Positions 1 through 64,000 of a DNA stretch of 64,000 nt are shown piece by piece. The notes beneath the pieces were generated by a model. That model saw only the letters and a program-made list of their open reading frames with translations, had not been told where the DNA came from and searched no databases. Origin of the DNA: Ruania alba (lineage in GTDB: Bacteria; Actinomycetota; Actinomycetes; Actinomycetales; Beutenbergiaceae); NCBI RefSeq assembly GCF_900105765.1, contig NZ_FNTX01000001.1:1832387-1896386 (forward strand), read 5' to 3'. Made by a program: the position numbers and the translations under genes. The stretch's first letter is position 1. Every line of letters starts with the position of its first letter.

Positions 1-2
1 AG

Positions 3-2114
3 CCTCGTCCCGATGACGACCCGGACGACTGTCAGGGCCACGGCACGCACGTGGCCGGAATCGCCGGCGCGAGTGGTGACCCGACGGCAGACGGCGTCCG
101 GGGCGTGGCCCCGGACGTGACCTTCGGTGCGTACCGGGTGTTCGGCTGCGACGGTTCCACCACGAGCGACATCATGATTTCGGCGTTGGAGCGTGCCCTG
201 GCCGACGGGATGGACGTGGTGAACATGTCCATCGGCGCCGCGTTCGCCACATGGCCGGAGTATCCGACCTCGGTGGCCAGCAGCGCACTGGTGGACGCCG
301 GTGTGGTGGTCGTTGCCTCAGCGGGGAATTCCGGGGATCTCGGGCTGTGGGCCACCGGTGCTCCGGGGACGGGGTCCGACGTGATCGGAGTGGCCTCCTA
401 CGACAACGTGGAGTTCACCACCACCTCCTTCACCACCGAGCCCGACGGCGGGGTGTACCCGTACATCACGGCGTCCGGTGGTGGTGAGGCACCCACGAGC
501 GGGACCCTCCCGCTGGCCGTGGCGGACGCTCCGCTCGCCTGTGAACCGCTTGCCGGTGACTACACGGGGCAGGCTGTGGTGGTCCAGCGTGGCGACTGCT
601 CGTTCCACATCAAGGGCGTGCACGCCGAGGAGGCGGGCGCCGCGGCGATGGTGCTCTACAACAACGTCGACGGGCTAGTCAGCCCGACGGTGGCCGGCGA
701 CCCGCCGGTGACGATCCCTGTGGCGGCGCTCTCGTTGGCCGATGGGGCCAACCTGGTCGCGGCAATCGAGGACGGCTCGGCGACGGACCTGGCCTGGTCC
801 GACGAGGTTATCTCGGTGCCCAACCCGACCGCGGGTCTCATCTCCGACTTCAGCTCCTACGGCATGGCCGCGGACCTGAGCCTGAAGCCGGATCTGGGCG
901 CACCGGGTGGGCAGATCTGGTCCACGGTCCCGCTGGAGCAAGGCGGATACGGGTCGAAGAACGGAACCTCGATGGCGGCACCCCACGTCGCGGGCGGTAT
1001 CGCGTTGCTGCTGGAGGCACGCGCCGATCTCGGTCCGGCCGAGATCCTCGACGTGCTGCAGAACTCGGCCGACCCGACGCTGTGGTCGCTGAACACCGAC
1101 GTCGGACTGCTCGAGCCGGTCTTCCGGCAAGGCGCCGGCATGCTCGACATCGACGACGCCATCCTCAGCACCGTGCGGGTCTCCCCCGGTGAACTCTCGC
1201 TCGGAGAGAGCGAGGGCGGACCGGTCTCGGAGACGTTGACCGTGCAGAACGACGGTGCGCAGGACGTGACGTACACGATCACCCACGAGGACGCGATCTC
1301 CACAGCGGGGAACCCGGACGACCCGGGCTTCTTCTACGGCGAGAGCACCGTGGACGTGCGCGAGTCGGTGACCGTTCCGGCCGGAGGCGAGGTGTCCTTC
1401 GACGTGACCGTCTCGCCGGCCGCGGACCTGGAGCAGGCACTCTACGGGGGCTATCTCACGCTCATGCCGGAGGACGGCGAGCCGGTGCGGGTGCCCTACG
1501 CGGGATTCGCAGGCGACTATCAGGACCTCCCGTTGCTGGGTGACATCGGGGCGAACGACCTCCCGGTGCTCGGACAGCTGACCGCCTGCGACCGCCTGGT
1601 CGGCGTGGACTGCACCTGGAACGGCACGTGGAACCTGATGCCGGACGGCGCGACGTACTCCATGGCCGAGGGCGACGTCCCGACGGTCCTGGTGCACCTG
1701 GACGCGCCGGCACAGTCGGTGGATCTGACGGTGTATGCAGCCGTCGACGGTGAGCGCGGTGAGCCGATCGGCTCCACGGCCACCTTCCTGGACACCGACT
1801 ACGTCGGCCGTAGTGGCGGTGCCGCTGCGTTCACGCCCTACACCTGGGATGGCGTGCTCGGGTCCGTGTACCGGGCCGGACGGCACAACCAGGACTGGGC
1901 GGTGCCGGACGGTGACTACATCATCGGGCTGACCGCCGTGAACGCCCTCGGCGACCCGGACAACCCCGATCACGTGGAGACCGCCGAAACGGCGGTGTTC
2001 ACCATCGACCGGGACGGCGACGGGAACCCGCCTGAGGAGTTCGAGGAGCAGTTGCGGGACGTCCCGCCGAAGATGAAGGGCGAGCTGCGCTGCATCGTGC
2101 AGGGACAGTGCTGA
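3..2114 (+). CDS. Secreted subtilisin-like serine protease (S8), 5'-truncated by the window edge
   Basis: This is the C-terminal 703 codons of a secreted peptidase S8 protein; the start, signal peptide and catalytic Asp lie before base 1. The catalytic His is visible in GHGTHVAG (His codon 39-41) and the catalytic Ser in NGTSMAAPHVAGG (Ser codon 969-971). Between them a protease-associated (PA) domain is inserted, about bases 480-800, with the typical run VVVQRGDCSFHIKG and a hydrophobic GAAAMVLYNN strand. After the catalytic core comes an Fn3-like/Ig-like C-terminal region (about 1160-2080). The His-PA-Ser order matches the lactocepin/vegetative subtilase branch. Reading in this frame is continuous from base 3, so the GTG at 51 is not the start. 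The C-terminus ends in charged residues and I see no LPXTG motif, so the enzyme is probably released. Family assignment is secure; substrate unknown. Confidence 0.95.
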   Translation, partial: PRPDDDPDDCQGHGTHVAGIAGASGDPTADGVRGVAPDVTFGAYRVFGCDGSTTSDIMISALERALADGMDVVNMSIGAAFATWPEYPTSVASSALVDAGVVVVASAGNSGDLGLWATGAPGTGSDVIGVASYDNVEFTTTSFTTEPDGGVYPYITASGGGEAPTSGTLPLAVADAPLACEPLAGDYTGQAVVVQRGDCSFHIKGVHAEEAGAAAMVLYNNVDGLVSPTVAGDPPVTIPVAALSLADGANLVAAIEDGSATDLAWSDEVISVPNPTAGLISDFSSYGMAADLSLKPDLGAPGGQIWSTVPLEQGGYGSKNGTSMAAPHVAGGIALLLEARADLGPAEILDVLQNSADPTLWSLNTDVGLLEPVFRQGAGMLDIDDAILSTVRVSPGELSLGESEGGPVSETLTVQNDGAQDVTYTITHEDAISTAGNPDDPGFFYGESTVDVRESVTVPAGGEVSFDVTVSPAADLEQALYGGYLTLMPEDGEPVRVPYAGFAGDYQDLPLLGDIGANDLPVLGQLTACDRLVGVDCTWNGTWNLMPDGATYSMAEGDVPTVLVHLDAPAQSVDLTVYAAVDGERGEPIGSTATFLDTDYVGRSGGAAAFTPYTWDGVLGSVYRAGRHNQDWAVPDGDYIIGLTAVNALGDPDNPDHVETAETAVFTIDRDGDGNPPEEFEEQLRDVPPKMKGELRCIVQGQC

Positions 2115-2148
2115 TGATCTGACGGCGGGAGCCAGATGATCTGACCGC

Positions 2149-2182
2149 GGCGGGGTCCGGACCACCAGGTTCGGACCCCGCT
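2149..2182. terminator. Hairpin after the protease gene
   Basis: CGGGGTCCGGA (2151-2161) can pair with TTCGGACCCCG (2170-2180), ten of eleven pairs plus a G-T, with an 8-base loop. It lies 37 bases after the protease stop codon and is not followed by a T run, as is usual in high-GC Actinobacteria. A likely factor-independent terminator. The 12-base run around GATGATCTGAC is also directly repeated at 2113 and 2135. Confidence 0.55.
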
Positions 2183-2243
2183 GGCACGCCGATGCCGCGC
2201 CTACACAGGTGCTGCCACCGTGACGCTGAGCACGCCGCTCCGG

Positions 2244-2274
2244 TTACGAACTGCGGTGTCGTGCGTGGTATGTT
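2244..2274 (+). promoter_or_regulatory. Possible promoter for tRNA-Leu
   Basis: TTACGA (2244-2249) and TATGTT (2269-2274) are 19 bases apart and would start transcription near 2282, about 36 bases before the mature tRNA. The spacing is longer than ideal, so this is a weak call based on position and resemblance only. Confidence 0.3.
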
Positions 2275-2317
2275 TATCGCCGTCGCGGACGCTCTCGGGA
2301 GTGTTCGCCTCACCCTT

Positions 2318-2405
2318 GTCCGGGTGGCGGAAATGGCAGACGCGCTAGCTTGAGGTGCTAGTGCCCGTATAGGGCGTGGGGGTTCAAGTCCCCCCTCGGA
2401 CACCA
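2318..2405 (+). tRNA. tRNA-Leu (anticodon GAG)
   Basis: A class II tRNA with a long variable arm. The acceptor stem GTCCGGG pairs with CTCGGAC with one G-T pair. The anticodon stem CTAGC/GCTAG encloses the loop TTGAGGT, giving anticodon GAG (reads CTC and CTT). The variable arm is GCCC-GTATA-GGGC, and the T arm is GGGGG-TTCAAGT-CCCCC. The 3' CCA is encoded (2403-2405). It is a single gene with no tRNA neighbours. Confidence 0.95.
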
Positions 2406-2732
2406 CTTGTCTTGAGTCGCGACACCGTTGACAGACGGTGTCGCGACTCAAGTCATTTCTGGGGGTTCGCTGTGGTGGTTCGGCAAGGGTGTCGGGCTGT
2501 GGGTTCAGCGTTGGGGTGGTCAACGATGTCGTGAATCTCAACACCCCCTCGGACCCCACGCCTGACCTGCAACGATGCGAGGCTCTGAACTCCCTCAGCA
2601 CGGGGACGCTTACAGATCACTACGGATCACCCGTAGAACACACGAACGACCGGGGTCAACCCCTAGATTCCCTTGATAGTCTTGCGCGCGGTGTGCCGCG
2701 TGCACGCTGACTCGGACGTGGAGGGAACGCTC
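2406..2732. other. Gene-free spacer with a partial copy of the tRNA-Leu 3' end
   Basis: This 327-base gap holds the tRNA hairpin and, at 2544-2558, the sequence CCCCCTCGGACCCCA. That differs at one of 15 bases from the tRNA-Leu 3' end (2391-2405). Such a partial duplication of a tRNA 3' end is what an integrase attachment site leaves behind, but no integrase is seen. A Shine-Dalgarno GGAGGG at 2720-2725 belongs to the next gene. I see no credible short gene here. Confidence 0.5.
2411..2452. terminator. Perfect 18-bp hairpin after tRNA-Leu
   Basis: The 18-base arm at 2411-2428 is matched exactly by its reverse complement at 2435-2452, with a 6-base loop TGACAG. It begins 5 bases after the tRNA CCA end and is followed by TCATTTCT, so it is well placed to terminate the tRNA transcript. 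The stem is unusually long for a simple terminator. Confidence 0.7.
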
Positions 2733-4406
2733 GTGAAACATCGCGCCTCGCAACACCATGGTGCCAGACGATCCCTCAACTCGAGTGGTAATGGTCACCG
2801 TCCTTTCCTGAAGTGGTCGGCGCTGAAGCGCTTGGTTGCTTTGACGGGTGCTCTTGCCCTTGTCTCAGGTGTCCTGGGCGCCGGTGCTTCGCTGGTCACG
2901 GCTGCTCCCGCGCGCGCGGCGTATGCCACCGGTGGTGACGGCCTGTACCCGGACTCGATTGACTGGTTCGAGTGGGGCGAGCACGGCGAGGGCTTGAGCG
3001 ACCAGACGGTGACGAACACGCACACCGTCGCTGGCATGGAGTTGGCCACGACGTGCACGATCTCCGGGCTGAACGGGCAGGCCGAGGCGTATCGGCCCGG
3101 CACCTGGGAGGGTGACGGGCTGGACAACCTGTACAACATCGGCGGCACTGGCACCAGCAACCAGCTCATCTCGGGCATCTCGAACACGAACCTCGGCACG
3201 CTCGTGAGCTTCAACTTCGACTGCCAGGTCACCCTCGACGGTGTGCCGGTGCCGTTGCAAGGGCTCGTGATCGCCGATGCTGAAGCAAGCAACAGCGGTC
3301 ATAGTTCTCGGCCCGACGAGTACATTGAGGCCACCCCGAACAGTACGGACTCGACGTGGCGGGTGATCGACCGGTTCCGGGCGGACGGCTGCGACGCCTC
3401 GACGTTGGCGTCGGTCGACAGCAGCAACACGCTGCGCTTCACCACCGACGGCGATGAGTGCTCCGTCAGAATGGCTGATGGGGACGGGCCGATGGCGGTC
3501 GGCTTCATGGAAGGCGCCACCGGCGCCAGCGTGGCGTTACAAGGCAGGGGCAAGAGCGCGATCGCGCTTGGTGTGGTCCTTGCGAGTGATTTTGGTGACG
3601 CTCCGGAAAGTTACGGCGAGGCTGGTGCGTTGTTCGACCGGGGGTGGCAGGGCGGTGAAGTCGCCGTCGGGACGACTGCGGTCTCCGGTGATGACTTCGA
3701 ACTCGGGGTGCCCGGGGAGCCGGCACTCGGCCTCGGCGCGATGGTCGACTCTGAGCCGGAGCACCAGCACACCCCGGACGCTACCGGCGACGACGTCACC
3801 GATGAGGCAGATGAAGACTCCGTCGACCTACCCGAGACGATTCACGTCACCCCGGGCGAGACATACACCCTTGAGGATGTCGATGCGCGGGGCGATGGGT
3901 TCGTAGCGGGGTGGATTGACTGGAACGGCAACGGCGTCTTCGATGATGGCGAGCAGTCCGATGTGGTTGCCGCCGGTGGCGCGGTGGATCTGACCTGGAC
4001 AGTCCCGGCCGACACCGTCACTTCAAGCGGTGACGATCTGAGTTTCCTGCGGTTGCGGATCGCGCAGGATGAGGCTGGCGTCGCCAGTGCGACGGGTATG
4101 TCCACGTCCGGTGAGGTTGAGGACCATGCGGTGAACATCGCCCTGCCCGGCTTGGAAATTGAGAAGACTTCCGATGCCACTGAGAACACCCGCCCTGGCG
4201 ATACGGTCACGTACACGGTGACGGCGACCAACACCGGCGATGCCGCGTTCACCGAAGACTCCCCGGCCGCGGTGTTCGACGACCTGTCCGGTGTGCTGGA
4301 CGACGCGACCTACAACAATGACGCGGCGGCGGACCAGTCCGGCGAGGTGTCTTATGCCGAACCGCTGTGTCCTGGACCGGTGCGCTCGGTGCCGGCGAGA
4401 GCGTAG
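2733..4406 (+). CDS. N-terminal part of a frameshifted surface protein (GEVED + DUF11)
   Basis: The start is GTG 2733, seven bases after GGAGGG; a longer in-frame start upstream lacks a ribosome site. The product begins with a long export signal: a basic n-region, a hydrophobic stretch around LVALTGALALVSGVLGAG, and a cleavage-like APARA-AYA. A secreted N-terminal domain follows. Next is a GEVED-type module (DFGDAPESYG ... WIDWNGNGVFDDGE ... GEVEDHAVNI) and the first DUF11 repeat, starting LEIEKTSDATENTRPGDTVTYTV. Reading then shifts out of frame within TGTGT at 4366-4370 and ends at 4406 after about 13 missense codons. The rest of the protein continues in another frame from 4367. Removing two bases (TG) would restore one open frame of about 1,200 residues ending in an LPXTG anchor. 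It is either a pseudogene, a sequencing error or a phase-off allele. Confidence 0.8.
   Translation: MKHRASQHHGARRSLNSSGNGHRPFLKWSALKRLVALTGALALVSGVLGAGASLVTAAPARAAYATGGDGLYPDSIDWFEWGEHGEGLSDQTVTNTHTVAGMELATTCTISGLNGQAEAYRPGTWEGDGLDNLYNIGGTGTSNQLISGISNTNLGTLVSFNFDCQVTLDGVPVPLQGLVIADAEASNSGHSSRPDEYIEATPNSTDSTWRVIDRFRADGCDASTLASVDSSNTLRFTTDGDECSVRMADGDGPMAVGFMEGATGASVALQGRGKSAIALGVVLASDFGDAPESYGEAGALFDRGWQGGEVAVGTTAVSGDDFELGVPGEPALGLGAMVDSEPEHQHTPDATGDDVTDEADEDSVDLPETIHVTPGETYTLEDVDARGDGFVAGWIDWNGNGVFDDGEQSDVVAAGGAVDLTWTVPADTVTSSGDDLSFLRLRIAQDEAGVASATGMSTSGEVEDHAVNIALPGLEIEKTSDATENTRPGDTVTYTVTATNTGDAAFTEDSPAAVFDDLSGVLDDATYNNDAAADQSGEVSYAEPLCPGPVRSVPARA
4366..4370 (+). other. Frameshift site (TGTGT) in the surface protein gene
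   Basis: The expected reading by comparison with the next repeat of the same gene (CTGTCCTGG near 4795) is CTG TCC TGG. Here it reads CTGTGTCCTGG, an extra TG. The upstream frame (positions divisible by three) continues into nonsense and stops at 4406, while the repeat consensus SWxGAL continues in the +2 frame. The lesion is a single dinucleotide duplication. Confidence 0.85.
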
Positions 4407-6355
4407 AACTGAGCTACACCGTCACTGTCGAACCCGGTGGTGACGGCATCGTCCGTAATGTCGCCTGGGAGCCGGAGGACCCGCAGAACCCGGTGCCACC
4501 GGAGTGTGACCCGCCCGAGGAAGGCGCCGACCCCGACACCGGTGAGCCGTGCGCGCAGACCGAGCATCTGCTGCCACGCCTGACGGTGACGAAGACGGCC
4601 GACCGCGCCGAACTGCCCGCCGTCGGCGAGAGCGTCGAGTACACGATCACGGTCACCAACGACGGCCCCGGTGCCTACACGGCAGACTCACCGGCCACCC
4701 TCACCGACGATCTGGAAGACGTCCTCGACGCCGCGACCTTCAACAACGACGCGACCGCCACCACCGGCGAGGTCTCCTACGACGAACCGACCCTGTCCTG
4801 GCAGGGGGCACTTGAGGCCGGCGCATCAGCCACCATCACCTACTCGGTGACCTACACCGGTGAGGCAGACCAGAACCTGCGCAACCTCGCCTGCGTCCCC
4901 GAGTCCGAGACCGCACCCGATGAGGCCTCATGTGACGCCGTGCAGATCCCCGGTGCGGGGCTGACCGCATGGAAGCAAGTCGACTCCAGCGACGAACCAG
5001 CAGTCGCAGGCAGCGTACTGACCTACACACTGTTCTTCGCCAACGATGGCGAGGCCACCGCGACGGTGGACCACATCGACGACCTAGCCCACGTGAGCGA
5101 CGACGCCGACATCACCTCAGAACCGACAAGCACAGACGGACTCCTCGTCTCCCGCGACGGCAACCAGATCGCCATCACCGGCGACGTGCCCGCGGGGCAG
5201 ACACGCACCGCCACCTACCAGGTCACGGTGAAGCCAGATGGGCAACGCGGAGACGACATCGCGGCGAACTTCCTCCTGGTCAACGACCCAGACAACCCAC
5301 CAACGCCCCCAGAAGAGCCAGTATGCAACCCCACCGACACGGAGTTCCCCGACTGCACAAGCACACCCATCGGCGCAGTCGAGTACACCAAGAACGTGAC
5401 GGCATCGAGTGATCCTGTGGCCGCGGGCACGGTCCTGACCTACACCATCACGGTGACCAACACCGGCCAGGCCACCGCCCCACTCTCTCGTGAGGATGTC
5501 CTGACCGACGTACTCGACGACGCGGAACTGACTAGTGTTCCGGAGTCGGACACCGACTCGGTGACCATCTCGGACGTGGCCGAGGACCGTTTCCAGATCG
5601 GTGGTGAGCTCGCTGCTGGTGAGACTGCGACGATCACCTACCAAGCAACCGTGAACGCCGACACCGAGCGCGGTAACAACACAGCCGACAACTTCCTCGT
5701 TACCCCCGGTGATACCCCACCGGCCGAATGCGAAGACGGGGCCACCGACTGCACCACCACCCCACTACCGCAGGTCGAGGCGAGCAAGTCCTCTGACCCA
5801 GAATCGGGCTCGTCCGTGACGGCCGACCAAGAGGTCACCTACACGCTCACCTTCGCCAACACCGGCGAGGCAGCAGGCGCTGTGGACTATACCGACCACC
5901 TCACCGACGTCCTTGACGATGCCGTCCTGACAGCAGGCCCCACGGCCTCGAACCAGGACCTCACCGCCATCACCGAGGGCGAGACGATCCGAATCACCGG
6001 CACGGTGCCCGCCGGAGCAGTGCACACGGTCAACTACACCGTGACAGTGAATGCCTACGACCAGCAAGGCAACCACCAACTCAACAATGTCATCGCCGTC
6101 ACCGGTGAGGAACCGGTCTGCGTCGACGACTCATCGCTGTGCACCGAGCACGAGATCCCCGAGCCACCGGCACTCCCGACACCACCCCAAGAGCCCGGTG
6201 GGAACCTGCCCAACACAGGTGCAGACACCACCACCGTGCTACTCGCAACACTGCTCCTGCTCGGAATCGGAGCCGGGATGACCCACCTCGCACGACGCCG
6301 CAAAAACACCCTGCAAGAACCCTCACAGAAGGCAACACTCGGCAACCTGATGTGA
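4367..6355 (+). CDS. C-terminal part of the frameshifted surface protein: DUF11 repeats and LPXTG anchor
   Basis: This open frame begins at GTG 4367 only because of the frameshift; there is no Shine-Dalgarno sequence at a useful distance. It completes repeat 1 (SWTGALGAGESVELSYTV) and carries four more DUF11-like beta-sandwich repeats. These start near LTVTKTADRAELPAVGE, LTAWKQVDSSDEPAVAG, VEYTKNVTASSDPVAAG and VEASKSSDPESGSSVTA. A Pro-rich linker then leads to the sortase signal LPNTGAD, a hydrophobic span and the basic tail RRRKN. The LPXTG sorting signal places the intact protein covalently on the cell wall. DUF11 repeats are usually stalk-like adhesive or structural modules. No sortase is encoded in the window. 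The repeats are well conserved after the frameshift with no further stops, so decay, if real, is recent. Confidence 0.85.
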   Translation: MSWTGALGAGESVELSYTVTVEPGGDGIVRNVAWEPEDPQNPVPPECDPPEEGADPDTGEPCAQTEHLLPRLTVTKTADRAELPAVGESVEYTITVTNDGPGAYTADSPATLTDDLEDVLDAATFNNDATATTGEVSYDEPTLSWQGALEAGASATITYSVTYTGEADQNLRNLACVPESETAPDEASCDAVQIPGAGLTAWKQVDSSDEPAVAGSVLTYTLFFANDGEATATVDHIDDLAHVSDDADITSEPTSTDGLLVSRDGNQIAITGDVPAGQTRTATYQVTVKPDGQRGDDIAANFLLVNDPDNPPTPPEEPVCNPTDTEFPDCTSTPIGAVEYTKNVTASSDPVAAGTVLTYTITVTNTGQATAPLSREDVLTDVLDDAELTSVPESDTDSVTISDVAEDRFQIGGELAAGETATITYQATVNADTERGNNTADNFLVTPGDTPPAECEDGATDCTTTPLPQVEASKSSDPESGSSVTADQEVTYTLTFANTGEAAGAVDYTDHLTDVLDDAVLTAGPTASNQDLTAITEGETIRITGTVPAGAVHTVNYTVTVNAYDQQGNHQLNNVIAVTGEEPVCVDDSSLCTEHEIPEPPALPTPPQEPGGNLPNTGADTTTVLLATLLLLGIGAGMTHLARRRKNTLQEPSQKATLGNLM

Positions 6356-6481
6356 TGACCGGCCGCCGGACCGCCCTCACTTCCCAGAGTGGCTCCTTGA
6401 GCCGTAAACGCACCGATCCCGCGCGGGCCACGGCGCGGAGTGTGCAGCATGGTGTCGCCGACGCTCGCTACCCTCGTATCC

Positions 6482-7366
6482 GTGACCGACCACATCGGCC
6501 TCGCCCACGAGGTGCTACACACTCTCGGGTACTCTCGCGCCGATCTGACCCCACTCACGGGTGGAGTATGGTCGGCAGCCTTCCGATTCACTGTCGACCG
6601 CCGGACCCTGGTCATCCGCGTGGGCGGCCCCGCTGAGGACTACGCCGCCGATGCCTTCGCAGCCACGCTCGCGCACCCGCTGATTCCGGTTCCCGCCATG
6701 CTCGCGCGCGGCTCTCTCGATCAGGACCGGCCGGCAGCTACCACCTACGCGGTCTCCGAGTTCATTCCCGGAACGCCACTGGAGCAGGTCTCCCCCACAG
6801 CGTGGGCGGCACTCGTGCCCCAGCTCGCTGACATCTACGAGGCGCTGCGCGCCACCCCACCGCCCCCGGAGATCCGGCCGGTCCCCGACTGGAGCGACCA
6901 CCTGATCCGGGTGGGCACCTACCCCTGGCAGCACGGATGGCGCGACCGCGCCGACCCGACTGCCTGCGCCCTGTTCGACCGCGGGCTGGCGGTCCTGCAG
7001 GACATCACGCCGACAGACGTGCCCATCTCCCTGTTCCACGCCGATTGGATCAACCGCAACGTCCACGTCACCAACGACCGAATCACCGGCATTTTCGACT
7101 GGGGCTGCTCACGCCACGGCGACCACCTCTACGACCTTGCGTGGCTGGAGTTCTGGGCACCCTGGCACCCGAACCTGGACGTACCGCTATTGGTGACAGA
7201 GCTCGAGAACCGGTGGGACGCCGTCGGGATCGCGCCACTGGACCACCCGCACCGGCGCAAGGCCTGCCTGCTGCACATCGGCCTGGACCACATCGTCTAC
7301 AACACCCTGCACGGCACCGAGGAGGCCCTCGTCAGCACGACGGACCGGCTCGCCCGCTACCTGTGA
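6482..7366 (+). CDS. APH-fold phosphotransferase (aminoglycoside phosphotransferase-like kinase)
   Basis: A 294-residue protein-kinase-like small-molecule kinase. The P-loop-like region is LTGGVWSAAFRF with the ATP lysine-equivalent region RTLVIRVG. The Brenner motif is FHADWINRNV (catalytic Asp in HxDxxxxN) and the metal site is IFDWGCSRHGDHLYDLAWLEF (DxG-type Asp). I chose GTG 6482 because TACCCT (6469-6474) lies 7 bases before it and no Shine-Dalgarno sequence is present, suggesting a leaderless start. A longer frame reaches back to 6440. The family includes antibiotic kinases, homoserine or fructosamine kinase-like enzymes and many unknowns. Resistance should not be inferred. It appears monocistronic and converges on the DUF6328-like gene. 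Confidence 0.85.
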   Translation: MTDHIGLAHEVLHTLGYSRADLTPLTGGVWSAAFRFTVDRRTLVIRVGGPAEDYAADAFAATLAHPLIPVPAMLARGSLDQDRPAATTYAVSEFIPGTPLEQVSPTAWAALVPQLADIYEALRATPPPPEIRPVPDWSDHLIRVGTYPWQHGWRDRADPTACALFDRGLAVLQDITPTDVPISLFHADWINRNVHVTNDRITGIFDWGCSRHGDHLYDLAWLEFWAPWHPNLDVPLLVTELENRWDAVGIAPLDHPHRRKACLLHIGLDHIVYNTLHGTEEALVSTTDRLARYL

Positions 7367-7422
7367 CCGCTCAGCGAACCCACGACGGCGGAGGTCGCCT
7401 GGAAGGTCCGCTCACCCCTTGA

Positions 7423-7926
7423 TTACCCGCCGCGTCCGCGGAGGCGCAGGGGCAGAGCCAGCCAGAGCACCGCTGCCAAGAGCGCCGCAGCGCCCGCCGC
7501 CACCATCGCTGCTCCCCTGCCCACGACGACGTCGAAGACGAAGAGCACGATGCCCGCAACGAGGAGTCCGAGGGTCGCCAGTGCGAATCGTGCGATCCCA
7601 TTGGCCATCCGAACGATCTCCGGTTTCCGGCGTCGCTGGAACAACATGCGGTGGATACTCACAGGCGCGACCGCGAACGCGGTGGTGGCGAGGCCGAGAC
7701 ACACCAGGCACAGATAGATGACCACCTGATCGCTACGCAGATCTGTGAATCGTTGCTGGAACGGCAAGGTGAGCAGAAAACCCGTGAGGATCTGGGTGCC
7801 CGTCTGCGTGACACGCAGCTCCTGCAGCAGCTCGTCCCAGTTCCTGTCGGCTCGCTCCTCCGTGGACTCGTGACGTCCTGGCGACCCATCCGTGGCGCTC
7901 ATCACACCAGTATCGGTCGGCGGCAC
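7423..7926 (-). CDS. DUF6328-like small membrane protein
   Basis: The 167-residue product has a charged N-terminus (STEERADRNWDELLQELRVTQTGTQ) and four hydrophobic segments: ILTGFLLTLPF, VVIYLCLVCLGLATTAFAV, a pair around FALATLGLLVAGIVLFVFDV, and AAMVAAGAAALLAAVLWLAL. The motif RVTQTGTQILTGFLLTLPFQ followed by FTDL and HRxLFxRRRK is characteristic of actinobacterial DUF6328 proteins as I recall them. Function is unknown. The GTG start at 7926 has only a close GGAG; an in-frame ATG at 7902 is the alternative. It is convergent with the kinase gene and shares a hairpin region with the betaine operon end. Confidence 0.75.
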   Translation of the reverse strand: MPPTDTGVMSATDGSPGRHESTEERADRNWDELLQELRVTQTGTQILTGFLLTLPFQQRFTDLRSDQVVIYLCLVCLGLATTAFAVAPVSIHRMLFQRRRKPEIVRMANGIARFALATLGLLVAGIVLFVFDVVVGRGAAMVAAGAAALLAAVLWLALPLRLRGRGG

Positions 7927-7944
7927 GATCTCCGGCTAGGTGAA

Positions 7945-7989
7945 CGATGTGGCCCTCGGTGGCTCAGGCGACTGCCGAGGGCCACATCG
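7945..7989. terminator. 15-bp-stem terminator of the betaine operon
   Basis: CGATGTGGCCCTCGG (7945-7959) is the exact reverse complement of CCGAGGGCCACATCG (7975-7989), with a 15-base loop. It lies just after the stop of the binding-protein gene (minus strand, stop at 8004) and before the start of the DUF6328-like gene. Confidence 0.8.
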
Positions 7990-8003
7990 CGGTCCGAGGG
8001 CCG

Positions 8004-8954
8004 TCAGTCGAGGAATCCCTTCTCGGTGAGCCACTCCTCGGCGACGTCCTCCGCGGTGCGCCCTTCGAGGTCAACCTCGGCGTTGAGCGCGGCCATGGTT
8101 TCGTTGTCGAGGGCCTCGGCGATCGGCGTGAGGAGCTCGGCGATCTCGGGGTAGTTCTCGTCCGTCTCCGCCCGCACGGTCGGCGAGGCGTTGTAGATCG
8201 GGAAGAAGGTTCGGTCGTCCTCGAGGACGGTGAGGCCGAACGCCGAGATGCGTGCATCGGTGGCGAAGACTTCACCGAAGTTGCAGGTACCGCCGTCGCG
8301 GAGCTCGGTGTAGATGATCGCCTCGCCGACAGTGCTGATGTTCTCCTCGGGGAGAGATTGGAGGTCGTATGCCTCGAGCACTCCGGGCAGACCGTCATCC
8401 CGGGCCGCGAACTCCGACTCCACGCACATGGTCAGGGCATCGGGGTCCTCTGCCAGCAGTGTCCCCAGATCGGACATCGTCGAAACTCCCAGTTCCTCGG
8501 CCGTCTGAGTGTTCGCGGCGATCGCGTAGGCGTTGTTGATTGGTGAGCGCGCGAGCCAGGCGATGCTGTTCTCCTCCAGATCGGCTTCGGCCACGGCATC
8601 GAACTGCTCTTGCGCATCATCCAACGGCTCCGTCTCCCCTAGGTAGGAGATCCATCCGGTGCCGGTGTACTCCCAGTACAGGTCGATGTCGCCGGAAGTC
8701 AGCGCAGTGCGGACATTGGCGCTGCTCTCGATCCCGGTCTCGTCCTGCACGGTGGCGCCGGCGTCCTCCAGGACGGCCATGGCCATGTAACTGAGGATGA
8801 TGCTCTCGGCGAAGCTCTTCGAACCCACCGTCAACTCGGCACCGGCCAACGGGCCGTCACCTCCGTCGGCGGAGGATCCGGCGTCGCTGCAGGCGGTCAG
8901 TAGGAGACTTGCAGAGAGCAACACCGGGACAGTGATCGTGGGGCGCAGACGCAT
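8004..8954 (-). CDS. Glycine betaine/carnitine/choline-type ABC importer, substrate-binding lipoprotein
   Basis: A 316-residue periplasmic-binding protein of the OpuAC/OsmF type. The signal peptide ends in the lipobox LLTAC-S, so it is membrane-anchored. The mature part has the family hallmarks VGSKSFAESIILSYM near its start, YWEYTGTGW (aromatic residues that in relatives cage quaternary ammonium groups) and a C-terminal EVDLEGRTAEDVAEEWL. ATG 8954 follows the strong GAAGGAAG; the open frame extends far upstream but overlaps the permease. It is the last gene of a five-gene minus-strand operon (enolase-like, permease, ATPase, permease, binding protein), 32 bases after the second permease. The probable ligand is a betaine or similar osmolyte. 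The exact ligand is not readable. Confidence 0.9.
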   Translation of the reverse strand: MRLRPTITVPVLLSASLLLTACSDAGSSADGGDGPLAGAELTVGSKSFAESIILSYMAMAVLEDAGATVQDETGIESSANVRTALTSGDIDLYWEYTGTGWISYLGETEPLDDAQEQFDAVAEADLEENSIAWLARSPINNAYAIAANTQTAEELGVSTMSDLGTLLAEDPDALTMCVESEFAARDDGLPGVLEAYDLQSLPEENISTVGEAIIYTELRDGGTCNFGEVFATDARISAFGLTVLEDDRTFFPIYNASPTVRAETDENYPEIAELLTPIAEALDNETMAALNAEVDLEGRTAEDVAEEWLTEKGFLD

Positions 8955-8986
8955 AGAGACACTTCCTTCTTCGTTGGGAGAACGCC

Positions 8987-9781
8987 TCACCTGGCGGCGA
9001 GGCCACGTGGGGTCAGTAGGTCCTCGGCGATCCAGCCGAGCCAGTCGGCCATGAGGGCGAGAGTGACGCTCAGGACGGCGCCGACGAACGTGATCGACAC
9101 CCGGGAGACGTCGATGCCGGTGAGCAGGACACCGCCCAGTCCCCCGGCGTTGACGAAGACAGCGATGACTCCATAGGAGACGATCAAAGTCAGGGCTGTG
9201 CGGGCACCAGCCGCGATGACCGGTACAGCCAGCGGCAGTTCGACCCGCAGCAGCACGGTCAGCGGTCCCATACCCATTCCTCGCGCGGCTTCGAGGGTGG
9301 AACGTTCGATGGCGAGCAGCCCGGCCACGGTGTTCGTCAGCAGCACCAGCACCGCTCCTACGACGAGACCAGCGACGGCGATCTTGAAGCCGAGACCAAA
9401 GATGATCGCCAGGACGATGAGCAAACCGATCTTCGGTACAGCCTGCCCGAGGTTGCCCAGGGCGGTGACAACCGGGATGAGCCACCGCCCATAACGGCGG
9501 GTCACGACGACGCCGATCGGCACGGCCAGAACCAGCACGATGGCGAACGAGACCAGGCTCAGACGCACATGCTCGAGCAGAGCGGTGGAGAGGTTGTCTG
9601 CGGTGAGGATGCGTGCCTCGATGGAGTCCAGCTCGCGTGCCGAGATCCACCACCAGGTCGCTGCACACAGTGCGGCAAGGAGGACGGGGCGCACCGCGTA
9701 GGCAGTCCAACCGCGCGCCAGAATGGTTGGTCGCGCAGTCGTGCCCCGGTCCGCACCGCGGTGCTCGGTGTCGACGCTCAT
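8987..9781 (-). CDS. Betaine-type ABC importer, permease 2
   Basis: A 264-residue inner-membrane permease of the ProW/OpuCB type (MetI-like fold). It has about six hydrophobic segments and the cytoplasmic EAA loop LEAARGMGMGPLTVLLRVELPLAVPVI, which docks on the ATPase. ATG 9781 overlaps the ATPase stop by four bases (ATGA), showing translational coupling. It differs from the other permease in having a longer N-terminal arm, as in importers with two distinct permeases (OpuC or YehW/YehY type). Confidence 0.9.
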   Translation of the reverse strand: MSVDTEHRGADRGTTARPTILARGWTAYAVRPVLLAALCAATWWWISARELDSIEARILTADNLSTALLEHVRLSLVSFAIVLVLAVPIGVVVTRRYGRWLIPVVTALGNLGQAVPKIGLLIVLAIIFGLGFKIAVAGLVVGAVLVLLTNTVAGLLAIERSTLEAARGMGMGPLTVLLRVELPLAVPVIAAGARTALTLIVSYGVIAVFVNAGGLGGVLLTGIDVSRVSITFVGAVLSVTLALMADWLGWIAEDLLTPRGLAAR

Positions 9782-10785
9782 CGCGCCTCACCGGGATCCA
9801 GCTCGGCGTCCCAGCCCGCGTTCCGCCGGTCGATCGCTGTGAGCAGCGTGGGCACGGTCAGCGCGCCGAGGGCTCGTCCATCACCGCCGACGACCGCGAG
9901 GGCGTGGCCGGGAGCGGTGAGCAGGCGGTCCAAGGCTGCGTGCAGGGTCGCCTGCGGGGCGATGGTCTCCCATGCGGCTGCGTCAGCTGGTACGGGCTCC
10001 AGATCAAGCTCGGCGACCTGACTCAGACTTAGTCCACGGATCTGCGCACCTGCCCCGACGAACTGCTCGACGAATGCGTTGGCAGGTGAGGCGAGCAGCC
10101 GTCCCGGCCCGTCGAGTTGAGCAATGTGCGCGCCGTCCTGCAGCACGGCGATCCGATCGCCGATCTTGACCGCCTCATCGATGTCGTGCGTGACGAAGAC
10201 AATCGTCTTGCGCACCTCCGACTGAATCTGCAGGAGCTCGTCCTGCAGACCCGCCCGGGCGATCGGATCCACGGCGCCGAACGGTTCATCCATGAGCAGA
10301 ACCGGCGGGTCGGCGGCCAACGCGCGTGCCACTCCGACCCGTTGCTGCTGGCCACCGGAGAGCTGCTGCGGGTACTTCTGACGGTAGAGCGCCGGCTCCA
10401 GGCCGATCAGCTCGAGCAGCTCGTCGGTGCGCGCCGCCGTGCGCTTCTTGTCCCAGCCCAACAACGAGGGCACGATCCCGATGTTTCCGGCCACCGTCAT
10501 GTGCGGGAAGAGCCCGCCCTGCTGGATGACGTAGCCGATCCGTCGGCGCAGGCTCGTCGCATCGATGTGGGTGACGTCCTCGCCGCCGACGAAGATTCGG
10601 CCAGACGTCGGCTCGATGATGCGGTTGATCATCTTGAGGGTCGTGGTCTTGCCGCACCCGGAAGGTCCGACGAGCACGACGATCTCGCCTTCCGCGACCT
10701 CCATGGAGATTCCGTCCACGGCCGGGTGCTGCTGCCCTGGATAGGTCTTGGTCAACTCGGCCAAGCGGATCATCGGTTCAGCCAC
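9778..10785 (-). CDS. Betaine-type ABC importer ATPase with C-terminal CBS-like region
   Basis: A 335-residue ATPase with Walker A GPSGCGKTT, Q-loop region IQQGGLFPHMTV, signature LSGGQQQR, Walker B VLLMDEPFGAVD and switch His in VFVTHD. This is the OpuCA/ProV/GbuA subfamily. After about residue 245 there is a CBS-domain-like tail (TLHAALDRLLTAPGHALAVVG), a module that senses ionic strength or nucleotides in some relatives. GTG 10785 has GGAGG six bases upstream. It overlaps the preceding permease by 8 bases and the next by 4. Confidence 0.92.
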   Translation of the reverse strand: MAEPMIRLAELTKTYPGQQHPAVDGISMEVAEGEIVVLVGPSGCGKTTTLKMINRIIEPTSGRIFVGGEDVTHIDATSLRRRIGYVIQQGGLFPHMTVAGNIGIVPSLLGWDKKRTAARTDELLELIGLEPALYRQKYPQQLSGGQQQRVGVARALAADPPVLLMDEPFGAVDPIARAGLQDELLQIQSEVRKTIVFVTHDIDEAVKIGDRIAVLQDGAHIAQLDGPGRLLASPANAFVEQFVGAGAQIRGLSLSQVAELDLEPVPADAAAWETIAPQATLHAALDRLLTAPGHALAVVGGDGRALGALTVPTLLTAIDRRNAGWDAELDPGEAR

Positions 10786-11425
10786 GGCGTACCTCCGGGA
10801 TGGTCAGGCGCCGCAGTGCGGCGAAGGCGAGATCGGCCATGATCGCGAGCACGAGAACTCCGAAGGTGCCGGACAGTGCGAGATTGAGGGAGTTGGGCCC
10901 CCCGAAGGTGGACAGGCCCCGGAAGACCAGTTGACCGAAACCGGGCCCGTTGACGTAGGCAGCCACCGTGGCGATGCCCAGGATGAGTTGGGCAGAAAAC
11001 CGAATCCCCGCGAGGATCACCGGCCAGGCGAGCGGGAGCTCCACCCGCAGCAGGCTCGACAGCCGACCCATCCCCACACCCGCGGCAGCCTCGAGCACCG
11101 CGGCATCGTTCGTGCGCAGCGCCACGGTCGCGTTGCGCACGATGGGCAGCAGCGCGTACAGGGTGAGTGCGATGGCCACCGGTGTGAAGCCCAGCCCGAA
11201 CGGCGGAATGAGCAGGCCGAGCAGGGCGAAGGACGGGACCATCAGGATGATCGAGGTCGATCCGACGGCCAGGGAAGAGCCGAGCCGGCTGCGGTAGGTC
11301 AGTACGGCAAGCAGTACTCCGATCACCGTCGCGCACAGCAAGCTGACACCCACGATCGTCAGGTGACCCAGGGCGGCTTCCAGCAGGTCCTCCCGACGCT
11401 CGACGACGAAGTCGAGAAGGCTCAT
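10778..11425 (-). CDS. Betaine-type ABC importer, permease 1
   Basis: A 215-residue MetI-like permease with about five membrane segments and the EAA loop LEAAAGVGMGRLSSLLRVELPLAWPVILAG. ATG 11425 overlaps the stop of the enolase-family gene (ATGA) and has GGAGG upstream. The longer frame starting at 11482 would run into that gene and is rejected. Near-identical EAA loops in the two permeases suggest old duplication. Confidence 0.9.
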   Translation of the reverse strand: MSLLDFVVERREDLLEAALGHLTIVGVSLLCATVIGVLLAVLTYRSRLGSSLAVGSTSIILMVPSFALLGLLIPPFGLGFTPVAIALTLYALLPIVRNATVALRTNDAAVLEAAAGVGMGRLSSLLRVELPLAWPVILAGIRFSAQLILGIATVAAYVNGPGFGQLVFRGLSTFGGPNSLNLALSGTFGVLVLAIMADLAFAALRRLTIPEVRRG

Positions 11426-12513
11426 ACAACCTCCGGGGCCAGGGCGATCCCCAGGCCCGGGGTCGACGGCACCGGTAGGCAACCGTCGGAATCGATGCGC
11501 AACGGCTCAGCGAGCATGAAGTCACGCCGTTCGGGCGTCCAGTTCGGCGGGTCGTAGGGGTACTCCAGGTACGGGCCGGCTCCCACTCCTGCAGCGACGT
11601 GCAGATTGGCCAGCAGTCCGATTCCGTTGCTCCACGTGTGCGGCGTGAATGTGCGGTTGCGAGCCTTGGCGAGCTCGGCCAGCTGTCGCGAGCGGTGCAT
11701 TCCTGCCGCCAGGACGACATCGTTCTGATACACGTCGTAGGCGTCGGCCTCGAGAAGAGCGAGGGAGTCACCGAAGGTCTGCGTCATCTCACCGCCGGCG
11801 ATGCGGACACCCGTACTGCGACGCAGGTCGGCGAGACCACGGTGGTCATCGCCCTTGAGCGGCTCTTCCAGCCAGAGGATGTCGAGCTCACGCAACTCCT
11901 CCGCGATCCGGCGTGCCGCCGGGAGGTCGATCGACCTGGTGGTGTCACCGGGTGCGCGCCAGGCCTGGTTGAGGTCGACCATGATGTCGAGATCGTGCCC
12001 CACCGCGTCCCGGACCGCTCGGACAGCGGCAATGCCGGTGCTCGCCGACCGTGGGTCGATCCGGATCTTCAACGCGCGGAAGCCCTCCTCGCGGAGCGCA
12101 AGAGCAGACTCGGCTCGGTCCTGCGGTGCCTTGAGCTCGCCGCACGATGCGTACACCGGCAGCCGATCGACTGCCCCGCCGAACAGCACGGAGACCGGCT
12201 GGCCGCAGACCTTGCCCACGAGGTCCCACAGAGCGACCTCGAGCGGCCAGAACCGGCCGGCGTGAAAGTTGATGGACTCGATCGCCTCCACGTGACGCAC
12301 CATGCGCAGGGGATCCTGGCCGATGAAGTGGTGGGCGTGGGCTGCGAAGCCCACCATCGTGTCCCCCGAACCGACGCCGGTCAGTCCGGCGTCGGTGTCG
12401 ACGAAGACGAGAGTTGCTCCGAACGACGTGCGTGGCACCGGATCCCATGCGGCATCGAAGGGGGGATCCAACTTCTGCTCGAGGTGGGTGATCCGGATGT
12501 CGGTGATCTTCAA
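11422..12513 (-). CDS. Enolase-superfamily enzyme (mandelate racemase/muconate lactonizing enzyme family)
   Basis: A 363-residue protein with the N-terminal capping domain and C-terminal beta/alpha barrel of the MR/MLE family. Visible catalytic elements are, in order: K-x-R (LKIRID), metal ligands D (DLNQAW), E (LEEPL) and E (IAGGEM), then the Asp-His dyad region YQND and PHTWSNGIG. An HTW His with no Lys at the end of the sixth strand is typical of the mandelate-racemase subgroup, which includes acid-sugar dehydratases, and differs from the two-lysine betaine epimerases. TTG 12513 begins MKITDIRITHLE, the usual family N-terminus, with AGAAGGG upstream; the frame can start at GTG 12549. It is the first gene of the importer operon, so it probably acts on, or downstream of, the imported compound. 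Substrate unknown. Confidence 0.85.
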   Translation of the reverse strand: MKITDIRITHLEQKLDPPFDAAWDPVPRTSFGATLVFVDTDAGLTGVGSGDTMVGFAAHAHHFIGQDPLRMVRHVEAIESINFHAGRFWPLEVALWDLVGKVCGQPVSVLFGGAVDRLPVYASCGELKAPQDRAESALALREEGFRALKIRIDPRSASTGIAAVRAVRDAVGHDLDIMVDLNQAWRAPGDTTRSIDLPAARRIAEELRELDILWLEEPLKGDDHRGLADLRRSTGVRIAGGEMTQTFGDSLALLEADAYDVYQNDVVLAAGMHRSRQLAELAKARNRTFTPHTWSNGIGLLANLHVAAGVGAGPYLEYPYDPPNWTPERRDFMLAEPLRIDSDGCLPVPSTPGLGIALAPEVV

Positions 12514-12619
12514 CGTGATGTTCGCCCTTCTGGTGCGCCCGTACGGCACGGCGTTGCCTCATGCCATGACTGATGCCAACTGGAGCAACCTCCGGCGTCG
12601 GGGGCTTTGGTCGGCGTGG

Positions 12620-12660
12620 GTCCTCCGCTACATAATCATTCTTGTTGCAGGTGTAGCAAC
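12620..12660 (-). promoter_or_regulatory. Candidate promoter of the betaine importer operon
   Basis: On the minus strand TTGCTA (12655-12660) is followed after about 16-18 bases by GATTAT/TTATGT. The -35 region coincides with the first candidate IclR operator (12644-12660), so binding there would block this promoter. The assignment is by resemblance only. Confidence 0.4.
12644..12660. promoter_or_regulatory. Candidate IclR operator 1 (GTTGC-N7-GCAAC)
   Basis: The palindrome GTTGC-AGGTGTA-GCAAC lies in the divergent region between the enolase-like gene and the IclR gene. The same arms with the same 7-base spacing recur at 12686-12702. The centres are 42 bases apart, which is four helical turns, so two dimers would sit on one face of the DNA. 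Confidence 0.65.
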
Positions 12661-12685
12661 TTCCGGAGCGATATCGGCATGTAGA

Positions 12686-12702
12686 GTTGCAATATGAGCA
12701 AC
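12686..12702. promoter_or_regulatory. Candidate IclR operator 2 over the iclR-type start codon
   Basis: GTTGC-AATATGA-GCAAC has its central base exactly on the A of the ATG at 12694. It also overlaps the -10-like TAGAGT at 12682-12687. Binding would block initiation of the regulator's own leaderless mRNA (autoregulation). Confidence 0.65.
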
Positions 12703-13551
12703 TACACGGAGGTGGATGCGGCGGCGGACGACGCATCAGGCACGAGATCCGGATCGGGCACCAGCGGAGCGGTGAGTAGCAGCGGCGGATTGCGCCGCGA
12801 TGTCGACCTCCTGAGGGCACTGGCCTCACCCGAGGCACGTCGAGCCGGCGGACTCGGCGTCTCGCGGCTGGCCGAGATCACGGGGCGCGAGAAGAGCCAG
12901 GTGTCGCGCGCGCTACGTGCACTCGCAACGGTCGGTCTGGTCGCCCGGGACCCCGAGAACCGGCGATACCAGATTGGCTGGCAACTCTTCGCGCTCACGG
13001 CGGGCAGCGAGGAGATGCACATGCTGGAAGAGGCACGCGGACCGATGGACGACCTGTTGACACAGATCGACGAGTCGGTCCACCTGTGTGTGCTGCACGG
13101 CACCGATGTGATGACACTCGTCACACAGTTCCCCCACGGACGCCGCGCCCCCGGGCTCACCGCTCCCGTCGTACCGGCGCATCGGACCTCCGCCGGGCGG
13201 GTGCTGTGCTCCGATCACACCGAAAAGCAACTGGCTCTGCGGTTCGCAGATGTCGATCTGGCCTCGGAGCACCGGATCAGTCGGGTGCACAGCATGAGTG
13301 ACCTGTCAGCAGAGGTCGCCAGGATTCGCCAGCAGGGATACGCCACCGTGGACGAGGAGTGGGAGATCGGCCTGGTGGGTGCCTCGGCCCCGGTACGCAA
13401 CGGGACCGGTCATGTAGTCGCCGCGCTCAACGTCAGCGCCCGCAAGGAGCGGGTCGCAGACCTCGATGCTCTGGGAAGGACAACCGCACGGGCAGCCACG
13501 GCGCTGTCCCACGCCTTGGGCTGGGCAGCACGCCCTTACGGAGCGAGCTGA
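12694..13551 (+). CDS. IclR-family transcriptional regulator
   Basis: A 285-residue regulator with a low-complexity Ser/Gly N-terminus, a winged HTH (LGVSRLAEITGREKSQVSRALRAL, about residues 50-75) and an IclR-type effector domain (from about 110) with SAGRVLCS, YATVDEEWEIGLVGASAPV and HVVAALNVSA. ATG 12694 has no Shine-Dalgarno sequence, but TAGAGT ends six bases before it, so the mRNA is probably leaderless. It is divergent from the betaine-type operon. Two identical candidate operators lie in the shared region, so it is the likely regulator of that operon and of itself. The effector is probably the imported compound or its metabolite (inference). Confidence 0.92.
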   Translation: MSNYTEVDAAADDASGTRSGSGTSGAVSSSGGLRRDVDLLRALASPEARRAGGLGVSRLAEITGREKSQVSRALRALATVGLVARDPENRRYQIGWQLFALTAGSEEMHMLEEARGPMDDLLTQIDESVHLCVLHGTDVMTLVTQFPHGRRAPGLTAPVVPAHRTSAGRVLCSDHTEKQLALRFADVDLASEHRISRVHSMSDLSAEVARIRQQGYATVDEEWEIGLVGASAPVRNGTGHVVAALNVSARKERVADLDALGRTTARAATALSHALGWAARPYGAS

Positions 13552-13718
13552 GCAGATCGAGCCACGGAAGAGACAACGGGCGCCGGCTGGTCAACGACCT
13601 TGCGATGCGCCGACGACGGCCAGAAGCCTGGTGCTCCCGCATGGATGGACCTGTCGAGGGCTACGCCGCCGACGTCTTCGCTGGCACGAAGGGCCCAGCC
13701 ATCCGCTATCCGTGATCC

Positions 13719-14711
13719 CTACGCGAAGATGAAGCCGTGCTCGGACCGGTAGTCGGCGAGGAGCGTATCGACCACCCGCGCCGTGCGGATGGCACTCGTT
13801 CCGGTACTGGGCGAGACTCCCACACCCGTGAGCTCGTCAACGACCGCCTGGATCAGCGGCTGCTGCACCGTGGCCGGGTACGGCGCCTCGATCTCGCGCA
13901 CCCCGGAACCGGTCCGCAGCCGTAACGGTTCCTGGCCGAAACTGGAAAACGCCAGGGACCCTTCAGTGCCGATGATCTCCACCAGGTCACGGTCCTCGCC
14001 GGCCGCGTAGCACCACAGTCCCGTGCCCACGACGGCGGAGCCCACCTGGAAGGTCCCGCTCACCGTGTCTTCGGCCTGGGAGGTGCCGGAGATGTTCAGG
14101 GCGTGCCCGTGCACCTGGGTGATCGGTCCGAGTAGGTGGTCGAGCAGGTCGAGCGTGTGCGAGGCAAGATCGACGAAGAGCCCACCTCCGGAGATTTCCG
14201 GGCGCAGTCGCCAGGGCACCTGGTCGCCCGCGGCCGGCGCCGGACGGAGGTTCTCCACGCGGAAGGCATGCACCCGGCCGATGGCACCGCCGTCGAGGAG
14301 CTCCTGCACGGTGGCGAAGCGCGACATCGACCGCCGGTAGTACGCCACGAACAGCGGCAGCTCGGCCCGCTCAGCGGCGGCGAGCATCTCCTCGCACTCA
14401 CTCGTAGTGCGCGCCATCGGCTTCTCCAGATAGACCGGTTTGCCGGCCTCGAGCGCGCGAACCGTGTAGTCACGGTGCGAGTCCGGCGGTGTGGCGACGT
14501 AGACCGCGTCCACCTCGGGATCGTTCAGCAACGCCTCGGCGTCGTCATACCAGCGTGGCACGCCGTGGCGCCGGGCGTAGTCGGCGGCCTTCGCGCCGTC
14601 CCGGCGCATCACGGCCACCAGCTCGGACCGTTCGGCGTGGCGGAAACCGGGCCCGCTCTTGGTCTCGGTGACATCTCCGACGCCGATGATCCCCCACCGC
14701 ACAGTGTCCAT
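13719..14711 (-). CDS. Gfo/Idh/MocA-family NAD(P)-dependent oxidoreductase
   Basis: A 330-residue dehydrogenase with an N-terminal Rossmann fold (WGIIGVGDVTE) and a conserved catalytic EKPMART motif near residue 100. The C-terminal substrate-binding domain carries GGGLFVDLASHTLDLLDHLLG, whose His is the usual catalytic base. The family oxidises sugars, inositols or glycosides at ring hydroxyls. ATG 14711 has TACGCT exactly six bases upstream and no Shine-Dalgarno sequence, so it looks leaderless. It is divergent from the DUF4862-like gene and convergent with the IclR gene. It sits beside the sulfatase/mannosidase locus and may process sugars from it, but no operon link is visible. Confidence 0.9.
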   Translation of the reverse strand: MDTVRWGIIGVGDVTETKSGPGFRHAERSELVAVMRRDGAKAADYARRHGVPRWYDDAEALLNDPEVDAVYVATPPDSHRDYTVRALEAGKPVYLEKPMARTTSECEEMLAAAERAELPLFVAYYRRSMSRFATVQELLDGGAIGRVHAFRVENLRPAPAAGDQVPWRLRPEISGGGLFVDLASHTLDLLDHLLGPITQVHGHALNISGTSQAEDTVSGTFQVGSAVVGTGLWCYAAGEDRDLVEIIGTEGSLAFSSFGQEPLRLRTGSGVREIEAPYPATVQQPLIQAVVDELTGVGVSPSTGTSAIRTARVVDTLLADYRSEHGFIFA

Positions 14712-14792
14712 GCGTCGAGCGTAGCCGCGAGGGCGAAGGCGGCCGGGTGGATAGCCTGAACCGAGTCTCTCCCTCCACAGATCGGTAGGCCG

Positions 14793-15752
14793 ATGCCCAC
14801 ACCGTCCCCGCCTGGCGTCTTCGTCGGTGCATACGCCTCCTCCCCCACGGCACGGTCCTGGGACCCACAGCTGGAACGGGCGTACCTGGACCGGATCGCC
14901 GAGATCCCCGGCGTGCGAGGTCTGGAGGTGCCGTGGATCACGTCGCTGCACCCCCACGAGGAGAACTGGTACGCCGAGCACCTCCCCGCCGGCTGGGAGA
15001 TGGTGATCACCCAGATCGGTGGGGTGATGCACCGGCTCACCGACGATCCCGACTACGGGTTGGCCTCGGCGGACCGGGGCGGGCGGGCTCGCGCCGTGGC
15101 CGATGTGGCGACCATTCGTGACGACGTCGCGCGCCTGCACGATGCGCTCGGCCGTCAGGTGGTCACCGGGGTCGAGTTGCACAGCGCCCCGGCCTCCACG
15201 GCCGCCCGCGGCACCACCGCTGCCCTGGCCGAGTCGCTCCGGGATATCGCGGCCTGGGACTGGGGCGGTGCGGAGCCGCTCATCGAGCACTGCGACGAAC
15301 GTAGCCGCGGCAGACCGACCGCCAAGGGTTTCCTCTCCGTGGCGGAGGAACTTCAAGCGATCGCCGACGCGGCCACAGGCACCGGCATGATGGTGAACTG
15401 GGGCCGTTCAGCCATCGAGCTCGGCGATCCGGATCTGGTGCCTGAGCAGGTCCGGTCGATCCGCGAGGCCGGTGTGCTGGCCGGCGTGGTCTTCTCCGGA
15501 GTGGCTGCCGTGGCCACCGACTACGGGGCGCCCTGGGCCGACGCGCACCCCTCGTTCGCCCCGGACCGCACCGGCACGGGAGCCGGAGGCTCGCTGCTCA
15601 CCGACGCCCGCGCTACCACCACTCTCACGGCGGCGGGCCCGCATGTGTGGTGCGGCCTCAAGGTCGGGTGCCGCCCGCAGGGCGCCCCGCTGGAGCACCG
15701 GGTGGCCCTGATCCGTAACGGCGTGGAACGGGTGCTCGCTGCCCGCGACTGA
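14793..15752 (+). CDS. DUF4862-like protein (probable TIM-barrel sugar-metabolism protein)
   Basis: A 319-residue soluble protein. FVGAYASSP at the start, LEVPWITSLHPHEENW, GVELHSAPA, WDWGGAEPLIEHCDE and GMMVNWGRSAIE resemble DUF4862 proteins, which look like xylose-isomerase/endonuclease-IV type barrels and often sit in carbohydrate clusters. The family name is from memory of these motifs and I am not certain of it. ATG 14793 follows GGTAGG with 4 bases spacing. TAGCCT at 14749-14754 is a possible -10. It is divergent from the Gfo/Idh gene and converges tightly on the sulfatase (15 bases between stops). No catalytic role can be assigned, although conserved His, Glu and Asp suggest a metal-dependent isomerase. 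Confidence 0.65.
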   Translation: MPTPSPPGVFVGAYASSPTARSWDPQLERAYLDRIAEIPGVRGLEVPWITSLHPHEENWYAEHLPAGWEMVITQIGGVMHRLTDDPDYGLASADRGGRARAVADVATIRDDVARLHDALGRQVVTGVELHSAPASTAARGTTAALAESLRDIAAWDWGGAEPLIEHCDERSRGRPTAKGFLSVAEELQAIADAATGTGMMVNWGRSAIELGDPDLVPEQVRSIREAGVLAGVVFSGVAAVATDYGAPWADAHPSFAPDRTGTGAGGSLLTDARATTTLTAAGPHVWCGLKVGCRPQGAPLEHRVALIRNGVERVLAARD

Positions 15753-15767
15753 GTCATGGCCGCACAG

Positions 15768-17096
15768 TCAACGAACAGGTGCCTCCGCCTCCACCCATGC
15801 GCGGTTCTTCGCCTGGAAGATGCTCAGCTCCTCGGTGAGTGCCGCGAGCTGCTCCCCTCGTTCAGCCGAGACGTCGGTGGTCTCTGCCGGGTCGGTCGTC
15901 ACGTCATAGAGCGCCTGCACCACGGCCGCCGGTGGGTCCATCCCCTCACGTGCCTCGTGCACGAGCTTGAGGTCGCCGCGCCGCACGGCCCACTGGCCCT
16001 CATAGGTCCAGTACACCGAACGATCGGGACCACCCGCACCCGGCGCACCGGCCGCCGTCAGGGCCTCCAGGAGGGAGACGCCATCGATCGACTCCGCCTC
16101 GGCGGGCGTTCCGTCCACGGCGTGCAGCACCGTGGGGAGCACGTCCATCATCATCCCGACGGACTCGTACTCGACGCCAGCAGGTAGCCGAGCGGGCCAG
16201 GAGATGATGCTGGGCTCGCGCACGCCGCCCTCGAAGACCGATCCCTTGGTGCCGCGCAGACCGCCGGCCCAGCCGCCGTCGTAGGAGATCTCCTCCCCGT
16301 CCAGCCAGTTCCGGCTCTCTGCGGAGGGGCCGTTGTCGGAGGAGAAGAACACCAGCGTGTTCTCAGCCAGTCCGTGCTCGGTCAGCGCCGCCAGGATCGT
16401 TCCGACGGCGTCATCCATCGCCGCCACCATCGCCGCCATCTCCTGGCGCCCCTCGGGCAGGTGGGCGAAGCGGTCCATGTACTCGGCCGGAGCGTGCATC
16501 GGGTAGTGCGGGGCGTTGAACGGGACGAAACAGAAGAACGGTTCGTCGGCGTGCCGGTCGATGAAGTCGGCGGCCCGGTCGCCGATCACCGTGGTGAGGT
16601 ACTCGCCGTTCAGCCAGACCTCCTCGTCGTCGTCCCACAAGTCGTGGATCGGGTTGTGGTCGCCCCAGTAGAAGATGTGCGAGTAGTAGTCCACGCATCC
16701 GGCGCGGATGCCGAAGGTCTCCTCGAAGCCGTACTGGCTCGGGCTGTACTCGTCCGAGGCTCCCAAGTGCCACTTGCCGAACAGTCCGGTGCGATACCCC
16801 CGACGGCGCAGCTCGCTTGCGAGGGTGTCCTGCTGGGGCAGTCCGGGGGTGCGTCGCGTCCCGCCCAGAATCGCCTCCACCCCTGCGTGCGCCGGGTACT
16901 TCCCGGTGAGCAGGGAAGCCCGCGACGGTGAACACACCGGAGAGTTGGAGTACCACTGCGACAGCTTCACGCCGGAGGCGCACAGGCCGTCCAGGGCCGG
17001 GGTCTCGAACTCGGCGCCGAAACAGCCGAGGTCACCCCAGCCCAGGTCGTCGGCATAGAGGACGACGATGTTCGGGCGGGCGGTCGAGTCGGTCAT
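15768..17096 (-). CDS. Formylglycine-dependent sulfatase (type I, arylsulfatase-like)
   Basis: A 442-residue sulfatase. The N-terminal metal site is NIVVLYADDLGWGDLG. The modification motif CSPSRASLLTGK has Cys55 followed by P-S-R, so Cys55 must be converted to formylglycine by a maturase (not in this window). Further active-site elements are LFGKWHLG (Lys, His), HYPMHAP and FFSSDNGPSAE (metal Asp-Asn). No signal peptide is visible, so it appears cytoplasmic and should act on imported sulfated glycans. It lies 54 bases after the MalG-type permease and in the same minus-strand operon as the importer, whose regulator and partner enzyme are ROK and a GH38 mannosidase. The likely substrate is a sulfated sugar or short glycan; the position of the sulfate is unknown. 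Confidence 0.92.
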   Translation of the reverse strand: MTDSTARPNIVVLYADDLGWGDLGCFGAEFETPALDGLCASGVKLSQWYSNSPVCSPSRASLLTGKYPAHAGVEAILGGTRRTPGLPQQDTLASELRRRGYRTGLFGKWHLGASDEYSPSQYGFEETFGIRAGCVDYYSHIFYWGDHNPIHDLWDDDEEVWLNGEYLTTVIGDRAADFIDRHADEPFFCFVPFNAPHYPMHAPAEYMDRFAHLPEGRQEMAAMVAAMDDAVGTILAALTEHGLAENTLVFFSSDNGPSAESRNWLDGEEISYDGGWAGGLRGTKGSVFEGGVREPSIISWPARLPAGVEYESVGMMMDVLPTVLHAVDGTPAEAESIDGVSLLEALTAAGAPGAGGPDRSVYWTYEGQWAVRRGDLKLVHEAREGMDPPAAVVQALYDVTTDPAETTDVSAERGEQLAALTEELSIFQAKNRAWVEAEAPVR

Positions 17097-17150
17097 GGTT
17101 CCTCGCAGAGCACGGTCGGATTGGTCGGTGGAGAAGAGGCGGACGATCCC

Positions 17151-18050
17151 TCAGCCCTTGACGGCGCCCGCGGCCACACCCGCCACCAGGCGCCGCTGCA
17201 GGAACGAGAACAGAATGATCGTCGGTGCGGCAGCGATGGTGGACGCCGCCATCACCACGCCCCAGTCGGTGCCGTACTCACCGAACAGACCCGCCAAGCC
17301 GACCTGCGCGGTCTTCAACGAATCGTCGGTGAGGAACACCTGGGCGAAGAGGAACTCCTCCCACATCGCGATGAACGCCGTCACCGAGACGGTCACGATC
17401 CCCGGCCAGACCAACGGAGCGATCACTCGCGCGAGCACGGTCAAGGTCGATGCGCCGTCCATGCGCGCCGCCTCGTCCAGGGTGCGCGGTACGCCGTTGA
17501 AGAATCCGCTCATCAGGAGCACCGCGAGTGGCAGGGTCATCGCGACGTACACCAGCACGATGCCCGGGTAGCTGTTGAGCAGGCCGAGCTGTGAGAAGAA
17601 CAGATACACCGGTGTGATCAGTACGACGAACGGAAGCAGCTGGGTAGCCACGAGCAACAGGAACATCGCTCCCCTGCCCCGGAAGGAGTAGCGCGAGAGG
17701 GCAAAGCCGGCCAGGCTGGCGACGATCACGGTGCAGAACGTGCCGACGAGGCACACCAGGAGCGAGTTCAGGATGTACTGCTCGAAGTTCGTGGCCTCGA
17801 ACAGCCGGGCGAAGGCATCCAGGCTGATGTTGTCCAGGAGCGTCGACCAGCTCACGCCGGCGGCGATGTCCTGCACCGGGCGGAGGGCGCTGTAGACCAT
17901 CCACAGCACCGGGAAGATGATGGCGAGCAGCACCACGGCGAGCGGCACGAGCAGCACGAGGTCGCTCGCGCGGCGCGCTGAGCTGTCCCGGCGTCGCGCG
18001 CGAAGCCGGCTGGGCGCGGGTGCAGCCTCCCGCTGGGTCACGGCGCTCAT
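17151..18050 (-). CDS. ABC sugar importer permease (MalG type)
   Basis: A 299-residue carbohydrate permease (CUT1) with six membrane spans and the EAA loop LDEAARMDGASTLTVLARVIAPLVWPG near the C-terminal third. ATG 18050 overlaps the stop of the MalF-type gene by one base (TGATG), so translation is coupled. The frame can also start at GTG 18053. With the next two genes it forms an importer without its own ATPase. Confidence 0.92.
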   Translation of the reverse strand: MSAVTQREAAPAPSRLRARRRDSSARRASDLVLLVPLAVVLLAIIFPVLWMVYSALRPVQDIAAGVSWSTLLDNISLDAFARLFEATNFEQYILNSLLVCLVGTFCTVIVASLAGFALSRYSFRGRGAMFLLLVATQLLPFVVLITPVYLFFSQLGLLNSYPGIVLVYVAMTLPLAVLLMSGFFNGVPRTLDEAARMDGASTLTVLARVIAPLVWPGIVTVSVTAFIAMWEEFLFAQVFLTDDSLKTAQVGLAGLFGEYGTDWGVVMAASTIAAAPTIILFSFLQRRLVAGVAAGAVKG

Positions 18051-18946
18051 CACTGGTCCTCCGTCCGGGTCGCGCGCATGTAGAGGATGGCGAACACGGC
18101 CATGATCATCGTCATCACCAGACCGATGGCTGCACCGGCGCCCAGCTTGTTGGCGAAGAACGCCATCGAGTAGAGCTCGGTCGCGAGCACCGCCGTATAG
18201 GTGCCTGGTCCGCCACCGGTGGTGAGCCAGACGTAGACGAAGTTGTTGAAGGTCTGGATCACGGTCACCAGCACCACCACTGTCAGCACGGGCCGTAGAT
18301 TCGGCACCGTGATGCTGCGGAACGCGCGGATCCGGCCGGCGCCGTCGAGCGATGCAGCCTCGTACTGCTCGTCGGGGATCGACTGCAGACCGGCAAGGAG
18401 CACCATCACCACGAAGGGCAGCTCACGCCACACGATGATCGCCACGATGCTCCACCACACGGTGCTCGTCTGGGCGAGGAACGCCACTCCGGAGTCGGTG
18501 AGCCCGGATCCGACGAGCACCTGGTTGAGCACACCGGAGCTACCGTCCAGGAGCCAGCGCCACGAGGCGATCGCGACCACCTGCGGCACCATCCACGGGA
18601 TGAGCACGAGTGTGCGCGCCAGCCCGCGGACCTTCCACCGGCGCAGCACCGGCGAGTGCAGCGCGACGGCGAGGGCGAGTCCGAACACGATCCGCAGCAG
18701 CACGGTCAGGGCGGTGAGCCAGAAGACCGTGTTCCGGGCGATCGCCCAGAACTCCGGGTTGCCGAAGACGTACTCGAAGTTGCCCAGCCCGGTCCACTCG
18801 CCGTCGCCCGGGCCTTGGAACGGGGAGATCTCCTGCAGCGACAGGATGACGTTGTAGATCGAGGGGAACAGGAACAGCAGGGCGACGATGACGAGCGCCG
18901 GAGCGCTCAACAGGTACGCCTGCAGGGAGGTCCGGCGCGTCGTCAT
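18050..18946 (-). CDS. ABC sugar importer permease (MalF type)
   Basis: A 298-residue CUT1 permease with six spans: an N-terminal LLSAPALVIVALLFLFPSIYNVI segment, a periplasmic loop with WTGLGNFEYVF, and the EAA loop YEAASLDGAGRIRAFRSITVPNLRPV. ATG 18946 is eight bases after GAGG. GTG 18952 is an alternative and would be nearly on top of that GAGG. It follows the binding-protein gene by 10 bases. Partner of the MalG-type permease. Confidence 0.92.
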   Translation of the reverse strand: MTTRRTSLQAYLLSAPALVIVALLFLFPSIYNVILSLQEISPFQGPGDGEWTGLGNFEYVFGNPEFWAIARNTVFWLTALTVLLRIVFGLALAVALHSPVLRRWKVRGLARTLVLIPWMVPQVVAIASWRWLLDGSSGVLNQVLVGSGLTDSGVAFLAQTSTVWWSIVAIIVWRELPFVVMVLLAGLQSIPDEQYEAASLDGAGRIRAFRSITVPNLRPVLTVVVLVTVIQTFNNFVYVWLTTGGGPGTYTAVLATELYSMAFFANKLGAGAAIGLVMTMIMAVFAILYMRATRTEDQ

Positions 18947-18956
18947 CGTCACCGCC

Positions 18957-20231
18957 TCAGCCCTGCAGCTCGCGCTCGATGGCGTCGATGATCGCCTGTG
19001 CTGCCGTGGCGGAGTCCGCCTGGCCCGAGTACACCGCCGAGAACTGCTGGTTCACCAGCTCCTGCAGGGACGCGATCGTGATCGGGGCACCGATGTAGCG
19101 CACGAACGGCACCGAGTGCGGAAGCTGGTCGACGAATCCCTGCTCGGCCGGATCGACGTCGAGCTGGGTCAGCGTGCTCGCCGATGCCGGGTACTGGTCG
19201 TAGGTCTCGAACGTCTCGGCACTGAGCAGGTACTGCACGACCTGCCACGCCTCGTCCGGGTGCTCGCTGTTGGCGTTGATGCCCAGCGCGCGTCCACCCA
19301 GGTGGGTCGACCCGTCGTCCAGCCCTCCCGGCATGGGAGCGGTGAGAAGCTCGGCGTCGACCTGCTCCTGGACCGCCCGGAAGGCGGCGGGCGGCATGAA
19401 GGTCATCGCGCAGGTGCCATCACCGAGGCCCGCCGCGATGGACGGATCGGCGTAGTCGGTGATCGCCTGCATCGACGTCGGGGTGATGCCCTCGGTGAAG
19501 TAGGAGTTGAAGTAGTCGATGGCGCCGGCCAGCTGCTCCTGGGTGGCACCGACGGACCAGTCGCCGCCGTTGTTCTCGATCAGTTGGAAGTCGTTGTTCC
19601 ACATGTAGTAATTGATCGCGAACCACTGCGCCGCCTGCTGTGGGGCACCGGCTGCGAAGCAGAAGCCGCTCACCTCACCACCCGAGGCGTCGGTGATCTG
19701 CCCCGCCACGTCGAGCAGCTCGGGCCAGTCGCTCGGAGTCTCAGTCACGCCTGCATCGGCGAGCACGTCCTCCCGGTAGACCATGGCCATGGTGTCGGCC
19801 GTCCAGGGGATGGCCCATGTCGTCTCGTCCAGGACGGTCATCTCGGTGGCGAGCAGGCTGTCGGCATCGTCCAGCGGCTGCTCGGCCATCAGGTCGTCGA
19901 GCGGCAGCAGGATGTTCGGCTCCGCCAGGAACGCCACATCCGCCAGGGCAAGGTGAGCGATGTCCGGTCCGGACCCGGAGTTGGCCTCACGGGCGAGCTG
20001 CTGGGGGTTGTTGGGGGTGAGCGTCTCGAGCTCGACCTGGATGTCCGGGTTGTCCGCGTTCCAGGCGTCGACTGCTTCCACCAGTCCCTGGATCTGATCG
20101 GCAGGATCGAACTGCCGGAAGGTGAGGCGGACAACTCCGTCGTCCGGCTCCGCCCCTTCCCCACCACATGCGGCGAGGGTCGCTGCAAGAGCGCCGACTG
20201 CTGCGGCGGCGATGAACCTGGATGTCTTCAC
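18957..20231 (-). CDS. ABC sugar importer substrate-binding lipoprotein
   Basis: A 424-residue extracellular solute-binding protein (family 1, CUT1). The signal peptide has the lipobox LAAC-G. The mature protein has LTFRQFDPADQ, AWNADNPDIQVEL, and an aromatic-rich ligand region around YYMWNNDFQL, typical of oligosaccharide binders. GTG 20231 follows GGAGAGG. The open frame runs further upstream but into the regulator promoter. It is first in the operon binding protein, MalF, MalG, sulfatase, and is transcribed from a promoter whose consensus -35 TTGACA is at 20288-20293. Ligand unknown; context suggests a mannose-containing, possibly sulfated glycan. Confidence 0.92.
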   Translation of the reverse strand: MKTSRFIAAAAVGALAATLAACGGEGAEPDDGVVRLTFRQFDPADQIQGLVEAVDAWNADNPDIQVELETLTPNNPQQLAREANSGSGPDIAHLALADVAFLAEPNILLPLDDLMAEQPLDDADSLLATEMTVLDETTWAIPWTADTMAMVYREDVLADAGVTETPSDWPELLDVAGQITDASGGEVSGFCFAAGAPQQAAQWFAINYYMWNNDFQLIENNGGDWSVGATQEQLAGAIDYFNSYFTEGITPTSMQAITDYADPSIAAGLGDGTCAMTFMPPAAFRAVQEQVDAELLTAPMPGGLDDGSTHLGGRALGINANSEHPDEAWQVVQYLLSAETFETYDQYPASASTLTQLDVDPAEQGFVDQLPHSVPFVRYIGAPITIASLQELVNQQFSAVYSGQADSATAAQAIIDAIERELQG

Positions 20232-20263
20232 GTGACTGCCTCTCCGTTGATGCGAGTGGGCCA

Positions 20264-20315
20264 CAGTTAAATCCACCATTTTGAGTTTGTCAACGCGGCA
20301 TGGGCTGCGTAGCAT
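20264..20315. promoter_or_regulatory. Face-to-face promoters of the importer operon and the ROK gene
   Basis: On the minus strand TTGACA (20288-20293) precedes TTAACT/TTTAAC (20265-20271) by 16-17 bases and would drive the importer operon. On the plus strand TTGTCA (20287-20292) precedes TAGCAT (20310-20315) by exactly 17 bases and would drive the ROK gene, with TAGCAT six bases before its ATG. The two -35 boxes are superimposed. GTTTGTCAAC (20285-20294) is also shared in inverse form with the mannosidase promoter and may be the ROK operator. Confidence 0.6.
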
Positions 20316-20321
20316 CGGCGC

Positions 20322-21587
20322 ATGCCGAGCCGGACACCGACGCCCTCCGAGGACCCAGCTGCGCCCGCAGCACCGGGCCGGCGCGGCACGAACCTGCCCC
20401 GAGTGGCCGACTACAACAAGATGCTGGTGCTGGACCTGATCCGCCGGTCGGCGGGGATCAGCAGGGTCGAGCTGGTGCAGCACACCGGTCTGACGGCGCA
20501 GACCATGTCCAATATCTGCCGCCGTCTCAGCGACGCGGGCCTGATCAAGGAGTCCGGCCGGATCTACGCCGGCGCCGGCGCCCCCCGCACGATCTTCGAG
20601 GTGGAACCCGGAGGCCTGTACGCGCTCGGTCTGCACATCGACCCGGCGTGGCTGACGTCGGTGGTGCTCAACCTCGCCGGCGAGGTGGTCGGCACCGTCC
20701 GTATCCCGACGCCGGCCTCACCGGACCCGACCTCGGTGCTCGACGCGATCGAGGCAATGATCCGCTCCCTCATCGCCGACTCCGGCATCCCGGCCGACCG
20801 CCTGGCCGGACTGGGCGTGGGAACACCCGGTCCGATCGATGTGCGCACCGGCGCCGTGGTCGGCGCCCCCTACCTGGTGGGGTGGGAACGCGTGCCGCTG
20901 CGGACCGACCTGGAACGCCGGCTCGACCTTCCCGTCACGATCGACAAGGACTCGACGGCGGTCGCCGTCGGAGAGATGTGGAACGCCGAGGACGGCCCGC
21001 GCAACATGGCCTTCGTCTACATCGGCACCGGAATCGCAGCCGGCCTGGTGCTCGACGGCGAGGTGATGCGAGGCTCCAGCGGCAACATCGGCCACATGAA
21101 CGCCGATCCGAACGGCCCGATCTGCTTCTGCGGCGGCCGTGGCTGCCTGGAGAGCACGATCCTGCCGCGCAACCTTGTCGGCGAGGGCACGGTCCGTGGC
21201 GTTCTGCCCGCGGTCGACATCGGAGACGCTCGCGCCCTGGGCGCTGCGCTCACCGAACTGTGCCACCTCGCTGATTCCGGCCAGGCCGAGGCGGTGGAGA
21301 TCGTCGAGCGCGCCGCACGTGGCCTGGGCCGGATCACCGGTCAGCTCGCCAACCTGCTCGACCTGGACACGATCGTCTTCGGCGGACCCCAGTGGGAGCC
21401 GTTCGCGCCCACGATCCTGCGGATCGTTCCGGACGTCGTGACACGGATGTTCATCGGCCGTGCGGTGCACCCGGTCACCGTCCGCGGGACGTCGATCGGC
21501 AACCAGGTGGGCGCCGTGGGTGCAGCGTCGCTGGCGATGTGGTCCAGCACCTTCAATGCACCGACACAGCTGTTCCTCCCGCACTGA
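20322..21587 (+). CDS. ROK-family transcriptional regulator (NagC/XylR type)
   Basis: A 421-residue regulator. An N-terminal winged HTH (LDLIRRSAGISRVELVQHTGLTAQTMSNICRRL, about residues 30-65) is joined to a ROK sugar-kinase-like domain. That domain has GVGTPGPID, KDSTAVAVGEMW, YIGTGIAAGLVLDG and GHMNADPNGPICFCGGRGCLE, the last being the His/Cys zinc motif (CxCGxxGCxE). ROK regulators bind sugars or sugar phosphates and usually repress transport and hydrolase genes. It is divergent from the importer/sulfatase operon and upstream of the mannosidase, so it probably controls both. ATG 20322 has TAGCAT six bases upstream and no ribosome site, suggesting a leaderless mRNA. Confidence 0.93.
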   Translation: MPSRTPTPSEDPAAPAAPGRRGTNLPRVADYNKMLVLDLIRRSAGISRVELVQHTGLTAQTMSNICRRLSDAGLIKESGRIYAGAGAPRTIFEVEPGGLYALGLHIDPAWLTSVVLNLAGEVVGTVRIPTPASPDPTSVLDAIEAMIRSLIADSGIPADRLAGLGVGTPGPIDVRTGAVVGAPYLVGWERVPLRTDLERRLDLPVTIDKDSTAVAVGEMWNAEDGPRNMAFVYIGTGIAAGLVLDGEVMRGSSGNIGHMNADPNGPICFCGGRGCLESTILPRNLVGEGTVRGVLPAVDIGDARALGAALTELCHLADSGQAEAVEIVERAARGLGRITGQLANLLDLDTIVFGGPQWEPFAPTILRIVPDVVTRMFIGRAVHPVTVRGTSIGNQVGAVGAASLAMWSSTFNAPTQLFLPH

Positions 21588-21680
21588 GACCCGACGCCAC
21601 CGACCGCACGGGCACGTGGCCCACACCGCCTCCGTGCGCCCTAGCAGCCCGCCATGACACCCTTCTTGTAATTCCATATG

Positions 21681-21691
21681 GTTGACTAACT
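21681..21691 (+). promoter_or_regulatory. GTTGACTAACT motif upstream of the mannosidase
   Basis: GTTGACTAACT differs at one of 11 bases from GTTGACAAACT on the minus strand at 20284-20294 in the importer promoter. Both have the form GTT-N4-AAC and both contain a -35-like TTGAC. It may be a shared ROK operator or simply a -35 element. Confidence 0.4.
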
Positions 21692-21742
21692 AGCGACCGC
21701 AGAACCGACGCCGCGCCGATGCGGTCTGAAGGGACGAGACAG

Positions 21743-24700
21743 ATGACCGAGATCCGCCAGCAGGATGCTTCCACCCAGATCGTCCGGCGCCTGGACCGCG
21801 CGGTCCGCGAGGTGATCCGTCCCGCGCGGATCCGCTATCGCAGTCCGCTCACGGTCTCCGCTCGACGGGTCGGGGGCGAGCCCGTCTCGTTCGCCGACGG
21901 CACCCGCGGCGACCTCACCCCTCTCGCCGTCGGCGACTCGTGGGGCCGTGCCTGGGACACCGTGTGGATGCACGTCAGCGGCGCCGTCCCCGGTGAGTGG
22001 GACGCACGCACCGCAGTCGCGGCCGAGCTCGAGATCGACCTGGGCTTCACCACGGCGCAGTCCGGATTCCAGGCCGAGGGGCTGGTGTACACCACGGACG
22101 GATCAGTGGTCCGCGCACTCTCCCCACTGAATCACCGCGTGCCGCTCCAGGTGGGTCCGGGCGCGGCCATCGAGTACTGGGTCGAGGCCGCCGCCAACCC
22201 CACCTTGAACAACGCCCACGGCACGAACCTGATCCCGCTCGCCCACCTGGGCAGCTGGGAGAGCGCCGGCGAGGAGGAGATCTACCGATTCGCCGGTGCG
22301 CACGTCGTGGTGCCCGAGGCCGAGGTCGTCGCCCTCGCCCATGACGTGGACCTGCTGCGCGGGATCGCCACCAACGACGGCACCGACGTGCGCCGGCGCG
22401 ACCTGATCCTGGCCGCGATCGAGCGGATGCTCGCCGTACTCGACCCGACCGACGTTCCCGGAACCGCTGCAGCAGCCCGCGAACGGCTCACCGCAGTGCT
22501 GACCACCCCGGCGCATGCCAGTGCGATGACGCTGACCGCCGTCGGACATGCGCACATCGACTCGGCGTGGCTGTGGCCGCTGCGGGAGACGATCCGCAAG
22601 TGCGCACGCACCTTCTCCAACGTGGTCACCCTGATGGAGGACAACCCGGACTTCGTGTTCGCCTGCTCCTCCGCCCAGCAGTTCGCGTGGATGAAGGAGC
22701 ACTACCCGGATCTGTACACGCGGATCTCCGACGCCGTCGCGCGGGGCCAGTTCGTGCCCGTGGGCGGGATGTGGGTGGAGTCCGACACGAACATGCCCAG
22801 CGGTGAGTCCCTGGTGCGCCAGTTCGTGGCCGGTCAGGGCTTCTTCATGCGCGAGTTCGGCATCGAGTGCCCGGAGGTGTGGCTGCCGGACAGCTTCGGC
22901 TACACCGGCGCGTTCCCCCAGATCGCCCGCCTGGCCGGAGCACACTGGTTCTTCGGGCAGAAGATGTCCTGGAACCGCAGCAACCGGATGCCGCACCACA
23001 CTTTCACCTGGGAGGGCATCGACGGCTCCCGGATCCTCACCCACTTCACCCCGGTGGACACCTACAACTCCGACCTCTCCCCCGTCGAGCTCGGCTACGC
23101 GCACGGCAACTTCGCCGACCACGCCGATTTCTCCGGCGGCATCGTGCCGTTCGGATACGGCGACGGCGGTGGTGGGCCCACCCGAGAGATGCTCGAGGCC
23201 GGCCGCCGTGCCGCGGACGTGGAAGGCCTTCCGCGGGTACGGTTCGGTGCGCCGTCGGAGTTCTTCGCCGAGGCCGAGGCCGAGGCGCAGGACGCCGACC
23301 CGGCCACCTGGACCGGGGAGATGTACCTGGAGCTGCACCGCGGCACCTACTCCTCACAGGCCCGCACCAAGTACGGCAACCGGCGCGCCGAGGCGCTGCT
23401 GCGCGAGGCCGAGCTGTGGGCCGCCACCGCCAGCGTGCGCGCCGGCGCGGCCTATCCGCAGGAGGAGCTGGCCCGGATCTGGGAGCGCACGCTGCTGCTG
23501 CAGTTCCACGACATCCTGCCCGGCAGCTCGATCTCCTGGGTGCACGCCGACGCCGAACGGATGCACGGCGAGGACCGTGACGCGCTCGAGCAGATCATCG
23601 CCGATGCCTTGGACATCCTCGCCGGTACCGGCGAGCAGACGCTGACCGTGAACGGCGCACCGTTCCCGCGCGCCGGGATCCCTCCGCTCGGTGGGGTGGC
23701 CGAACCGGCGCCGCCGAACCAGCAGGTGAGCGTGGAGAGGTCTGGCGACCGGCACGTGCTGCGCACCTCCCACCTGGAGCTGCAGGTCGCCGCCGACGGC
23801 ACCTTCGTCGAGCTCCTCGACCACGCGTCCGGGCGCTCGTTGTTCAGCCCGGACGCTCCAGGGAACACCCTGGACCTGCACCAGGACATCCCCACGGACT
23901 GGGACGCCTGGGACATCGACGCGCACTACCGTGAGCTGACCGTGCCCGCTGACGGCACCGCCGAGGTACGGATCGCCGACGACGGCACACCGGCGGTGCA
24001 CATCACCCGCACCGTGGGTGCGTCCCGGGTGGAGCAGGTGGTCACCCTGGCGCCGGACCGACCGGTCGTGGACATCGTCACCGAGGTGGACTGGCACGAA
24101 CGCCAGCGCCTGCTCAAGCTGGCCCACCCGTTCCGGATCGACGCGCGCACCTCCGCCGCCGAGACCCAGTTCGGTCATGTAGTGCGCCCCACGCACGAGA
24201 ACACCTCGTGGGACGAGGCGCGGTTCGAGATCGTCGCCCATCGCTGGCTGCACGTCAGCGACGGTGTCGTCGGTGCGGCGGTGGTGAACGACTCCACCTA
24301 CGGCCACGACGTCGCCCGCCTCCCCGCGCAGGAGTACCTCACCCAGGTCCGGCAGACGCTGCTGCGAGGGCCGCTGTATCCCGATCCGGAGAGCGATCAG
24401 GGCCGGCACACCTTCCGCACTCGCCTGGTGCTGACCCCGGACGTGTCCGGCGCCGTGGACGAGGCCTACGACATGGATACCCCGTTGCGGACCGCCCGCG
24501 GTGACGGCCGCGAGATCGCGCCAGTGGCGCAGGCGTTCGGCGACGGCGTGGTGCTGCACACGGTGAAGCTGGCCGAGGACGGCACCGGCGACCTGATCGT
24601 GCGCGTGCACGAAGCCTATGGACGCCCCACCCGGGCCCGGATCGTGGTGAACGGCGCGCAGATCCGGCAGGTCGACCTGCTCGAACGAGTGCTCGATTCC

Positions 24701-24781
24701 GACGCCGGGCCGGTCGCAGACCAGCTCGAGCTCGACCTGCACGCCTTCCAGATCGTCACGGTCCGCGCCCGGGCACACTGA
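21743..24781 (+). CDS. GH38 alpha-mannosidase
   Basis: A 1,012-residue retaining alpha-mannosidase with the standard three-part layout: a catalytic (beta/alpha)7 domain, a three-helix middle domain and large C-terminal beta domains. Zinc and catalytic residues are visible: HAHIDSAWLWPLRE (HxD), WVESDTNMPSGESLVRQ, the nucleophile Asp in VWLPDSFGYTGAFPQI, and the later His in LQFHDILPGSS. No signal peptide is present, so it acts in the cytoplasm on imported mannosides. I chose ATG 21743, eight or so bases after GAAGGGACGAG, over ATG 21719, which has no ribosome site. It follows the ROK gene by 155 bases with its own probable promoter. With the sulfatase and importer it suggests use of alpha-mannose glycans. 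Confidence 0.95.
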   Translation: MTEIRQQDASTQIVRRLDRAVREVIRPARIRYRSPLTVSARRVGGEPVSFADGTRGDLTPLAVGDSWGRAWDTVWMHVSGAVPGEWDARTAVAAELEIDLGFTTAQSGFQAEGLVYTTDGSVVRALSPLNHRVPLQVGPGAAIEYWVEAAANPTLNNAHGTNLIPLAHLGSWESAGEEEIYRFAGAHVVVPEAEVVALAHDVDLLRGIATNDGTDVRRRDLILAAIERMLAVLDPTDVPGTAAAARERLTAVLTTPAHASAMTLTAVGHAHIDSAWLWPLRETIRKCARTFSNVVTLMEDNPDFVFACSSAQQFAWMKEHYPDLYTRISDAVARGQFVPVGGMWVESDTNMPSGESLVRQFVAGQGFFMREFGIECPEVWLPDSFGYTGAFPQIARLAGAHWFFGQKMSWNRSNRMPHHTFTWEGIDGSRILTHFTPVDTYNSDLSPVELGYAHGNFADHADFSGGIVPFGYGDGGGGPTREMLEAGRRAADVEGLPRVRFGAPSEFFAEAEAEAQDADPATWTGEMYLELHRGTYSSQARTKYGNRRAEALLREAELWAATASVRAGAAYPQEELARIWERTLLLQFHDILPGSSISWVHADAERMHGEDRDALEQIIADALDILAGTGEQTLTVNGAPFPRAGIPPLGGVAEPAPPNQQVSVERSGDRHVLRTSHLELQVAADGTFVELLDHASGRSLFSPDAPGNTLDLHQDIPTDWDAWDIDAHYRELTVPADGTAEVRIADDGTPAVHITRTVGASRVEQVVTLAPDRPVVDIVTEVDWHERQRLLKLAHPFRIDARTSAAETQFGHVVRPTHENTSWDEARFEIVAHRWLHVSDGVVGAAVVNDSTYGHDVARLPAQEYLTQVRQTLLRGPLYPDPESDQGRHTFRTRLVLTPDVSGAVDEAYDMDTPLRTARGDGREIAPVAQAFGDGVVLHTVKLAEDGTGDLIVRVHEAYGRPTRARIVVNGAQIRQVDLLERVLDSDAGPVADQLELDLHAFQIVTVRARAH

Positions 24782-24813
24782 CGCCTGTCACATCCTGGTG
24801 GCACACTGAGCCG

Positions 24814-26337
24814 GTGCCCAGCACGCCGATAGCCGAGCTCGATCGTGTCACTCGCACGGTCGGCAGTACCCGCTCGCGCACAGCGAAGATCACGGCCCTG
24901 GCCGAGTTGCTCCGGGTGCTCGATCCGGGAGAGGTGAGGGCCGCCGTCGGGATGCTGCTCGGGCGAGTGCGCCAGGGCCGGCTGGGCGTGGGCTGGCGCA
25001 CCCTCCAGGACATGCGCGGTGATGCAGCAGCCGAGGCGAGCCTGACCGTGCTCGAGGTGGACCAGGCCTTCACCGAGCTGGCGGGCACGCACGGCCCCGG
25101 GTCCCAGGCACGCCGCGCCGAGCTGCTCACCGGTCTGTTCAGCCGGGCCACCGAGCCGGAGCAGGACGTGCTGATCAGAGTCATCCTCGGCGACATGCGC
25201 ACCGGCGCCCTGGACGGTGTGCTCACCGACGCCGTGGCGCGCGCCGCGGACCTGCCCCTCGCCGTGGTGCGCCGCGCCGCGATGCTCACCGGTGACCTCG
25301 GCGAGACGGCGCGGCTTGCGCGCACCGGCGCGGATCTCACCGAGGTCGGCCTGCGCGTGGGCACCCCGGTCCTGCCGATGCTCGCCGGCACTGCAACCAC
25401 TCCGACCGAGGCGATGACCGCCGTCGGGAGGGCCGCTGTGCAGGCCAAGCTGGACGGCGCACGGATCCAGGTGCACCGCCGTGGCCAGGAGGTGCGGGTG
25501 TATACCCGCAGCCTGGCTGAGATCACCGACCGCGTGCCGGAGATCGTCGAGTCGGTCCGCAGCCTGCCGGTGGAGACGGTGATCCTGGACGGGGAGACGC
25601 TCGCCCTGACCGACGACGGTGCGCCGCGCCTGTTCCAGGACTCGATGGCCCGCTTCGGCAGCGAGGCCGGTGAGGTGGTGCTGCGGCCCTGGTTCTTCGA
25701 CGTGCTGCACCTGGACGGTCGCGACCTGATCGATTCACGGTTGACCGAGCGCCTCGAGCTGCTCGCCCGGATCGCCGGTGACCTGATGGTGCCCGGCACG
25801 ATCACCGACGACCCGGCCGTCGCCGAGCAGGTGCTGGCGGACTCGCTCGCCGCCGGTCATGAGGGCGTGCTGGTCAAGGGCGTGGACTCGGTGTACGCGG
25901 CGGGGCGGCGCGGGTCCGCCTGGCTGAAGGTGAAGCCGGTGCACACCGTCGATCTGGTGGTGCTGGGCGCGGAGTGGGGGTACGGGCGACGGACCGGGTG
26001 GCTGTCCAACCTGCACCTGGGTGCGCGCGACCCCGAAGGCCGCTACGGCGACGCCGGCAGCCTGGTGATGGTGGGCAAGACGTTCAAGGGCCTCACCGAC
26101 GCGATGCTGACCTGGCAGACCCAGCGGTTCACTGAGCTCACCACCGAACGCATTGATGCCGGTGTGCTGGTGCGCCCGGAGCAGGTGGTGGAGATCGCCG
26201 TCGACGGGGTGCAACGCTCCACCCGCTATCCCGGCGGCATCGCGCTCAGGTTCGCGCGGGTGGTGCGCTACCGCGACGATAAGCCGGCCGCGGAGGCCGA
26301 TACGATCGACACGGTGCGGGCCCTGCTCCGTCCCTGA
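24814..26337 (+). CDS. ligB: ATP-dependent DNA ligase (archaeal/LigB type)
   Basis: A 507-residue ligase: an N-terminal DNA-binding domain (about 1-175), then the adenylation domain with motif I AKLDGARIQVH (Lys212 forms the AMP adduct), motif III-like region RPWFFDVLHLDG, motif IV EGVLVKG, motif V AWLKVKP, and a C-terminal OB domain (LVMVGKTFKGLTDAML). The layout is that of LigB of actinomycetes rather than Ku-linked LigD. It would act as an auxiliary ligase besides NAD-dependent LigA. The GTG start at 24814 has CACACT six bases upstream and no Shine-Dalgarno sequence, a weaker case of the leaderless pattern. Confidence 0.93.
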   Translation: MPSTPIAELDRVTRTVGSTRSRTAKITALAELLRVLDPGEVRAAVGMLLGRVRQGRLGVGWRTLQDMRGDAAAEASLTVLEVDQAFTELAGTHGPGSQARRAELLTGLFSRATEPEQDVLIRVILGDMRTGALDGVLTDAVARAADLPLAVVRRAAMLTGDLGETARLARTGADLTEVGLRVGTPVLPMLAGTATTPTEAMTAVGRAAVQAKLDGARIQVHRRGQEVRVYTRSLAEITDRVPEIVESVRSLPVETVILDGETLALTDDGAPRLFQDSMARFGSEAGEVVLRPWFFDVLHLDGRDLIDSRLTERLELLARIAGDLMVPGTITDDPAVAEQVLADSLAAGHEGVLVKGVDSVYAAGRRGSAWLKVKPVHTVDLVVLGAEWGYGRRTGWLSNLHLGARDPEGRYGDAGSLVMVGKTFKGLTDAMLTWQTQRFTELTTERIDAGVLVRPEQVVEIAVDGVQRSTRYPGGIALRFARVVRYRDDKPAAEADTIDTVRALLRP

Positions 26338-26349
26338 CTCCGCACCCGA

Positions 26350-26610
26350 TCAGCCGAGCGGGACCGGGACGTCACCGCCGCCTTCGCGGCACAGCCGGGC
26401 ACCCATCTGCACCACCGTCGGCTCCTCGACGAACCCACCCGCGAAGAGCCCTTGCCCCTTGCGGAAGCGCGCAGCACGCTGCACCAGGGTCTCGGGGGCA
26501 AATCCGAACACATCGCCGATCTCGACGAGATCGCGCGGGGAGGGGCCGCTGACCGCTGGCGGTACCTGCGGCGGTGTCCCACCGAGCGCATAGTCTGGCC
26601 GGATGCTCAC
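26350..26610 (-). CDS. Possible small hypothetical protein
   Basis: An open frame of about 86 residues fills the 265-base gap between the ligase and AAA genes on the opposite strand. The product includes SPRDLVEIGDVFGFAPETLVQ and RAARFRKGQGLFAGGFVEEP, which reads like a folded protein rather than a GC-frame shadow (balanced residues, Phe and Gly rich). I do not recognise it. The start is unclear: GTG 26610 overlaps the AAA gene start by eight bases. It may be a short DNA-binding or toxin/antitoxin-size protein, but nothing shows this. Confidence 0.35.
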   Translation of the reverse strand: MSIRPDYALGGTPPQVPPAVSGPSPRDLVEIGDVFGFAPETLVQRAARFRKGQGLFAGGFVEEPTVVQMGARLCREGGGDVPVPLG

Positions 26611-27766
26611 CACCCTCGCCGTCCAGGGATACCGGTCGTTGCGGGACCTCGTGGTGCCACTCGGGCAACTGACCGTCGTCACGGGAGCGAACGGGAGCGG
26701 GAAGTCCAGTCTCTACCGCGCGCTCCGGCTGCTCGCCGACTCCGCCCGCGGTACCGCGATCGCGGCTTTAGCCGCCGAGGGCGGGTTGGGGTCGACGATG
26801 TGGGCCGGTCCGGAGCGGCTCAGTGGCGCGATGCACCGCGGGGAGGTGCCGGTGCAGGGAACCCGCCGCACGGGTCCGGTCCGGCTGCAGGTCGGGTTCG
26901 CCTCCGAGGACCTGAGCTACGCGATGGACCTCGGACTCCCCCAACCGGATGGCCTGCCTACGCGATTCGGACTCGATCCAGAGATCAAGGCCGAAACTGT
27001 CTGGAACGGCCCGCTCGCCCGCCCAGGAGCACAGCTGGTACGCCGTCACGGCCCCCTGGTCACCGTGCGGGACGAGACAGGCTGGCGCGAACTCACCCAC
27101 GCGCTCACGCCCGGGGACTCCTGTGTCACGACACTGTCGGACCCGGCCCGGGCGCCGGAGCTGGTAACCCTGCGCGAATCCCTGCGTGGGTGGCGCTTCT
27201 ACGACCATCTGCGCACGGACGCCGATGCGCCCGCGCGAGGGGGCGTCGTCGGGACCCGCACACCGGCACTGGCCGCGGACGGCTCAGACCTGCCGAGCGC
27301 ACTCGCCACGATCGAGGAGATCGGCAAGGCCGACCTGCTGCACACCACAGTGGCAGAGGCGTTCGATGACAGCCGGGTGGAGATCGAGGTCGTTGCCGGG
27401 CGGTTCTCGGTCCAGCTGCACCAACCGGGGATCCTGCGTCCCCTGCACGCCGCGGAGCTCTCCGACGGCACGCTGCGCTACTTGATGCTCGCCGCGGCTC
27501 TGCTCTCCCCACGGCCTCCGCAACTGATGGTGCTCAACGAGCCAGAGACGAGCCTGCACCCGGAACTGCTGGAGCCGCTGGCACACCTGATGCGGCAGGC
27601 ATCCGAGGACACTCAGCTGGTGGTGGTCACCCACGCCACCGCGTTGCAGGAAGCGCTGGGCCAGGGCGCCGAGCACGTGCACCTCGTGAAAGAGCTCGGT
27701 GAGACCCGGATCGATGGTCAGGAGGGACCGTTGGACCGTCCCGCCTGGACATGGCCCTCACGCTGA
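26603..27766 (+). CDS. AAA-family ATPase of the RecF/AAA_21 type
   Basis: A 387-residue ABC-type ATPase. It starts with LAVQGYRSLRDLVVPLGQLTVV and Walker A GANGSGKSS. The signature-like region ELSDGTLRYLMLAAALLS is followed by Walker B LMVLNEPETSLHPELL and a switch His in VVVTHATAL. These features match standalone AAA_21/RecF-like ATPases, which act in DNA-linked or defence systems. No nuclease (TOPRIM) domain or partner gene is seen, so function is open. ATG 26603 has TAGTCT exactly six bases upstream and no ribosome site. It is followed by trmL after 27 bases, without clear functional relation. Confidence 0.85.
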   Translation: MLTTLAVQGYRSLRDLVVPLGQLTVVTGANGSGKSSLYRALRLLADSARGTAIAALAAEGGLGSTMWAGPERLSGAMHRGEVPVQGTRRTGPVRLQVGFASEDLSYAMDLGLPQPDGLPTRFGLDPEIKAETVWNGPLARPGAQLVRRHGPLVTVRDETGWRELTHALTPGDSCVTTLSDPARAPELVTLRESLRGWRFYDHLRTDADAPARGGVVGTRTPALAADGSDLPSALATIEEIGKADLLHTTVAEAFDDSRVEIEVVAGRFSVQLHQPGILRPLHAAELSDGTLRYLMLAAALLSPRPPQLMVLNEPETSLHPELLEPLAHLMRQASEDTQLVVVTHATALQEALGQGAEHVHLVKELGETRIDGQEGPLDRPAWTWPSR

Positions 27767-27793
27767 GCATCTGAGCCGCTACTGTGGCCTGCT

Positions 27794-28267
27794 GTGTTCC
27801 ACATCGTCTTCTACGAGCCCCGGATCCCGCCGAACACGGGTAACGCGATCCGGATGACGGCGGCCACGGGAGCGACGTTGCACCTGGTGGAGCCGCTCGG
27901 GTTCGACCTCTCCGACGCCAAGCTGCGTCGCGCCGGCCTGGACTATCACGATCTCGCCCGGGTGCATGTGCACCCCGACCTGGAGGCGACCCTGGCACAC
28001 CTGGGTCAGCATGGTTCCGGGCGCATCTATGCGTTCACCGGGCGCACCAAGGCATCGTTCGCCGAGGTGGCTTACCAGCCGGGAGACGCACTGCTGTTCG
28101 GTCCCGAACCGGACGGCCTGCCCGAGCACGTGCTCGCCGACGACCGGCTCACCGCGCTCGTTCGGATCCCTATGCACCCGGGGGTGCGGTCACTGAACCT
28201 GTCCAACTCGGCGGCGATCGCCACCTTCGAGGCATGGCGGCAGCAGGGCTACGCCGGGGGTGTCTGA
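27794..28267 (+). CDS. trmL: tRNA (cytidine(34)/uridine(34)-2'-O)-methyltransferase TrmL
   Basis: A 157-residue SPOUT methyltransferase of normal TrmL length. The N-terminus FHIVFYEPRIPPNTGNAIRM holds the conserved Arg/Asn substrate site. The knotted AdoMet pocket is formed by LLFGPEPDGLP and RIPMHPGVRSLNLSNSAAI. It methylates the wobble ribose of tRNA-Leu isoacceptors (CAA and UAA anticodons) using AdoMet. GTG 27794 has TACTGT eight bases upstream and no Shine-Dalgarno sequence. The stop codon abuts a strong hairpin. Confidence 0.95.
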   Translation: MFHIVFYEPRIPPNTGNAIRMTAATGATLHLVEPLGFDLSDAKLRRAGLDYHDLARVHVHPDLEATLAHLGQHGSGRIYAFTGRTKASFAEVAYQPGDALLFGPEPDGLPEHVLADDRLTALVRIPMHPGVRSLNLSNSAAIATFEAWRQQGYAGGV

Positions 28268-28306
28268 GCAGGTGCCGAGCCGGTGCGAAGCCGGCCCGGC
28301 ACCTGC
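28268..28306. terminator. Bidirectional terminator between trmL and the LPXTG gene
   Basis: GCAGGTGCCG (28268-28277) pairs with CGGCACCTGC (28297-28306), and inside it GCCGG pairs with CCGGC around a 7-base loop. It starts at the base after the trmL stop and lies 10 bases from the stop of the convergent surface-protein gene, so it can serve both. Confidence 0.85.
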
Positions 28307-28315
28307 GCAACACGG

Positions 28316-30217
28316 TCAGCCGATGGCGCGGCGGCGCATGATCAGCAGCGTGGCTCCCGTGAGAGCCGCGAGGAGCGCGGCCCCGATGGCGGCCAACATC
28401 CCGGGTGACGCGCCAGTACGGGGAAGTGACCCTGTGCCGGTGGCGGTATCCGTCGTTCCTGCCGCATTCTCAGTCGAGTCCGCTGTCGGGGCTTCCGTCT
28501 CCGGCCCGTCGCTCGGCTCGAGCGGATCGCTCGGCCCACTCGGTTCGTCCGTCGGGTCCTCGGTCGGTTCGGTCAACTCATAGGTCGCAGTCGCGTCGTC
28601 GGACGCTGTCGCCACGGTGCCGAACTGATCGGACCCAGTCGCGCTCACCGTGTTCACGACCGACTCTGCCGAGACGTCCTCTGCGGTGACCTCATAGGTG
28701 CAGGTGAACGTGGTGGACTCCGCAACGTCGAGGGTGTCGCGGCCGCCGCTGAGCGTGCACAGCGGGTCGGCAACCTCGACCTCGGTCAGCGGGACGTCGC
28801 CGGAGTTCGTCACCTCGACGCTGTAGTCGAGGGTGTCCCCCGCAGCAGCGAAGGTCGCCTCCGCGACGTCCTTGACCACGGTGATCCCGGGGGTTCCCGC
28901 ACTCACCTGCACCGGCCAGTCCTCGACCTCGCCGCCGGAGGCCGGGCCCATCGGTGTGAGTGTGTCAGCGTCGGCGAGGCGCAACCGCAGCCAGCTCTCA
29001 CCGTGCGCGGATGCGGCGGGAAGCTCCAGGCTCACTGTGGTCGTTCCGGACCCTGCGGGGATCTCGACCGGCGCGATGGCGTCGGTCTCGTCGAACGCGC
29101 CGTCGATCGCGGTGTCGAACCAGGCAGAGAGCAGGGCGCCGGTATCGGTGGAGTTCGTGACCTCCACCTCCACCGATGTCGGAACCCCGGCGATCGCCTC
29201 GGGCGCCGTGGCCAGGGCATCGTCAGCGTCCGCTGTGAGGGCGTCCGGCTCCCGGGTGACCGAGCTGCCGAGCTGAAGTGGTGCCACATCCTCGGTCCAC
29301 TCCCGCAGCGCGTGTCGCGGACCGTCGTCGGCCAGTAACGACCCGTAACTGTCCGGGGCGTCGCCGAAGTCCAGCGGGATGATCGTGGACGCGCAAGCCG
29401 CACCGTCGTTCACCGAGCTGGCCGGGCCGGCGCTGAAGACATCGGCGGTTCCGGCCGCGATGTCGGCCCGCACGATGGTGCCGGAGTCGTTGTCCGAGCC
29501 GTACACGAAGCCGTCCGCGTCGGCGTACAGGGCGCCGAACGCTCGCACTCCCTCGAAGGTCCCCAGGTCGGCCACCTTCTCCCGGGTGTGCGTGCCCGTG
29601 TCGAATCGATCCAGCACCAGCTGGGTACGGGCGCCGTCGCCGAACCCGAGCAGGTAGAGGCCCGTCGGGTCCGTGGGTGAGAACGCCCAGTCCACGGAAC
29701 TGCTCGCGACGCCGGCCGGCCGTTCGACCATTCCGGAGTCGACAAGCTCGCCGAACGTGTCCGAACCGGCCCGCACATCGATCTGCGCCCAGTTCACGCG
29801 CCTGCCGGAGGTGGCGAGCCAGAGGTAGCCCTCGGCGTCCACGTCACCGGTGTTCCAGTTGTCCACCGTCAATCCGTCCGGAAGCCCGAGGAACTCGTAC
29901 CCGCCGTCGGCGCCGAAGCGCCCGATTCCTTCCCCTCCGTACGCCCAGCCGTACACCAGGTTGTCGGTCGGGTTGAAGCCGACCCCGTTCATGAGCTCAG
30001 GGACCGCAGGCATCGGTTCGTAGTCCCCGGTGGCCAGATCCACGAAGTAGTTCCCGCTGACCTGAGTGAGGATTCCGCCTCCCTGGCAGCCGAACGGCTC
30101 CAGGTCGCTGTTCGTGGGTTGTGCCGTGGCCGGGATCGCCGGCAGGGTCAGGCAGGCGCCAAGCAGCGCGACGATCGCAGCGCGCATGTGGCGCCGCCGA
30201 GGGATGCGTGTGGTCAC
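28316..30217 (-). CDS. LPXTG-anchored surface protein with GEVED and DUF11-like modules
   Basis: A 633-residue exported protein. The signal peptide (basic RIPRRRHMR, then AAIVALLGACLTLPAIPATA) is followed by a repeat-rich beta-propeller-like domain (about 40-260) with GVGFNPTDNLVYGW and GFGDGARTQLVLD, resembling DUF6923. Then come a GEVED module (DFGDAPDSYG ... GEVEDWPVQV), one DUF11-like domain (TVVKDVAEATFAAAGDTLDY), an acidic Pro/Thr/Ser linker, the sorting signal LPRTGAS, a membrane span and RRRAIG. GTG 30217 follows AAAAGGTGATC. It is anchored on the cell wall by sortase. It shares the GEVED-DUF11-LPXTG order with the broken gene at 2733-6355. Role unknown, perhaps adhesion or surface-layer function. 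Confidence 0.9.
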   Translation of the reverse strand: MTTRIPRRRHMRAAIVALLGACLTLPAIPATAQPTNSDLEPFGCQGGGILTQVSGNYFVDLATGDYEPMPAVPELMNGVGFNPTDNLVYGWAYGGEGIGRFGADGGYEFLGLPDGLTVDNWNTGDVDAEGYLWLATSGRRVNWAQIDVRAGSDTFGELVDSGMVERPAGVASSSVDWAFSPTDPTGLYLLGFGDGARTQLVLDRFDTGTHTREKVADLGTFEGVRAFGALYADADGFVYGSDNDSGTIVRADIAAGTADVFSAGPASSVNDGAACASTIIPLDFGDAPDSYGSLLADDGPRHALREWTEDVAPLQLGSSVTREPDALTADADDALATAPEAIAGVPTSVEVEVTNSTDTGALLSAWFDTAIDGAFDETDAIAPVEIPAGSGTTTVSLELPAASAHGESWLRLRLADADTLTPMGPASGGEVEDWPVQVSAGTPGITVVKDVAEATFAAAGDTLDYSVEVTNSGDVPLTEVEVADPLCTLSGGRDTLDVAESTTFTCTYEVTAEDVSAESVVNTVSATGSDQFGTVATASDDATATYELTEPTEDPTDEPSGPSDPLEPSDGPETEAPTADSTENAAGTTDTATGTGSLPRTGASPGMLAAIGAALLAALTGATLLIMRRRAIG

Positions 30218-30331
30218 GAGTGATCACCTTTTGGGTAGGAGGCAACAGCGGGATCGCCACCTCCCCCGTGGCCATCACCTCATACGTGCTATCGACGACC
30301 GGATCCTCACGCCGTCATGGTGTGATGTGCC

Positions 30332-31192
30332 TCATATTCCGGTGTCGCTCACATCCAGCACGGATAGTTCCCAGTGAGCCGGGTGCCGGCATCCCACTGG
30401 CACCCTGGTGCGATCGTCACCGATCGCCGCGTCGAGCTGAGACTGCGTGCAGAACAGTGCGCCGGTGAGGTCCGCGCCATGCAGCCGCGTTCCGCGCAGG
30501 TCAGCTCCGGCCAGGTCCACCTTTCGCAGGTCCGCATCCCGTAGGTCGGCGCCTACCAGCATGGCTCCGCGCAGATTCGCCGCGCGCATCCCGTACCCGC
30601 GCATCCCGGCACCGGCCAGGTCCGCCCCACGCAGCTCGTCCGGCTCGGCGACCGTCTCGGTGCGCACCTGCTCGCTGACCGCAGCGAGGAGGGGGCCGAT
30701 CCGGCCCCACAACTCCTCGACTGCAGCGTCTTCCGGGAGGTCCTCCAGTCGGGCGTTCCCGACGGCGCTGGTCAGGTCGAGCTCGCGTCTCACCTGGGCG
30801 AGCAGGTCATCATCGACGTCCAGTTGCGATGCGTGCTGCAGATGCCACACCGCATCGTGCCACCGGCGCATCCGGGCGAAGACCGCGAACATCTGCGAGG
30901 CCACGGCAGGCTCGCGCCAGTCGGCTGCCGGAACCCCGCCACGCTCGGCAGCCTCGGCGAAGGCGGCAGTGGTGTGCTGCCCGGCGCCTTGGCAGTCGAA
31001 CACGGTGCACCCGACCATCCCGCGGGAGCGCAGTCCGGCATGCACTCCACATCCGTGATCGGGTTGCAGGTTGCGGCATGGCTCGCCCGGGGCCTTGTCG
31101 AAGGCGAAGTCAGCGGAGGCACTGAACCCGAGCGCCACGCAGCATAGGCCTACACAAGAGGCGCAGTCCGCCGTCAGTTCGATCTCGGGCAC
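30332..31192 (-). CDS. Cys-cluster (YkgJ-like) plus pentapeptide-repeat protein
   Basis: A 286-residue protein. The N-terminus has a cysteine cluster, CASCVGLCC with later CRN, CGVH and CTVFDCQGAGQH, like the zinc/iron-binding YkgJ family. A helical middle part follows, then pentapeptide repeats of the form A(D/N)LxG between about residues 200 and 255 (ADLAGAGMRG, ANLRGAMLVGADLRDADLRK, ADLRGTRLHGADLTGALF). The fusion is seen in other Actinobacteria as pentapeptide-repeat protein; its function is not known to me. GTG 31192 has TACGCT exactly six bases upstream. The much longer frame on this strand is a read-through of antisense sequence and is rejected. It is divergent from the kinase gene, whose start is 34 bases away. 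Confidence 0.85.
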   Translation of the reverse strand: MPEIELTADCASCVGLCCVALGFSASADFAFDKAPGEPCRNLQPDHGCGVHAGLRSRGMVGCTVFDCQGAGQHTTAAFAEAAERGGVPAADWREPAVASQMFAVFARMRRWHDAVWHLQHASQLDVDDDLLAQVRRELDLTSAVGNARLEDLPEDAAVEELWGRIGPLLAAVSEQVRTETVAEPDELRGADLAGAGMRGYGMRAANLRGAMLVGADLRDADLRKVDLAGADLRGTRLHGADLTGALFCTQSQLDAAIGDDRTRVPVGCRHPAHWELSVLDVSDTGI

Positions 31193-31225
31193 CCTGGAAG
31201 CGTACGTGCTCGATAACCTGGCACC

Positions 31226-32239
31226 GTGAGCCCACCAGACGCCCGCACTGCCGTCCACGGTGATACCGCCGGAGGGCCACCCGGCCCAGTGCCGATCCCA
31301 CCGTCCCTCGCGGAGGGTGCCGGGTCGACCCCGGCCGGTGCCGCATGGCTGGACCGACTGCCTGGTCTGGTGCACCGCGCGGTGGCACGGTGGCACCTGC
31401 AGCTGTCGGAACCGTTCGGGGTGGGCACCGCTGCCTGGACGGCACCGGGCACCACAGCCGACGGCACCCCCGTGGTGCTGAAGATCTCGTTCCCGCACGA
31501 CGAAGCCAAGTACGAGGCGGCGGCACTGCGGATGTGGCACGGACTGGCTGCCGTGGAGCTGCTCGACCAGCACGAGCAGGACTGGGCACTGCTGCTGCGC
31601 CGGGCACACCCGGGCACTCCGATGTTGCACGAGGCCACCCCGGCACCGGCGCGCCTGCAGGCCGGGCTGGACGTGCTGGCGAACCTGCACGGCGCTCCGT
31701 TGACCGAGCACGTGCCCTCCCAGGTGGAGGTCAGCGCCTACTGGGCGGGACTCGCCACCGAGCGGGCCGCACGCTGGGCGCATCTGTACCCCGACGCCGT
31801 CGAGCCGATCCACTGGGGGGTGGAGCTGTTGCGCGCGTTCGGGAGCCCGGGGGCGATGCCCGGTCCGACGGTGCTGCTGCACGGTGACCTGAACCCGGGG
31901 AACGTGCTGCTGGACGCCCCGCACGGGCGCACCGGTCACTGGCTGGCGATCGACCCGAAGCCGATGGCCGGTGATCCCGGCTACGACCTGTGGCCATTGC
32001 TCTCCCAGCTCGACCAGCCGTTCCGGTACCCCGATCCCCCGGCCGAGATCGCCGCACGGGTCCGACTCGCCGAGACCACGCTCGGCGTTCCGGCTCGCCG
32101 TATCTGTGAGTGGGCGCTGGCTCGCAGCGTGGAGTCGATCCTGTGGCAGTGGGAGACCTGGCAGGATCCCGCTCGCCAGGCGCGTACCCGGGACGACCTG
32201 TACCAGGTGCAGCTGTGGGCAGGGTTGCTGCGCCACTAG
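31226..32239 (+). CDS. Aminoglycoside/hydroxyurea-kinase-like phosphotransferase (APH(6) type)
   Basis: A 337-residue kinase-fold protein. It has VLKISFPHDEAKYEAAALRMW (ATP-binding Lys and Glu), LLHGDLNPGNVLL (catalytic Asp and Asn) and WLAIDPKPMAGDPGYDLWPLL (metal Asp). This DPKPxxGDPxYD motif is typical of the APH(6)/hydroxyurea-phosphotransferase family (streptomycin kinases and relatives). Chromosomal members are common in soil actinobacteria and a resistance role is not proven. GTG 31226 has TAACCT six bases upstream and no ribosome site. The N-terminal 30 residues are Pro/Gly rich and non-conserved looking. Confidence 0.88.
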   Translation: MSPPDARTAVHGDTAGGPPGPVPIPPSLAEGAGSTPAGAAWLDRLPGLVHRAVARWHLQLSEPFGVGTAAWTAPGTTADGTPVVLKISFPHDEAKYEAAALRMWHGLAAVELLDQHEQDWALLLRRAHPGTPMLHEATPAPARLQAGLDVLANLHGAPLTEHVPSQVEVSAYWAGLATERAARWAHLYPDAVEPIHWGVELLRAFGSPGAMPGPTVLLHGDLNPGNVLLDAPHGRTGHWLAIDPKPMAGDPGYDLWPLLSQLDQPFRYPDPPAEIAARVRLAETTLGVPARRICEWALARSVESILWQWETWQDPARQARTRDDLYQVQLWAGLLRH

Positions 32240-32302
32240 GCACGTCGACACAGCGGTCGCATCCATCGCGAGAACTACGGTGACTGCGGCAGACTGACTC
32301 AC

Positions 32303-33520
32303 GTGAAGATCACCACCCGTCGCAGAGCTACGGCCAAGGCACCGGCCATGCCGAAGCTCGTCCGTTCCCCAGCCCGGGGCGCGAGGCTGCACCCGCACCG
32401 GCTCCCGGAGCGGCACCTGAGCTCTGACGCCACCGGCGATGGTGTCCCGCGATGGATGGTCAAGGCAGGCGGCTGGTCGTGGCGGCTGCTCGTGGTGGTG
32501 GCCGTGGTGGCCCTGCTGGTGTGGGCGACGGCGAAGATCCAGCTGGTCTTCATCGCCGTCTTCCTCGCGCTGGTGTTCGCCTCCGTGCTGCGCCCGTTCG
32601 TGAACCTGATGGACAAGGTGATGCCGCGGGCTCTGGCCACGGCGCTGTCGATCTTCGGCGCCATCCTGGTGATCGGCGGGATGGTCACGTACGTGGTCCG
32701 CTCGGTCACCGGTCAGTGGGAGGACCTCTCGGAAGAGTTCACCGCCGGTATCAACGAACTGTGGGACCTGGCCGAGAATCTCCCGTTCGGTGTTTCGATC
32801 ACCGCCGACCAGTTGCGGGAGTGGTCCGACACAGGGCTGCAGTGGATTCGGGAGAACCAGTCCGAGCTGCTGGACCGAGCGGCCGAGGGTGCCGGGTCGG
32901 TCTTCGTCACGTTCGCGATCCTGGCGTTGGCCACATTCTGCACCGTGTTCTTCCTGGCCCGCGGGGACGAGATGTGGCGGTGGTTCATCAACCAGCTGCC
33001 CGCACGGGTGCGGCCACAGTGGATCGCCGCTGGCGGAGTCGGGTGGTACACGTTCTCCGGCTACGCGCGCGGCACGGTGATCATCGCCCTCGTGGACGGG
33101 GTGCTCGCGCTGATCCTGCTGCTCATCGCGGGAGTGCCGCTCGCTGCCCCGCTGGCGGTGCTGGTCTTCATCGGTGCGTTCATCCCGCTGGTCGGTGCAC
33201 CGGCCGCGATGATCGTGGCGATGATCGTGGCGCTGGCAGCGAACGGTGTCTGGAACGCGGTGATCGTGGGGATCGCGATCGCCCTGATCGGGCAGTTCGA
33301 GGGGCACGTGCTACAGCCGCTGGTGATGGGCAAGCAGGTGTCCCTGCATCCGGTGGTGGTGGCCCTGGCGGTCACCTCCGGCACGTTGGTGGCGGGGATC
33401 CTCGGTGCGGTCGTGGTGATCCCCATCGTGGCCGTGATCTGGGCCGTCTATGCCAAGCTCCGTACCGTCGACCCACCCATGCAGGACCTGGAAGAACCGG
33501 ACGTCCTGCCGCGTTCGTGA
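32303..33520 (+). CDS. AI-2E family transporter (PF01594-type membrane protein)
   Basis: A 405-residue membrane protein with eight or so hydrophobic spans: two at the N-terminus (LLVVVAVVALLVWAT, LVFIAVFLALVFASVL), a soluble amphipathic middle portion (about 130-190), then a cluster with GVPLAAPLAVLVFIGAFIPLVGAP and GQFEGHVLQPLVMGKQVSLHPVVVALAVT, the family's signature end. Members export small molecules or ions (autoinducer-2, Na+/H+); specificity is unknown here. GTG 32303 has CAGACT seven bases upstream and no Shine-Dalgarno sequence. It overlaps the next gene by one base. Confidence 0.92.
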   Translation: MKITTRRRATAKAPAMPKLVRSPARGARLHPHRLPERHLSSDATGDGVPRWMVKAGGWSWRLLVVVAVVALLVWATAKIQLVFIAVFLALVFASVLRPFVNLMDKVMPRALATALSIFGAILVIGGMVTYVVRSVTGQWEDLSEEFTAGINELWDLAENLPFGVSITADQLREWSDTGLQWIRENQSELLDRAAEGAGSVFVTFAILALATFCTVFFLARGDEMWRWFINQLPARVRPQWIAAGGVGWYTFSGYARGTVIIALVDGVLALILLLIAGVPLAAPLAVLVFIGAFIPLVGAPAAMIVAMIVALAANGVWNAVIVGIAIALIGQFEGHVLQPLVMGKQVSLHPVVVALAVTSGTLVAGILGAVVVIPIVAVIWAVYAKLRTVDPPMQDLEEPDVLPRS

Positions 33521-34182
33521 TGGCGGGGCCGGCCGAACTGGTGGCCGAGCGGGACTCCCCGCGCGGCCCGATCACCTTGTTGCGCCGCGGGCGCGTCCTG
33601 GAGTTGCGCGTCAACGGAGTGTTCGTGATGGACACTGCCGAGACGTCTACCGAGCGTGCGCTCGCCGAGGCGGCCCTCGAGCGGGCGCCGCACGCGTCCT
33701 CGGTGCTGGTCGGTGGTCTCGGGCTGGGCTTCACCGCCGCTGAGGTGCTCACGGATCCGCGCGTGGATGATCTGCTGGTGGCCGAGATCGAACCGGCGGT
33801 GGTGGACTGGCTGCGGGACGGCACCGTCCCGCACGGGCCTGACCTGCTCGCCGACGATCGGGTACACGTCGAGGTGCAGGACGTGGCCGACGTGGTGTCG
33901 AAGAGCCCGGCGGAGTCGCTGGACCTGGCGCTGCTGGACGTGGACAACGGCCCGGAGTATCTGGTGCACGCGGGCAACGCCGAGCTGTATGGCACGTCGT
34001 TTCTGGCGTCGGCGCGCCAGGTGCTGCGCCCAGGCGGGGTCCTGGTGGTGTGGGCGGCGAACCGGGCGACCGCGTTGCTGGAGTCGCTGGCCGATGTGTT
34101 CGGACGCGCCGAGGAGGTGCCGCTGCCGGTTCGACTGCAGTCCCGTGCGGAGCAGTACTGGCTCTACCTGGCCACCCGGTGA
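33520..34182 (+). CDS. Spermidine-synthase-like methyltransferase-fold protein
   Basis: A 220-residue protein with the Rossmann-like fold of spermidine synthases: ASSVLVGGLGLGFTAAEVL (cofactor glycine loop), DDLLVAEIEPAVVDWLRDG (acidic ribose-binding residue) and DLALLDVDNGPEYLVH. The polyamine-binding N-terminal beta domain is short and the typical DxxD catalytic pair is not evident, so it may not make spermidine. It starts at ATG 33520, overlapping the transporter stop (TGATG), so the two are co-translated. It converges on dnaE2 with six bases between stops. Confidence 0.8.
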   Translation: MAGPAELVAERDSPRGPITLLRRGRVLELRVNGVFVMDTAETSTERALAEAALERAPHASSVLVGGLGLGFTAAEVLTDPRVDDLLVAEIEPAVVDWLRDGTVPHGPDLLADDRVHVEVQDVADVVSKSPAESLDLALLDVDNGPEYLVHAGNAELYGTSFLASARQVLRPGGVLVVWAANRATALLESLADVFGRAEEVPLPVRLQSRAEQYWLYLATR

Positions 34183-34188
34183 CGCTGG

Positions 34189-37100
34189 TCACTGGAAGTC
34201 CCGGGATCGGCTCGGTACCCGCAGGCTGAGTGCCTCGATCCGGTCGGCCATGAGGTTGGTGACGTTGTCGGCATGCTCGACCACCCCGCGCACCACCAGT
34301 GCGGCACTGCTGAGGGCGACCTTGCGGTAGCGCTGCCACAACCCGGCCGAGCAGATCACGTTCAGCAGCCCGGTCTCGTCCTCCAGGGAGAGGAAGGTGA
34401 CCCCTTTGGCGGTGCCGGGGCGCTGCCGATGGGTGACCACTCCGGCCACCTGCACCCGCCGCGAACCGGCACCGGGGACGTCCCGTACACGTAGCACTCC
34501 GGCCTCGTCCAGGTCGTCCCGGCGGAACTGGGTGGGGAACGACGACGGCGAGATCCCCGTGGCCCACACGTCCGCTACCGCTGTGGTCACCTCGTCCATC
34601 GCAGGCAGGTCGGGCACGTCCAGCCCGACCGAGGTGAACGGCAGAGGCTCCTGCGTCCACCTGCCGTGGGAGCGTCCGCTCTCCCCGGCGAGCGCCCCGG
34701 CCACCCACACCCCCTGACGACGGTCGTGCCCCAGGTCTGCCAGGGCGCCTGCCGTCGCGAGCGCCTCGAGCTGGGCGGTACTCAACCGCACCCGGCGGGC
34801 CAGATCGGCCGCATCGACGAATGGCGACTCCTCCCGGGCGGCCACGATCCGCTCGGCAGTCTTCTCCCCCACGCCCCGCACCGGGGCGAGGCCCAGGCGC
34901 AGGGCCAGCCCTCCGCCGTCGGGAGTTTCGGCCCGTTCCACGCATGCCTGCACCTGCGAGGCGACCACGCTCGCCCGCTCCACCCGCACCCCGCGGCGGC
35001 GGGCATCGGCCACCAGCGACTGTGGGGAGTAGAACCCCATCGGCTGAGCGGCGAGCAGCCCGGCGTAGAAGGCCTCCGGGTGGTGCACCTTGAGCCAGGC
35101 GCTGGCGTAGACGAGGTAGGCGAAGGAGAAGGCGTGCGACTCGGGGAAGCCGAAGTCGGCGAACGCCTTAAGCTTGTCGAAGATCTGCTCTCCGATCTCG
35201 AGGCTCACACCGTTGGCCGCCATCCCGTCCAGAAGGCGCTGATGCAGGGCTTCCATCCGTTCGGCGGAGCGTTTGGCGCTCATCGCCCGGCGCAGCTGGT
35301 CGGCCTCGTCGGGGGTGAAGGAGGCGACGTCGATGGCGATCTGCATGAGCTGTTCCTGGAACAGCGGAACGCCCAGGGTCTTCTTCAGTGCCGGTTCGAG
35401 CAGCGGGTGCAGGTAGGTGACCTTCTCGCGGCCGTTGCGGCGGTTGATGTAGGGGTGCACCGCGTCGCCCTGGATAGGCCCGGGGCGGATCAGGGCCACC
35501 TCGACGACGATGTCGTAGAAGGTGCGCGGGCGCAGCCGGGGCAGGGTGGCCATCTGGGCGCGGGACTCCACCTGGAACACCCCCACGGTGTCGGCGGCAC
35601 AGAGCAGGTCGTAGACCGCGGTGTCGTCCTGCGGGAGCGAGTGCAGGCCCAGCTCGATGTCGTCGGTCTCGGCGATCATCGTGAACGCCAGCCGCAGTGC
35701 GGTGAGCATCCCGAGGCCGAGCAGGTCGAACTTCACCAGACCGGCGTCGGCGCAGTCGTCCTTGTCCCACTGCAGCACGGTGCGCCCGGGCATGGTGGCC
35801 CACTCCACCGGGCACACGTCGATCACCGGCCGGTCGCAGAGCACCATGCCGCCGGAGTGGATGCCCAGGTGGCGGGGCAGGCGGAGCATCTTCTCGGCGG
35901 TGTCGACCACCTCGGCCGGGGCGCCGTCCAGGTCGCTGCTGCCGCGCAGCGTGCCCCACTGCTCGATGGACTTCGACCAGGCGTCCTGCTGGCCGGTGTC
36001 GTAACCGAACGCACGGGCGGCGTCCCGAACAGCGGAGCGGGGCCGGTAGGAGATCACGTTCGCCACCTGGGCGGCGTGGGTGCGTCCGTAGCTGGCGTAG
36101 ACGTGCTGGATGACCTCCTCCCGGCGGCCGGACTCGATGTCGAGGTCGATGTCCGGTGGGCCGGTGCGGCCGGGTGAGAGGAATCGCTCGAACAGCAGCT
36201 GGTGCTGCACGGCGTCCACGGCGGTGATCCCGAGGGCGAAGCACACGGCGGAGTTCGCGGCCGAGCCGCGCCCTTGGCAGAGGATGCCTTCGCGGCGGCA
36301 GAAGTCGACGATCTCGTGCACGATGAGGAAGTAGCCGGGGAAGTCCAGAGCGGTGATCACGTCGAGCTCGTGCTCGATCATCGCGTAGGCGCCGCTGTGC
36401 CGTGGGACGTCGGGCGGGCCGTAGCGTTCCCTGGCGCCGCGGTAGGTGAGCTCACGCAACCAGGTGGCTTCGGTGTGCCCATCCGGGACGGGGCACGGGG
36501 GCAGGTTCGGGGCTACCAGGTGCAGGTCGAAGGTGCACTCGGCGGCGAGCGCGGCGGCGGTGGAGACGGCGCGGGGGTGGCGGTGGTGCCGGGCGAGCAT
36601 CTCGGCGCCGCTGCGCAGGTGCGGCGCGCTCGCCGGGAGCCAGCCGTCGAGCTCGTCCAGGCTGGACCGGGACCGGACGGCGGCGAGCACGTGGGCGAGC
36701 CGCTGGTCGGCGGGCGTGGCACAGTGGACCGCACCGGTCGCCACCAACGGCACGCGGGCGCGGCCGGCCAGCTCGGCGAGTGCGTCGTTGCGCACGGAGT
36801 CGAGCGGGGCGCCGGTGTCGCTGATCTCCACGGCCACGTTCTCGGCGCCGAAGAGGTCCACGAGCTGGTCCAGCTCGGTGCGAGCAGCGGTGAGGTCGAA
36901 CTGGCCGGGTTCGGGTTCCAGGGCGCGGCGGACGGCGCCCTTGCGGCAACCGGTGAGGACGAGCCAGTTCCCACCGGCCATGTCGGCGAGCTCGGGCAGG
37001 CGGTAGACGGCCTCGCCCTTGCGACCGCTGGCCAGGTGGGCGGTGCCGATGGACCGGGAGAGACGCCGATAGCCTTCCGGGCCGCGGGCGAGCACGAGGA

Positions 37101-37368
37101 GGTGAGTGCCGGCCGGGTCGGGCATCCCGGTGGGGCGCACCGGGGTGTCCAGGCTCAGCTCGGCGCCGTACAGGGCGGGCATGTTCGCAGCGAGGGCGGC
37201 CTCGGAGAAGCGCACCACACCGTAGAGGCCGTTGTGGTCGGTGATCCCGATGGCAGAAAGGCCGAGTCGCGCGGCCTCGATCACGAGCTCCTCGGGCTGA
37301 CTGGCACCGTCGAGGAAACTGAACGCCGAATGGGCGTGCAGCTCGGCATACGACACGTGCTCGAACAT
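34189..37368 (-). CDS. dnaE2: Error-prone DNA polymerase III alpha subunit DnaE2
   Basis: A 1,059-residue C-family polymerase of DnaE2 length. The N-terminal PHP domain starts YAELHAHSAFSFLDGASQPEEL. The palm has the catalytic acids in PPDIDLDIESGRREEV and a later conserved DKDDCADAGLVKFDLLGLG. The helix-hairpin-helix and OB domains are in the last 250 residues (GVGEKTAERIVAA, VQVAGVVTHRQRPGTAKGVTFLSLEDETG). It lacks the clamp- and tau-binding tail of the replicative DnaE1. DnaE2 performs damage-induced mutagenic synthesis, usually with ImuA'/ImuB, which are absent from this window. ATG 37368 has TACGCT seven bases upstream and lies inside a LexA-box-like palindrome (37361-37376), so SOS control is likely. 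Confidence 0.96.
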   Translation of the reverse strand: MFEHVSYAELHAHSAFSFLDGASQPEELVIEAARLGLSAIGITDHNGLYGVVRFSEAALAANMPALYGAELSLDTPVRPTGMPDPAGTHLLVLARGPEGYRRLSRSIGTAHLASGRKGEAVYRLPELADMAGGNWLVLTGCRKGAVRRALEPEPGQFDLTAARTELDQLVDLFGAENVAVEISDTGAPLDSVRNDALAELAGRARVPLVATGAVHCATPADQRLAHVLAAVRSRSSLDELDGWLPASAPHLRSGAEMLARHHRHPRAVSTAAALAAECTFDLHLVAPNLPPCPVPDGHTEATWLRELTYRGARERYGPPDVPRHSGAYAMIEHELDVITALDFPGYFLIVHEIVDFCRREGILCQGRGSAANSAVCFALGITAVDAVQHQLLFERFLSPGRTGPPDIDLDIESGRREEVIQHVYASYGRTHAAQVANVISYRPRSAVRDAARAFGYDTGQQDAWSKSIEQWGTLRGSSDLDGAPAEVVDTAEKMLRLPRHLGIHSGGMVLCDRPVIDVCPVEWATMPGRTVLQWDKDDCADAGLVKFDLLGLGMLTALRLAFTMIAETDDIELGLHSLPQDDTAVYDLLCAADTVGVFQVESRAQMATLPRLRPRTFYDIVVEVALIRPGPIQGDAVHPYINRRNGREKVTYLHPLLEPALKKTLGVPLFQEQLMQIAIDVASFTPDEADQLRRAMSAKRSAERMEALHQRLLDGMAANGVSLEIGEQIFDKLKAFADFGFPESHAFSFAYLVYASAWLKVHHPEAFYAGLLAAQPMGFYSPQSLVADARRRGVRVERASVVASQVQACVERAETPDGGGLALRLGLAPVRGVGEKTAERIVAAREESPFVDAADLARRVRLSTAQLEALATAGALADLGHDRRQGVWVAGALAGESGRSHGRWTQEPLPFTSVGLDVPDLPAMDEVTTAVADVWATGISPSSFPTQFRRDDLDEAGVLRVRDVPGAGSRRVQVAGVVTHRQRPGTAKGVTFLSLEDETGLLNVICSAGLWQRYRKVALSSAALVVRGVVEHADNVTNLMADRIEALSLRVPSRSRDFQ

Positions 37369-37376
37369 GCGTTCTA
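37361..37376. promoter_or_regulatory. LexA (SOS) box overlapping the dnaE2 start codon
   Basis: TCGAAC-ATGC-GTTCTA matches the actinobacterial LexA consensus TCGAAC-N4-GTTCGA at 11 of 12 arm positions. The dnaE2 start codon (CAT on this strand, 37366-37368) lies inside it, and the -10-like TACGCT (37376-37381, minus) adjoins it. LexA bound here would cover the transcription start of a leaderless mRNA. Confidence 0.85.
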
Positions 37377-37392
37377 GCGTAGTTCATGCCAC

Positions 37393-37435
37393 GGAGGATT
37401 GCTGCCGATGGCAGGGAGGAATGCTGCCCATGGCA
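37393..37435. repeat. Short tandem repeat between dnaE2 and the ClgR-like gene
   Basis: The 21-base unit GGAGGATTGCTGCCGATGGCA (37393-37413, 21 bases with two variable positions) is repeated one base later at 37415-37435 as a near copy differing at two positions. Function unknown. It lies in the divergent intergenic region and could be a regulatory direct repeat. Confidence 0.6.
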
Positions 37436-37498
37436 CGGAGCCGTTCGCCTCGGACGAACAGGCCGCCGCCCCGGGGCACAGGAGCCTACGATCACGTC

Positions 37499-37861
37499 AT
37501 GGGTGACGTTCTGCAGTTCCCCGGCTCTCGCCGCATTGCTCGCACAGGCGACGGCCATCCTGGTGGAGGCCATACTGACTCACCTGTACCGGAGGTGTCA
37601 CCACGGCCGCTGCTCTGGCGTGAGGCGGTCGGGCACGAGCTCCGCCGGGAGCGTCACCGCCAGGAACGGCACCTGGCGGACGTGGCCGAGGCGGCCGGGA
37701 TCTCCCCGCAGTACCTGTCGGAGATGGAACGGGGCCGCAAGGAGGCTTCTTCGGAGATCCTGGCGGCTGCGGCCGAGTCCCTCGGTCTGGAGCTGGCCAC
37801 CCTCACCACCCGCGCCTCACACACCCTCGGCGGGGCGACCACGCAGCTGCGCGCCGCCTGA
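37499..37861 (+). CDS. ClgR-like XRE-family transcriptional regulator
   Basis: A 120-residue protein with an N-terminal variable part and a Cro/C1-type HTH between about residues 45 and 100. The strongest motif is ISPQYLSEMERGRKEASSEI, close to the YLSEVERGQKEASSELL of ClgR, the actinobacterial activator of Clp protease genes. Standard ClgR lacks this longer N-terminus, so this may be a paralogue. ATG 37499 has TACGAT exactly six bases upstream and no Shine-Dalgarno sequence; the frame could extend upstream to 37367, but that overlaps the dnaE2 start. It is divergent from dnaE2 and ends before a very long inverted repeat. Confidence 0.75.
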   Translation: MGDVLQFPGSRRIARTGDGHPGGGHTDSPVPEVSPRPLLWREAVGHELRRERHRQERHLADVAEAAGISPQYLSEMERGRKEASSEILAAAAESLGLELATLTTRASHTLGGATTQLRAA

Positions 37862-37894
37862 CCTTCCTGCCCGTGGGCCGCACGGCTATCCAGC

Positions 37895-37974
37895 CATTGG
37901 AATGGGGTTACGTCATGGGAACGGGCTCCCGGACGCCCGCAAGCCCGTTCCCATGACGCAACCCCATTCCAATG
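37895..37974. terminator. 33-bp inverted repeat between convergent genes
   Basis: The 33-base arm at 37895-37927 matches the reverse complement of 37942-37974 at 32 positions, with a 14-base GC-rich loop. It lies between two convergent genes (stops at 37861 and 37985) and is a likely bidirectional terminator. It is far longer than usual and begins CATTGGAATGGGG and ends CCCCATTCCAATG. Confidence 0.75.
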
Positions 37975-37984
37975 ACAGTGCAGA

Positions 37985-38842
37985 TCACGAACTGCCTGTC
38001 CGCGGGCCGGGAACCAGGCGCGTGGTCACCTCCACCACCTCAAAGGCAGCCGACTCACTCGACGTCTGCGCCGTCCCCGCAATCGGAATCCACGGACCCT
38101 GACCACCCACCTGAAACTCCCCCACCCACGTCGTCGTCAACGACACCGTGACCTCCTCCACCGGCTCCGTGTAGGCATAGGCCACCGTGTGATCCGGATA
38201 CGGCGCACCAGGATCGGTGGTCACCAACGGATCCGACCCATCACCAAAATCCCACGCAAACTCCACCGGCGTCGCCCGCACCGCCACCGGGAACCCCAGC
38301 ACCTGCGTACTCACCACCTGCGGATCATCCGAGGCATACGCAATCGTGTCCATGTTGACCACCGTCCATGCCCCATCCGCAGGATCAGGCTGCACCCCAA
38401 ACTCCGCCGGCGCCAACGGCAACTCCGCAAAATCCGACGCCGACACCGTAATGATCACCGGCTCCGGCTCATCCGCCTCCTCCTCCGGATCCTCAGGAGC
38501 CTCCTCATCAGAAACCTCACCACCACACGCCTGCACGAACGGATTCTCCGGCGCTTCGGGGGTCATCTGACACGCGATGACCGAACCGTCACCGGACACA
38601 CTTGCGGCAACGGCTTCCGGCGAGGCGGGTGCCGCCGAATCCCCGTTACCTCCGGTTCCCGCTGCTGCGGGCTCCTCGTCAGCTATCTCATCGACGGCAT
38701 CCTGCTGGTCTACGACCTCCTGGATCTCTACGACCACCGTGCTCCCGGTTGCTTGAGCAGCGGCCTTCGGTCCGTCATCGTCGCTCGATGGCGCCGTTGC
38801 AGCAGCGAGAACCAAAACGAGGCTCATGAGCGTGGAACTCAC
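37985..38842 (-). CDS. Secreted PKD-domain protein
   Basis: A 285-residue exported protein. A short hydrophobic leader (VSSTLMSLVLVLAAATA) is followed by an acidic low-complexity region rich in Glu and Pro. A PKD domain near residues 190-260 has FAWDFGDGSDP and the closing HTVAYAYTEP. A single PKD domain points to protein-protein or glycan contacts outside the cell. GTG 38842 overlaps the stop of the lipoprotein gene upstream (GTGA), so the two are translationally coupled. An upstream start at 38878 would lie inside that gene and is rejected. I see no anchor motif. Confidence 0.8.
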   Translation of the reverse strand: MSSTLMSLVLVLAAATAPSSDDDGPKAAAQATGSTVVVEIQEVVDQQDAVDEIADEEPAAAGTGGNGDSAAPASPEAVAASVSGDGSVIACQMTPEAPENPFVQACGGEVSDEEAPEDPEEEADEPEPVIITVSASDFAELPLAPAEFGVQPDPADGAWTVVNMDTIAYASDDPQVVSTQVLGFPVAVRATPVEFAWDFGDGSDPLVTTDPGAPYPDHTVAYAYTEPVEEVTVSLTTTWVGEFQVGGQGPWIPIAGTAQTSSESAAFEVVEVTTRLVPGPRTGSS

Positions 38843-39441
38843 TCTGCCTCCGGTGTCCAAGCATCTACCACGGCCCAATCTCCATCCGACCAGATCAGGG
38901 CAACACGGAAGTCGACTTCACCGGCTTCGTACGACTGCCGCGAACCGTCCCCGCTCACATCCTCCGATGCGGCGAATCGCACGCTGAGATCCACGACGTA
39001 GGCGTTCTCCAGCGAGTCCACGTCATACGGGCCGTCCCCTGACTCGGACAGAAACTCAACGTCACCGCCGATCGAGTAGCCCCCTGCGTCGTGCAACTCG
39101 TCCGCATCTGAACGTGCGGCAGCACAAAAGTTCACACAGCGCTGGTCGACCAACGCGTCCCATTCGGTGAAATCTCCCGTTGCGTTGATGTACGGGTGCA
39201 GTTGCATGAAGTACTTAGCCGCGGCCACCGCCCCCTCAACGGTCTCCTCCCCCATCTCCACCGGCCGCTCCGGCGCCTCCACCTCCGGACGCTCATCCGT
39301 CGACTCCCCACTCGACCCCCCAGAAGGCGACGGACTCTCCGACGTAGGCTCCGCCGTCGGCGTCGGCTCCTCACCAGAAGGCGTACACGCCCCCAACACC
39401 ACCCCCACACCCAGCACCACAACCCCAGCGCACACCCTCAT
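38839..39441 (-). CDS. DUF6318-like lipoprotein
   Basis: A 200-residue lipoprotein. The leader VVVLGVGVVLGAC ends in a lipobox Cys, followed by a Thr/Pro/Ser-rich spacer and then a folded domain. That domain has VEMGEETVEGAVAAAKYFMQL, INATGDFTEWDALVDQRCVNFC and a C-terminal VALIWSDGDWAVVDAW, which resemble DUF6318 proteins (family name from memory). These are surface lipoproteins of unknown function. The ATG at 39441 is placed just before the hydrophobic leader; in-frame upstream starts lack better ribosome sites. It forms a coupled pair with the PKD protein. Confidence 0.7.
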   Translation of the reverse strand: MRVCAGVVVLGVGVVLGACTPSGEEPTPTAEPTSESPSPSGGSSGESTDERPEVEAPERPVEMGEETVEGAVAAAKYFMQLHPYINATGDFTEWDALVDQRCVNFCAAARSDADELHDAGGYSIGGDVEFLSESGDGPYDVDSLENAYVVDLSVRFAASEDVSGDGSRQSYEAGEVDFRVALIWSDGDWAVVDAWTPEAE

Positions 39442-39520
39442 CCCCGAGCAACCATGCCCACGAGAGTGCCACAACCCCTCCCACCACAGCACTCCCCCTG
39501 TGGATATCCCACCGAGCGGG

Positions 39521-40717
39521 TCAGCCGACCTCGTCCTGCTGCGCGGGAGCTGTCTCGGGTGCACCCAGCCAGGGAAGTGTCGCCAGCAGCGCCACCACAC
39601 CGGTCGCCGCGAACGCCCACCCGAACCCGGCCTGGTCGGCCACCACTCCGATGAGGATCGGCCCCAGGATCGCCCCCGAATCCTGCGACATCTGGAACGC
39701 GGCGAGCACTTTGCTCCCGCTGCGGTCGCTGCCCACCACGTCCGCCAATGACGCCTGCTGTGCCGGATTCATCAACCCGGCCCCCACACCGGAGAACACC
39801 GAGAGAGCCAGCAGCATCGCCAACGAGTCAGCCACACCCATCACCCCGAGGCCCACCCCGGAGACCACCAGACCGGTGAGCACCACCGGCCGCCGGCCCG
39901 CCGAATCCGCCCACCGACCGGAGACCTGCAACGCCCCCGCAGTCCCCACCGACGCCAGCGCGAGCGCCGCACCGGCCACCCAGGTCGCGTCATGGACTGC
40001 CACCGCCAGCTGTGGGATCACCGCCACCCGTACCCCGAAGTTGCACCACCCGTTCGCGAATCCGGAGACCACCGCCGCCCGGAACACTCGGTTCCCCCAC
40101 GCTTCGGCCACCCGCATCGGCGGTCGCTGCGGGGCGTCCGGCCCCGATCCCCCACGCAACCGCGCGCCCCGCAGTCGCACCGCCACGATCGCCGCTGCCA
40201 CCAGCAGGAACCCCGCATAGACCACGAACGGCACCCGCAGCCCGAGCTCGGCCAGCAACCCACCAAGCACGGGTCCGAGCATTCCGCCCAGCAGGAACGC
40301 CGTCCCGTACGCCGAGGAGCACCGGCCACGAATCTCCGGCGGCGCCAGCCGCACCACCAGCGCCATCGCCGAGACCGTGAACATGGTCGAACCGATCCCG
40401 CCCACGCCCCGCAGCACCAGCAGCTGCACGTAGGACTGGGCGAACGCCGTTGCCAGCGAGCTCAAGGCCACGATCACCAGACCGGTCAGGTAGATCGGCC
40501 GCTCCCCCAACCGTGCCACCAACGCCCCGCCCGCGGGGGCGAACACCAGGCGGAAGAACGCGAAGGCGCTCACCACCACCGAGGCGGCCGCCACTCCCAC
40601 GTCGAAGGAGCGCGCATACGCCGGCAGCACGGGCGAGACGAGGCCGAACCCGATCGCGATCACGAACGCAGCCGCCACCAGCACCTTGATCTCGGTGGGG
40701 ATCGCGGGTCTGCTCAC
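39521..40717 (-). CDS. MFS transporter (12-span drug/metabolite type)
   Basis: A 398-residue major facilitator with twelve hydrophobic spans. The motif A-like loop GGALVARLGERPIYLTGL lies between spans 2 and 3, and the equivalent SGRWADSAGRRPVVLTG lies in the second half. DHA1-like efflux carriers have this layout; the substrate is unknown. GTG 40717 has TAGGAT eight bases upstream and no ribosome site. It is divergent from the BCCT gene and separated by only 75 bases. Confidence 0.9.
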   Translation of the reverse strand: MSRPAIPTEIKVLVAAAFVIAIGFGLVSPVLPAYARSFDVGVAAASVVVSAFAFFRLVFAPAGGALVARLGERPIYLTGLVIVALSSLATAFAQSYVQLLVLRGVGGIGSTMFTVSAMALVVRLAPPEIRGRCSSAYGTAFLLGGMLGPVLGGLLAELGLRVPFVVYAGFLLVAAAIVAVRLRGARLRGGSGPDAPQRPPMRVAEAWGNRVFRAAVVSGFANGWCNFGVRVAVIPQLAVAVHDATWVAGAALALASVGTAGALQVSGRWADSAGRRPVVLTGLVVSGVGLGVMGVADSLAMLLALSVFSGVGAGLMNPAQQASLADVVGSDRSGSKVLAAFQMSQDSGAILGPILIGVVADQAGFGWAFAATGVVALLATLPWLGAPETAPAQQDEVG

Positions 40718-40792
40718 AACCGTCGATCCTAAGCGGCGGCATCCGCGGGAGTGCAGTTGCGGACCGTGCGGATTCCGTCAGACTCGGTGGCC

Positions 40793-42388
40793 ATGGCCGG
40801 CTCCGAGATCCGCACCGACGTGGCCGGGCGCGACATCCCGACGCTGGGCTTCGTGTTCCGCGCCTCGCTGATCCTCGCTGCCGCGTTCATCCTGTTCGGC
40901 CTCATCTGGCCGGACCTGCTGCAGTCGGCGCTGCAGTCCATGCAGTCGGTCGTGGTCACCACCTTCGGGCCGGTGTATGTGGGCACGGTGATCGTGGTGC
41001 TGCTGCTGGTGGTCGTGGTGGCGGTCTCCCCGGTGGGCAAGCTGCACCTCGGCAAGCCCGGCCGCACCCCGGAGTTCGGCTGGTTCTCCTGGCTGGCGAT
41101 GCTGATGAGCGCCGGGGTCGGGCTGAGCTTTCTGTTCTGGGGCACCGCCGAACCGCTGCTGCACACGGTGGATCCGCCGCCCGGTACTGGCGCCGCGGGG
41201 TCGGAGGAAGCGGCTGCCGCGGGTCTGCGCTACTCCCTGTTCTTCTGGGGACCACACGCGTGGGCGCTCTACGCCGGGGTCGCGATCCCGGTGGCCTACG
41301 CCGCGTTCCGCAAGGACCGCCCGGTGCTGATCAGCTCGGCGCTGTATGCGCTGATGGGCGAGTCCACCCGAAAGCTGCCGGGCAAGATCATCGACCTGCT
41401 CGCCGTCATCGCCATTCTCTTCGGGGTGGCGACCTCACTCGGCCTGGGAACCCGGGAGCTGAACGAGGGCCTTGCACACGCGTTCGGGGTTCCGATCGGC
41501 TACGGCGCCAAGGTGGTGATCATCGTGGCGTTGATGACCGTGAGCACGATCTCGGCGATGACCGGTCTGGGGCGAGGGATCCGCTGGTTGAGCCTGGGCT
41601 GCGCCACCTTGAGCGCGGCGCTGCTGGTGTTCGTGTTCGTCGCCGGCCCCACCGGAGAGCTGATCGGGGCGATCGGCACCACGGTGGGCGGGTTCGTCGC
41701 GAACCTTCCCGGGATGTCGCTGGCCACCGAGACCCCGGGTTCGGTGTGGGAAGCCACCTGGACATTCTTCTTCTGGGCGTGGTGGATCTCCTGGGCACCC
41801 TTCGTGGGCACCTTCATCGCCCGCATCTCCCGGGGCCGCTCGATCCGCAGCGTGGTGGCCGGTGTAGTGCTGGTGCCAGGCACGATCAGCGCCCTGTGGT
41901 TCTCCGTGTTCGGCGGCACCGCCCTGAACCGGGTGCGCAACAGCGCTGTGGATCCGGCGCTGGTGGACGGGAACGTCAAGTCAGCCCTCACCGTGGAGGT
42001 GTTCAGTACGCTTCCCGCTGCCGAGGTGGTGGCGGTGGCCGTGGCGCTCGTGCTGGCACTGCTGTTCATCACCTCCGCCGACTCTGCGTCCTTCATGCTG
42101 GGCAGCTCCACCTCGGGCGGCAGTATGAAACCGCCACGCCCGGTGCGGCTGCTGTGGTCGTTCTCGGCCGCCTTCGCCGCGGTGCTGTTGCTCGCTGGCG
42201 GTCCGGAGAGCCTGCAGGGTGCGGCCGTGGTGGCGGCGGTGCCGTTCACGGTGATCCTGCTGGCCGTGTGCGTCTCGTTCGTGCTCATGGTCGTACGGGA
42301 CCTGCGCCGTCCCAGCCCATGGGCTGAGACTCCCGACGGCGGCCCCTCGCCCGGGCAGTCCGCCTCGCCACCACCCGCGGGCACCTGA
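40793..42388 (+). CDS. BCCT-family transporter (betaine/choline/carnitine)
   Basis: A 531-residue sodium- or proton-coupled carrier with twelve spans (longer frame from GTG 40751 possible). Family hallmarks are FSWLAMLMSAGVGLSFLFWGTAEP, a glycine/aromatic-rich region, FFFWAWWISWAPFVGTFIARISRGRSIR and a C-terminal FITSADSASFMLG. It transports betaine-like osmolytes. With the ABC importer at 8.0-12.5 kb it gives the cell two routes for osmoprotectant uptake. ATG 40793 is preceded by a GTG and neither has a clear ribosome site. Confidence 0.92.
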   Translation: MAGSEIRTDVAGRDIPTLGFVFRASLILAAAFILFGLIWPDLLQSALQSMQSVVVTTFGPVYVGTVIVVLLLVVVVAVSPVGKLHLGKPGRTPEFGWFSWLAMLMSAGVGLSFLFWGTAEPLLHTVDPPPGTGAAGSEEAAAAGLRYSLFFWGPHAWALYAGVAIPVAYAAFRKDRPVLISSALYALMGESTRKLPGKIIDLLAVIAILFGVATSLGLGTRELNEGLAHAFGVPIGYGAKVVIIVALMTVSTISAMTGLGRGIRWLSLGCATLSAALLVFVFVAGPTGELIGAIGTTVGGFVANLPGMSLATETPGSVWEATWTFFFWAWWISWAPFVGTFIARISRGRSIRSVVAGVVLVPGTISALWFSVFGGTALNRVRNSAVDPALVDGNVKSALTVEVFSTLPAAEVVAVAVALVLALLFITSADSASFMLGSSTSGGSMKPPRPVRLLWSFSAAFAAVLLLAGGPESLQGAAVVAAVPFTVILLAVCVSFVLMVVRDLRRPSPWAETPDGGPSPGQSASPPPAGT

Positions 42389-42472
42389 CTCCGCGGAAGT
42401 TTCGACGGTCCTAAGCCACCTCATGCCACATTCAGCACCAGATCACTCGGGCCAGTCGATTCTGTCGGCACA

Positions 42473-42913
42473 ATGGGGATCATGATCCCCGACCCCGAGA
42501 CCACAGCCGAGCTCGCTGAGCACACCGGTCCACTAGCGGAGCCACCGCACCCGGATGTGGCGGCGCTGTGGGAGATCATGCCCGGCCTGTACCTGCCGGA
42601 CGGCTCGGCGATCTACGGTCCGCACTCGCTCGCCGAACGCAATGACACCTACGAGGTGGCCGAGTACTCGCCCGGGTGGGTGCTCATCGGCGATGACGGC
42701 GGAGGGGCCGGATACCTGATGCGTGCCCTCACCGCAGGTGCACCACCCCCCGACGGCGTCCCTCGCCCCGGCGAGGTCTACCTCCTCGACCTGGGGGCGC
42801 TGTGCCCGGACGTCGCGGCCGAGGGCGACCTGGTCACCACCGACCTGGTGGCGTGGGCGACCGGACAGCACGACGACCGGCACCGCCCGGGTGAGCCCCG
42901 CACGGATCCGTGA
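42473..42913 (+). CDS. SMI1/KNR4-like small protein
   Basis: A 146-residue protein. The region MPGLYLPDGSAIYGPHSLAERNDTYEVAEY and VLIGDDGGGAGYL matches the SMI1/KNR4 fold (a PDGxxIY motif and a GDDGGG motif). Members serve as immunity proteins to polymorphic toxins or as scaffolds, but stand-alone chromosomal copies are of unknown role. No toxin gene is beside it. The start is ATG 42473 or 42482. Confidence 0.75.
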   Translation: MGIMIPDPETTAELAEHTGPLAEPPHPDVAALWEIMPGLYLPDGSAIYGPHSLAERNDTYEVAEYSPGWVLIGDDGGGAGYLMRALTAGAPPPDGVPRPGEVYLLDLGALCPDVAAEGDLVTTDLVAWATGQHDDRHRPGEPRTDP

Positions 42914-42956
42914 CCGCACCTCACCGCTGCACGGGACGATCCCGAACCCGGTGATC

Positions 42957-43874
42957 CTAGGCAGGACGACTCGCATCCTCGACCAACGCCCGCAACGTGT
43001 GCAGCGCCGTCTGGGACATCACCGGATTGGTGTGCTCGTAGTACCACAAGCACGGCAGTGCCTGGACGAGTGCCCAGGCACGTCCCCGATCCCACGTGAC
43101 GTCGTCGACACCTATCCGCTCCCGGAAGACCGTACGAGCGGGTGCGTCGAAGCAGTTCCACGCAGGTTGAAGGTCAACGGCCGGGTCGGCGATCTGCAAG
43201 GACCCCACGTCGATCACGCCATCCAGCACCCACCCTGGCCGGGCACCCTCAGCCGGGGCGACCAGGATGTTGCCCGGCATCAGGTCGTTGTGCACCCAGG
43301 CGTCAGGGCGGCTGCGCGGTAGGTCACGCACCTGTGCCCAGAGCTCGGCGATCGGGGCTGCGTCCACCAGGTGCGCGCCGCGGTCGAGGCACTCGGCGAC
43401 AGTGGCGTCATGACTGGTCAGGTCCCCACCTCGGCCCTGCCCATCGAACGTGCGCCCCTGCGTCGGCATCCGCGCGAGAGCCTGGATGAAGTCCGCCAAC
43501 CCGACGGCGACCCCTCGCCAGTCAGGTGCAGCTGCCGCCTGCGCCGTGGTGCCGGGAAGCCATTCGACGATCAGCCACGGCACCGGGTAGGAGGCTCCGG
43601 GCTTGCCCACGCCGACCGGTACCGGCGTACGTACCGGTGAGCACTCGAGCAATCGGCGTGCGGCGTCGACCTCTCGCTGCACCATGGCGGCGGCATCATC
43701 GCTCGCTTGCAGCGGAAACCGCGCAACGAGGTCCTCACCGAGGCGGAACAGCGCATTGACTGTCCCGTGCGAGTCGACCGCGCGGACGGGCAGATGCGCC
43801 AGGTGGGGAAACTGCTCCTGAAGGAGCGCGGTCACGTCCGGTGGGCTGATGGTGAGCTGATCCGAATGCATCAT
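42957..43874 (-). CDS. APH-fold phosphotransferase (aminoglycoside phosphotransferase family)
   Basis: A 305-residue kinase-fold protein. It has LGEDLVARFPLQ, a long helical insert, and the catalytic run WVHNDLMPGNILV (HxDLxPxN). The metal Asp is in GVIDVGSLQIADPAVDLQPAW. It resembles APH(3)-like resistance kinases and MTR kinases. The ATG at 43874 is preceded by no clear ribosome site (CAGACT eight bases before it). The longer frame from 43949 starts in an unlikely region. Substrate unknown. Confidence 0.85.
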   Translation of the reverse strand: MMHSDQLTISPPDVTALLQEQFPHLAHLPVRAVDSHGTVNALFRLGEDLVARFPLQASDDAAAMVQREVDAARRLLECSPVRTPVPVGVGKPGASYPVPWLIVEWLPGTTAQAAAAPDWRGVAVGLADFIQALARMPTQGRTFDGQGRGGDLTSHDATVAECLDRGAHLVDAAPIAELWAQVRDLPRSRPDAWVHNDLMPGNILVAPAEGARPGWVLDGVIDVGSLQIADPAVDLQPAWNCFDAPARTVFRERIGVDDVTWDRGRAWALVQALPCLWYYEHTNPVMSQTALHTLRALVEDASRPA

Positions 43875-44014
43875 GGTGAAGCAGTCTGCTGCGACCGGAA
43901 CGACTGTGTCGAGACCATTCTCATCGAGTGCCCCGTGCCGTATGTGCATGCGACGTACGACCGAGCACGGCTCGCGCGTCCGCTCCGTGCGCCGCTGCTC
44001 GAGCGGGCGTTCTT

Positions 44015-44440
44015 CTAGGCGCCCGGCGAAGGGACGTCCACCCGGAGGGTGCAGGCCCGCGCTTCGGCGCTCAGCATCGCGTCGATGGAGGTCTGCGGCG
44101 CACCGGCGTACTTGCGCAGCAGTTCGGTGTCGATCAGCTGCTGCACCGGGTGCCCGGTCGTAACCTCACTGGTGCTCACCCGCTCCCGCGGGAGCGCCAA
44201 CGCCGCATCCCGGTCGCGCTCAGCGATCGCTCCGTCCCCCATGGCGAACGCCACCGGACGGCCGGCGCGCACGTGCCGGTACCACCAGGAGGACTCTCCG
44301 AAGGCGGAGCGCAGGTAGGCCTCGCCGTCGACGACCATCGACCAGATGGGAGTGGCCACGGGGTCACCATTGGCCCGGGTGGTCACGATGGCGACCACCT
44401 GCGTCTTCTCGAGCAGGTTCGTCACGTCAGTGAAGCTCAT
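44015..44440 (-). CDS. DUF2255/PPOX-like split-barrel protein
   Basis: A 141-residue protein. The motif VVAIVTTRANGDPVATPIWSMVVDGEAYLRSA (about 15-45) and WWYRHVRAGRPVAF resemble the split beta-barrel of pyridoxamine-5-phosphate-oxidase-like or DUF2255 proteins, which bind flavin, F420 or nothing. Catalytic residues for a defined reaction are not visible. ATG 44440 is chosen because the preceding sequence lacks a recognisable ribosome site and the longer frame from 44509 adds unstructured residues. It is divergent from the small coiled-coil gene. Confidence 0.65.
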   Translation of the reverse strand: MSFTDVTNLLEKTQVVAIVTTRANGDPVATPIWSMVVDGEAYLRSAFGESSWWYRHVRAGRPVAFAMGDGAIAERDRDAALALPRERVSTSEVTTGHPVQQLIDTELLRKYAGAPQTSIDAMLSAEARACTLRVDVPSPGA

Positions 44441-44559
44441 ATGCAGTCCAAGGCGATCGACCCCGTGAGTATTCCTCGCCCCATACGCGGGGCGAGTGTC
44501 ATAGTGCACGTGCGGCTCCGCCGTCGGGGCCGTGACGCGAACCGAGGAGAGGGAGACCC

Positions 44560-44871
44560 ATGGGGTGGGGACGCACGCTGCTGCTGGGTGATGTGGGCAA
44601 CCGGCTGGACATCGAGGACGTCGAGGCGAGCGTGGGGAACCTACGCTCCCAGCTCAACCACATGCACCGGAATCGCAACACCCGCGACGACTCCCAGGAT
44701 GCCGCGCTGCAGGCGGCCAAGCACCGCATCGCCGAGCTGGAGGGCGAGGTCGAAGACCTGATGCTGTACGTCACCGGCCTGGCCGAGCTGCTGGTCACCC
44801 ACGCTGGGGTGCCACGAGAGAAGGTGGAGCGCCTCGTCGGGGCTGTGGACCGGGACATCCCGAACGCCTGA
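44560..44871 (+). CDS. Small coiled-coil protein of unknown function
   Basis: A 103-residue protein with a long amphipathic helix (about 18-70: LDIEDVEASVGNLRSQLNHM, then AALQAAKHRIAELEGEVEDL), which predicts a coiled coil. I do not recognise the family. A strong GGAGAGGGAG ribosome site sits 4-6 bases before ATG 44560, unlike many neighbours, so it is translated from a leadered mRNA. It converges on the DUF3558 gene. Confidence 0.75.
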   Translation: MGWGRTLLLGDVGNRLDIEDVEASVGNLRSQLNHMHRNRNTRDDSQDAALQAAKHRIAELEGEVEDLMLYVTGLAELLVTHAGVPREKVERLVGAVDRDIPNA

Positions 44872-44912
44872 CGGCGGCCGCTCACCCTGGTCGGGTGGCG
44901 CGTGCCATGGTC

Positions 44913-45539
44913 TCAGGCCGACTCCGCGAGCATCAGCTCAGCAAGCGGGATCACGTCGATCTCGTTCGCGCCCTCGCGCATGGCACCGATCTGGAAGTAG
45001 CCGCCGTTGACCTCTACGTAGATCAGCCGGCCGCTGCCCTGGTCGGCGACCGTGACGCCCACCTGCACGGCCCGGTTGCTGCCGGATACGGTGACCTCCG
45101 CCGGTTCTTCGGTCACGTCGAAGACGCCTCCGACCACCTCGATCGCCCCATCCATCCCATCCGGGAATGGTGCCCACTGCACGAACGCGAACCCGTCGGG
45201 GGCAAGGAAGTCGCACTTGATGGTGCCGGTCACTTCCTGGGACTGGCCGTCGGCCACGTCATAGCCGACGGCGGTGCTCACCTGCTCAGCGGTCAGCACG
45301 GTGCACGGGTCGAAGTCGGTGGCCGGCGCGATGATGTCGGCGGACCCGCTGTCAGGAGAGTCCGACGGGTCTGAGGTGGATTCCTCGCTGGGCTCGGGCG
45401 AGGGGGTCTCGTCCGTGGGCACCGTGGGTACCTCGGCGGTGGGTTGCACCATCGGTGGGGTATCGGCGCACGCACTGGCGGTCAGCAGCAGTCCGGCCAC
45501 CGCAGCCGCTGCCGCCGTGCGTGCTCGTGCGTTCGCCAT
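44913..45539 (-). CDS. DUF3558-family lipoprotein
   Basis: A 208-residue lipoprotein with signal peptide AAAAAVAGLLLTASAC (lipobox Cys), a Pro/Glu/Ser spacer and a DUF3558 domain. That domain has FDPCTVLTAEQVSTAVGYDV, a conserved CDF and GRLIYVEVNGGYFQIGAM. These proteins are widespread in actinobacteria, of unknown function, and possibly bind envelope ligands. ATG 45539 follows GAGGGG by 8 bases. It is monocistronic. Confidence 0.8.
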   Translation of the reverse strand: MANARARTAAAAAVAGLLLTASACADTPPMVQPTAEVPTVPTDETPSPEPSEESTSDPSDSPDSGSADIIAPATDFDPCTVLTAEQVSTAVGYDVADGQSQEVTGTIKCDFLAPDGFAFVQWAPFPDGMDGAIEVVGGVFDVTEEPAEVTVSGSNRAVQVGVTVADQGSGRLIYVEVNGGYFQIGAMREGANEIDVIPLAELMLAESA

Positions 45540-45592
45540 CTCGTTGCCCCTCGTCGGTGGTCGGCCGCCCACTCTGCGGACCACCTGGTGGC

Positions 45593-45613
45593 CGTGAAGG
45601 TAGCACCTTCACG
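45593..45613. terminator. Perfect 9-bp hairpin between two minus-strand genes
   Basis: CGTGAAGGT (45593-45601) pairs exactly with ACCTTCACG (45605-45613) around a 3-base loop. It lies between the end of the DUF6282 gene and the start of the DUF3558 gene (both minus strand), so it may terminate the former or act as an operator for the latter. Confidence 0.6.
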
Positions 45614-45674
45614 CTCGACAGACGATAGGAATGCCACCTCTCGTTGCTCTCCGGCGACGGCGGACCGGAGTATT

Positions 45675-46727
45675 TCATGGTTCTTCGGGATACTGGGCCA
45701 CGCGGCTGCGGGCGGGTTCGGGGTCATCGTCGATGCCGAGCATGCGTGCCGGGTTGTCGGCGGTCATCGCCCGGATCTGGTCGACGGTGAAGCCGTAGTC
45801 CAGCAGCAACGTGATCCAGGTGCGCATGCCCTGGACGGCGGTGGGCAGGTTGCGCACGCCGTAATCGGTGCCGAGGACGATGTGCTCGGGGCCGACCTCA
45901 CGCAGGGTCTCCATGTAGGTCGGCACCGGCCGCGTGGTCCGGGGAATCTCGAACCCACGATCGATGTAGTCACGCTCGACGTAATAGTGCGTCAGCGGCA
46001 CAGCAGTGGCGAAGATGTCTACGAGAGCACCCTCGAGGTAGACCCCTCGCGCGGCGAGATCCTTCTGCTCGGCCACGCTGAGCAGACCCCGCGCCGGGTG
46101 GGAGACCAGCACCTTGCCGATGCCGTACTCCTCGGCCAGCTCGACGATCCGGAAGACTTCGTCGTGGGAGACGTGACCGGTGTTGAGGTAGACCTCGGGA
46201 CGGGCGGCGACCAGCTCGAGGATCTCGGCCAGCTCGTCGCTGATCGCACCCTCGGCGGGGATCCGGATCGCCCGGGAGAGTTCCTCGGCGGCGAACTTCG
46301 GGTAGGCCTCGTGCAGCGGGACGGCCTTCCCGTCGATCACGGTCGACTCCCGGGACGCCTGATGGTGCGTGCAGTGGGAGCCGAAGCTGATCATCCGGCA
46401 CCCGCCCTCGATGTGCAGCGCCGTCTTGATCGCACGCGGGTTGAGCCCGCCGTGGCCGGAGTTCATCAGGTACGCGCCATAGGTCGCGATCCCTGGCACG
46501 TGCCGGTTGACCATCCACGCCGTGCCGGAGGATCCGCCGAAGACGTCGTAGTAGACGATCGCTCGCATCCCGGCCGCTCTGGCCTCCAGCGCGATCTCGA
46601 TCGGATCGGAGTGCCCGGGGTTCGAGGCCAGCACCGGCCCGGCATGCACATGCGTATCGATCGCACCAACGAGGAGCTCGTCCGGGAGCTCCATCGTCCG
46701 GAAGTAGAAGTCCTCGGATTCAGTCAC
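45675..46727 (-). CDS. DUF6282-like metal-dependent hydrolase (amidohydrolase-type barrel)
   Basis: A 350-residue cytoplasmic protein. The N-terminal metal site DTHVHAGPV (HxH), later NTGHVSHDEV and LVSHPARG (His residues), and a final GTDYG Asp fit the metal-dependent amidohydrolase fold. Sequence features resemble DUF6282 proteins (from memory). GTG 46727 follows GAGGA by 7 bases. It is divergent from a sugar-type ABC importer with a GntR/FCD regulator, and two GTATAC-centred candidate operators lie between them, so it probably processes the imported compound. The bond cleaved is unknown. Confidence 0.75.
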   Translation of the reverse strand: MTESEDFYFRTMELPDELLVGAIDTHVHAGPVLASNPGHSDPIEIALEARAAGMRAIVYYDVFGGSSGTAWMVNRHVPGIATYGAYLMNSGHGGLNPRAIKTALHIEGGCRMISFGSHCTHHQASRESTVIDGKAVPLHEAYPKFAAEELSRAIRIPAEGAISDELAEILELVAARPEVYLNTGHVSHDEVFRIVELAEEYGIGKVLVSHPARGLLSVAEQKDLAARGVYLEGALVDIFATAVPLTHYYVERDYIDRGFEIPRTTRPVPTYMETLREVGPEHIVLGTDYGVRNLPTAVQGMRTWITLLLDYGFTVDQIRAMTADNPARMLGIDDDPEPARSRVAQYPEEP

Positions 46728-46790
46728 AGTGCCGTCCTCTCTGTCGGAACCCTAGGCCGCGTCGCCAGGGCTTGAGCACGTTAACATTTT

Positions 46791-46800
46791 CTGTATACCA
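46791..46800. promoter_or_regulatory. Candidate GntR/FCD operator 1 (CTGTATACCA)
   Basis: CTGTATACCA centres on the palindrome GTATAC, the usual core of FCD-type GntR sites (TNGTATACNA). It is 64 bases upstream of the DUF6282 start codon. A second copy is at 46946-46955. An AT-rich patch (TTAACATTTT) lies just before it. Confidence 0.55.
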
Positions 46801-46869
46801 TATTGGTGTCGGCGCCATCCCGCGCGACATCGATCAGCGGGCACACCATCGCCCCAGAATCGCCTCTGA

Positions 46870-46891
46870 ACTGCATCGTTGCAGTCGCAAC
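46870..46891. repeat. Nested inverted repeats in the DUF6282/importer intergenic region
   Basis: ACTGCA-TCGT-TGCAGT (46870-46885) overlaps GTTGC-AGTC-GCAAC (46878-46891). Both are perfect short palindromes of unknown role, midway between the two GTATAC sites. They could be a further regulator site. Confidence 0.4.
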
Positions 46892-46945
46892 AACACTCGA
46901 GACAGACCGGTTCGCGACCGCCACGTGAGTGGCGTCGCGCGATTC

Positions 46946-46955
46946 TTGTATACAG
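46946..46955. promoter_or_regulatory. Candidate GntR/FCD operator 2 (TTGTATACAG)
   Basis: TTGTATACAG contains the 8-base palindrome TGTATACA and shares GTATAC with site 1. It lies 33-42 bases before the binding-protein start codon, so a repressor here would block the importer promoter. Confidence 0.6.
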
Positions 46956-46987
46956 CAATGACATAGACGTCAGAAGGAGACAACGAC

Positions 46988-48346
46988 GTGCTCAGTCACA
47001 TCAGGCCCGCATCACGCGGCGGCACGAGCAAGTTCAGTCCCTCGTCCCGAGATCTCTCCCGGCGCCGTTTCCTCGGCGCTGCCGGTGCAGCAACGACGGC
47101 GTCGGTGCTCGCCGGATGCGCTCAGGATGCTGACGACGGGCGTCCCGTGGTCACGGTGTGGGGCGGGTTCGAGTCGATGAATGCCGATCTCATCGCGCAT
47201 TTCAATGCCACCCAGGACGTCAGGATCCGGTGGGTCGACAACGGCTGGAACCTTGGGCAGTACTACCAGAAGTTCATGACGACCATGCATGCCGGTACCG
47301 GTGCACCCGACGTGTTCATGACCGACCTGAGCCTCGTCCCGCACTTCGTGGTGCAGGACTACGTGCTCGACCTCGGACCGTACGGTGCTGCGGAGGACGC
47401 CGAGGACTACGACCCGTCCGTGTGGACACAGTTGTCCGAGGACGAGCAGGTGTTCGCCATCCCGGTCGACGCGGGTCCGCTCACCTTCTTCCACCAGGCG
47501 GACCGGTTGGAAGAGGCCGGCATCGATGTACCCACGGACTGGGACTCGTTCGCTGCCGCCGCCGATCGCGTCCGGACGGCCGACGACGACGCGTATCTCG
47601 CCGTCGCCGGTCCCTCCTCCTGGTTCGCCGCACTGATCGCTCAGGCGGGTGGCACCTTCTTCTCCTACGATCTGACCGATCCGACCAGTCTCGGCATCAC
47701 CGTCGACACCGAGCCCGCCAATCGGGTGATGGAGTTCTGGGGCCAGCTCCTCGACAACGACCTGGTCGATTCGACGCCGATGTTCACCACGGAGATGGAC
47801 GCGCGACTGATCCGCGGCGGCTACTGGGGGCTGGTGTCGGCGAGCTGGTACAGCTGGCAGATCGAGTCGAAGGCCACCTCGACAGCCGGCGCCTGGCGAG
47901 TGGCCGGGATCCCTCAGTGGGATTCTGGCACGCCGCGCTCGGGCAACTGGGGCGGATCCGGATACGCGGTCAGTCGCACCACCGAGCACCCGGAAGCCGC
48001 GGCCCACGTCGCGCGGACCCTGTTCGGCGGCGACCCGACCGCATGGGACATGGCGCTGTGGACAGCCCGGCTCTTCCCGACCCGGCTTGGCCCACGAGAC
48101 TCCGCCGAGTTCCGGGAGCGTCCCGCCGACTTCTACGGCGGACAAGCCGTCAACGACGTCTACGTCGACTCCAGCCGAGCCGCCACGATTCCGGACTACT
48201 CCCCGTTCGACCGGTATTTCACGGACATCTTCGACCAGATGATCTTCCAGGCGATGCACGGTGAGCTCGGCTGGTCCGACGTGATGGCAGCCACCCGTGA
48301 CCGCATGGTCTCCTACGCCCGAGAGCAGGCTTTCGATGTCTACTGA
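46988..48346 (+). CDS. ABC importer substrate-binding protein (Tat-exported lipoprotein)
   Basis: A 452-residue family 1 extracellular binding protein. The N-terminus carries a twin-arginine signal (SRRRFLGAAGAATTASV) followed by a lipobox Cys in LAGC, so it is probably folded before export and then lipidated. The mature domain has VTVWGGFESMNADLI, MTTMHAGTGAPDVFMTDLS and many Trp/Tyr residues suited to a sugar or aromatic ligand. GTG 46988 follows GAAGGAG by about 8 bases. First gene of binding protein, permease, permease, GntR. Ligand not assignable. Confidence 0.9.
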   Translation: MLSHIRPASRGGTSKFSPSSRDLSRRRFLGAAGAATTASVLAGCAQDADDGRPVVTVWGGFESMNADLIAHFNATQDVRIRWVDNGWNLGQYYQKFMTTMHAGTGAPDVFMTDLSLVPHFVVQDYVLDLGPYGAAEDAEDYDPSVWTQLSEDEQVFAIPVDAGPLTFFHQADRLEEAGIDVPTDWDSFAAAADRVRTADDDAYLAVAGPSSWFAALIAQAGGTFFSYDLTDPTSLGITVDTEPANRVMEFWGQLLDNDLVDSTPMFTTEMDARLIRGGYWGLVSASWYSWQIESKATSTAGAWRVAGIPQWDSGTPRSGNWGGSGYAVSRTTEHPEAAAHVARTLFGGDPTAWDMALWTARLFPTRLGPRDSAEFRERPADFYGGQAVNDVYVDSSRAATIPDYSPFDRYFTDIFDQMIFQAMHGELGWSDVMAATRDRMVSYAREQAFDVY

Positions 48347-49244
48347 TGCACTCCTGCACCGCCGCTCGCGGCCCGTGCCGACGCACCGCCGCAGCAGGTC
48401 GACCGCGGCTCAGCACCGGGCCGGATGGCTGTTCGTGGCACCGTTCGCACTCCTGCTGCTGGTGCTCATCGTGATCCCGTTGCTCTGGGCGGTGCGGATG
48501 AGCCTGTTCACCGACACCCTCGCGCGTGGGGAGCAGTTCACCGGGCTCACCAACTTCGCGATGGTCCTGCGCGACCCGGAGTTCCTCGGCAGCGTCGGTC
48601 GCATCCTCCTGCTCGGAGCAGTCCAGGTGCCCGTCACGCTCGGACTGGCGATGTTCGCCGCCCTCCTTCTGGACCATTTCACGGGGAAGTACCCGAAGCT
48701 GTACCGGCTCGCGTTGTTCCTGCCCTACGCCGTTCCCGGGGTCGTCGCGGTACTGATGTGGGGGTACCTGTACAGCCCCACTTTCGGCCCCTTGCAGACC
48801 AACGTGCTGACGCCGTCGACGGGCCTGGCAGCCATCGGCAACGTGCTGGTCTGGAGCGCGACGGGCTTCATGATGATCATCATCCACTCGGCCCTGCAGG
48901 GAGTGCCGCAGGAGATCTACCAGGCGGCACGCGTGGACGGTGCAGGACCCGTGCGGCTCGCGATCTGGATCAAGATCCCGATGATCGCGCCCTCGCTCGT
49001 GCTGACCGGCCTCCTCGCGGTCTTCGGGGCGATGCAGCTCTTCACCGAACCGGACATTCTCAGCGCCCAGGCCCCAGACGTGTTCGTGCCCGCGTACACA
49101 CCGAACACCTACGCCCACAACCTGGCCTTCTCCTATGCCCAGTTCAACTACGCGGCGGCGGTCTCCTTCACGATCGGCTTCCTCGTGTTCATCGCCTCCT
49201 TCATCCTGCTCCGACTCACCCGAAAGCGAAGTGGTCTGTCATGA
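48336..49244 (+). CDS. ABC importer permease (MalF/UgpA type)
   Basis: A 302-residue CUT1 permease with six spans: WLFVAPFALLLLVLIVIPLLWAV at the N-terminus and the EAA loop YQAARVDGAGPVRLAIWIKIPMIAP. ATG 48336 overlaps the binding-protein gene end by eleven bases. The longer frame from 48297 would lie inside it. Translation is coupled to the next permease by ATGA. Confidence 0.92.
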   Translation: MSTDALLHRRSRPVPTHRRSRSTAAQHRAGWLFVAPFALLLLVLIVIPLLWAVRMSLFTDTLARGEQFTGLTNFAMVLRDPEFLGSVGRILLLGAVQVPVTLGLAMFAALLLDHFTGKYPKLYRLALFLPYAVPGVVAVLMWGYLYSPTFGPLQTNVLTPSTGLAAIGNVLVWSATGFMMIIIHSALQGVPQEIYQAARVDGAGPVRLAIWIKIPMIAPSLVLTGLLAVFGAMQLFTEPDILSAQAPDVFVPAYTPNTYAHNLAFSYAQFNYAAAVSFTIGFLVFIASFILLRLTRKRSGLS

Positions 49245-50161
49245 CCGTCATGACCAGCACGCCCACACACGCGCCGACACGCCACGACGCACCGGCACGG
49301 ACCCGAACAGTCCCACCCACGCGGAGCACCATGGGCCTGTGGCTCGTGATGGGGTTGATGATGGCGTACTACCTGCTGCCGATCTGGTGGCTGGTGGTCA
49401 ACGCCACGAAGTCGAACGCCGACCTGTACTCCTCCGCGGCCCTGTGGTTCGGCGCGGAGAACTCCCTGATCGAGAACGTGGTCGCCACGTTTACCGAGGA
49501 CGGTGGCGCGTACAGCCGGTGGCTCCTGAACACCGTCCTCTACACCACCGGAGGAGGTCTGGGGGCACTGGCCGTCTCGGCCCTGGCCGGCTACGGCTTC
49601 GCCAAGTACGACTTCCCCGGGAAGAAGGTGCTCTTTGCCGCCCTGCTCGGCGTGATGATGATCCCGCTCACGGCCTTGGTCATTCCGCAGTACCTGCTGA
49701 TGTCCGGGATCGGCTTCGTCAACACCCCGTGGGCGGTGATCATCCCGTCGATGCTCAATCCGTTCGCGGTCTACCTCATCCGCGTCTTCGCGCAGGACGC
49801 CGTTCCGGACGAGTTGCTCGAGGTTGCGCGGCTCGACGGGGCCGGGGAGTTCCGGGCGTTCCGCTCGATCGCCCTGCACATCCTCAGGCCCGCGCTCGCC
49901 ACGGTCCTCATCTTCGCGCTGGTGGCCATCTGGAACAACTACTTCCTCCCGCTCCTGATGCTCTCCGACAGCGACCTCTACCCGATCACGGTGGGTCTGG
50001 CTGACTGGTACGCGCGTGCCGAGGCGACCGCGGGCGCCACCACTCTGCTGTTCAACCTCGTGATCACCGGCTCGCTCATCGCACTCCTACCGCTCGTGGC
50101 GGCCTTCCTGGCGTTGCAGCGGTACTGGGTGGGCGGCCTGACGCTCGGAAGCGTGCGGTAA
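49241..50161 (+). CDS. ABC importer permease (MalG/UgpE type)
   Basis: A 306-residue CUT1 permease. A Pro/Arg-rich cytoplasmic N-terminus precedes six spans, and the EAA loop is LLEVARLDGAGEFRAFRSIALHILRPAL. ATG 49241 overlaps the previous stop (ATGA). No ATPase gene follows; the next gene is a regulator. Confidence 0.92.
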   Translation: MTVMTSTPTHAPTRHDAPARTRTVPPTRSTMGLWLVMGLMMAYYLLPIWWLVVNATKSNADLYSSAALWFGAENSLIENVVATFTEDGGAYSRWLLNTVLYTTGGGLGALAVSALAGYGFAKYDFPGKKVLFAALLGVMMIPLTALVIPQYLLMSGIGFVNTPWAVIIPSMLNPFAVYLIRVFAQDAVPDELLEVARLDGAGEFRAFRSIALHILRPALATVLIFALVAIWNNYFLPLLMLSDSDLYPITVGLADWYARAEATAGATTLLFNLVITGSLIALLPLVAAFLALQRYWVGGLTLGSVR

Positions 50162-50164
50162 CCA

Positions 50165-50884
50165 GTGAGTAAGGTGAGCGGCGTGCCAGCGCCCGAGCAG
50201 ACGCCCACCGGTGAACCGGCCCCCGCTGCCGGCACGATCGATCAGAGCCAGAGCGATCGGCTGTGCCGAGAGTTGCGGAACCGGATCATCACGGGCGTCT
50301 ATCCGCAGGGCTCCCGGCTCCCCGAGCATCGACTGGCCGCCGATCTCGACGTGTCCCGGATCCCGCTGCGTGAAGTACTTCCGCGAATTGAGGCCGAGGG
50401 GTTGATCACCACCCTGCCACGCCGGAGTGCGGTCGTCGCCACCTGGACGCTCGAGGGAGTCCACCACCTGTTCGAGGCACGGCTGGCGATCGAGGTGGCA
50501 GCGGCCTCGTATGCGGCCCGGTCGACCGCGGACGGCGTGTCCCTGGAGAACCTGGAGGACGCCCTGCGGTCCTCCGAGATCCAGATGCGGCGGCGTGACG
50601 AGCTCGGGTTCGCCCAGGCGAACGCGAGTTTCCACGCTGCCCTGGTGGAGGCGTCACGCAATCCACTGATGACAAAGCTGATGGGCTCGTTGACGAGCCG
50701 GATGACGTGGCTGTTCCTGCTCACCTCGCAGCGTGACCATCAGACGGCCTGCCGGGAGCACCATGAGCTGATCGAGGCGATCAGCTCGGGGAACGAGCGG
50801 CTGGCGGAAGCGGCCACGTATGCGCACATCGAGGCCGGACGAGCGCCCACGATCGAGGCGATGCGGACCCTGGTTCCGCACTGA
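50165..50884 (+). CDS. GntR-family regulator of the FCD subgroup
   Basis: A 239-residue regulator. The N-terminal winged HTH has RLCRELRNRIITGVYPQGSRLPEHRLAADLDVSRIPLREVLPRIEAEGLI (shown here as the GntR recognition region). A C-terminal all-helical FCD domain has FEARLAIEVAAA, NASFHAALVEAS and EHHELIEAISSG, whose Asp/His residues usually bind a metal and an organic acid. GTG 50165 is three bases after the permease stop, so it is the last gene of the importer operon. It probably binds the GTATAC sites near 46.8-46.95 kb. Confidence 0.9.
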   Translation: MSKVSGVPAPEQTPTGEPAPAAGTIDQSQSDRLCRELRNRIITGVYPQGSRLPEHRLAADLDVSRIPLREVLPRIEAEGLITTLPRRSAVVATWTLEGVHHLFEARLAIEVAAASYAARSTADGVSLENLEDALRSSEIQMRRRDELGFAQANASFHAALVEASRNPLMTKLMGSLTSRMTWLFLLTSQRDHQTACREHHELIEAISSGNERLAEAATYAHIEAGRAPTIEAMRTLVPH

Positions 50885-50968
50885 TCATCGGAGCGTCGCC
50901 CGCGCACGGCCCGACGGCGTCACTACAGTGGCGAGCGGAATCATCCGTGCGCACATGGGGGTGCAAGC

Positions 50969-52693
50969 ATGAATGCGATCGTGCTGCTCGTCGTCGGTCT
51001 GGCCATCTTCGCCGGCGGTTACTTCGTCTACGGGCGGTACCTGAGCCGCCGGGTGCTGCAACTGGATCGGGGGTTCGCCACGCCCGCGCACACCCAGTCC
51101 GACGGCGTCGACTTCGTGCCCACGAACAAGTTCGTCCTCTGGGGGCACCACTTCACCTCGGTGGCCGGCGCCGCCCCGATCGTGGGGCCTGCGGTCGCAG
51201 TGATCTGGGGCTGGCTGCCCGCGTTCCTGTGGGTGACGATCGGCACCGTGTTCTTCGCCGGGATGCACGACCTGGGGTCCCTGTGGGCGTCGGCGCGCAA
51301 CGACGGCAAGTCGATGGGCTCGCTCTCGGAGCGATACATCGGGAGGCGCGGAGCGAACCTGTTCCTGGTGGTGATCTTCCTGCTGCTCCTCATGGTGATC
51401 GCCGCGTTCGCGGTGGTGATCAAGAACCTGCTGATCTCCACCCCGAGCGCGGTGATCCCGGCGTGGGGCGCGATCCCGGTCGCGCTGCTGGTGGGAGTGG
51501 CCATCTACCGGATGAAATGGAACCTGATCGCGGTCACGATCGGCGGGGTGGCCGCCCTGTATTCGCTGATCCTGCTCGGCGACCGGTTCCCGGTGGTGCT
51601 ACCGGAGCAGATCCTCGGCATGAGCCCGGCGACGTTCTGGATCATCGCGCTGTTCCTCTACGCCGGAATCGCCTCGCTGCTGCCGGTGTGGGTATTGCTG
51701 CAGCCGCGCGACTACATCAACGGGGTGCAGCTCTTCGTGGGGCTGGGGATCCTGTTCACCTCCGTGCTGCTCGGCGCCCCGCAAGTGGTGGCTCCGGCGT
51801 GGAACTCCGCGGTGCCGGAAGGCACACCCAGCCTCGTGCCGCTGCTGTTCGTGACCATCGCGTGCGGAGCGATCTCCGGATTCCACGGGATGGTCTCCTC
51901 CGGAACGTCCTCCAAGCAGCTCGACAGCGAGCCGGATGCCCGCTTCGTGGGCTACTTCGGTGCGGTCGGTGAGGGCATGCTCGCGCTCGGCGCGATCATC
52001 GCCGCCACGGCCGGCTTCCGGACCCTGGCGGAGTGGGAAGAGGTCTACAGCGCCTTCAACGAGGGCGGGGTGGCCGCCTTCGTGCAAGGTGGCGGCACCC
52101 TGGTCAACGCCGGACTCGGCCTGCCGGTCTCCCTGAGCTCGACCGTGCTGGCCACGATGGCGGTGCTGTTCGCCGCTACCACGATGGACACCGGGGTGCG
52201 GCTGCTGCGGTTCGTGATCCAGGAGGTCGGCGAGGTGGCCGGCGTCAAGGTGAACAACATCCTCGGCACCGTGCTCGTGGTGGTGATCGCCGTGGCGCTG
52301 GTGTTCAGCCAGGGCGCCGACGGGTCCGGCGGACTGACGATCTGGCCACTGTTCGGCACCACGAACCAGCTGCTCGCCTCGCTCACTCTCTCGATCATCG
52401 CGATCATGCTGATCCGCAAGCGCAGCAACCCGTGGCCCGCGCTGATCCCGCTGGGGATCGTGTTCGTGATGGCGTTCTATGCCGCGATCGTGCAGGTGGG
52501 CACCTTCGTCACCGACCAGAACTGGCTGTTGCTGGCCCTGGACCTGGTGATCATCGTGGCCACCGTGCTGGTCGGGATCGAGGCAGTGCAGGGGATGCGC
52601 CGTGCGAAGAATGCCCCGCCCGACGGCGAAGGTCACCCAGGCGAGGACGCCTCCGTCGAGGAGGCTGGCAGCAGGCCGACACAGACCCCCTGA
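50969..52693 (+). CDS. cstA: Carbon-starvation protein CstA-type peptide transporter
   Basis: A 574-residue multi-span membrane protein of the CstA family, which imports small peptides or pyruvate when carbon runs out. Family motifs are HFTSVAGAAPIVGPAVAVIWGWLPAFLWV near the N-terminus, LPVWVLLQPRDYINGVQLFVGLG, and FHGMVSSGTSSKQLDSE (His and Ser conserved). Its length is that of the shorter CstA branch. ATG 50969 follows GGGGGTGC by several bases. It appears to be monocistronic. Confidence 0.95.
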   Translation: MNAIVLLVVGLAIFAGGYFVYGRYLSRRVLQLDRGFATPAHTQSDGVDFVPTNKFVLWGHHFTSVAGAAPIVGPAVAVIWGWLPAFLWVTIGTVFFAGMHDLGSLWASARNDGKSMGSLSERYIGRRGANLFLVVIFLLLLMVIAAFAVVIKNLLISTPSAVIPAWGAIPVALLVGVAIYRMKWNLIAVTIGGVAALYSLILLGDRFPVVLPEQILGMSPATFWIIALFLYAGIASLLPVWVLLQPRDYINGVQLFVGLGILFTSVLLGAPQVVAPAWNSAVPEGTPSLVPLLFVTIACGAISGFHGMVSSGTSSKQLDSEPDARFVGYFGAVGEGMLALGAIIAATAGFRTLAEWEEVYSAFNEGGVAAFVQGGGTLVNAGLGLPVSLSSTVLATMAVLFAATTMDTGVRLLRFVIQEVGEVAGVKVNNILGTVLVVVIAVALVFSQGADGSGGLTIWPLFGTTNQLLASLTLSIIAIMLIRKRSNPWPALIPLGIVFVMAFYAAIVQVGTFVTDQNWLLLALDLVIIVATVLVGIEAVQGMRRAKNAPPDGEGHPGEDASVEEAGSRPTQTP

Positions 52694-52819
52694 CCCAGGC
52701 TCCGAGCCACATCGGCCTGGCTACATCCCGTCTTCGGTGCGCCCGGTAAAGGCCGCGTCGGCAGTGAGACCGCGGCACATCCGGAAGGAGCGTGCGCGAT
52801 CATCCCGTCATCATGTATA

Positions 52820-52841
52820 CGATACGGAACGTGCCGTATCG
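52820..52841. promoter_or_regulatory. Candidate TetR operator overlapping the tetR-type start codon
   Basis: CGATACGG (52820-52827) is the exact reverse complement of CCGTATCG (52834-52841) with a 6-base centre. The palindrome overlaps TACGAT (52818-52823) and the GTG at 52831. It is a classic self-regulatory position for a TetR-family gene. Confidence 0.75.
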
Positions 52842-53511
52842 CAATGCTGAACCCCACACCTCCTCCCGCCGGCAGGGACGCCCACGCGACGATGCCCGCG
52901 AGGCCGAGATTCTCACGGCGGTGAACGAACTGCTCGCCGAGCGCGGTTACGAGGGCCTCACGTTCGAGGCGACCGCCCGCCGGGTCGGCGCGTCGAAGGC
53001 CACGCTGTACCGGCGGTGGGCGTCCAAGCGGGAGATGGTGGTCGCCGCGCTGCGGGCCGGCCCCGCGCGACGCGACGGTCCGGACGCGATCGACACGGGC
53101 TCGCTGCGCGGTGACCTGCTCGCCCTGTGCGCCCGGTTGCTGGCCACGATGCACGCGAGCGATGGTCAGACCGCACTGATGCTGCTGCAGGCAGGTCTCG
53201 AGGACCCAGAGCTGTGCGACGCCATCGAGCAGTCCGTCGGACCGACCGGTGCGCGGCTTCCCGCCTCGGTGATCGAGGCTGCCGTCGCCCGCGGTGAACT
53301 GCCTGCGGGTGTCGACCCGTTCGTCTTCGAGGAGGTCACCGGTTCGGCCCTGCTGCTACGCCGGCTGAACGGGCTGGCCACCGACCAGCCCTACCTCGAG
53401 GCGCTTGTTGATTCCGTCCTGATCCCTGCCCTGCAGGCCACTCCGGCCCCCTCAGGAACCCTTCCCGCCGGCATCTTCTCCGGACACCCGGCCCCAGCCT
53501 CCGCACACTGA
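52831..53511 (+). CDS. TetR-family transcriptional regulator
   Basis: A 226-residue regulator. The HTH is near residues 20-65: EILTAVNELLAERGYEGLTFEATARRVGASKATLYRRWASKREMV (Tyr-Arg-Trp typical of TetR helix 3). A helical ligand domain follows. A longer frame begins at GTG 52792, but the palindromic operator would then lie within codons. TACGAT seven bases before GTG 52831 and the operator over it support the shorter, leaderless start. It is 19 bases upstream of the hydrolase gene, which it probably controls. Confidence 0.88.
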   Translation: MPYRNAEPHTSSRRQGRPRDDAREAEILTAVNELLAERGYEGLTFEATARRVGASKATLYRRWASKREMVVAALRAGPARRDGPDAIDTGSLRGDLLALCARLLATMHASDGQTALMLLQAGLEDPELCDAIEQSVGPTGARLPASVIEAAVARGELPAGVDPFVFEEVTGSALLLRRLNGLATDQPYLEALVDSVLIPALQATPAPSGTLPAGIFSGHPAPASAH

Positions 53512-53530
53512 CCCAAGGAGTACTGCACCG

Positions 53531-54421
53531 ATGCCCATGATCGAGAACTTCCACTACCACCGACTGCCCGGCGAGGATGGCGTCGAACTGAACGTCGCCG
53601 TCGGCGGGAGCGGCCCCGCCGTCATACTCCTGCACGGCTTCCCACAGACGCACGTGATGTGGCGCGAGGTCGGACGCCGCCTCACGGACGAGCACACCGT
53701 GATCATCCCCGACCTACGCGGCTACGGCGCCAGTGACAAGCCCGCCGAGGATGGGCCGCACACCTACTCCAAGCGCACGATGGCACGTGACATCCTGGCC
53801 GTGGCGCAGCGCCTGGGGCACGACCGGTTCGGCCTGGTGGGGCACGACCGTGGTGCCCTGGTGGGCGTCCGCGCTGGGTTGGATCATCCGGAGACGGTGC
53901 GCTACCTCGGCATCTTGGACGTGCTGCCGACCCTCGACACCTGGGACGTGCTGCACGGCGTGGATGCGAAGGTGGCCTGGCACCTGTACCTGATGGCCCA
54001 ACCTGCCGACCTGCCGGAGCGGATGATCGGGGCGGTGGCCGAGGACTTCTTCGCCTCCTTCCTCGACGCCTGGGACAACGGCGGCACCTTCTCCCCCGAG
54101 ATGCGCCGGCACTACCTGGACAGTTCCGTAGCCGCGGTGCCGTCCATCGTGGCGGACTACCGCGCCACCGCCGGCATCGATGTGGAGATGGACCGAGCGG
54201 ACCGCGCCGCTGGCGCGCAGCTGCCGATGCCGGTGGGAGTGATCTCGCAGGACTGGGGGTCCGTGCTCGGCTTCGACGCTGCCGCCCTGTGGCGGGACTG
54301 GGCGGCGGACCTGACCTTCGAGCCGATCGACGCCGGGCATTTCATGGCCGAGGAGAAGCCGGAGGAGATCACCCGGTTTGTCCGGCAACTGGCGGCACGC
54401 GGATCAGCGGACCAGACCTGA
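53531..54421 (+). CDS. Alpha/beta hydrolase (haloacetate dehalogenase/epoxide hydrolase-like)
   Basis: A 296-residue alpha/beta hydrolase. LLHGFPQTHVMWREV (oxyanion region), IIPDLRGYGASDKP and the nucleophile LVGHDRGALVG, with Asp instead of Ser, are typical of the haloalkane/fluoroacetate dehalogenase and epoxide hydrolase branch. The conserved Arg after the nucleophile is kept. The second Arg of fluoroacetate dehalogenases is Leu here, and the His-Trp halide pair near WHLYLMAQPADLPER keeps only the His. The C-terminal catalytic His is likely in DAGHFMAEEKP. Defluorination is therefore unlikely. ATG 53531 follows AAGGAG by about 10 bases; it is co-transcribed with the TetR gene. Confidence 0.85.
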   Translation: MPMIENFHYHRLPGEDGVELNVAVGGSGPAVILLHGFPQTHVMWREVGRRLTDEHTVIIPDLRGYGASDKPAEDGPHTYSKRTMARDILAVAQRLGHDRFGLVGHDRGALVGVRAGLDHPETVRYLGILDVLPTLDTWDVLHGVDAKVAWHLYLMAQPADLPERMIGAVAEDFFASFLDAWDNGGTFSPEMRRHYLDSSVAAVPSIVADYRATAGIDVEMDRADRAAGAQLPMPVGVISQDWGSVLGFDAAALWRDWAADLTFEPIDAGHFMAEEKPEEITRFVRQLAARGSADQT

Positions 54422-54424
54422 TAC

Positions 54425-54454
54425 CGAGGACGACGTCGGATGAGCCTGTCCTCG
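54425..54454. terminator. Hairpin between convergent hydrolase and XylR-like genes
   Basis: CGAGGAC (54425-54431) pairs with GTCCTCG (54448-54454), with a 16-base loop, 3 bases after the hydrolase stop and 38 bases from the stop of the convergent regulator gene. A moderate terminator candidate. Confidence 0.5.
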
Positions 54455-54492
54455 ATCACTCGCCCGCCTTCATTCGATCGGAACGTGACAGC

Positions 54493-55671
54493 TCATCGCC
54501 ACCCGTCCTGACGAGCGATGGAGCCGGTCACATCCCGGCGATACCGGCCGGGTGAACGCCCGGTGTGCTTCTTGAACACCGCACCCATGTACTCAGCGTG
54601 CTTGAACTCCAACCGCTCGGCGATCCGGGTGAGCGTCCAGTCGGTGGAGGTCAACAGCTCGGCCACCCGGTTCATCCGCACCCGCAGGATCTCGGTGTGC
54701 ACCGTGCGCCCGACTTGCCTGACGAACCGCAGATCCAGCGCGCGGCGGGAGAGTCCCACCTCCCGCAGCACCTCCGGCACGGTGACGTTCACGTCCGCGT
54801 GGTCTCGGATGTAGCGCAAGGCGTGAGCGACGAGTTCGTCGTCCACCGAGAGCAAGTCGGAGGACTGCCGGGCGACCACGCGGACCGGCGGGATCAGGCG
54901 CAGGCCCGGCTCGACGTGCTCGCCGGTCATCATCCGGTCGAGCAGCTCGGCGGCCAGGTATCCCGTGCGGCGAGTGTCCGGCTCGATGCTGGACAGTGCC
55001 GGGGACGAGAGTGTGCCGAGCAGTTCGTCGTTGTCGACGCCGATCACTGCTATCTCGTCGGGCACGGCGAGGTCGGCAACCTTGCACGCCTCCAGCACTT
55101 CATGCCCGGCGATGTCGTAGCAGGCGAGCACACCGACCGGCTTGGGAAGATCGGTCAGCCAGCGGGCGAGTCGATCCCGGTCGGTGGCGCGTGTGCCGGT
55201 GGGGCGCATCGTGAACTCGTGCGCGGGTGAGCCGTGCCGGTCGGCGTGCTCGGCGAACCCGCTCCCCCGTTTGATCGACCACCCGTACCGCGGATCGCCG
55301 CAGAAGGCGAAGTTGGTGATGCCTCGCTCGGCGAAGTGCTCCACCGCCCAGCGCGCGATGTGGTCATCGTCGGTCTCGGCTCCGGGCAGTTCGGGCAGCA
55401 GGCGCCCAGCGCTCAGGTCCACCGTGGGCAGACCGAGCCGGCGGATGAAAGTGGCAGTCTCCGGATTCTCGATCCGGGCCAGTACCCCATGCCCGTGCCA
55501 GCCTTCGAGCCAAGAGAAGTCGGTATCGAGCCGGGAGTGCTCCACCAGGTAGAGCGACCAATCCCGGTGCGCGGCGACGTACTCGTGCACCCCGCGCAAC
55601 AGCCCGCGCGCGTAGGCGTTGGAGGTCTCCACGAGCAGCGCGACGTGCGTGGAGCGGGCGTCATCGACCAT
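54493..55671 (-). CDS. XylR-type regulator: LacI-like sugar-binding domain fused to AraC HTH
   Basis: A 392-residue regulator. The N-terminal two thirds (about 5-270) is a periplasmic-binding-protein-like domain: VALLVETSNAYARGLLRGVHEYV, VGVLACYDIAGHEVLEAC and PDEIAVIGVDNDELL. The C-terminal AraC domain has two HTH units (NVTVPEVLREVGLSRRALDLRF and TLTRIAERLEFKHAEYMGAVFKKHTGRSPGRYRR, given as region names only). This is the layout of E. coli XylR, which activates sugar genes on binding its sugar. ATG 55671 has TAGAAT exactly six bases upstream and no ribosome site. It is divergent from the sugar operon and very likely its activator. Confidence 0.9.
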   Translation of the reverse strand: MVDDARSTHVALLVETSNAYARGLLRGVHEYVAAHRDWSLYLVEHSRLDTDFSWLEGWHGHGVLARIENPETATFIRRLGLPTVDLSAGRLLPELPGAETDDDHIARWAVEHFAERGITNFAFCGDPRYGWSIKRGSGFAEHADRHGSPAHEFTMRPTGTRATDRDRLARWLTDLPKPVGVLACYDIAGHEVLEACKVADLAVPDEIAVIGVDNDELLGTLSSPALSSIEPDTRRTGYLAAELLDRMMTGEHVEPGLRLIPPVRVVARQSSDLLSVDDELVAHALRYIRDHADVNVTVPEVLREVGLSRRALDLRFVRQVGRTVHTEILRVRMNRVAELLTSTDWTLTRIAERLEFKHAEYMGAVFKKHTGRSPGRYRRDVTGSIARQDGWR

Positions 55672-55681
55672 GTAAAAATTC

Positions 55682-55705
55682 TACGGAACGCTGCGTAATC
55701 ACGCA
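55682..55705. promoter_or_regulatory. Candidate XylR-like binding region
   Basis: TACG-N8-CGTA (55682-55697) overlaps TGCGT-AATC-ACGCA (55692-55705), two short palindromes that are directly upstream of the leaderless regulator start and about 180 bases before the operon's first gene. They are the best candidate operators in the divergent region. Assignment to the XylR-like protein is inference. Confidence 0.4.
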
Positions 55706-55883
55706 TGGTCTTGCCACAGACGGCTGCCTAACGTGGATGTCAGGAGGTCAACAACGACGACGTATCACCTTCCTTGATCACATCGGTCGGGCCCCCGTGC
55801 CGGCCGAGAAGCAGCCAGACCGACGCGCCGATGCGGTCGCGTTCGGCCTGGTGATTCTCCAGCAATCCCAGGAGCAAACCACG

Positions 55884-56843
55884 ATGAGCTCACTCACCGA
55901 GGAGAGGCGGCGCGCACCAGCGCCCGCGCTCCGACCATCCTCACCACCACAGTCACGCAGACGGCGAGCAGTCGCGCCCTATCTTTTCCTCAGCCCCTGG
56001 TTGATCGGCCTACTCGTATTCGTGATGGGCCCCATGGCGGCCTCGCTGTACCTATCCATGACCGACTACAACTTCCTCCAGGACCCGAACTTCATCGGAC
56101 TGGACAACTTCGTGCGAATGTTCACGAGCGATCCGCGCTACCTCAGCTCGGTCGTGGTCACCGCCACCTACGTGCTCGTCTCGGTCCCGCTACAGTTGAT
56201 CTTCGCCTTGGCACTGGCGATGCTGCTGGACCGAGCGATCGCCGGAATCGCCATCTACCGCGCGGTCTTCTACCTGCCCTCGCTCATCGGAACCAGTGTC
56301 GCGGTCGCCGTGCTGTGGCGGACCGTATTCGGTAGCGATGGGCTCGTGAACGCCGCACTCGGTGCCATCGGCATCGATACCACCCACAGTTGGGTCGGCA
56401 ACCCGGATACCGCCTTGATGACAATCATCGCGCTGAACGTGTGGACCTTCGGCTCGCCCATGATCATCTTTCTCGCGGGCCTGCGTCAGATCCCACGCTC
56501 GTACTACGAAGCGGCCGAAGTCGATGGTGCCGGGCATGTTCGACGGTTTCTCAGCATCACGATCCCTCTCTTGACACCGATTGTGTTCTTCAACTTCATC
56601 CTGCAGACGATCTACGCCTTTCAGGCTTTCGTTCCCGCCTACATCGTCAGTAACGGTCAAGGCGGCCCCGCGGATTCGACCTTATTCTACACGCTGTACC
56701 TCTACCAGCAGGGATTCGCCAACTTCGACATGGGATATGCCTCCGCGATGGCCTGGGTGCTGCTGGTGGTCATCGCCGCAATCACCGGAATCAACTTCCT
56801 ACTTTCCCGATACTGGGTCTTCTATGCGGATGGTGACCGATGA
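55884..56843 (+). CDS. ABC sugar importer permease (MalF type), first gene of the sugar operon
   Basis: A 319-residue CUT1 permease. After a basic N-terminus (SRRRRAVA) come six spans, beginning APYLFLSPWLIGLLVFVMGPMAASL, and the EAA loop YYEAAEVDGAGHVRRFLSITIPLLTP. ATG 55884 follows CAGGAG by about 9 bases. The longer frame from 55737 covers promoter sequence and is rejected. It overlaps the next permease by ATGA. A TAACGT at 55729-55734 may be its -10. Confidence 0.92.
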   Translation: MSSLTEERRRAPAPALRPSSPPQSRRRRAVAPYLFLSPWLIGLLVFVMGPMAASLYLSMTDYNFLQDPNFIGLDNFVRMFTSDPRYLSSVVVTATYVLVSVPLQLIFALALAMLLDRAIAGIAIYRAVFYLPSLIGTSVAVAVLWRTVFGSDGLVNAALGAIGIDTTHSWVGNPDTALMTIIALNVWTFGSPMIIFLAGLRQIPRSYYEAAEVDGAGHVRRFLSITIPLLTPIVFFNFILQTIYAFQAFVPAYIVSNGQGGPADSTLFYTLYLYQQGFANFDMGYASAMAWVLLVVIAAITGINFLLSRYWVFYADGDR

Positions 56844-57697
56844 GCGCCGAGGCCGCAGTCACTACCCGCACCAAGCCGCCGATGCGTCGAGTCGCGATGC
56901 ACCTGCTCTTGATCGCGCTCGCCATCGGGATGCTCTACCCGCTGCTGTGGATGCTGGTCAGCTCCCTGCGCGAGAACGAGAATATCTTCACCAGCGCCGG
57001 ACTGGCGCTGACCGACGCGACACTCGACAATTACGTTCGCGGCTGGGATGCCCAGCAGAACTCCTTCGCGATCTATTTCCGGAACAGCTTCATCGTCACC
57101 GGCTCGGTGATTCTGGGGAACCTGATCGCCTGTTCCCTGACCGCGTTCGCGTTCGCACGGATGAGGTTCCGGCTCAAGGCGCTCTTCATGGGTGTCATGC
57201 TCGTCACCATCATGCTTCCCGAGCACGTCACGATTGTTCCCCAGTACATTCTGTTCTCGGAGCTCGGCTGGCTGAACACCTTCCTTCCTCTGACGGTTCC
57301 GAAATTCTTCGCGACCGACCCGTTCTTCATCTTCCTGATGGTGCAGTTCATGCGCGGCATTCCCCGTGACATCGATGAGGCAGCCTCCATCGACGGGTGT
57401 GGGCCGTTCCAGATCTACTGGCGGATCATGCTGCCCTTGGTGGTTCCGGCCCTGGCCACCACCGCGATTTTCTCCTTCATCTGGACCTGGAACGACTTCT
57501 TCCGTCCACTGGTCTTCCTGACCGACAACGATCTGTTCACCGTGCCGCTGGCGATCCGACTCTTCGTCGACCTCGGCGGCACTGACTGGGGAGCCCTGTT
57601 CGCCATGTCCGTTTTGTCCCTCGTCCCGATATTCGTCTTCTTCGTGTTCGGGCAGCGGTACCTGATCCGTGGCATCGCCACGACGGGGCTCAAGTGA
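56840..57697 (+). CDS. ABC sugar importer permease (MalG type)
   Basis: A 285-residue CUT1 permease with six spans and the EAA loop IDEAASIDGCGPFQIYWRIMLPLVVPALA. ATG 56840 overlaps the previous stop. Its own stop overlaps the start of the first Gfo/Idh gene (GTGA), so transport and enzyme are translated together. Confidence 0.92.
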   Translation: MSAEAAVTTRTKPPMRRVAMHLLLIALAIGMLYPLLWMLVSSLRENENIFTSAGLALTDATLDNYVRGWDAQQNSFAIYFRNSFIVTGSVILGNLIACSLTAFAFARMRFRLKALFMGVMLVTIMLPEHVTIVPQYILFSELGWLNTFLPLTVPKFFATDPFFIFLMVQFMRGIPRDIDEAASIDGCGPFQIYWRIMLPLVVPALATTAIFSFIWTWNDFFRPLVFLTDNDLFTVPLAIRLFVDLGGTDWGALFAMSVLSLVPIFVFFVFGQRYLIRGIATTGLK

Positions 57698-58710
57698 GCG
57701 CCGAGCGGGTGCGGGTGGCCGTCATCGGTGCGGGCTCCTTCGCGCAGTCCCATCTCGCCGCTTACGCCCACCTGGACCGCGCCGAAGTCGCGTGGATCTG
57801 CGACCCCGACCGCGATGCTGCCCACGCTGCAGCCAAACGGTGGGGAGTACCGCGGATCGCGCCCGACCTCGACACCATCCTGGCCGACGACGATGTCCAT
57901 CTGGTTGATCTCGTCACACCTGTGGCGCTGCATGCACCTCAGGCGATCCAGGTGCTCGACGCGGGACGTTTCGTCCTCTGTGAGAAGCCCATGGCGCTGG
58001 GTTTGGAGGAAGCCACCGAGGTCGCCGACGCGGACCGAGCCTCCACTGGCAACCTGATGGTGAAGTACCACCAGCGCTTCGACCCGGTTCACGAGCGTGT
58101 CCGTGACGGGCTCGCTGAGCAACTCTGGGGTGCCGGTCTGGTTGCACACATCGAGATCCTCGGCGACCACCTCGCTGCCCTGCGCTCCCCACACCACTGG
58201 CGCGGCAATCCGGCCATGACCGGAGGCGGGTGCCTGTTCGAGTCGGGCTCGCACCTGATCGACCTGGCGCACTTCTGGTTCGGACCCTCACGCCGAGTGA
58301 CCGCGACGGCTAACCAGCTCGCTGCCGGCAATCCCGAGAAGGGTGAGGACACCGCGACAATGATGGTCGAGTTCGACTCGGGCACGATGATGACGCTGGT
58401 CGGATTCTGGGGTGCCCCGGGATGGGACTGGCGCAAGGAGATCTTCACCTCCGAGCAGATCCGCCTCTCGATCGAGACTGGTAGCGACAACGTGCTCCGG
58501 CGACGGGACAGCCGCGGCGGCAACCAGGTTGTTGCTGTGGAAGAGAACTGGTTCGACCGGTCGGTCACCCGCTCGATCGCACACGCGCTCGACTGTGCTG
58601 CCGGGGACGCTCGGCCACTCGTGACGGTAGAGGACTCGCTGCAGTCGATGCGCACGCTGGATGCGGCGTACCGGTCCATCGCGGAAGGGCGCTCCATTGA
58701 GTTGGCATGA
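57694..58710 (+). CDS. Gfo/Idh/MocA oxidoreductase 1 (canonical EKP)
   Basis: A 338-residue NAD(P)-dependent dehydrogenase. The Rossmann motif VIGAGSFAQSHLAAY and the catalytic CEKPMALGL (Lys of EKP) are intact. GGGCLFESGSHLIDLAHFWFG carries the usual His base. GTG 57694 overlaps the permease stop. It is the only one of the three cluster oxidoreductases with a fully standard catalytic motif. The substrate is probably the imported sugar or polyol. Confidence 0.92.
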   Translation: MSAERVRVAVIGAGSFAQSHLAAYAHLDRAEVAWICDPDRDAAHAAAKRWGVPRIAPDLDTILADDDVHLVDLVTPVALHAPQAIQVLDAGRFVLCEKPMALGLEEATEVADADRASTGNLMVKYHQRFDPVHERVRDGLAEQLWGAGLVAHIEILGDHLAALRSPHHWRGNPAMTGGGCLFESGSHLIDLAHFWFGPSRRVTATANQLAAGNPEKGEDTATMMVEFDSGTMMTLVGFWGAPGWDWRKEIFTSEQIRLSIETGSDNVLRRRDSRGGNQVVAVEENWFDRSVTRSIAHALDCAAGDARPLVTVEDSLQSMRTLDAAYRSIAEGRSIELA

Positions 58711-59380
58711 CAAGACCGTCGCGGAGATGCTCGGCCGGCCAGCAGGATTGCCCAGACGGACAGCAGAGCCCACACCCCTCGCTGAACGCGTCATGGACGC
58801 GCTTCGGACGGTGAGCCTGTTGGCGGGCCTCAGCCTCGTCATGATCGTGCTCACACTCCCCCTGGTCTCCGCCGTACCCGCACTCGGAGCCGGTTCGCGG
58901 CTCCTGCTCAAGGCCTCACAAGGCCGGGTCTCCGGGCTCTGGCGAGAGCTTCCGGGAGACGTCCGCCGTGCGTTGCCCACCACGTGGTTCCTCGGTCCGG
59001 CAAGCGTGGCCGTGGGAGCGATCAGCGTGCTCAACCTCGCGTTCCTGGCTGGTCAGGCGACGCTGGCGGCGGGAGCCTTCTACGCCGTCAATGTCTCGGC
59101 GCTGCTGATCGCTGTGTGGTGGCTGGCTGCGTGCGTTCACGAGCTGGCTGAGGATCCCGAGGTTGCGCGTGCCGAACTGGTCAGACGTGCGACGAGCAGA
59201 GCCACGCGTTTCGGTCTCTGGCACGTTGCCGTGCTGCTGGGGGCGGCGCTCACCGTGGCGCTCGTGATCTACGTCCCGCTCGTCGGCGTGATCTTCGGCC
59301 CCGGCCTCGCCCTGTATCTGGGTCGTGTGGCCGCCCCACGGCCCACGACCTCCCTTCGACCCTGCAGAGGTGACTTGTAA
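58697..59380 (+). CDS. YesL-like (DUF624) membrane protein
   Basis: A membrane protein of about 227 residues with several hydrophobic spans (VSLLAGLSLVMIVLTLPLVSAV, LGPASVAVGAISVLNLAFLAG, LLIAVWWLAACVHEL, and a C-terminal LLGAALTVALVIYVPLVGVIF) and charged loops. YesL-like proteins are common beside CUT1 sugar importers with unknown role. TTG 58697 is placed 7 bases after GGAAGGG and overlaps the end of the previous gene. ATG 58727 is an alternative. Confidence 0.75.
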   Translation: MSWHDKTVAEMLGRPAGLPRRTAEPTPLAERVMDALRTVSLLAGLSLVMIVLTLPLVSAVPALGAGSRLLLKASQGRVSGLWRELPGDVRRALPTTWFLGPASVAVGAISVLNLAFLAGQATLAAGAFYAVNVSALLIAVWWLAACVHELAEDPEVARAELVRRATSRATRFGLWHVAVLLGAALTVALVIYVPLVGVIFGPGLALYLGRVAAPRPTTSLRPCRGDL

Positions 59381-59382
59381 CG

Positions 59383-60420
59383 ATGCTTGACGTCGCATTC
59401 CTGGGTGTGACCCACCCCCATGCGGACGCGTGGGCCAGCGCGGCTCATGAGGACCCCCGCACGCGGATCACCCGTGTCTACGATCCCGACCCCACCGCCG
59501 CGCGGAGTTTCGCGGAGAAGTACGCCGCCGAGAGTGTCCGCAGCGCCGACGAGGCGCTGCGCGGAACCGGCGCGGCGGTAGTAGACGGGCGTAACGATGA
59601 AGCGCCCCGTTTCGCAGAGATCGCGATCGGCGCGGGAGTGCCGGTCTTCATCGAGAAGACCGGCGCTCGGACCTCCGCGCGGCTGGCCGAGGTTGCCGAC
59701 CGCGCCTCGCGTGCTGGTGTCCTCACGCAGATGGGCTACTTCATGCGCTACTCCGATTCCGTCGTGCGCACCCGCCAAGCACTTGAGGAAGGTGCGTTGG
59801 GCGACCTCTATCTGGCGCGTTTCCACGCCGCGATCCCGCACCAGGCCTGGACGAGCATGGCTCACTGGTTCAGCGACGCGAGCAACGTCGTGACGCCATT
59901 CATGGAGGCTGGCTGCCACCTGGTCGACGTCCTGCGGTTGCTCCTCGGTGAACCGCACGAGATCCGTGCCACCAGGGTTCGCCGGAGCGGGACACCCAGT
60001 CCCGGCGAGGACGCCCTGGCGGCGACGATGCGCTGTGCTGACACCGTGGTGACGATCGACTTCACCGCCCATGAGGCCGACCCATGGAACATCGGTTGGG
60101 GAGGCGACCTCTTCGGCGATGCGGCCACCCTGCGTTTCGGTGTCACACCGGCACGCACCTCGCTGGGCAGCGGTGGCCACGTGCCGGACGTGCACTCGCC
60201 CGTCGCCTTGGACGACCCGGACGCGATCCGCACACGCATGTCGGCCGAGAACGCTGAGCTGATGCGGCGGGGCATGAGCGCTTTCATCGATGCGGTCGAC
60301 AGTGACTCCCCCTCCCCGGTGGACGCCGAGTCGGGAGCAGCGACCCTGCGCCTGATCGAAGACGCGCTCAAGGCCTGCGACCTCCCGGCCGTGCGACCTG
60401 AGCCCTTCCCAGCAGCCTGA
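59383..60420 (+). CDS. Gfo/Idh/MocA-like oxidoreductase 2 (altered nucleotide loop and EKT)
   Basis: A 345-residue member with a divergent N-terminus: FLGVTHPHADAW in place of the glycine-rich GxGxxG, and VPVFIEKTGARTS with EKT in place of EKP (catalytic Lys kept). The C-terminal domain has FMEAGCHLVDVLRLLLGE with the His base. This loop suggests altered or weak nucleotide binding. It starts 2 bases after the YesL-like gene stop and has GAGGTGA upstream. Part of the same operon. Confidence 0.88.
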   Translation: MLDVAFLGVTHPHADAWASAAHEDPRTRITRVYDPDPTAARSFAEKYAAESVRSADEALRGTGAAVVDGRNDEAPRFAEIAIGAGVPVFIEKTGARTSARLAEVADRASRAGVLTQMGYFMRYSDSVVRTRQALEEGALGDLYLARFHAAIPHQAWTSMAHWFSDASNVVTPFMEAGCHLVDVLRLLLGEPHEIRATRVRRSGTPSPGEDALAATMRCADTVVTIDFTAHEADPWNIGWGGDLFGDAATLRFGVTPARTSLGSGGHVPDVHSPVALDDPDAIRTRMSAENAELMRRGMSAFIDAVDSDSPSPVDAESGAATLRLIEDALKACDLPAVRPEPFPAA

Positions 60421-60432
60421 CCTGCCCCGCAC

Positions 60433-60464
60433 ACCTGACCCATCCCTACGACCTGACCCATCCC
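60433..60464. repeat. 14-base direct repeat before the binding-protein gene
   Basis: ACCTGACCCATCCC occurs at 60433-60446 and 60451-60464. This is the only notable structure between the second oxidoreductase and the binding-protein gene. It may be a small slippage duplication or a binding site. Confidence 0.5.
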
Positions 60465-60513
60465 ACCCCAGAGCCGGCTGCGACGACGCAGCCGTCACAC
60501 GAAAGGACACATC

Positions 60514-61830
60514 ATGGTCAGCAGAAGGACCTTCCTGCGTACCTCCGGCATCGCGCTTGGCGCCGCGACCGTCGGCGCTACCTCGGCCTGTGGTCAAGGC
60601 GGCGGTAGTAACAGTGTCGAGAACGACGACGCACCCAAGGACATGCGGTTTGCCTGGTGGGGCCACGAGGAGATGAACCGCACCACCAACGAAGCGATCG
60701 AGCTCTACAACAGTCGCCACGAGAACGTCACTATCACCCCGGAAAATGCCTCCTGGGATGACTTCTGGGATCGGATGGCCACCCAGATCGCAGGCGACAA
60801 CGGTGCGGACGCCTTCCAGATGTCGAACCAGATGCTTGTCGACTACGCCGAGCGTGGCGCACTGCTCGATCTCGAGGAGTACATCGGCGACCCCATCGAG
60901 ATCAGCGACTGGAACAGCGACCTGCAGAACTACGGAATTATCGACGGCATCCGTGCAGGCGTACCGATGAGTACCGACGCCTTCACGATTCTCGCCGACC
61001 GAGAGGTGATCCAGGATCTAGGTCTGGAGATTCCCGACGGCGCGTGGACGTGGGACGACGTCTCCGAGCTCGCGAACAGCATTCGCGAGGCCTCCGGTGA
61101 GAAGCTGTGGGGCATCAAGGACGGCAGCGGGATGTACGAGGTCTTCGAACCCTGGGTTCGTGGCCGTGGACTGAGCTTCTTCGACACGGAGGCTTCCCCC
61201 ACCACGCTGGGCTTCAACAAGGACGACCTGCGCGAGTTTTGGCAGTGGTGGGCTGACATGCGCGCCAGTGGAGCTTGCGTTCCGCCCAACGTGTCCGCCG
61301 AGGACACCGGTCACGAGACCAGCCCGATCATCACCGGCGTCGCTCCCCTGTATTTCACCACGAGCAGCGAGCTCACCGGTGTGCGTGCCCTCACTCCGTC
61401 GCAGATTCAGGCATTGCCGATGCCGGACACGGAGGGCGGGAGCAAGCGGGCCAACTTCGTCCGCCCGAACCTGTTCATGTCGGCATGGGCTGGGACCGCT
61501 TACCCGATGGAGTGCTCTCGGTTCATGCAGTTCTGGATCAACGACCCCGAGGCGGTCGAGGTGATCGGGAACTCCCGCGGCGTGCCACCGAGCCCGAGCT
61601 CGGCGGAGCTGGTGCAGGAGGATGCCGGCGAGGACGGCCTCCTCACCCCGTCGGACTACCTGGCGCTCATCACCGAGATCGGCGACCCGATGGACTCGCT
61701 GACACCCCGCGCCGGTCGGGAGGTCTATCAGTTGCTCTCGCGCACCGCTGAGGAGTTGCGCTTCGAACAGACCGACATCCCGGCCGCGGTGGACAGCTTC
61801 TTCGACCAGGCCGCTTCACTTCTCGCCTGA
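60514..61830 (+). CDS. ABC sugar importer substrate-binding protein (Tat lipoprotein)
   Basis: A 438-residue family 1 binding protein. The Tat signal VSRRTFLRTSGIALGAATVG is followed by a lipobox Cys in TSAC. The mature part has MRFAWWGHEEMNRTTNEAIE and a Trp/Tyr-rich ligand cleft (AWTWDDVSEL, FWQWWADM). ATG 60514 follows AAAGGA by 7-8 bases. It is placed after the permeases and enzymes rather than first. The 93-base gap before it carries a 14-base direct repeat (60433, 60451). Confidence 0.92.
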   Translation: MVSRRTFLRTSGIALGAATVGATSACGQGGGSNSVENDDAPKDMRFAWWGHEEMNRTTNEAIELYNSRHENVTITPENASWDDFWDRMATQIAGDNGADAFQMSNQMLVDYAERGALLDLEEYIGDPIEISDWNSDLQNYGIIDGIRAGVPMSTDAFTILADREVIQDLGLEIPDGAWTWDDVSELANSIREASGEKLWGIKDGSGMYEVFEPWVRGRGLSFFDTEASPTTLGFNKDDLREFWQWWADMRASGACVPPNVSAEDTGHETSPIITGVAPLYFTTSSELTGVRALTPSQIQALPMPDTEGGSKRANFVRPNLFMSAWAGTAYPMECSRFMQFWINDPEAVEVIGNSRGVPPSPSSAELVQEDAGEDGLLTPSDYLALITEIGDPMDSLTPRAGREVYQLLSRTAEELRFEQTDIPAAVDSFFDQAASLLA

Positions 61831-61858
61831 TACCCCTACCCCGAAAACAAGGAGAACC

Positions 61859-62644
61859 ATGCGTTTCAGCAACAAGGTCGCCGTCGTCACCGGCGGCGGT
61901 GCCGGCATCGGCCGGCAGACTGTCAACATCCTGGCCGCTGAGGGGGCCAGTGTGGTGGTCGCCGATCTCGACGGACGGCTCGCGGAGGAGGCGAGCCAGG
62001 AGGCCGTCCGCCTCGGAGCCCCGGATGCCGCGTCCATCCAACTCGACATCGCCTCGGAGGAAGCCAACATCGCGCTGGCCGAGCTGTGCGCCTCACGCTT
62101 CGGTGGCGTGGACGTCCTGGTCAACAACGCCGCAGCGCGGGTCTGGGGACCGGTGACCGAAGCGACCGTCGACTCGTGGCGATGGATCACGGAGGTCAAC
62201 CTCATCGGCGTGGGGCTGACGTGCAAGCACATCATCCCGCTGATGGCGGGGCGTGCGGGTTCGGTCGTCAGCGTCTCCTCCGCCAACGGCATCACCGGCC
62301 GGGCGGGAATGGCTCAGTACGACGCCACCAAGGCCGGAGTACTGGCACTCACCCGCTCGATGGCGTGCGACCACGCCGACGCCGGGGTCCGGGTCAACGC
62401 CATCCTCCCCGGGCCCACGTTGACGGACTTCCACAAGAATCGCGCCGCCGAGGCCGGCAAGGAGATCGACCTTGCCGTGATGACCCCGCACGAAGGCGGC
62501 CCCGGTATCCAACGCCGTCAGGGGCGTCCAGAGGAGATTGGCCACGCGATCGCCTTCCTGGCCAGCGACCACGCGTCCTACATCACGGGCGCCTGCCTGG
62601 CCGTGGATGGCGGTCTGACCGCGCTCTCCGGACGTCTCGGGTGA
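61859..62644 (+). CDS. Short-chain dehydrogenase/reductase (classical SDR)
   Basis: A 261-residue SDR. It has the cofactor motif VVTGGGAGIGRQT, VADLD after strand 2 (acidic, favouring NAD), NNAA, the catalytic SVSSANGITGRAGMAQYDATKAG (Ser, Tyr and Lys of YxxxK) and the C-terminal GACLAVDGGLTA. It would oxidise or reduce a sugar or keto-intermediate together with the oxidoreductases around it. ATG 61859 follows AAGGAG. Confidence 0.93.
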   Translation: MRFSNKVAVVTGGGAGIGRQTVNILAAEGASVVVADLDGRLAEEASQEAVRLGAPDAASIQLDIASEEANIALAELCASRFGGVDVLVNNAAARVWGPVTEATVDSWRWITEVNLIGVGLTCKHIIPLMAGRAGSVVSVSSANGITGRAGMAQYDATKAGVLALTRSMACDHADAGVRVNAILPGPTLTDFHKNRAAEAGKEIDLAVMTPHEGGPGIQRRQGRPEEIGHAIAFLASDHASYITGACLAVDGGLTALSGRLG

Positions 62645-62681
62645 GCCGGACGGGAACAGTCAGCACACAGGAGGAACAATC

Positions 62682-63773
62682 ATGACGGTGAATGTGGCCC
62701 TGGTGGGGCTCGGATTCGGGGCCGAGTTCGTGCCCATCTACCAGGCGCATCCGGACGCCGAGCTCGTGGCGATCTGCCAGCGCGATCGCGGCAACCTCGA
62801 TGCGACCGGAGAGCGCTTCGCTCTCGAGCGGCGGTACACCTCCTACGAGGAACTGCTCACCGATCCGGACGTCGATGCGGTGCACATCAACACGCCCATC
62901 CCGCTGCACGCCGACCAGAGCGTGGCGGCTCTGGAAGCCGGGAAGCACGTGGCGTGCACTGTACCGATGGCTACCTCCATCGAGGACTGTGCACGCATCG
63001 TTGCTGCGGCCCGGGCCAGCGGCCGGACCTACATGATGATGGAGACGGTCGTGTACTCGCGGGAGTTCCTGCATGTGAAGCATCTGCTGGAGAGCGGTCA
63101 GCTCGGGCGACTGCAGTTCCTGCGGGGCGCCCATCACCAGGACATGACCGGGTGGCCGGACTACTGGGAGGGCCTACCACCGATGCATTACGCGACCCAC
63201 GCGGTCTCTCCGCTGCTGGCCCTGGCCGGGAAGCGGGCCGAGACGGTCTCCTGTGTGGGCTCGGGGGCGATACCGGAGCATCTGCAGGGCCGGTACGGGT
63301 CACCGTTCGCGGTGGAATCCGCGCACATCACGTTGGCCGGCAGCGACCTGACGGCGGAGGTGTCGCGGTCACTGTTCTCCACCGCGCGCGAATATGTGGA
63401 GAGCTTCGACGTCTACGGCTCGCAGACCTCCTTCGAGTGGGCACAGACCGAGGGCGGTCAGCCGGTCCTCTTCCACGGGGAGAACGCCGAACGCATCACG
63501 GTGCCCGACTATGCTCACCTGCTGCCGCAGGAGATCCAGTCGTTCACCACCCGTGGTGTCTACGACGCCGAGAACGGTCACCTCTCCTTCGCCCAGGGAG
63601 GCGGGCATGGGGGCTCTCACCCGCACCTCGCTCACGAGTTCGTGCGCAGCATCGTCGAAGGTCGGGCCCCGTCGGTCGACGTCGACACTGCGGCGAACTG
63701 GACCAGCGTGGGCCTGCGAGCGCACGAGTCGGCGATGCAGGGCGGGCGGCCGGTCGAAGTTCCGCAGTTCTGA
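62682..63773 (+). CDS. Gfo/Idh/MocA-like oxidoreductase 3 (lacks the EKP lysine)
   Basis: A 363-residue member with a good nucleotide loop (VALVGLGFGAEFVP), but the usual EKP is replaced by CTVPMATS, so the standard catalytic Lys is absent. Other conserved parts are present (METVVYSREF, MHYATHAVSPLLAL). Such TVPMA variants exist in the family as I recall, so this may be a subgroup with a different mechanism. ATG 62682 follows GGAGGA by several bases. It is the last gene of the operon. Confidence 0.88.
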   Translation: MTVNVALVGLGFGAEFVPIYQAHPDAELVAICQRDRGNLDATGERFALERRYTSYEELLTDPDVDAVHINTPIPLHADQSVAALEAGKHVACTVPMATSIEDCARIVAAARASGRTYMMMETVVYSREFLHVKHLLESGQLGRLQFLRGAHHQDMTGWPDYWEGLPPMHYATHAVSPLLALAGKRAETVSCVGSGAIPEHLQGRYGSPFAVESAHITLAGSDLTAEVSRSLFSTAREYVESFDVYGSQTSFEWAQTEGGQPVLFHGENAERITVPDYAHLLPQEIQSFTTRGVYDAENGHLSFAQGGGHGGSHPHLAHEFVRSIVEGRAPSVDVDTAANWTSVGLRAHESAMQGGRPVEVPQF

Positions 63774-63790
63774 CCGCCGGCACCCGGCGG
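63774..63790. terminator. Small hairpin after the last oxidoreductase gene
   Basis: CCGCCGG (63774-63780) pairs with CCGGCGG (63784-63790) around a 3-base loop, starting at the base after the stop codon. A weak terminator alone, but followed 75 bases later by a much stronger palindrome. Confidence 0.5.
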
Positions 63791-63864
63791 GTGGAGAGTT
63801 CAATCGCCGGGTGCTTGCTCGTTCTGCCCCCTTCAGCGAGCCTGCAAGGCTAGCGATGTAGGTG

Positions 63865-63900
63865 CCTGGCTGGTCCACCATGCATGGTGGACCAGCCAGG
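63865..63900. terminator. 36-bp perfect palindrome (probable terminator)
   Basis: The 18-base arm at 63865-63882 is directly followed by its exact reverse complement at 63883-63900, with no spacer. It starts CCTGGCTGG and ends CCAGCCAGG with ATGCAT in the centre. It is probably a bidirectional terminator at the operon end. The remaining bases to 64000 hold no gene I can support. Confidence 0.7.
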
Positions 63901-64000
63901 TCCCACCGAGGTGTACGAAGCCTCCCTGCTCGTGTCGGCGCATCTGATTCGGGTGCTTCACAGAGTGGCCACACAGGCGTCCGCCGACCGTCATCCATAC

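Follow-up and report, generated by a model that had tools for sequence, protein, structure and literature searches.

Sulfated glycans make up a sizeable pool of carbon that is turned over slowly, and the best-studied organisms that degrade them remove the sulfate outside the cytoplasm. In the 64,000-nucleotide stretch of Ruania alba DNA that was analysed here (the window), positions 13719 to 24781 hold a sulfatase gene among genes of a sugar importer, which raises the question of whether a sulfated sugar is taken up before it is desulfated, and of which sugar that may be. Importing sulfated sugars first would leave little to be shared with competitors and would require importers that accept sulfate.

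Gene content and layout of the locus

All of the genes named in the preliminary description were recovered, close to where it had placed them, by domain profiles and reading frames. On the minus strand, the genes for a lipoprotein solute-binding protein (18957 to 20231; SBP_bac_1; GTG start), a MalF-type permease (18050 to 18952), a MalG-type permease (17151 to 18053; both permeases BPD_transp_1), and an S1 formylglycine sulfatase (15768 to 17096; 442 aa) constitute one operon, in agreement with the co-transcription first proposed for sulfatase and importer: the permease genes overlap by at most 4 bases and the other gaps, which depend on the starts chosen, measure 4-10 and 54 bases. A ROK-family regulator (20322 to 21587, plus strand) is divergent relative to this operon, and a MAN2C1/Ams1-like GH38 alpha-mannosidase (21719 to 24781, plus strand) follows the regulator in the same direction across a gap of 131 bases and carries no signal peptide, as expected of the cytoplasmic type originally assigned to it. 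This gene arrangement is more than chance, because it is kept in other genomes.

The lipobox-carrying binding protein and the two permeases are those of a CUT1-type sugar ABC importer, and no gene for an importer ATPase lies within 13719 to 24781. The nearest ATPase gene (9778 to 10785) looks, as judged by eye, to be of the glycine-betaine type; ATPases common to several CUT1-type importers are frequent. The nearest solved relatives of the binding protein are mixed sugar binders (best, 57 bits).

The regulator matches PF00480 (155 bits) and winged-helix profiles, combining a helix-turn-helix with a ROK domain. Upstream of the binding-protein gene (20265 to 20293, minus strand) lies a promoter-like TTGACA-N17-TTAACT sequence together with a conserved operator-like TTGAC-N4-TCAA element, which is a putative ROK operator of the importer/sulfatase operon and could serve as a ready reporter for an inducer search. 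TTGACNNNNTCAAAWTGG has a single exact site in the genome; with up to two mismatches the ROK element has one additional genome site versus five in a backward control, and a regulon search that scored 700 kb of the organism's own DNA with a weight matrix gave no other strong site, the runner-up scoring 12.9 versus 33.7. The element was not found upstream of GH38, and the 131-base gap preceding that gene holds a 20-base box (21670 to 21689, plus strand; 16 of 20 positions identical in four congeners) that is possibly a separate GH38 promoter.

The sulfatase, the mannosidase, and their co-inheritance

The window sulfatase matches PF00884 (190 bits), carries the motif N-S-P-V-C-S-P-S-R (C55-x-P-S-R), and has no export signal at its N-terminus. 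In a set of 59 sequences, D16, D17, R59, K108, H110, H197, D254, and K284 are invariant and C55 and N255 are kept in at least 90%; these are the metal- and sulfate-site residues of S1 sulfatases. The genome encodes one clear formylglycine-generating maturase (FGE, at G000:C1:593014), which scores 259 bits against PF03781 and 400 bits against the solved FGEs 2q17/6muj; a second match is partial (41 bits). The closest solved relative of the sulfatase, at 34-35% identity, is PsS1_19B, an exo-4S kappa-carrageenan sulfatase of a marine Pseudoalteromonas (PDB 6prm/6psm; PMC6923384), which is also the best PDB match of the predicted model (pLDDT 93.6; TM 0.83). C55 and H197 align with C77 and H233 of PsS1_19B, so that the catalytic cysteine and acid histidine are shared, and the alignment with the window protein ends before Y455 and Y458 of PsS1_19B, given an inferred numbering offset (PMC6923384). 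Next among solved relatives are an S1_16 carrageenan sulfatase, a Pedobacter sulfatase named as a GalNAc-6-sulfatase, S1_19 carrageenan sulfatases, and human GalNAc-4-sulfatase; the S1_19 and S1_16 proteins among them lie at similar distances. Since the closest relative is a galactose-4-sulfatase, sulfated mannose is only a putative substrate of this enzyme, and placing the sulfate on mannose itself is tentative, with the balance leaning against it.

The GH38 protein has the N, middle, and both C domains of its family (PF01074, 301 bits; PF09261, 96 bits; PF07748, 170 bits; and PF17677, 38 bits), and alpha-mannosidase activity is predicted for it. Its closest solved relatives are 7uf entries (best, 692 bits), followed by Ams1. 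PDB 7ufr-7ufu are, we take it, Bifidobacterium longum GH38 enzymes, and to our knowledge the high-mannose N-glycan operon of that species has no sulfatase. This operon is described in a review as encoding three GH38 enzymes and one GH125 enzyme (PMC10154615).

A GH38 of the window type occurs in all four congeners that carry the cassette versus none of four others (one-sided Fisher, 0.014), and the cassette itself is accompanied by GH38 in three congeners. In Actinoallomurus iriomotensis the ROK gene is divergent and the binding-protein, permease, sulfatase, and GH38 genes are co-directional in that order, so that GH38 is the last gene of the operon, and a haloarchaeal plasmid of Halomontanus rarus carries a 46%-identical sulfatase with a GH38 gene 6 kb away, in the presence of fucosidases and a GH20. 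The Actinoallomurus GH38 is another paralogue, not the closest relative of the window GH38; its orthology finds no support in the tree, in which branches are long and forks unresolved. Across the genus studied in a second family (below) GH38 tracks the sulfatase weakly (11 of 12 versus 15 of 26; one-sided p 0.038). A candidate GH38 locus in Gracilibacillus (L075) was rejected, the 703-aa neighbour being a DUF5054 protein with no PF01074 match at E 0.001.

The unit of ROK regulator, importer, and sulfatase also recurs in a second family, as seen with a home-made gene caller for the compared loci. Permeases are adjacent in 7 of its 12 sulfatase-bearing genomes: where 20 kb was read, 6 of 10 loci hold the cassette and none has GH38 beside it, and in the two further positives (about 1.5 kb read on each side) one has adjacent permeases. 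At one sulfatase-only locus of this family a GH38 gene is found about 8 kb off. In one second-family genome (L067), another sulfatase adjoins an NMT1-type binding protein, in a locus of a different type. The second-family cassettes rule out GH38 as a fixed cassette part everywhere, and mannose is therefore likely rather than established.

The proposed pathway and competing readings

The signal-less sulfatase within an importer operon, the genomic FGE, and conservation of the unit make uptake with subsequent intracellular desulfation very probable, and this part of the preliminary description is well supported. In the proposed scheme, the lipoprotein binding protein would capture the sulfated sugar outside the cell, and the two permeases, with an ATPase encoded elsewhere, would import it. 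The FGE-activated sulfatase would then remove the chain-end sulfate in the cytoplasm, after which GH38 would trim alpha-mannose. The ROK protein would repress the operon through the promoter-overlapping element and would be released when the sugar arrives. It is probable that GH38 acts in the same pathway as the importer and sulfatase. We somewhat favour mannose as part of the substrate, and to a like degree a catabolic role of the cassette for a sulfated oligosaccharide containing alpha-mannose. The mannose-rich substrate suggested initially is supported by GH38 linkage in the genus of the window, Actinoallomurus, and the haloarchaeal plasmid, and loses ground in the second family. The co-inherited sulfatase and mannosidase could make a new sulfatase specificity accessible to experiment.

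The core unit might, alternatively, serve a sulfated galactose- or GalNAc-type sugar, with GH38 either a hitch-hiker or active on a different portion of a mixed glycan. The removal of 4-sulfate from chain-end galactose by PsS1_19B points in this direction, as do the carrageenan and GalNAc names of the next relatives, the second-family cassettes without an adjoining GH38, and the fucosidases and GH20 around the haloarchaeal relative, which suggest a mixed glycan. An identity of 34-35% is, however, weak ground for naming a substrate, and GH38 is linked in three lineages (rough chance estimate of 0.0005 for 3 of 8, with lineages and distance chosen post hoc and two of the lineages being plasmids of one organism), so that we regard this reading as rather unlikely. 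Sulfatases serve sulfur supply in some bacteria, and the NMT1-type neighbour of the other L067 sulfatase would fit the import of sulfate esters chiefly for their sulfate; at the window, however, the sugar-type binding protein, the ROK regulator, and GH38 indicate carbon acquisition, making sulfur scavenging extremely improbable.

The proteins named as flanking the cassette, a Gfo/Idh/MocA dehydrogenase (13719 to 14711, minus strand; start placed from congeners) and a DUF4862 protein (14793 to 15752, plus strand; Pfam, 302 bits; no solved relative at E 1), are indeed present, lie next to the sulfatase gene both in the window and in two congeners, and could be imagined to process the sugar, for example by a 3-keto route. 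Their pairing is nonetheless that of neighbours left from another ABC/ROK unit: in a congener without the cassette (G020) both sit in that other unit and therefore belong outside the cassette, and in G018 the same unit separates them from the sulfatase. These two sites rule the pair out as pathway members and partly refute the 3-keto idea, and no match to either protein was found near the cassette in second-family loci or Actinoallomurus; a functional role here is very improbable. In three further cassette-free congeners (G015, G017, and G021) the ligase is more distant (55-57%) and the adjoining stretch that was read contains neither unit, so that they are uninformative on these neighbours.

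Known systems and the genome-wide sulfatase set

Among Gram-positive bacteria, the GlcNAc-6-sulfate genes of Bifidobacterium breve reportedly include a ROK regulator and a cytoplasmic sulfatase. B. breve uses GlcNAc-6-sulfate and, like the window, has adjacent transporter and sulfatase genes; the transporter is annotated as a glucose/fructose transport protein, its neighbour is AtsB (an Fe-S oxidoreductase) rather than FGE, and the gene rows covered include no mannosidase, in contrast to the GH38 found here (PMC6045583). SulA1 of a marine Arthrobacter likewise is an actinobacterial sulfatase without a signal peptide, intracellular according to its authors, beside a degradative gene; it differs in being a GalNAc-4-sulfate sulfatase next to a chondroitin lyase, without the GH38 and ROK context, and the words "ABC transporter" are absent from the paper's text, whereas the window operon has importer genes (PMC10972148). 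Given these precedents, the initial view that such a pathway was unknown for an organism of this kind was too strong. A Polaribacter locus for a diatom sulfated alpha-1,3-mannan also joins sulfatases and alpha-mannosidase, but in this member of the Bacteroidota the enzymes are secreted or periplasmic and comprise S1_51 and S1_11 sulfatases, GH92, and GH195, the word GH38 being absent from the text (PMC13063451). The window locus is of another kind, with GH38 and a signal-less sulfatase nearer to S1_19 (245 bits) than to the S1_11 entry 5g2v (89 bits).

The window cassette is only one among numerous sulfatase loci of this genome, whose sulfatases are apparently intracellular. The genome has 57 sulfatase matches in 55 frames, or about 53 distinct sulfatases, and 0 of the 55 frames has an export-type N-terminus in a crude hydrophobicity scan (not SignalP). 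The cut-off of 1.9 was chosen once the sulfatase values were known but ahead of the controls, and fails to catch 13 of 30 binding proteins; a cut-off of 1.2 was chosen when all values were available. As a control from other phyla, 37 loci were hand-picked from the best 80 of 565 relatives, with Gram-positive ones left out. Single intracellular actinobacterial sulfatases are already known; a literature search found no intracellular actinobacterial set of such scale. It is plausible, with confidence just short of even, that the whole is an import-first sulfatome with one clear FGE, the Gram-positive equivalent of the systems in which Bacteroidota and Planctomycetota export their sulfatases; the window cassette would then be the sulfated-alpha-mannoside branch of this sulfatome, with an undescribed S1 specificity. 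The home-made caller gave 57 sulfatase genes, including a few fragments that overlap one another, and flagged 25 as having a permease in a same-strand run, a count that is not relied on. The shift test of binding proteins against sulfatases took the contigs as 2.220 and 2.611 Mb (true lengths, 2.284 and 2.546 Mb) and counts matches, not genes. For 45 of the 57 sulfatase matches a sugar-binding protein is encoded no more than 7 kb away, and of the 37 clusters that the sulfatases form, 29 have a sugar-binding-protein gene within the same distance.

Gene layout and the window sulfatase

Every gene named in the preliminary description was found at 13719-24781 of the window. This interval holds a Gfo/Idh dehydrogenase (-), a DUF4862 protein (+), an S1 sulfatase (-), two ABC permeases (-), a sugar-binding lipoprotein with a lipobox (-), a ROK regulator (+), and a GH38 alpha-mannosidase (+). 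The four (-) genes from binding protein through sulfatase are closely spaced, and the neighbor to the right of the block resembles, as judged by eye, an ATP-dependent DNA ligase. The proposal of uptake followed by desulfation inside the cell is well supported by the absence of an export signal from the sulfatase, its place in the importer operon, the presence of an FGE in the genome, and the conservation of the cassette (ROK, binding protein, permeases, and sulfatase) elsewhere. The GH38 enzyme likewise lacks an export signal.

The sulfatase (442 aa) carries the motif C55-S-P-S-R and, in an alignment of 59 sequences, retains the usual S1 site residues. The closest match of its AlphaFold2 model (mean pLDDT 93.6) was PsS1_19B (TM 0.83). 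In the alignment of the two proteins, C55 pairs with C77, and H197 with H233, the catalytic acid of PsS1_19B (its numbering is shifted by 4, as inferred from C77). PsS1_19B is described as a kappa-carrageenan sulfatase that is exo-acting on galactose-4-sulfate; at 34-35% identity, it is too distant for the substrate of the window enzyme to be read from it. The genome encodes one clear FGE (259 bits; 400 bits against solved FGEs) and a partial second match (41 bits).

Distribution of the cassette and its link to GH38

At E 1e-90, the sulfatase orthologue was found in 4 of 24 genomes of the family, all from the window's genus. At E 1e-75, it was found in 14 of 396 genomes sampled from the order, comprising those 4 and 10 from one genus of another family, in which 12 of 38 genomes carry it. 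Of these 10 loci, read at 20 kb, six match the window in the order of ROK, binding protein, the two permeases, and sulfatase; one retains a remnant of a permease, and in three the sulfatase stands without this importer. In two further positives, read about 1.5 kb per side, permeases adjoin the sulfatase in one; thus, permeases adjoin it in 7 of 12. A wider contig scan covered the best 80 of 565 relatives. Among the matches listed were sulfatases of Actinopolymorpha alba (69%), with a different ABC importer 2.5 kb off, and Actinoallomurus iriomotensis (67-68%), in an operon of binding protein, permeases, sulfatase, and GH38 with ROK divergent.

The window GH38 is MAN2C1/Ams1-like. Enzymes of this type (82-100% identity) occur in exactly the four of eight congeners with the cassette, the four cassette-free congeners having only paralogues of 49-54% (one-sided Fisher p 0.014). 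In a GH38 tree whose long branches were flagged by the tool and whose deep forks are open, the four window-type enzymes share their own long branch and the Actinoallomurus enzyme lies closer to a different GH38 from the window's genome (61%). This placement suggests that GH38 became linked to the sulfatase unit on two or more occasions. A haloarchaeal Halomontanus rarus plasmid encodes a 46%-identical sulfatase, three alpha-fucosidases, and GH20, with GH38 6 kb further. Within 8-9 kb per side, GH38 was not found in Actinopolymorpha, Gracilibacillus, a Paenibacillus cellulositrophicus plasmid, or the other Halomontanus plasmid. In the second-family genus, GH38 tracks the sulfatase weakly (11 of 12 genomes with versus 15 of 26 without; one-sided p 0.038). 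At the 10 loci of this genus read at 20 kb, no GH38 adjoins the cassette; at one with the sulfatase only (L072, match beginning at residue 32), a GH38 lies about 8 kb away. The mannose part of the substrate proposed previously is therefore likely from the GH38 linkage but unproven, given that GH38 is not beside the cassette in that genus.

Putative site history and control

DUF4862 and Gfo/Idh, initially noted as flanking the locus, are bystanders, since the cassette-free congener G020 has both in another ABC/ROK unit: after the DNA ligase come a different binding protein, two permeases, a different ROK, DUF4862, and Gfo/Idh. In congener G018, a GH38-ROK-binding protein-permeases-sulfatase block sits between the ligase and a G020-type unit (identities to G020: binding protein 85%, permeases 92% and 91%, ROK 76%, DUF4862 60%). 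In the window and congeners G016 and G019, DUF4862 and Gfo/Idh are left, and the importer and ROK of that unit are gone. The simplest history suggested by these arrangements would be insertion of the cassette next to the ligase, followed by loss of the neighboring unit's importer. In the three remaining cassette-free congeners, the DNA read beside the ligase holds neither unit. The G020-type unit (loci L183 and L062), in which Gfo/Idh is divergent, is a second unit of the ABC/ROK/DUF4862 kind at this chromosomal site and is intact in G020 and G018. Permease genes at 56001-57697 of the window are akin to the importer of G020's DUF4862 unit (157 and 106 bits).

Eleven aligned ROK/binding-protein intergenic regions from three families share one element, with TTGAC-N4-TCAA in 10 and TCAAATTG in 9; the Actinoallomurus region retains TCAAATTG and lacks TTGAC. 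The window form, TCAAAATG, overlaps a promoter-like TTGACA-N17-TTAACT. Exact matches to TTGACNNNNTCAAAWTGG number one in the genome, and allowing 2 mismatches added one site versus five in a backward control. Given these results, ROK probably acts locally, as the repressor of the importer/sulfatase operon. A conserved box unlike this element precedes GH38; this reading is thus limited to the importer/sulfatase operon and does not imply joint control of GH38.

Sulfatases across the genome

The genome-wide sulfatase pattern is more surprising than the locus itself. A total of 57 PF00884 matches in 55 frames were found, or about 53 genes once one weak match and one split gene are removed. At E 1e-10, the count is 56, versus 4-32 in seven congeners and 0-17 in the remaining 16 genomes of the family; this is a strong expansion or gain inside one genus. 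Clustered at 70% identity, the 55 frames fall into 54 groups, and at 40% into 33; they are therefore not recent duplicates. By the upstream hydrophobicity measure, none of the 55 sulfatase frames reached 1.9; 17 of 30 binding proteins did so, as did 28 of 37 homologous sulfatases from other phyla. With a cut-off of 1.2, chosen after the values were known, the counts were 2 of 55, 30 of 30, and 36 of 37, respectively. Of the two passing frames, one reaches this value upstream of the likely start and the other is the weak match. An SBP_bac_1 match lies within 7 kb of 45 of the 57 sulfatase matches; 2000 circular shifts, run with assumed contig sizes, gave 16.6 on average and at most 33. Of the 37 sulfatase clusters, 29 have such a match within the same distance.

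Twenty large neighbors of sulfatases, a chosen subset of the 44 listed, were scanned. A PL8 lyase at L023:17668-20000 (L023 being G000:C2:28001-48000 of this genome) has, by eye, a twin-arginine-like N-terminus; close to it lie an ABC importer and three sulfatases that lack export signals. L023 is a chondroitin-like locus with the design of the window cassette, and the cluster fits depolymerization outside, import, and desulfation inside for a chondroitin-like glycan.

Among the matches listed in open-licence literature, no description of this cassette or of a cytosolic sulfatome of this size was found. Published accounts include a characterized sulfatase without signal peptide from a marine Arthrobacter (PMC10972148), use of GlcNAc-6-sulfate by B. 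breve (PMC6045583), and a sulfated alpha-mannan pathway in Polaribacter that involves enzyme families other than those of the window locus (PMC13063451).

One sulfatase of the genome is apparently split over two frames (G000:C1:2157484-2159471), reflecting a broken gene or sequencing slip. In a group of seven frames, five have C-x-P-T-R and one C-T-P-Y-R, not C-x-P-S/A-R, and one is a fragment. On Halomontanus rarus plasmid unnamed2 (L190), eight annotated sulfatase genes lie in about 12 kb, with a beta-galactosidase adjoining.
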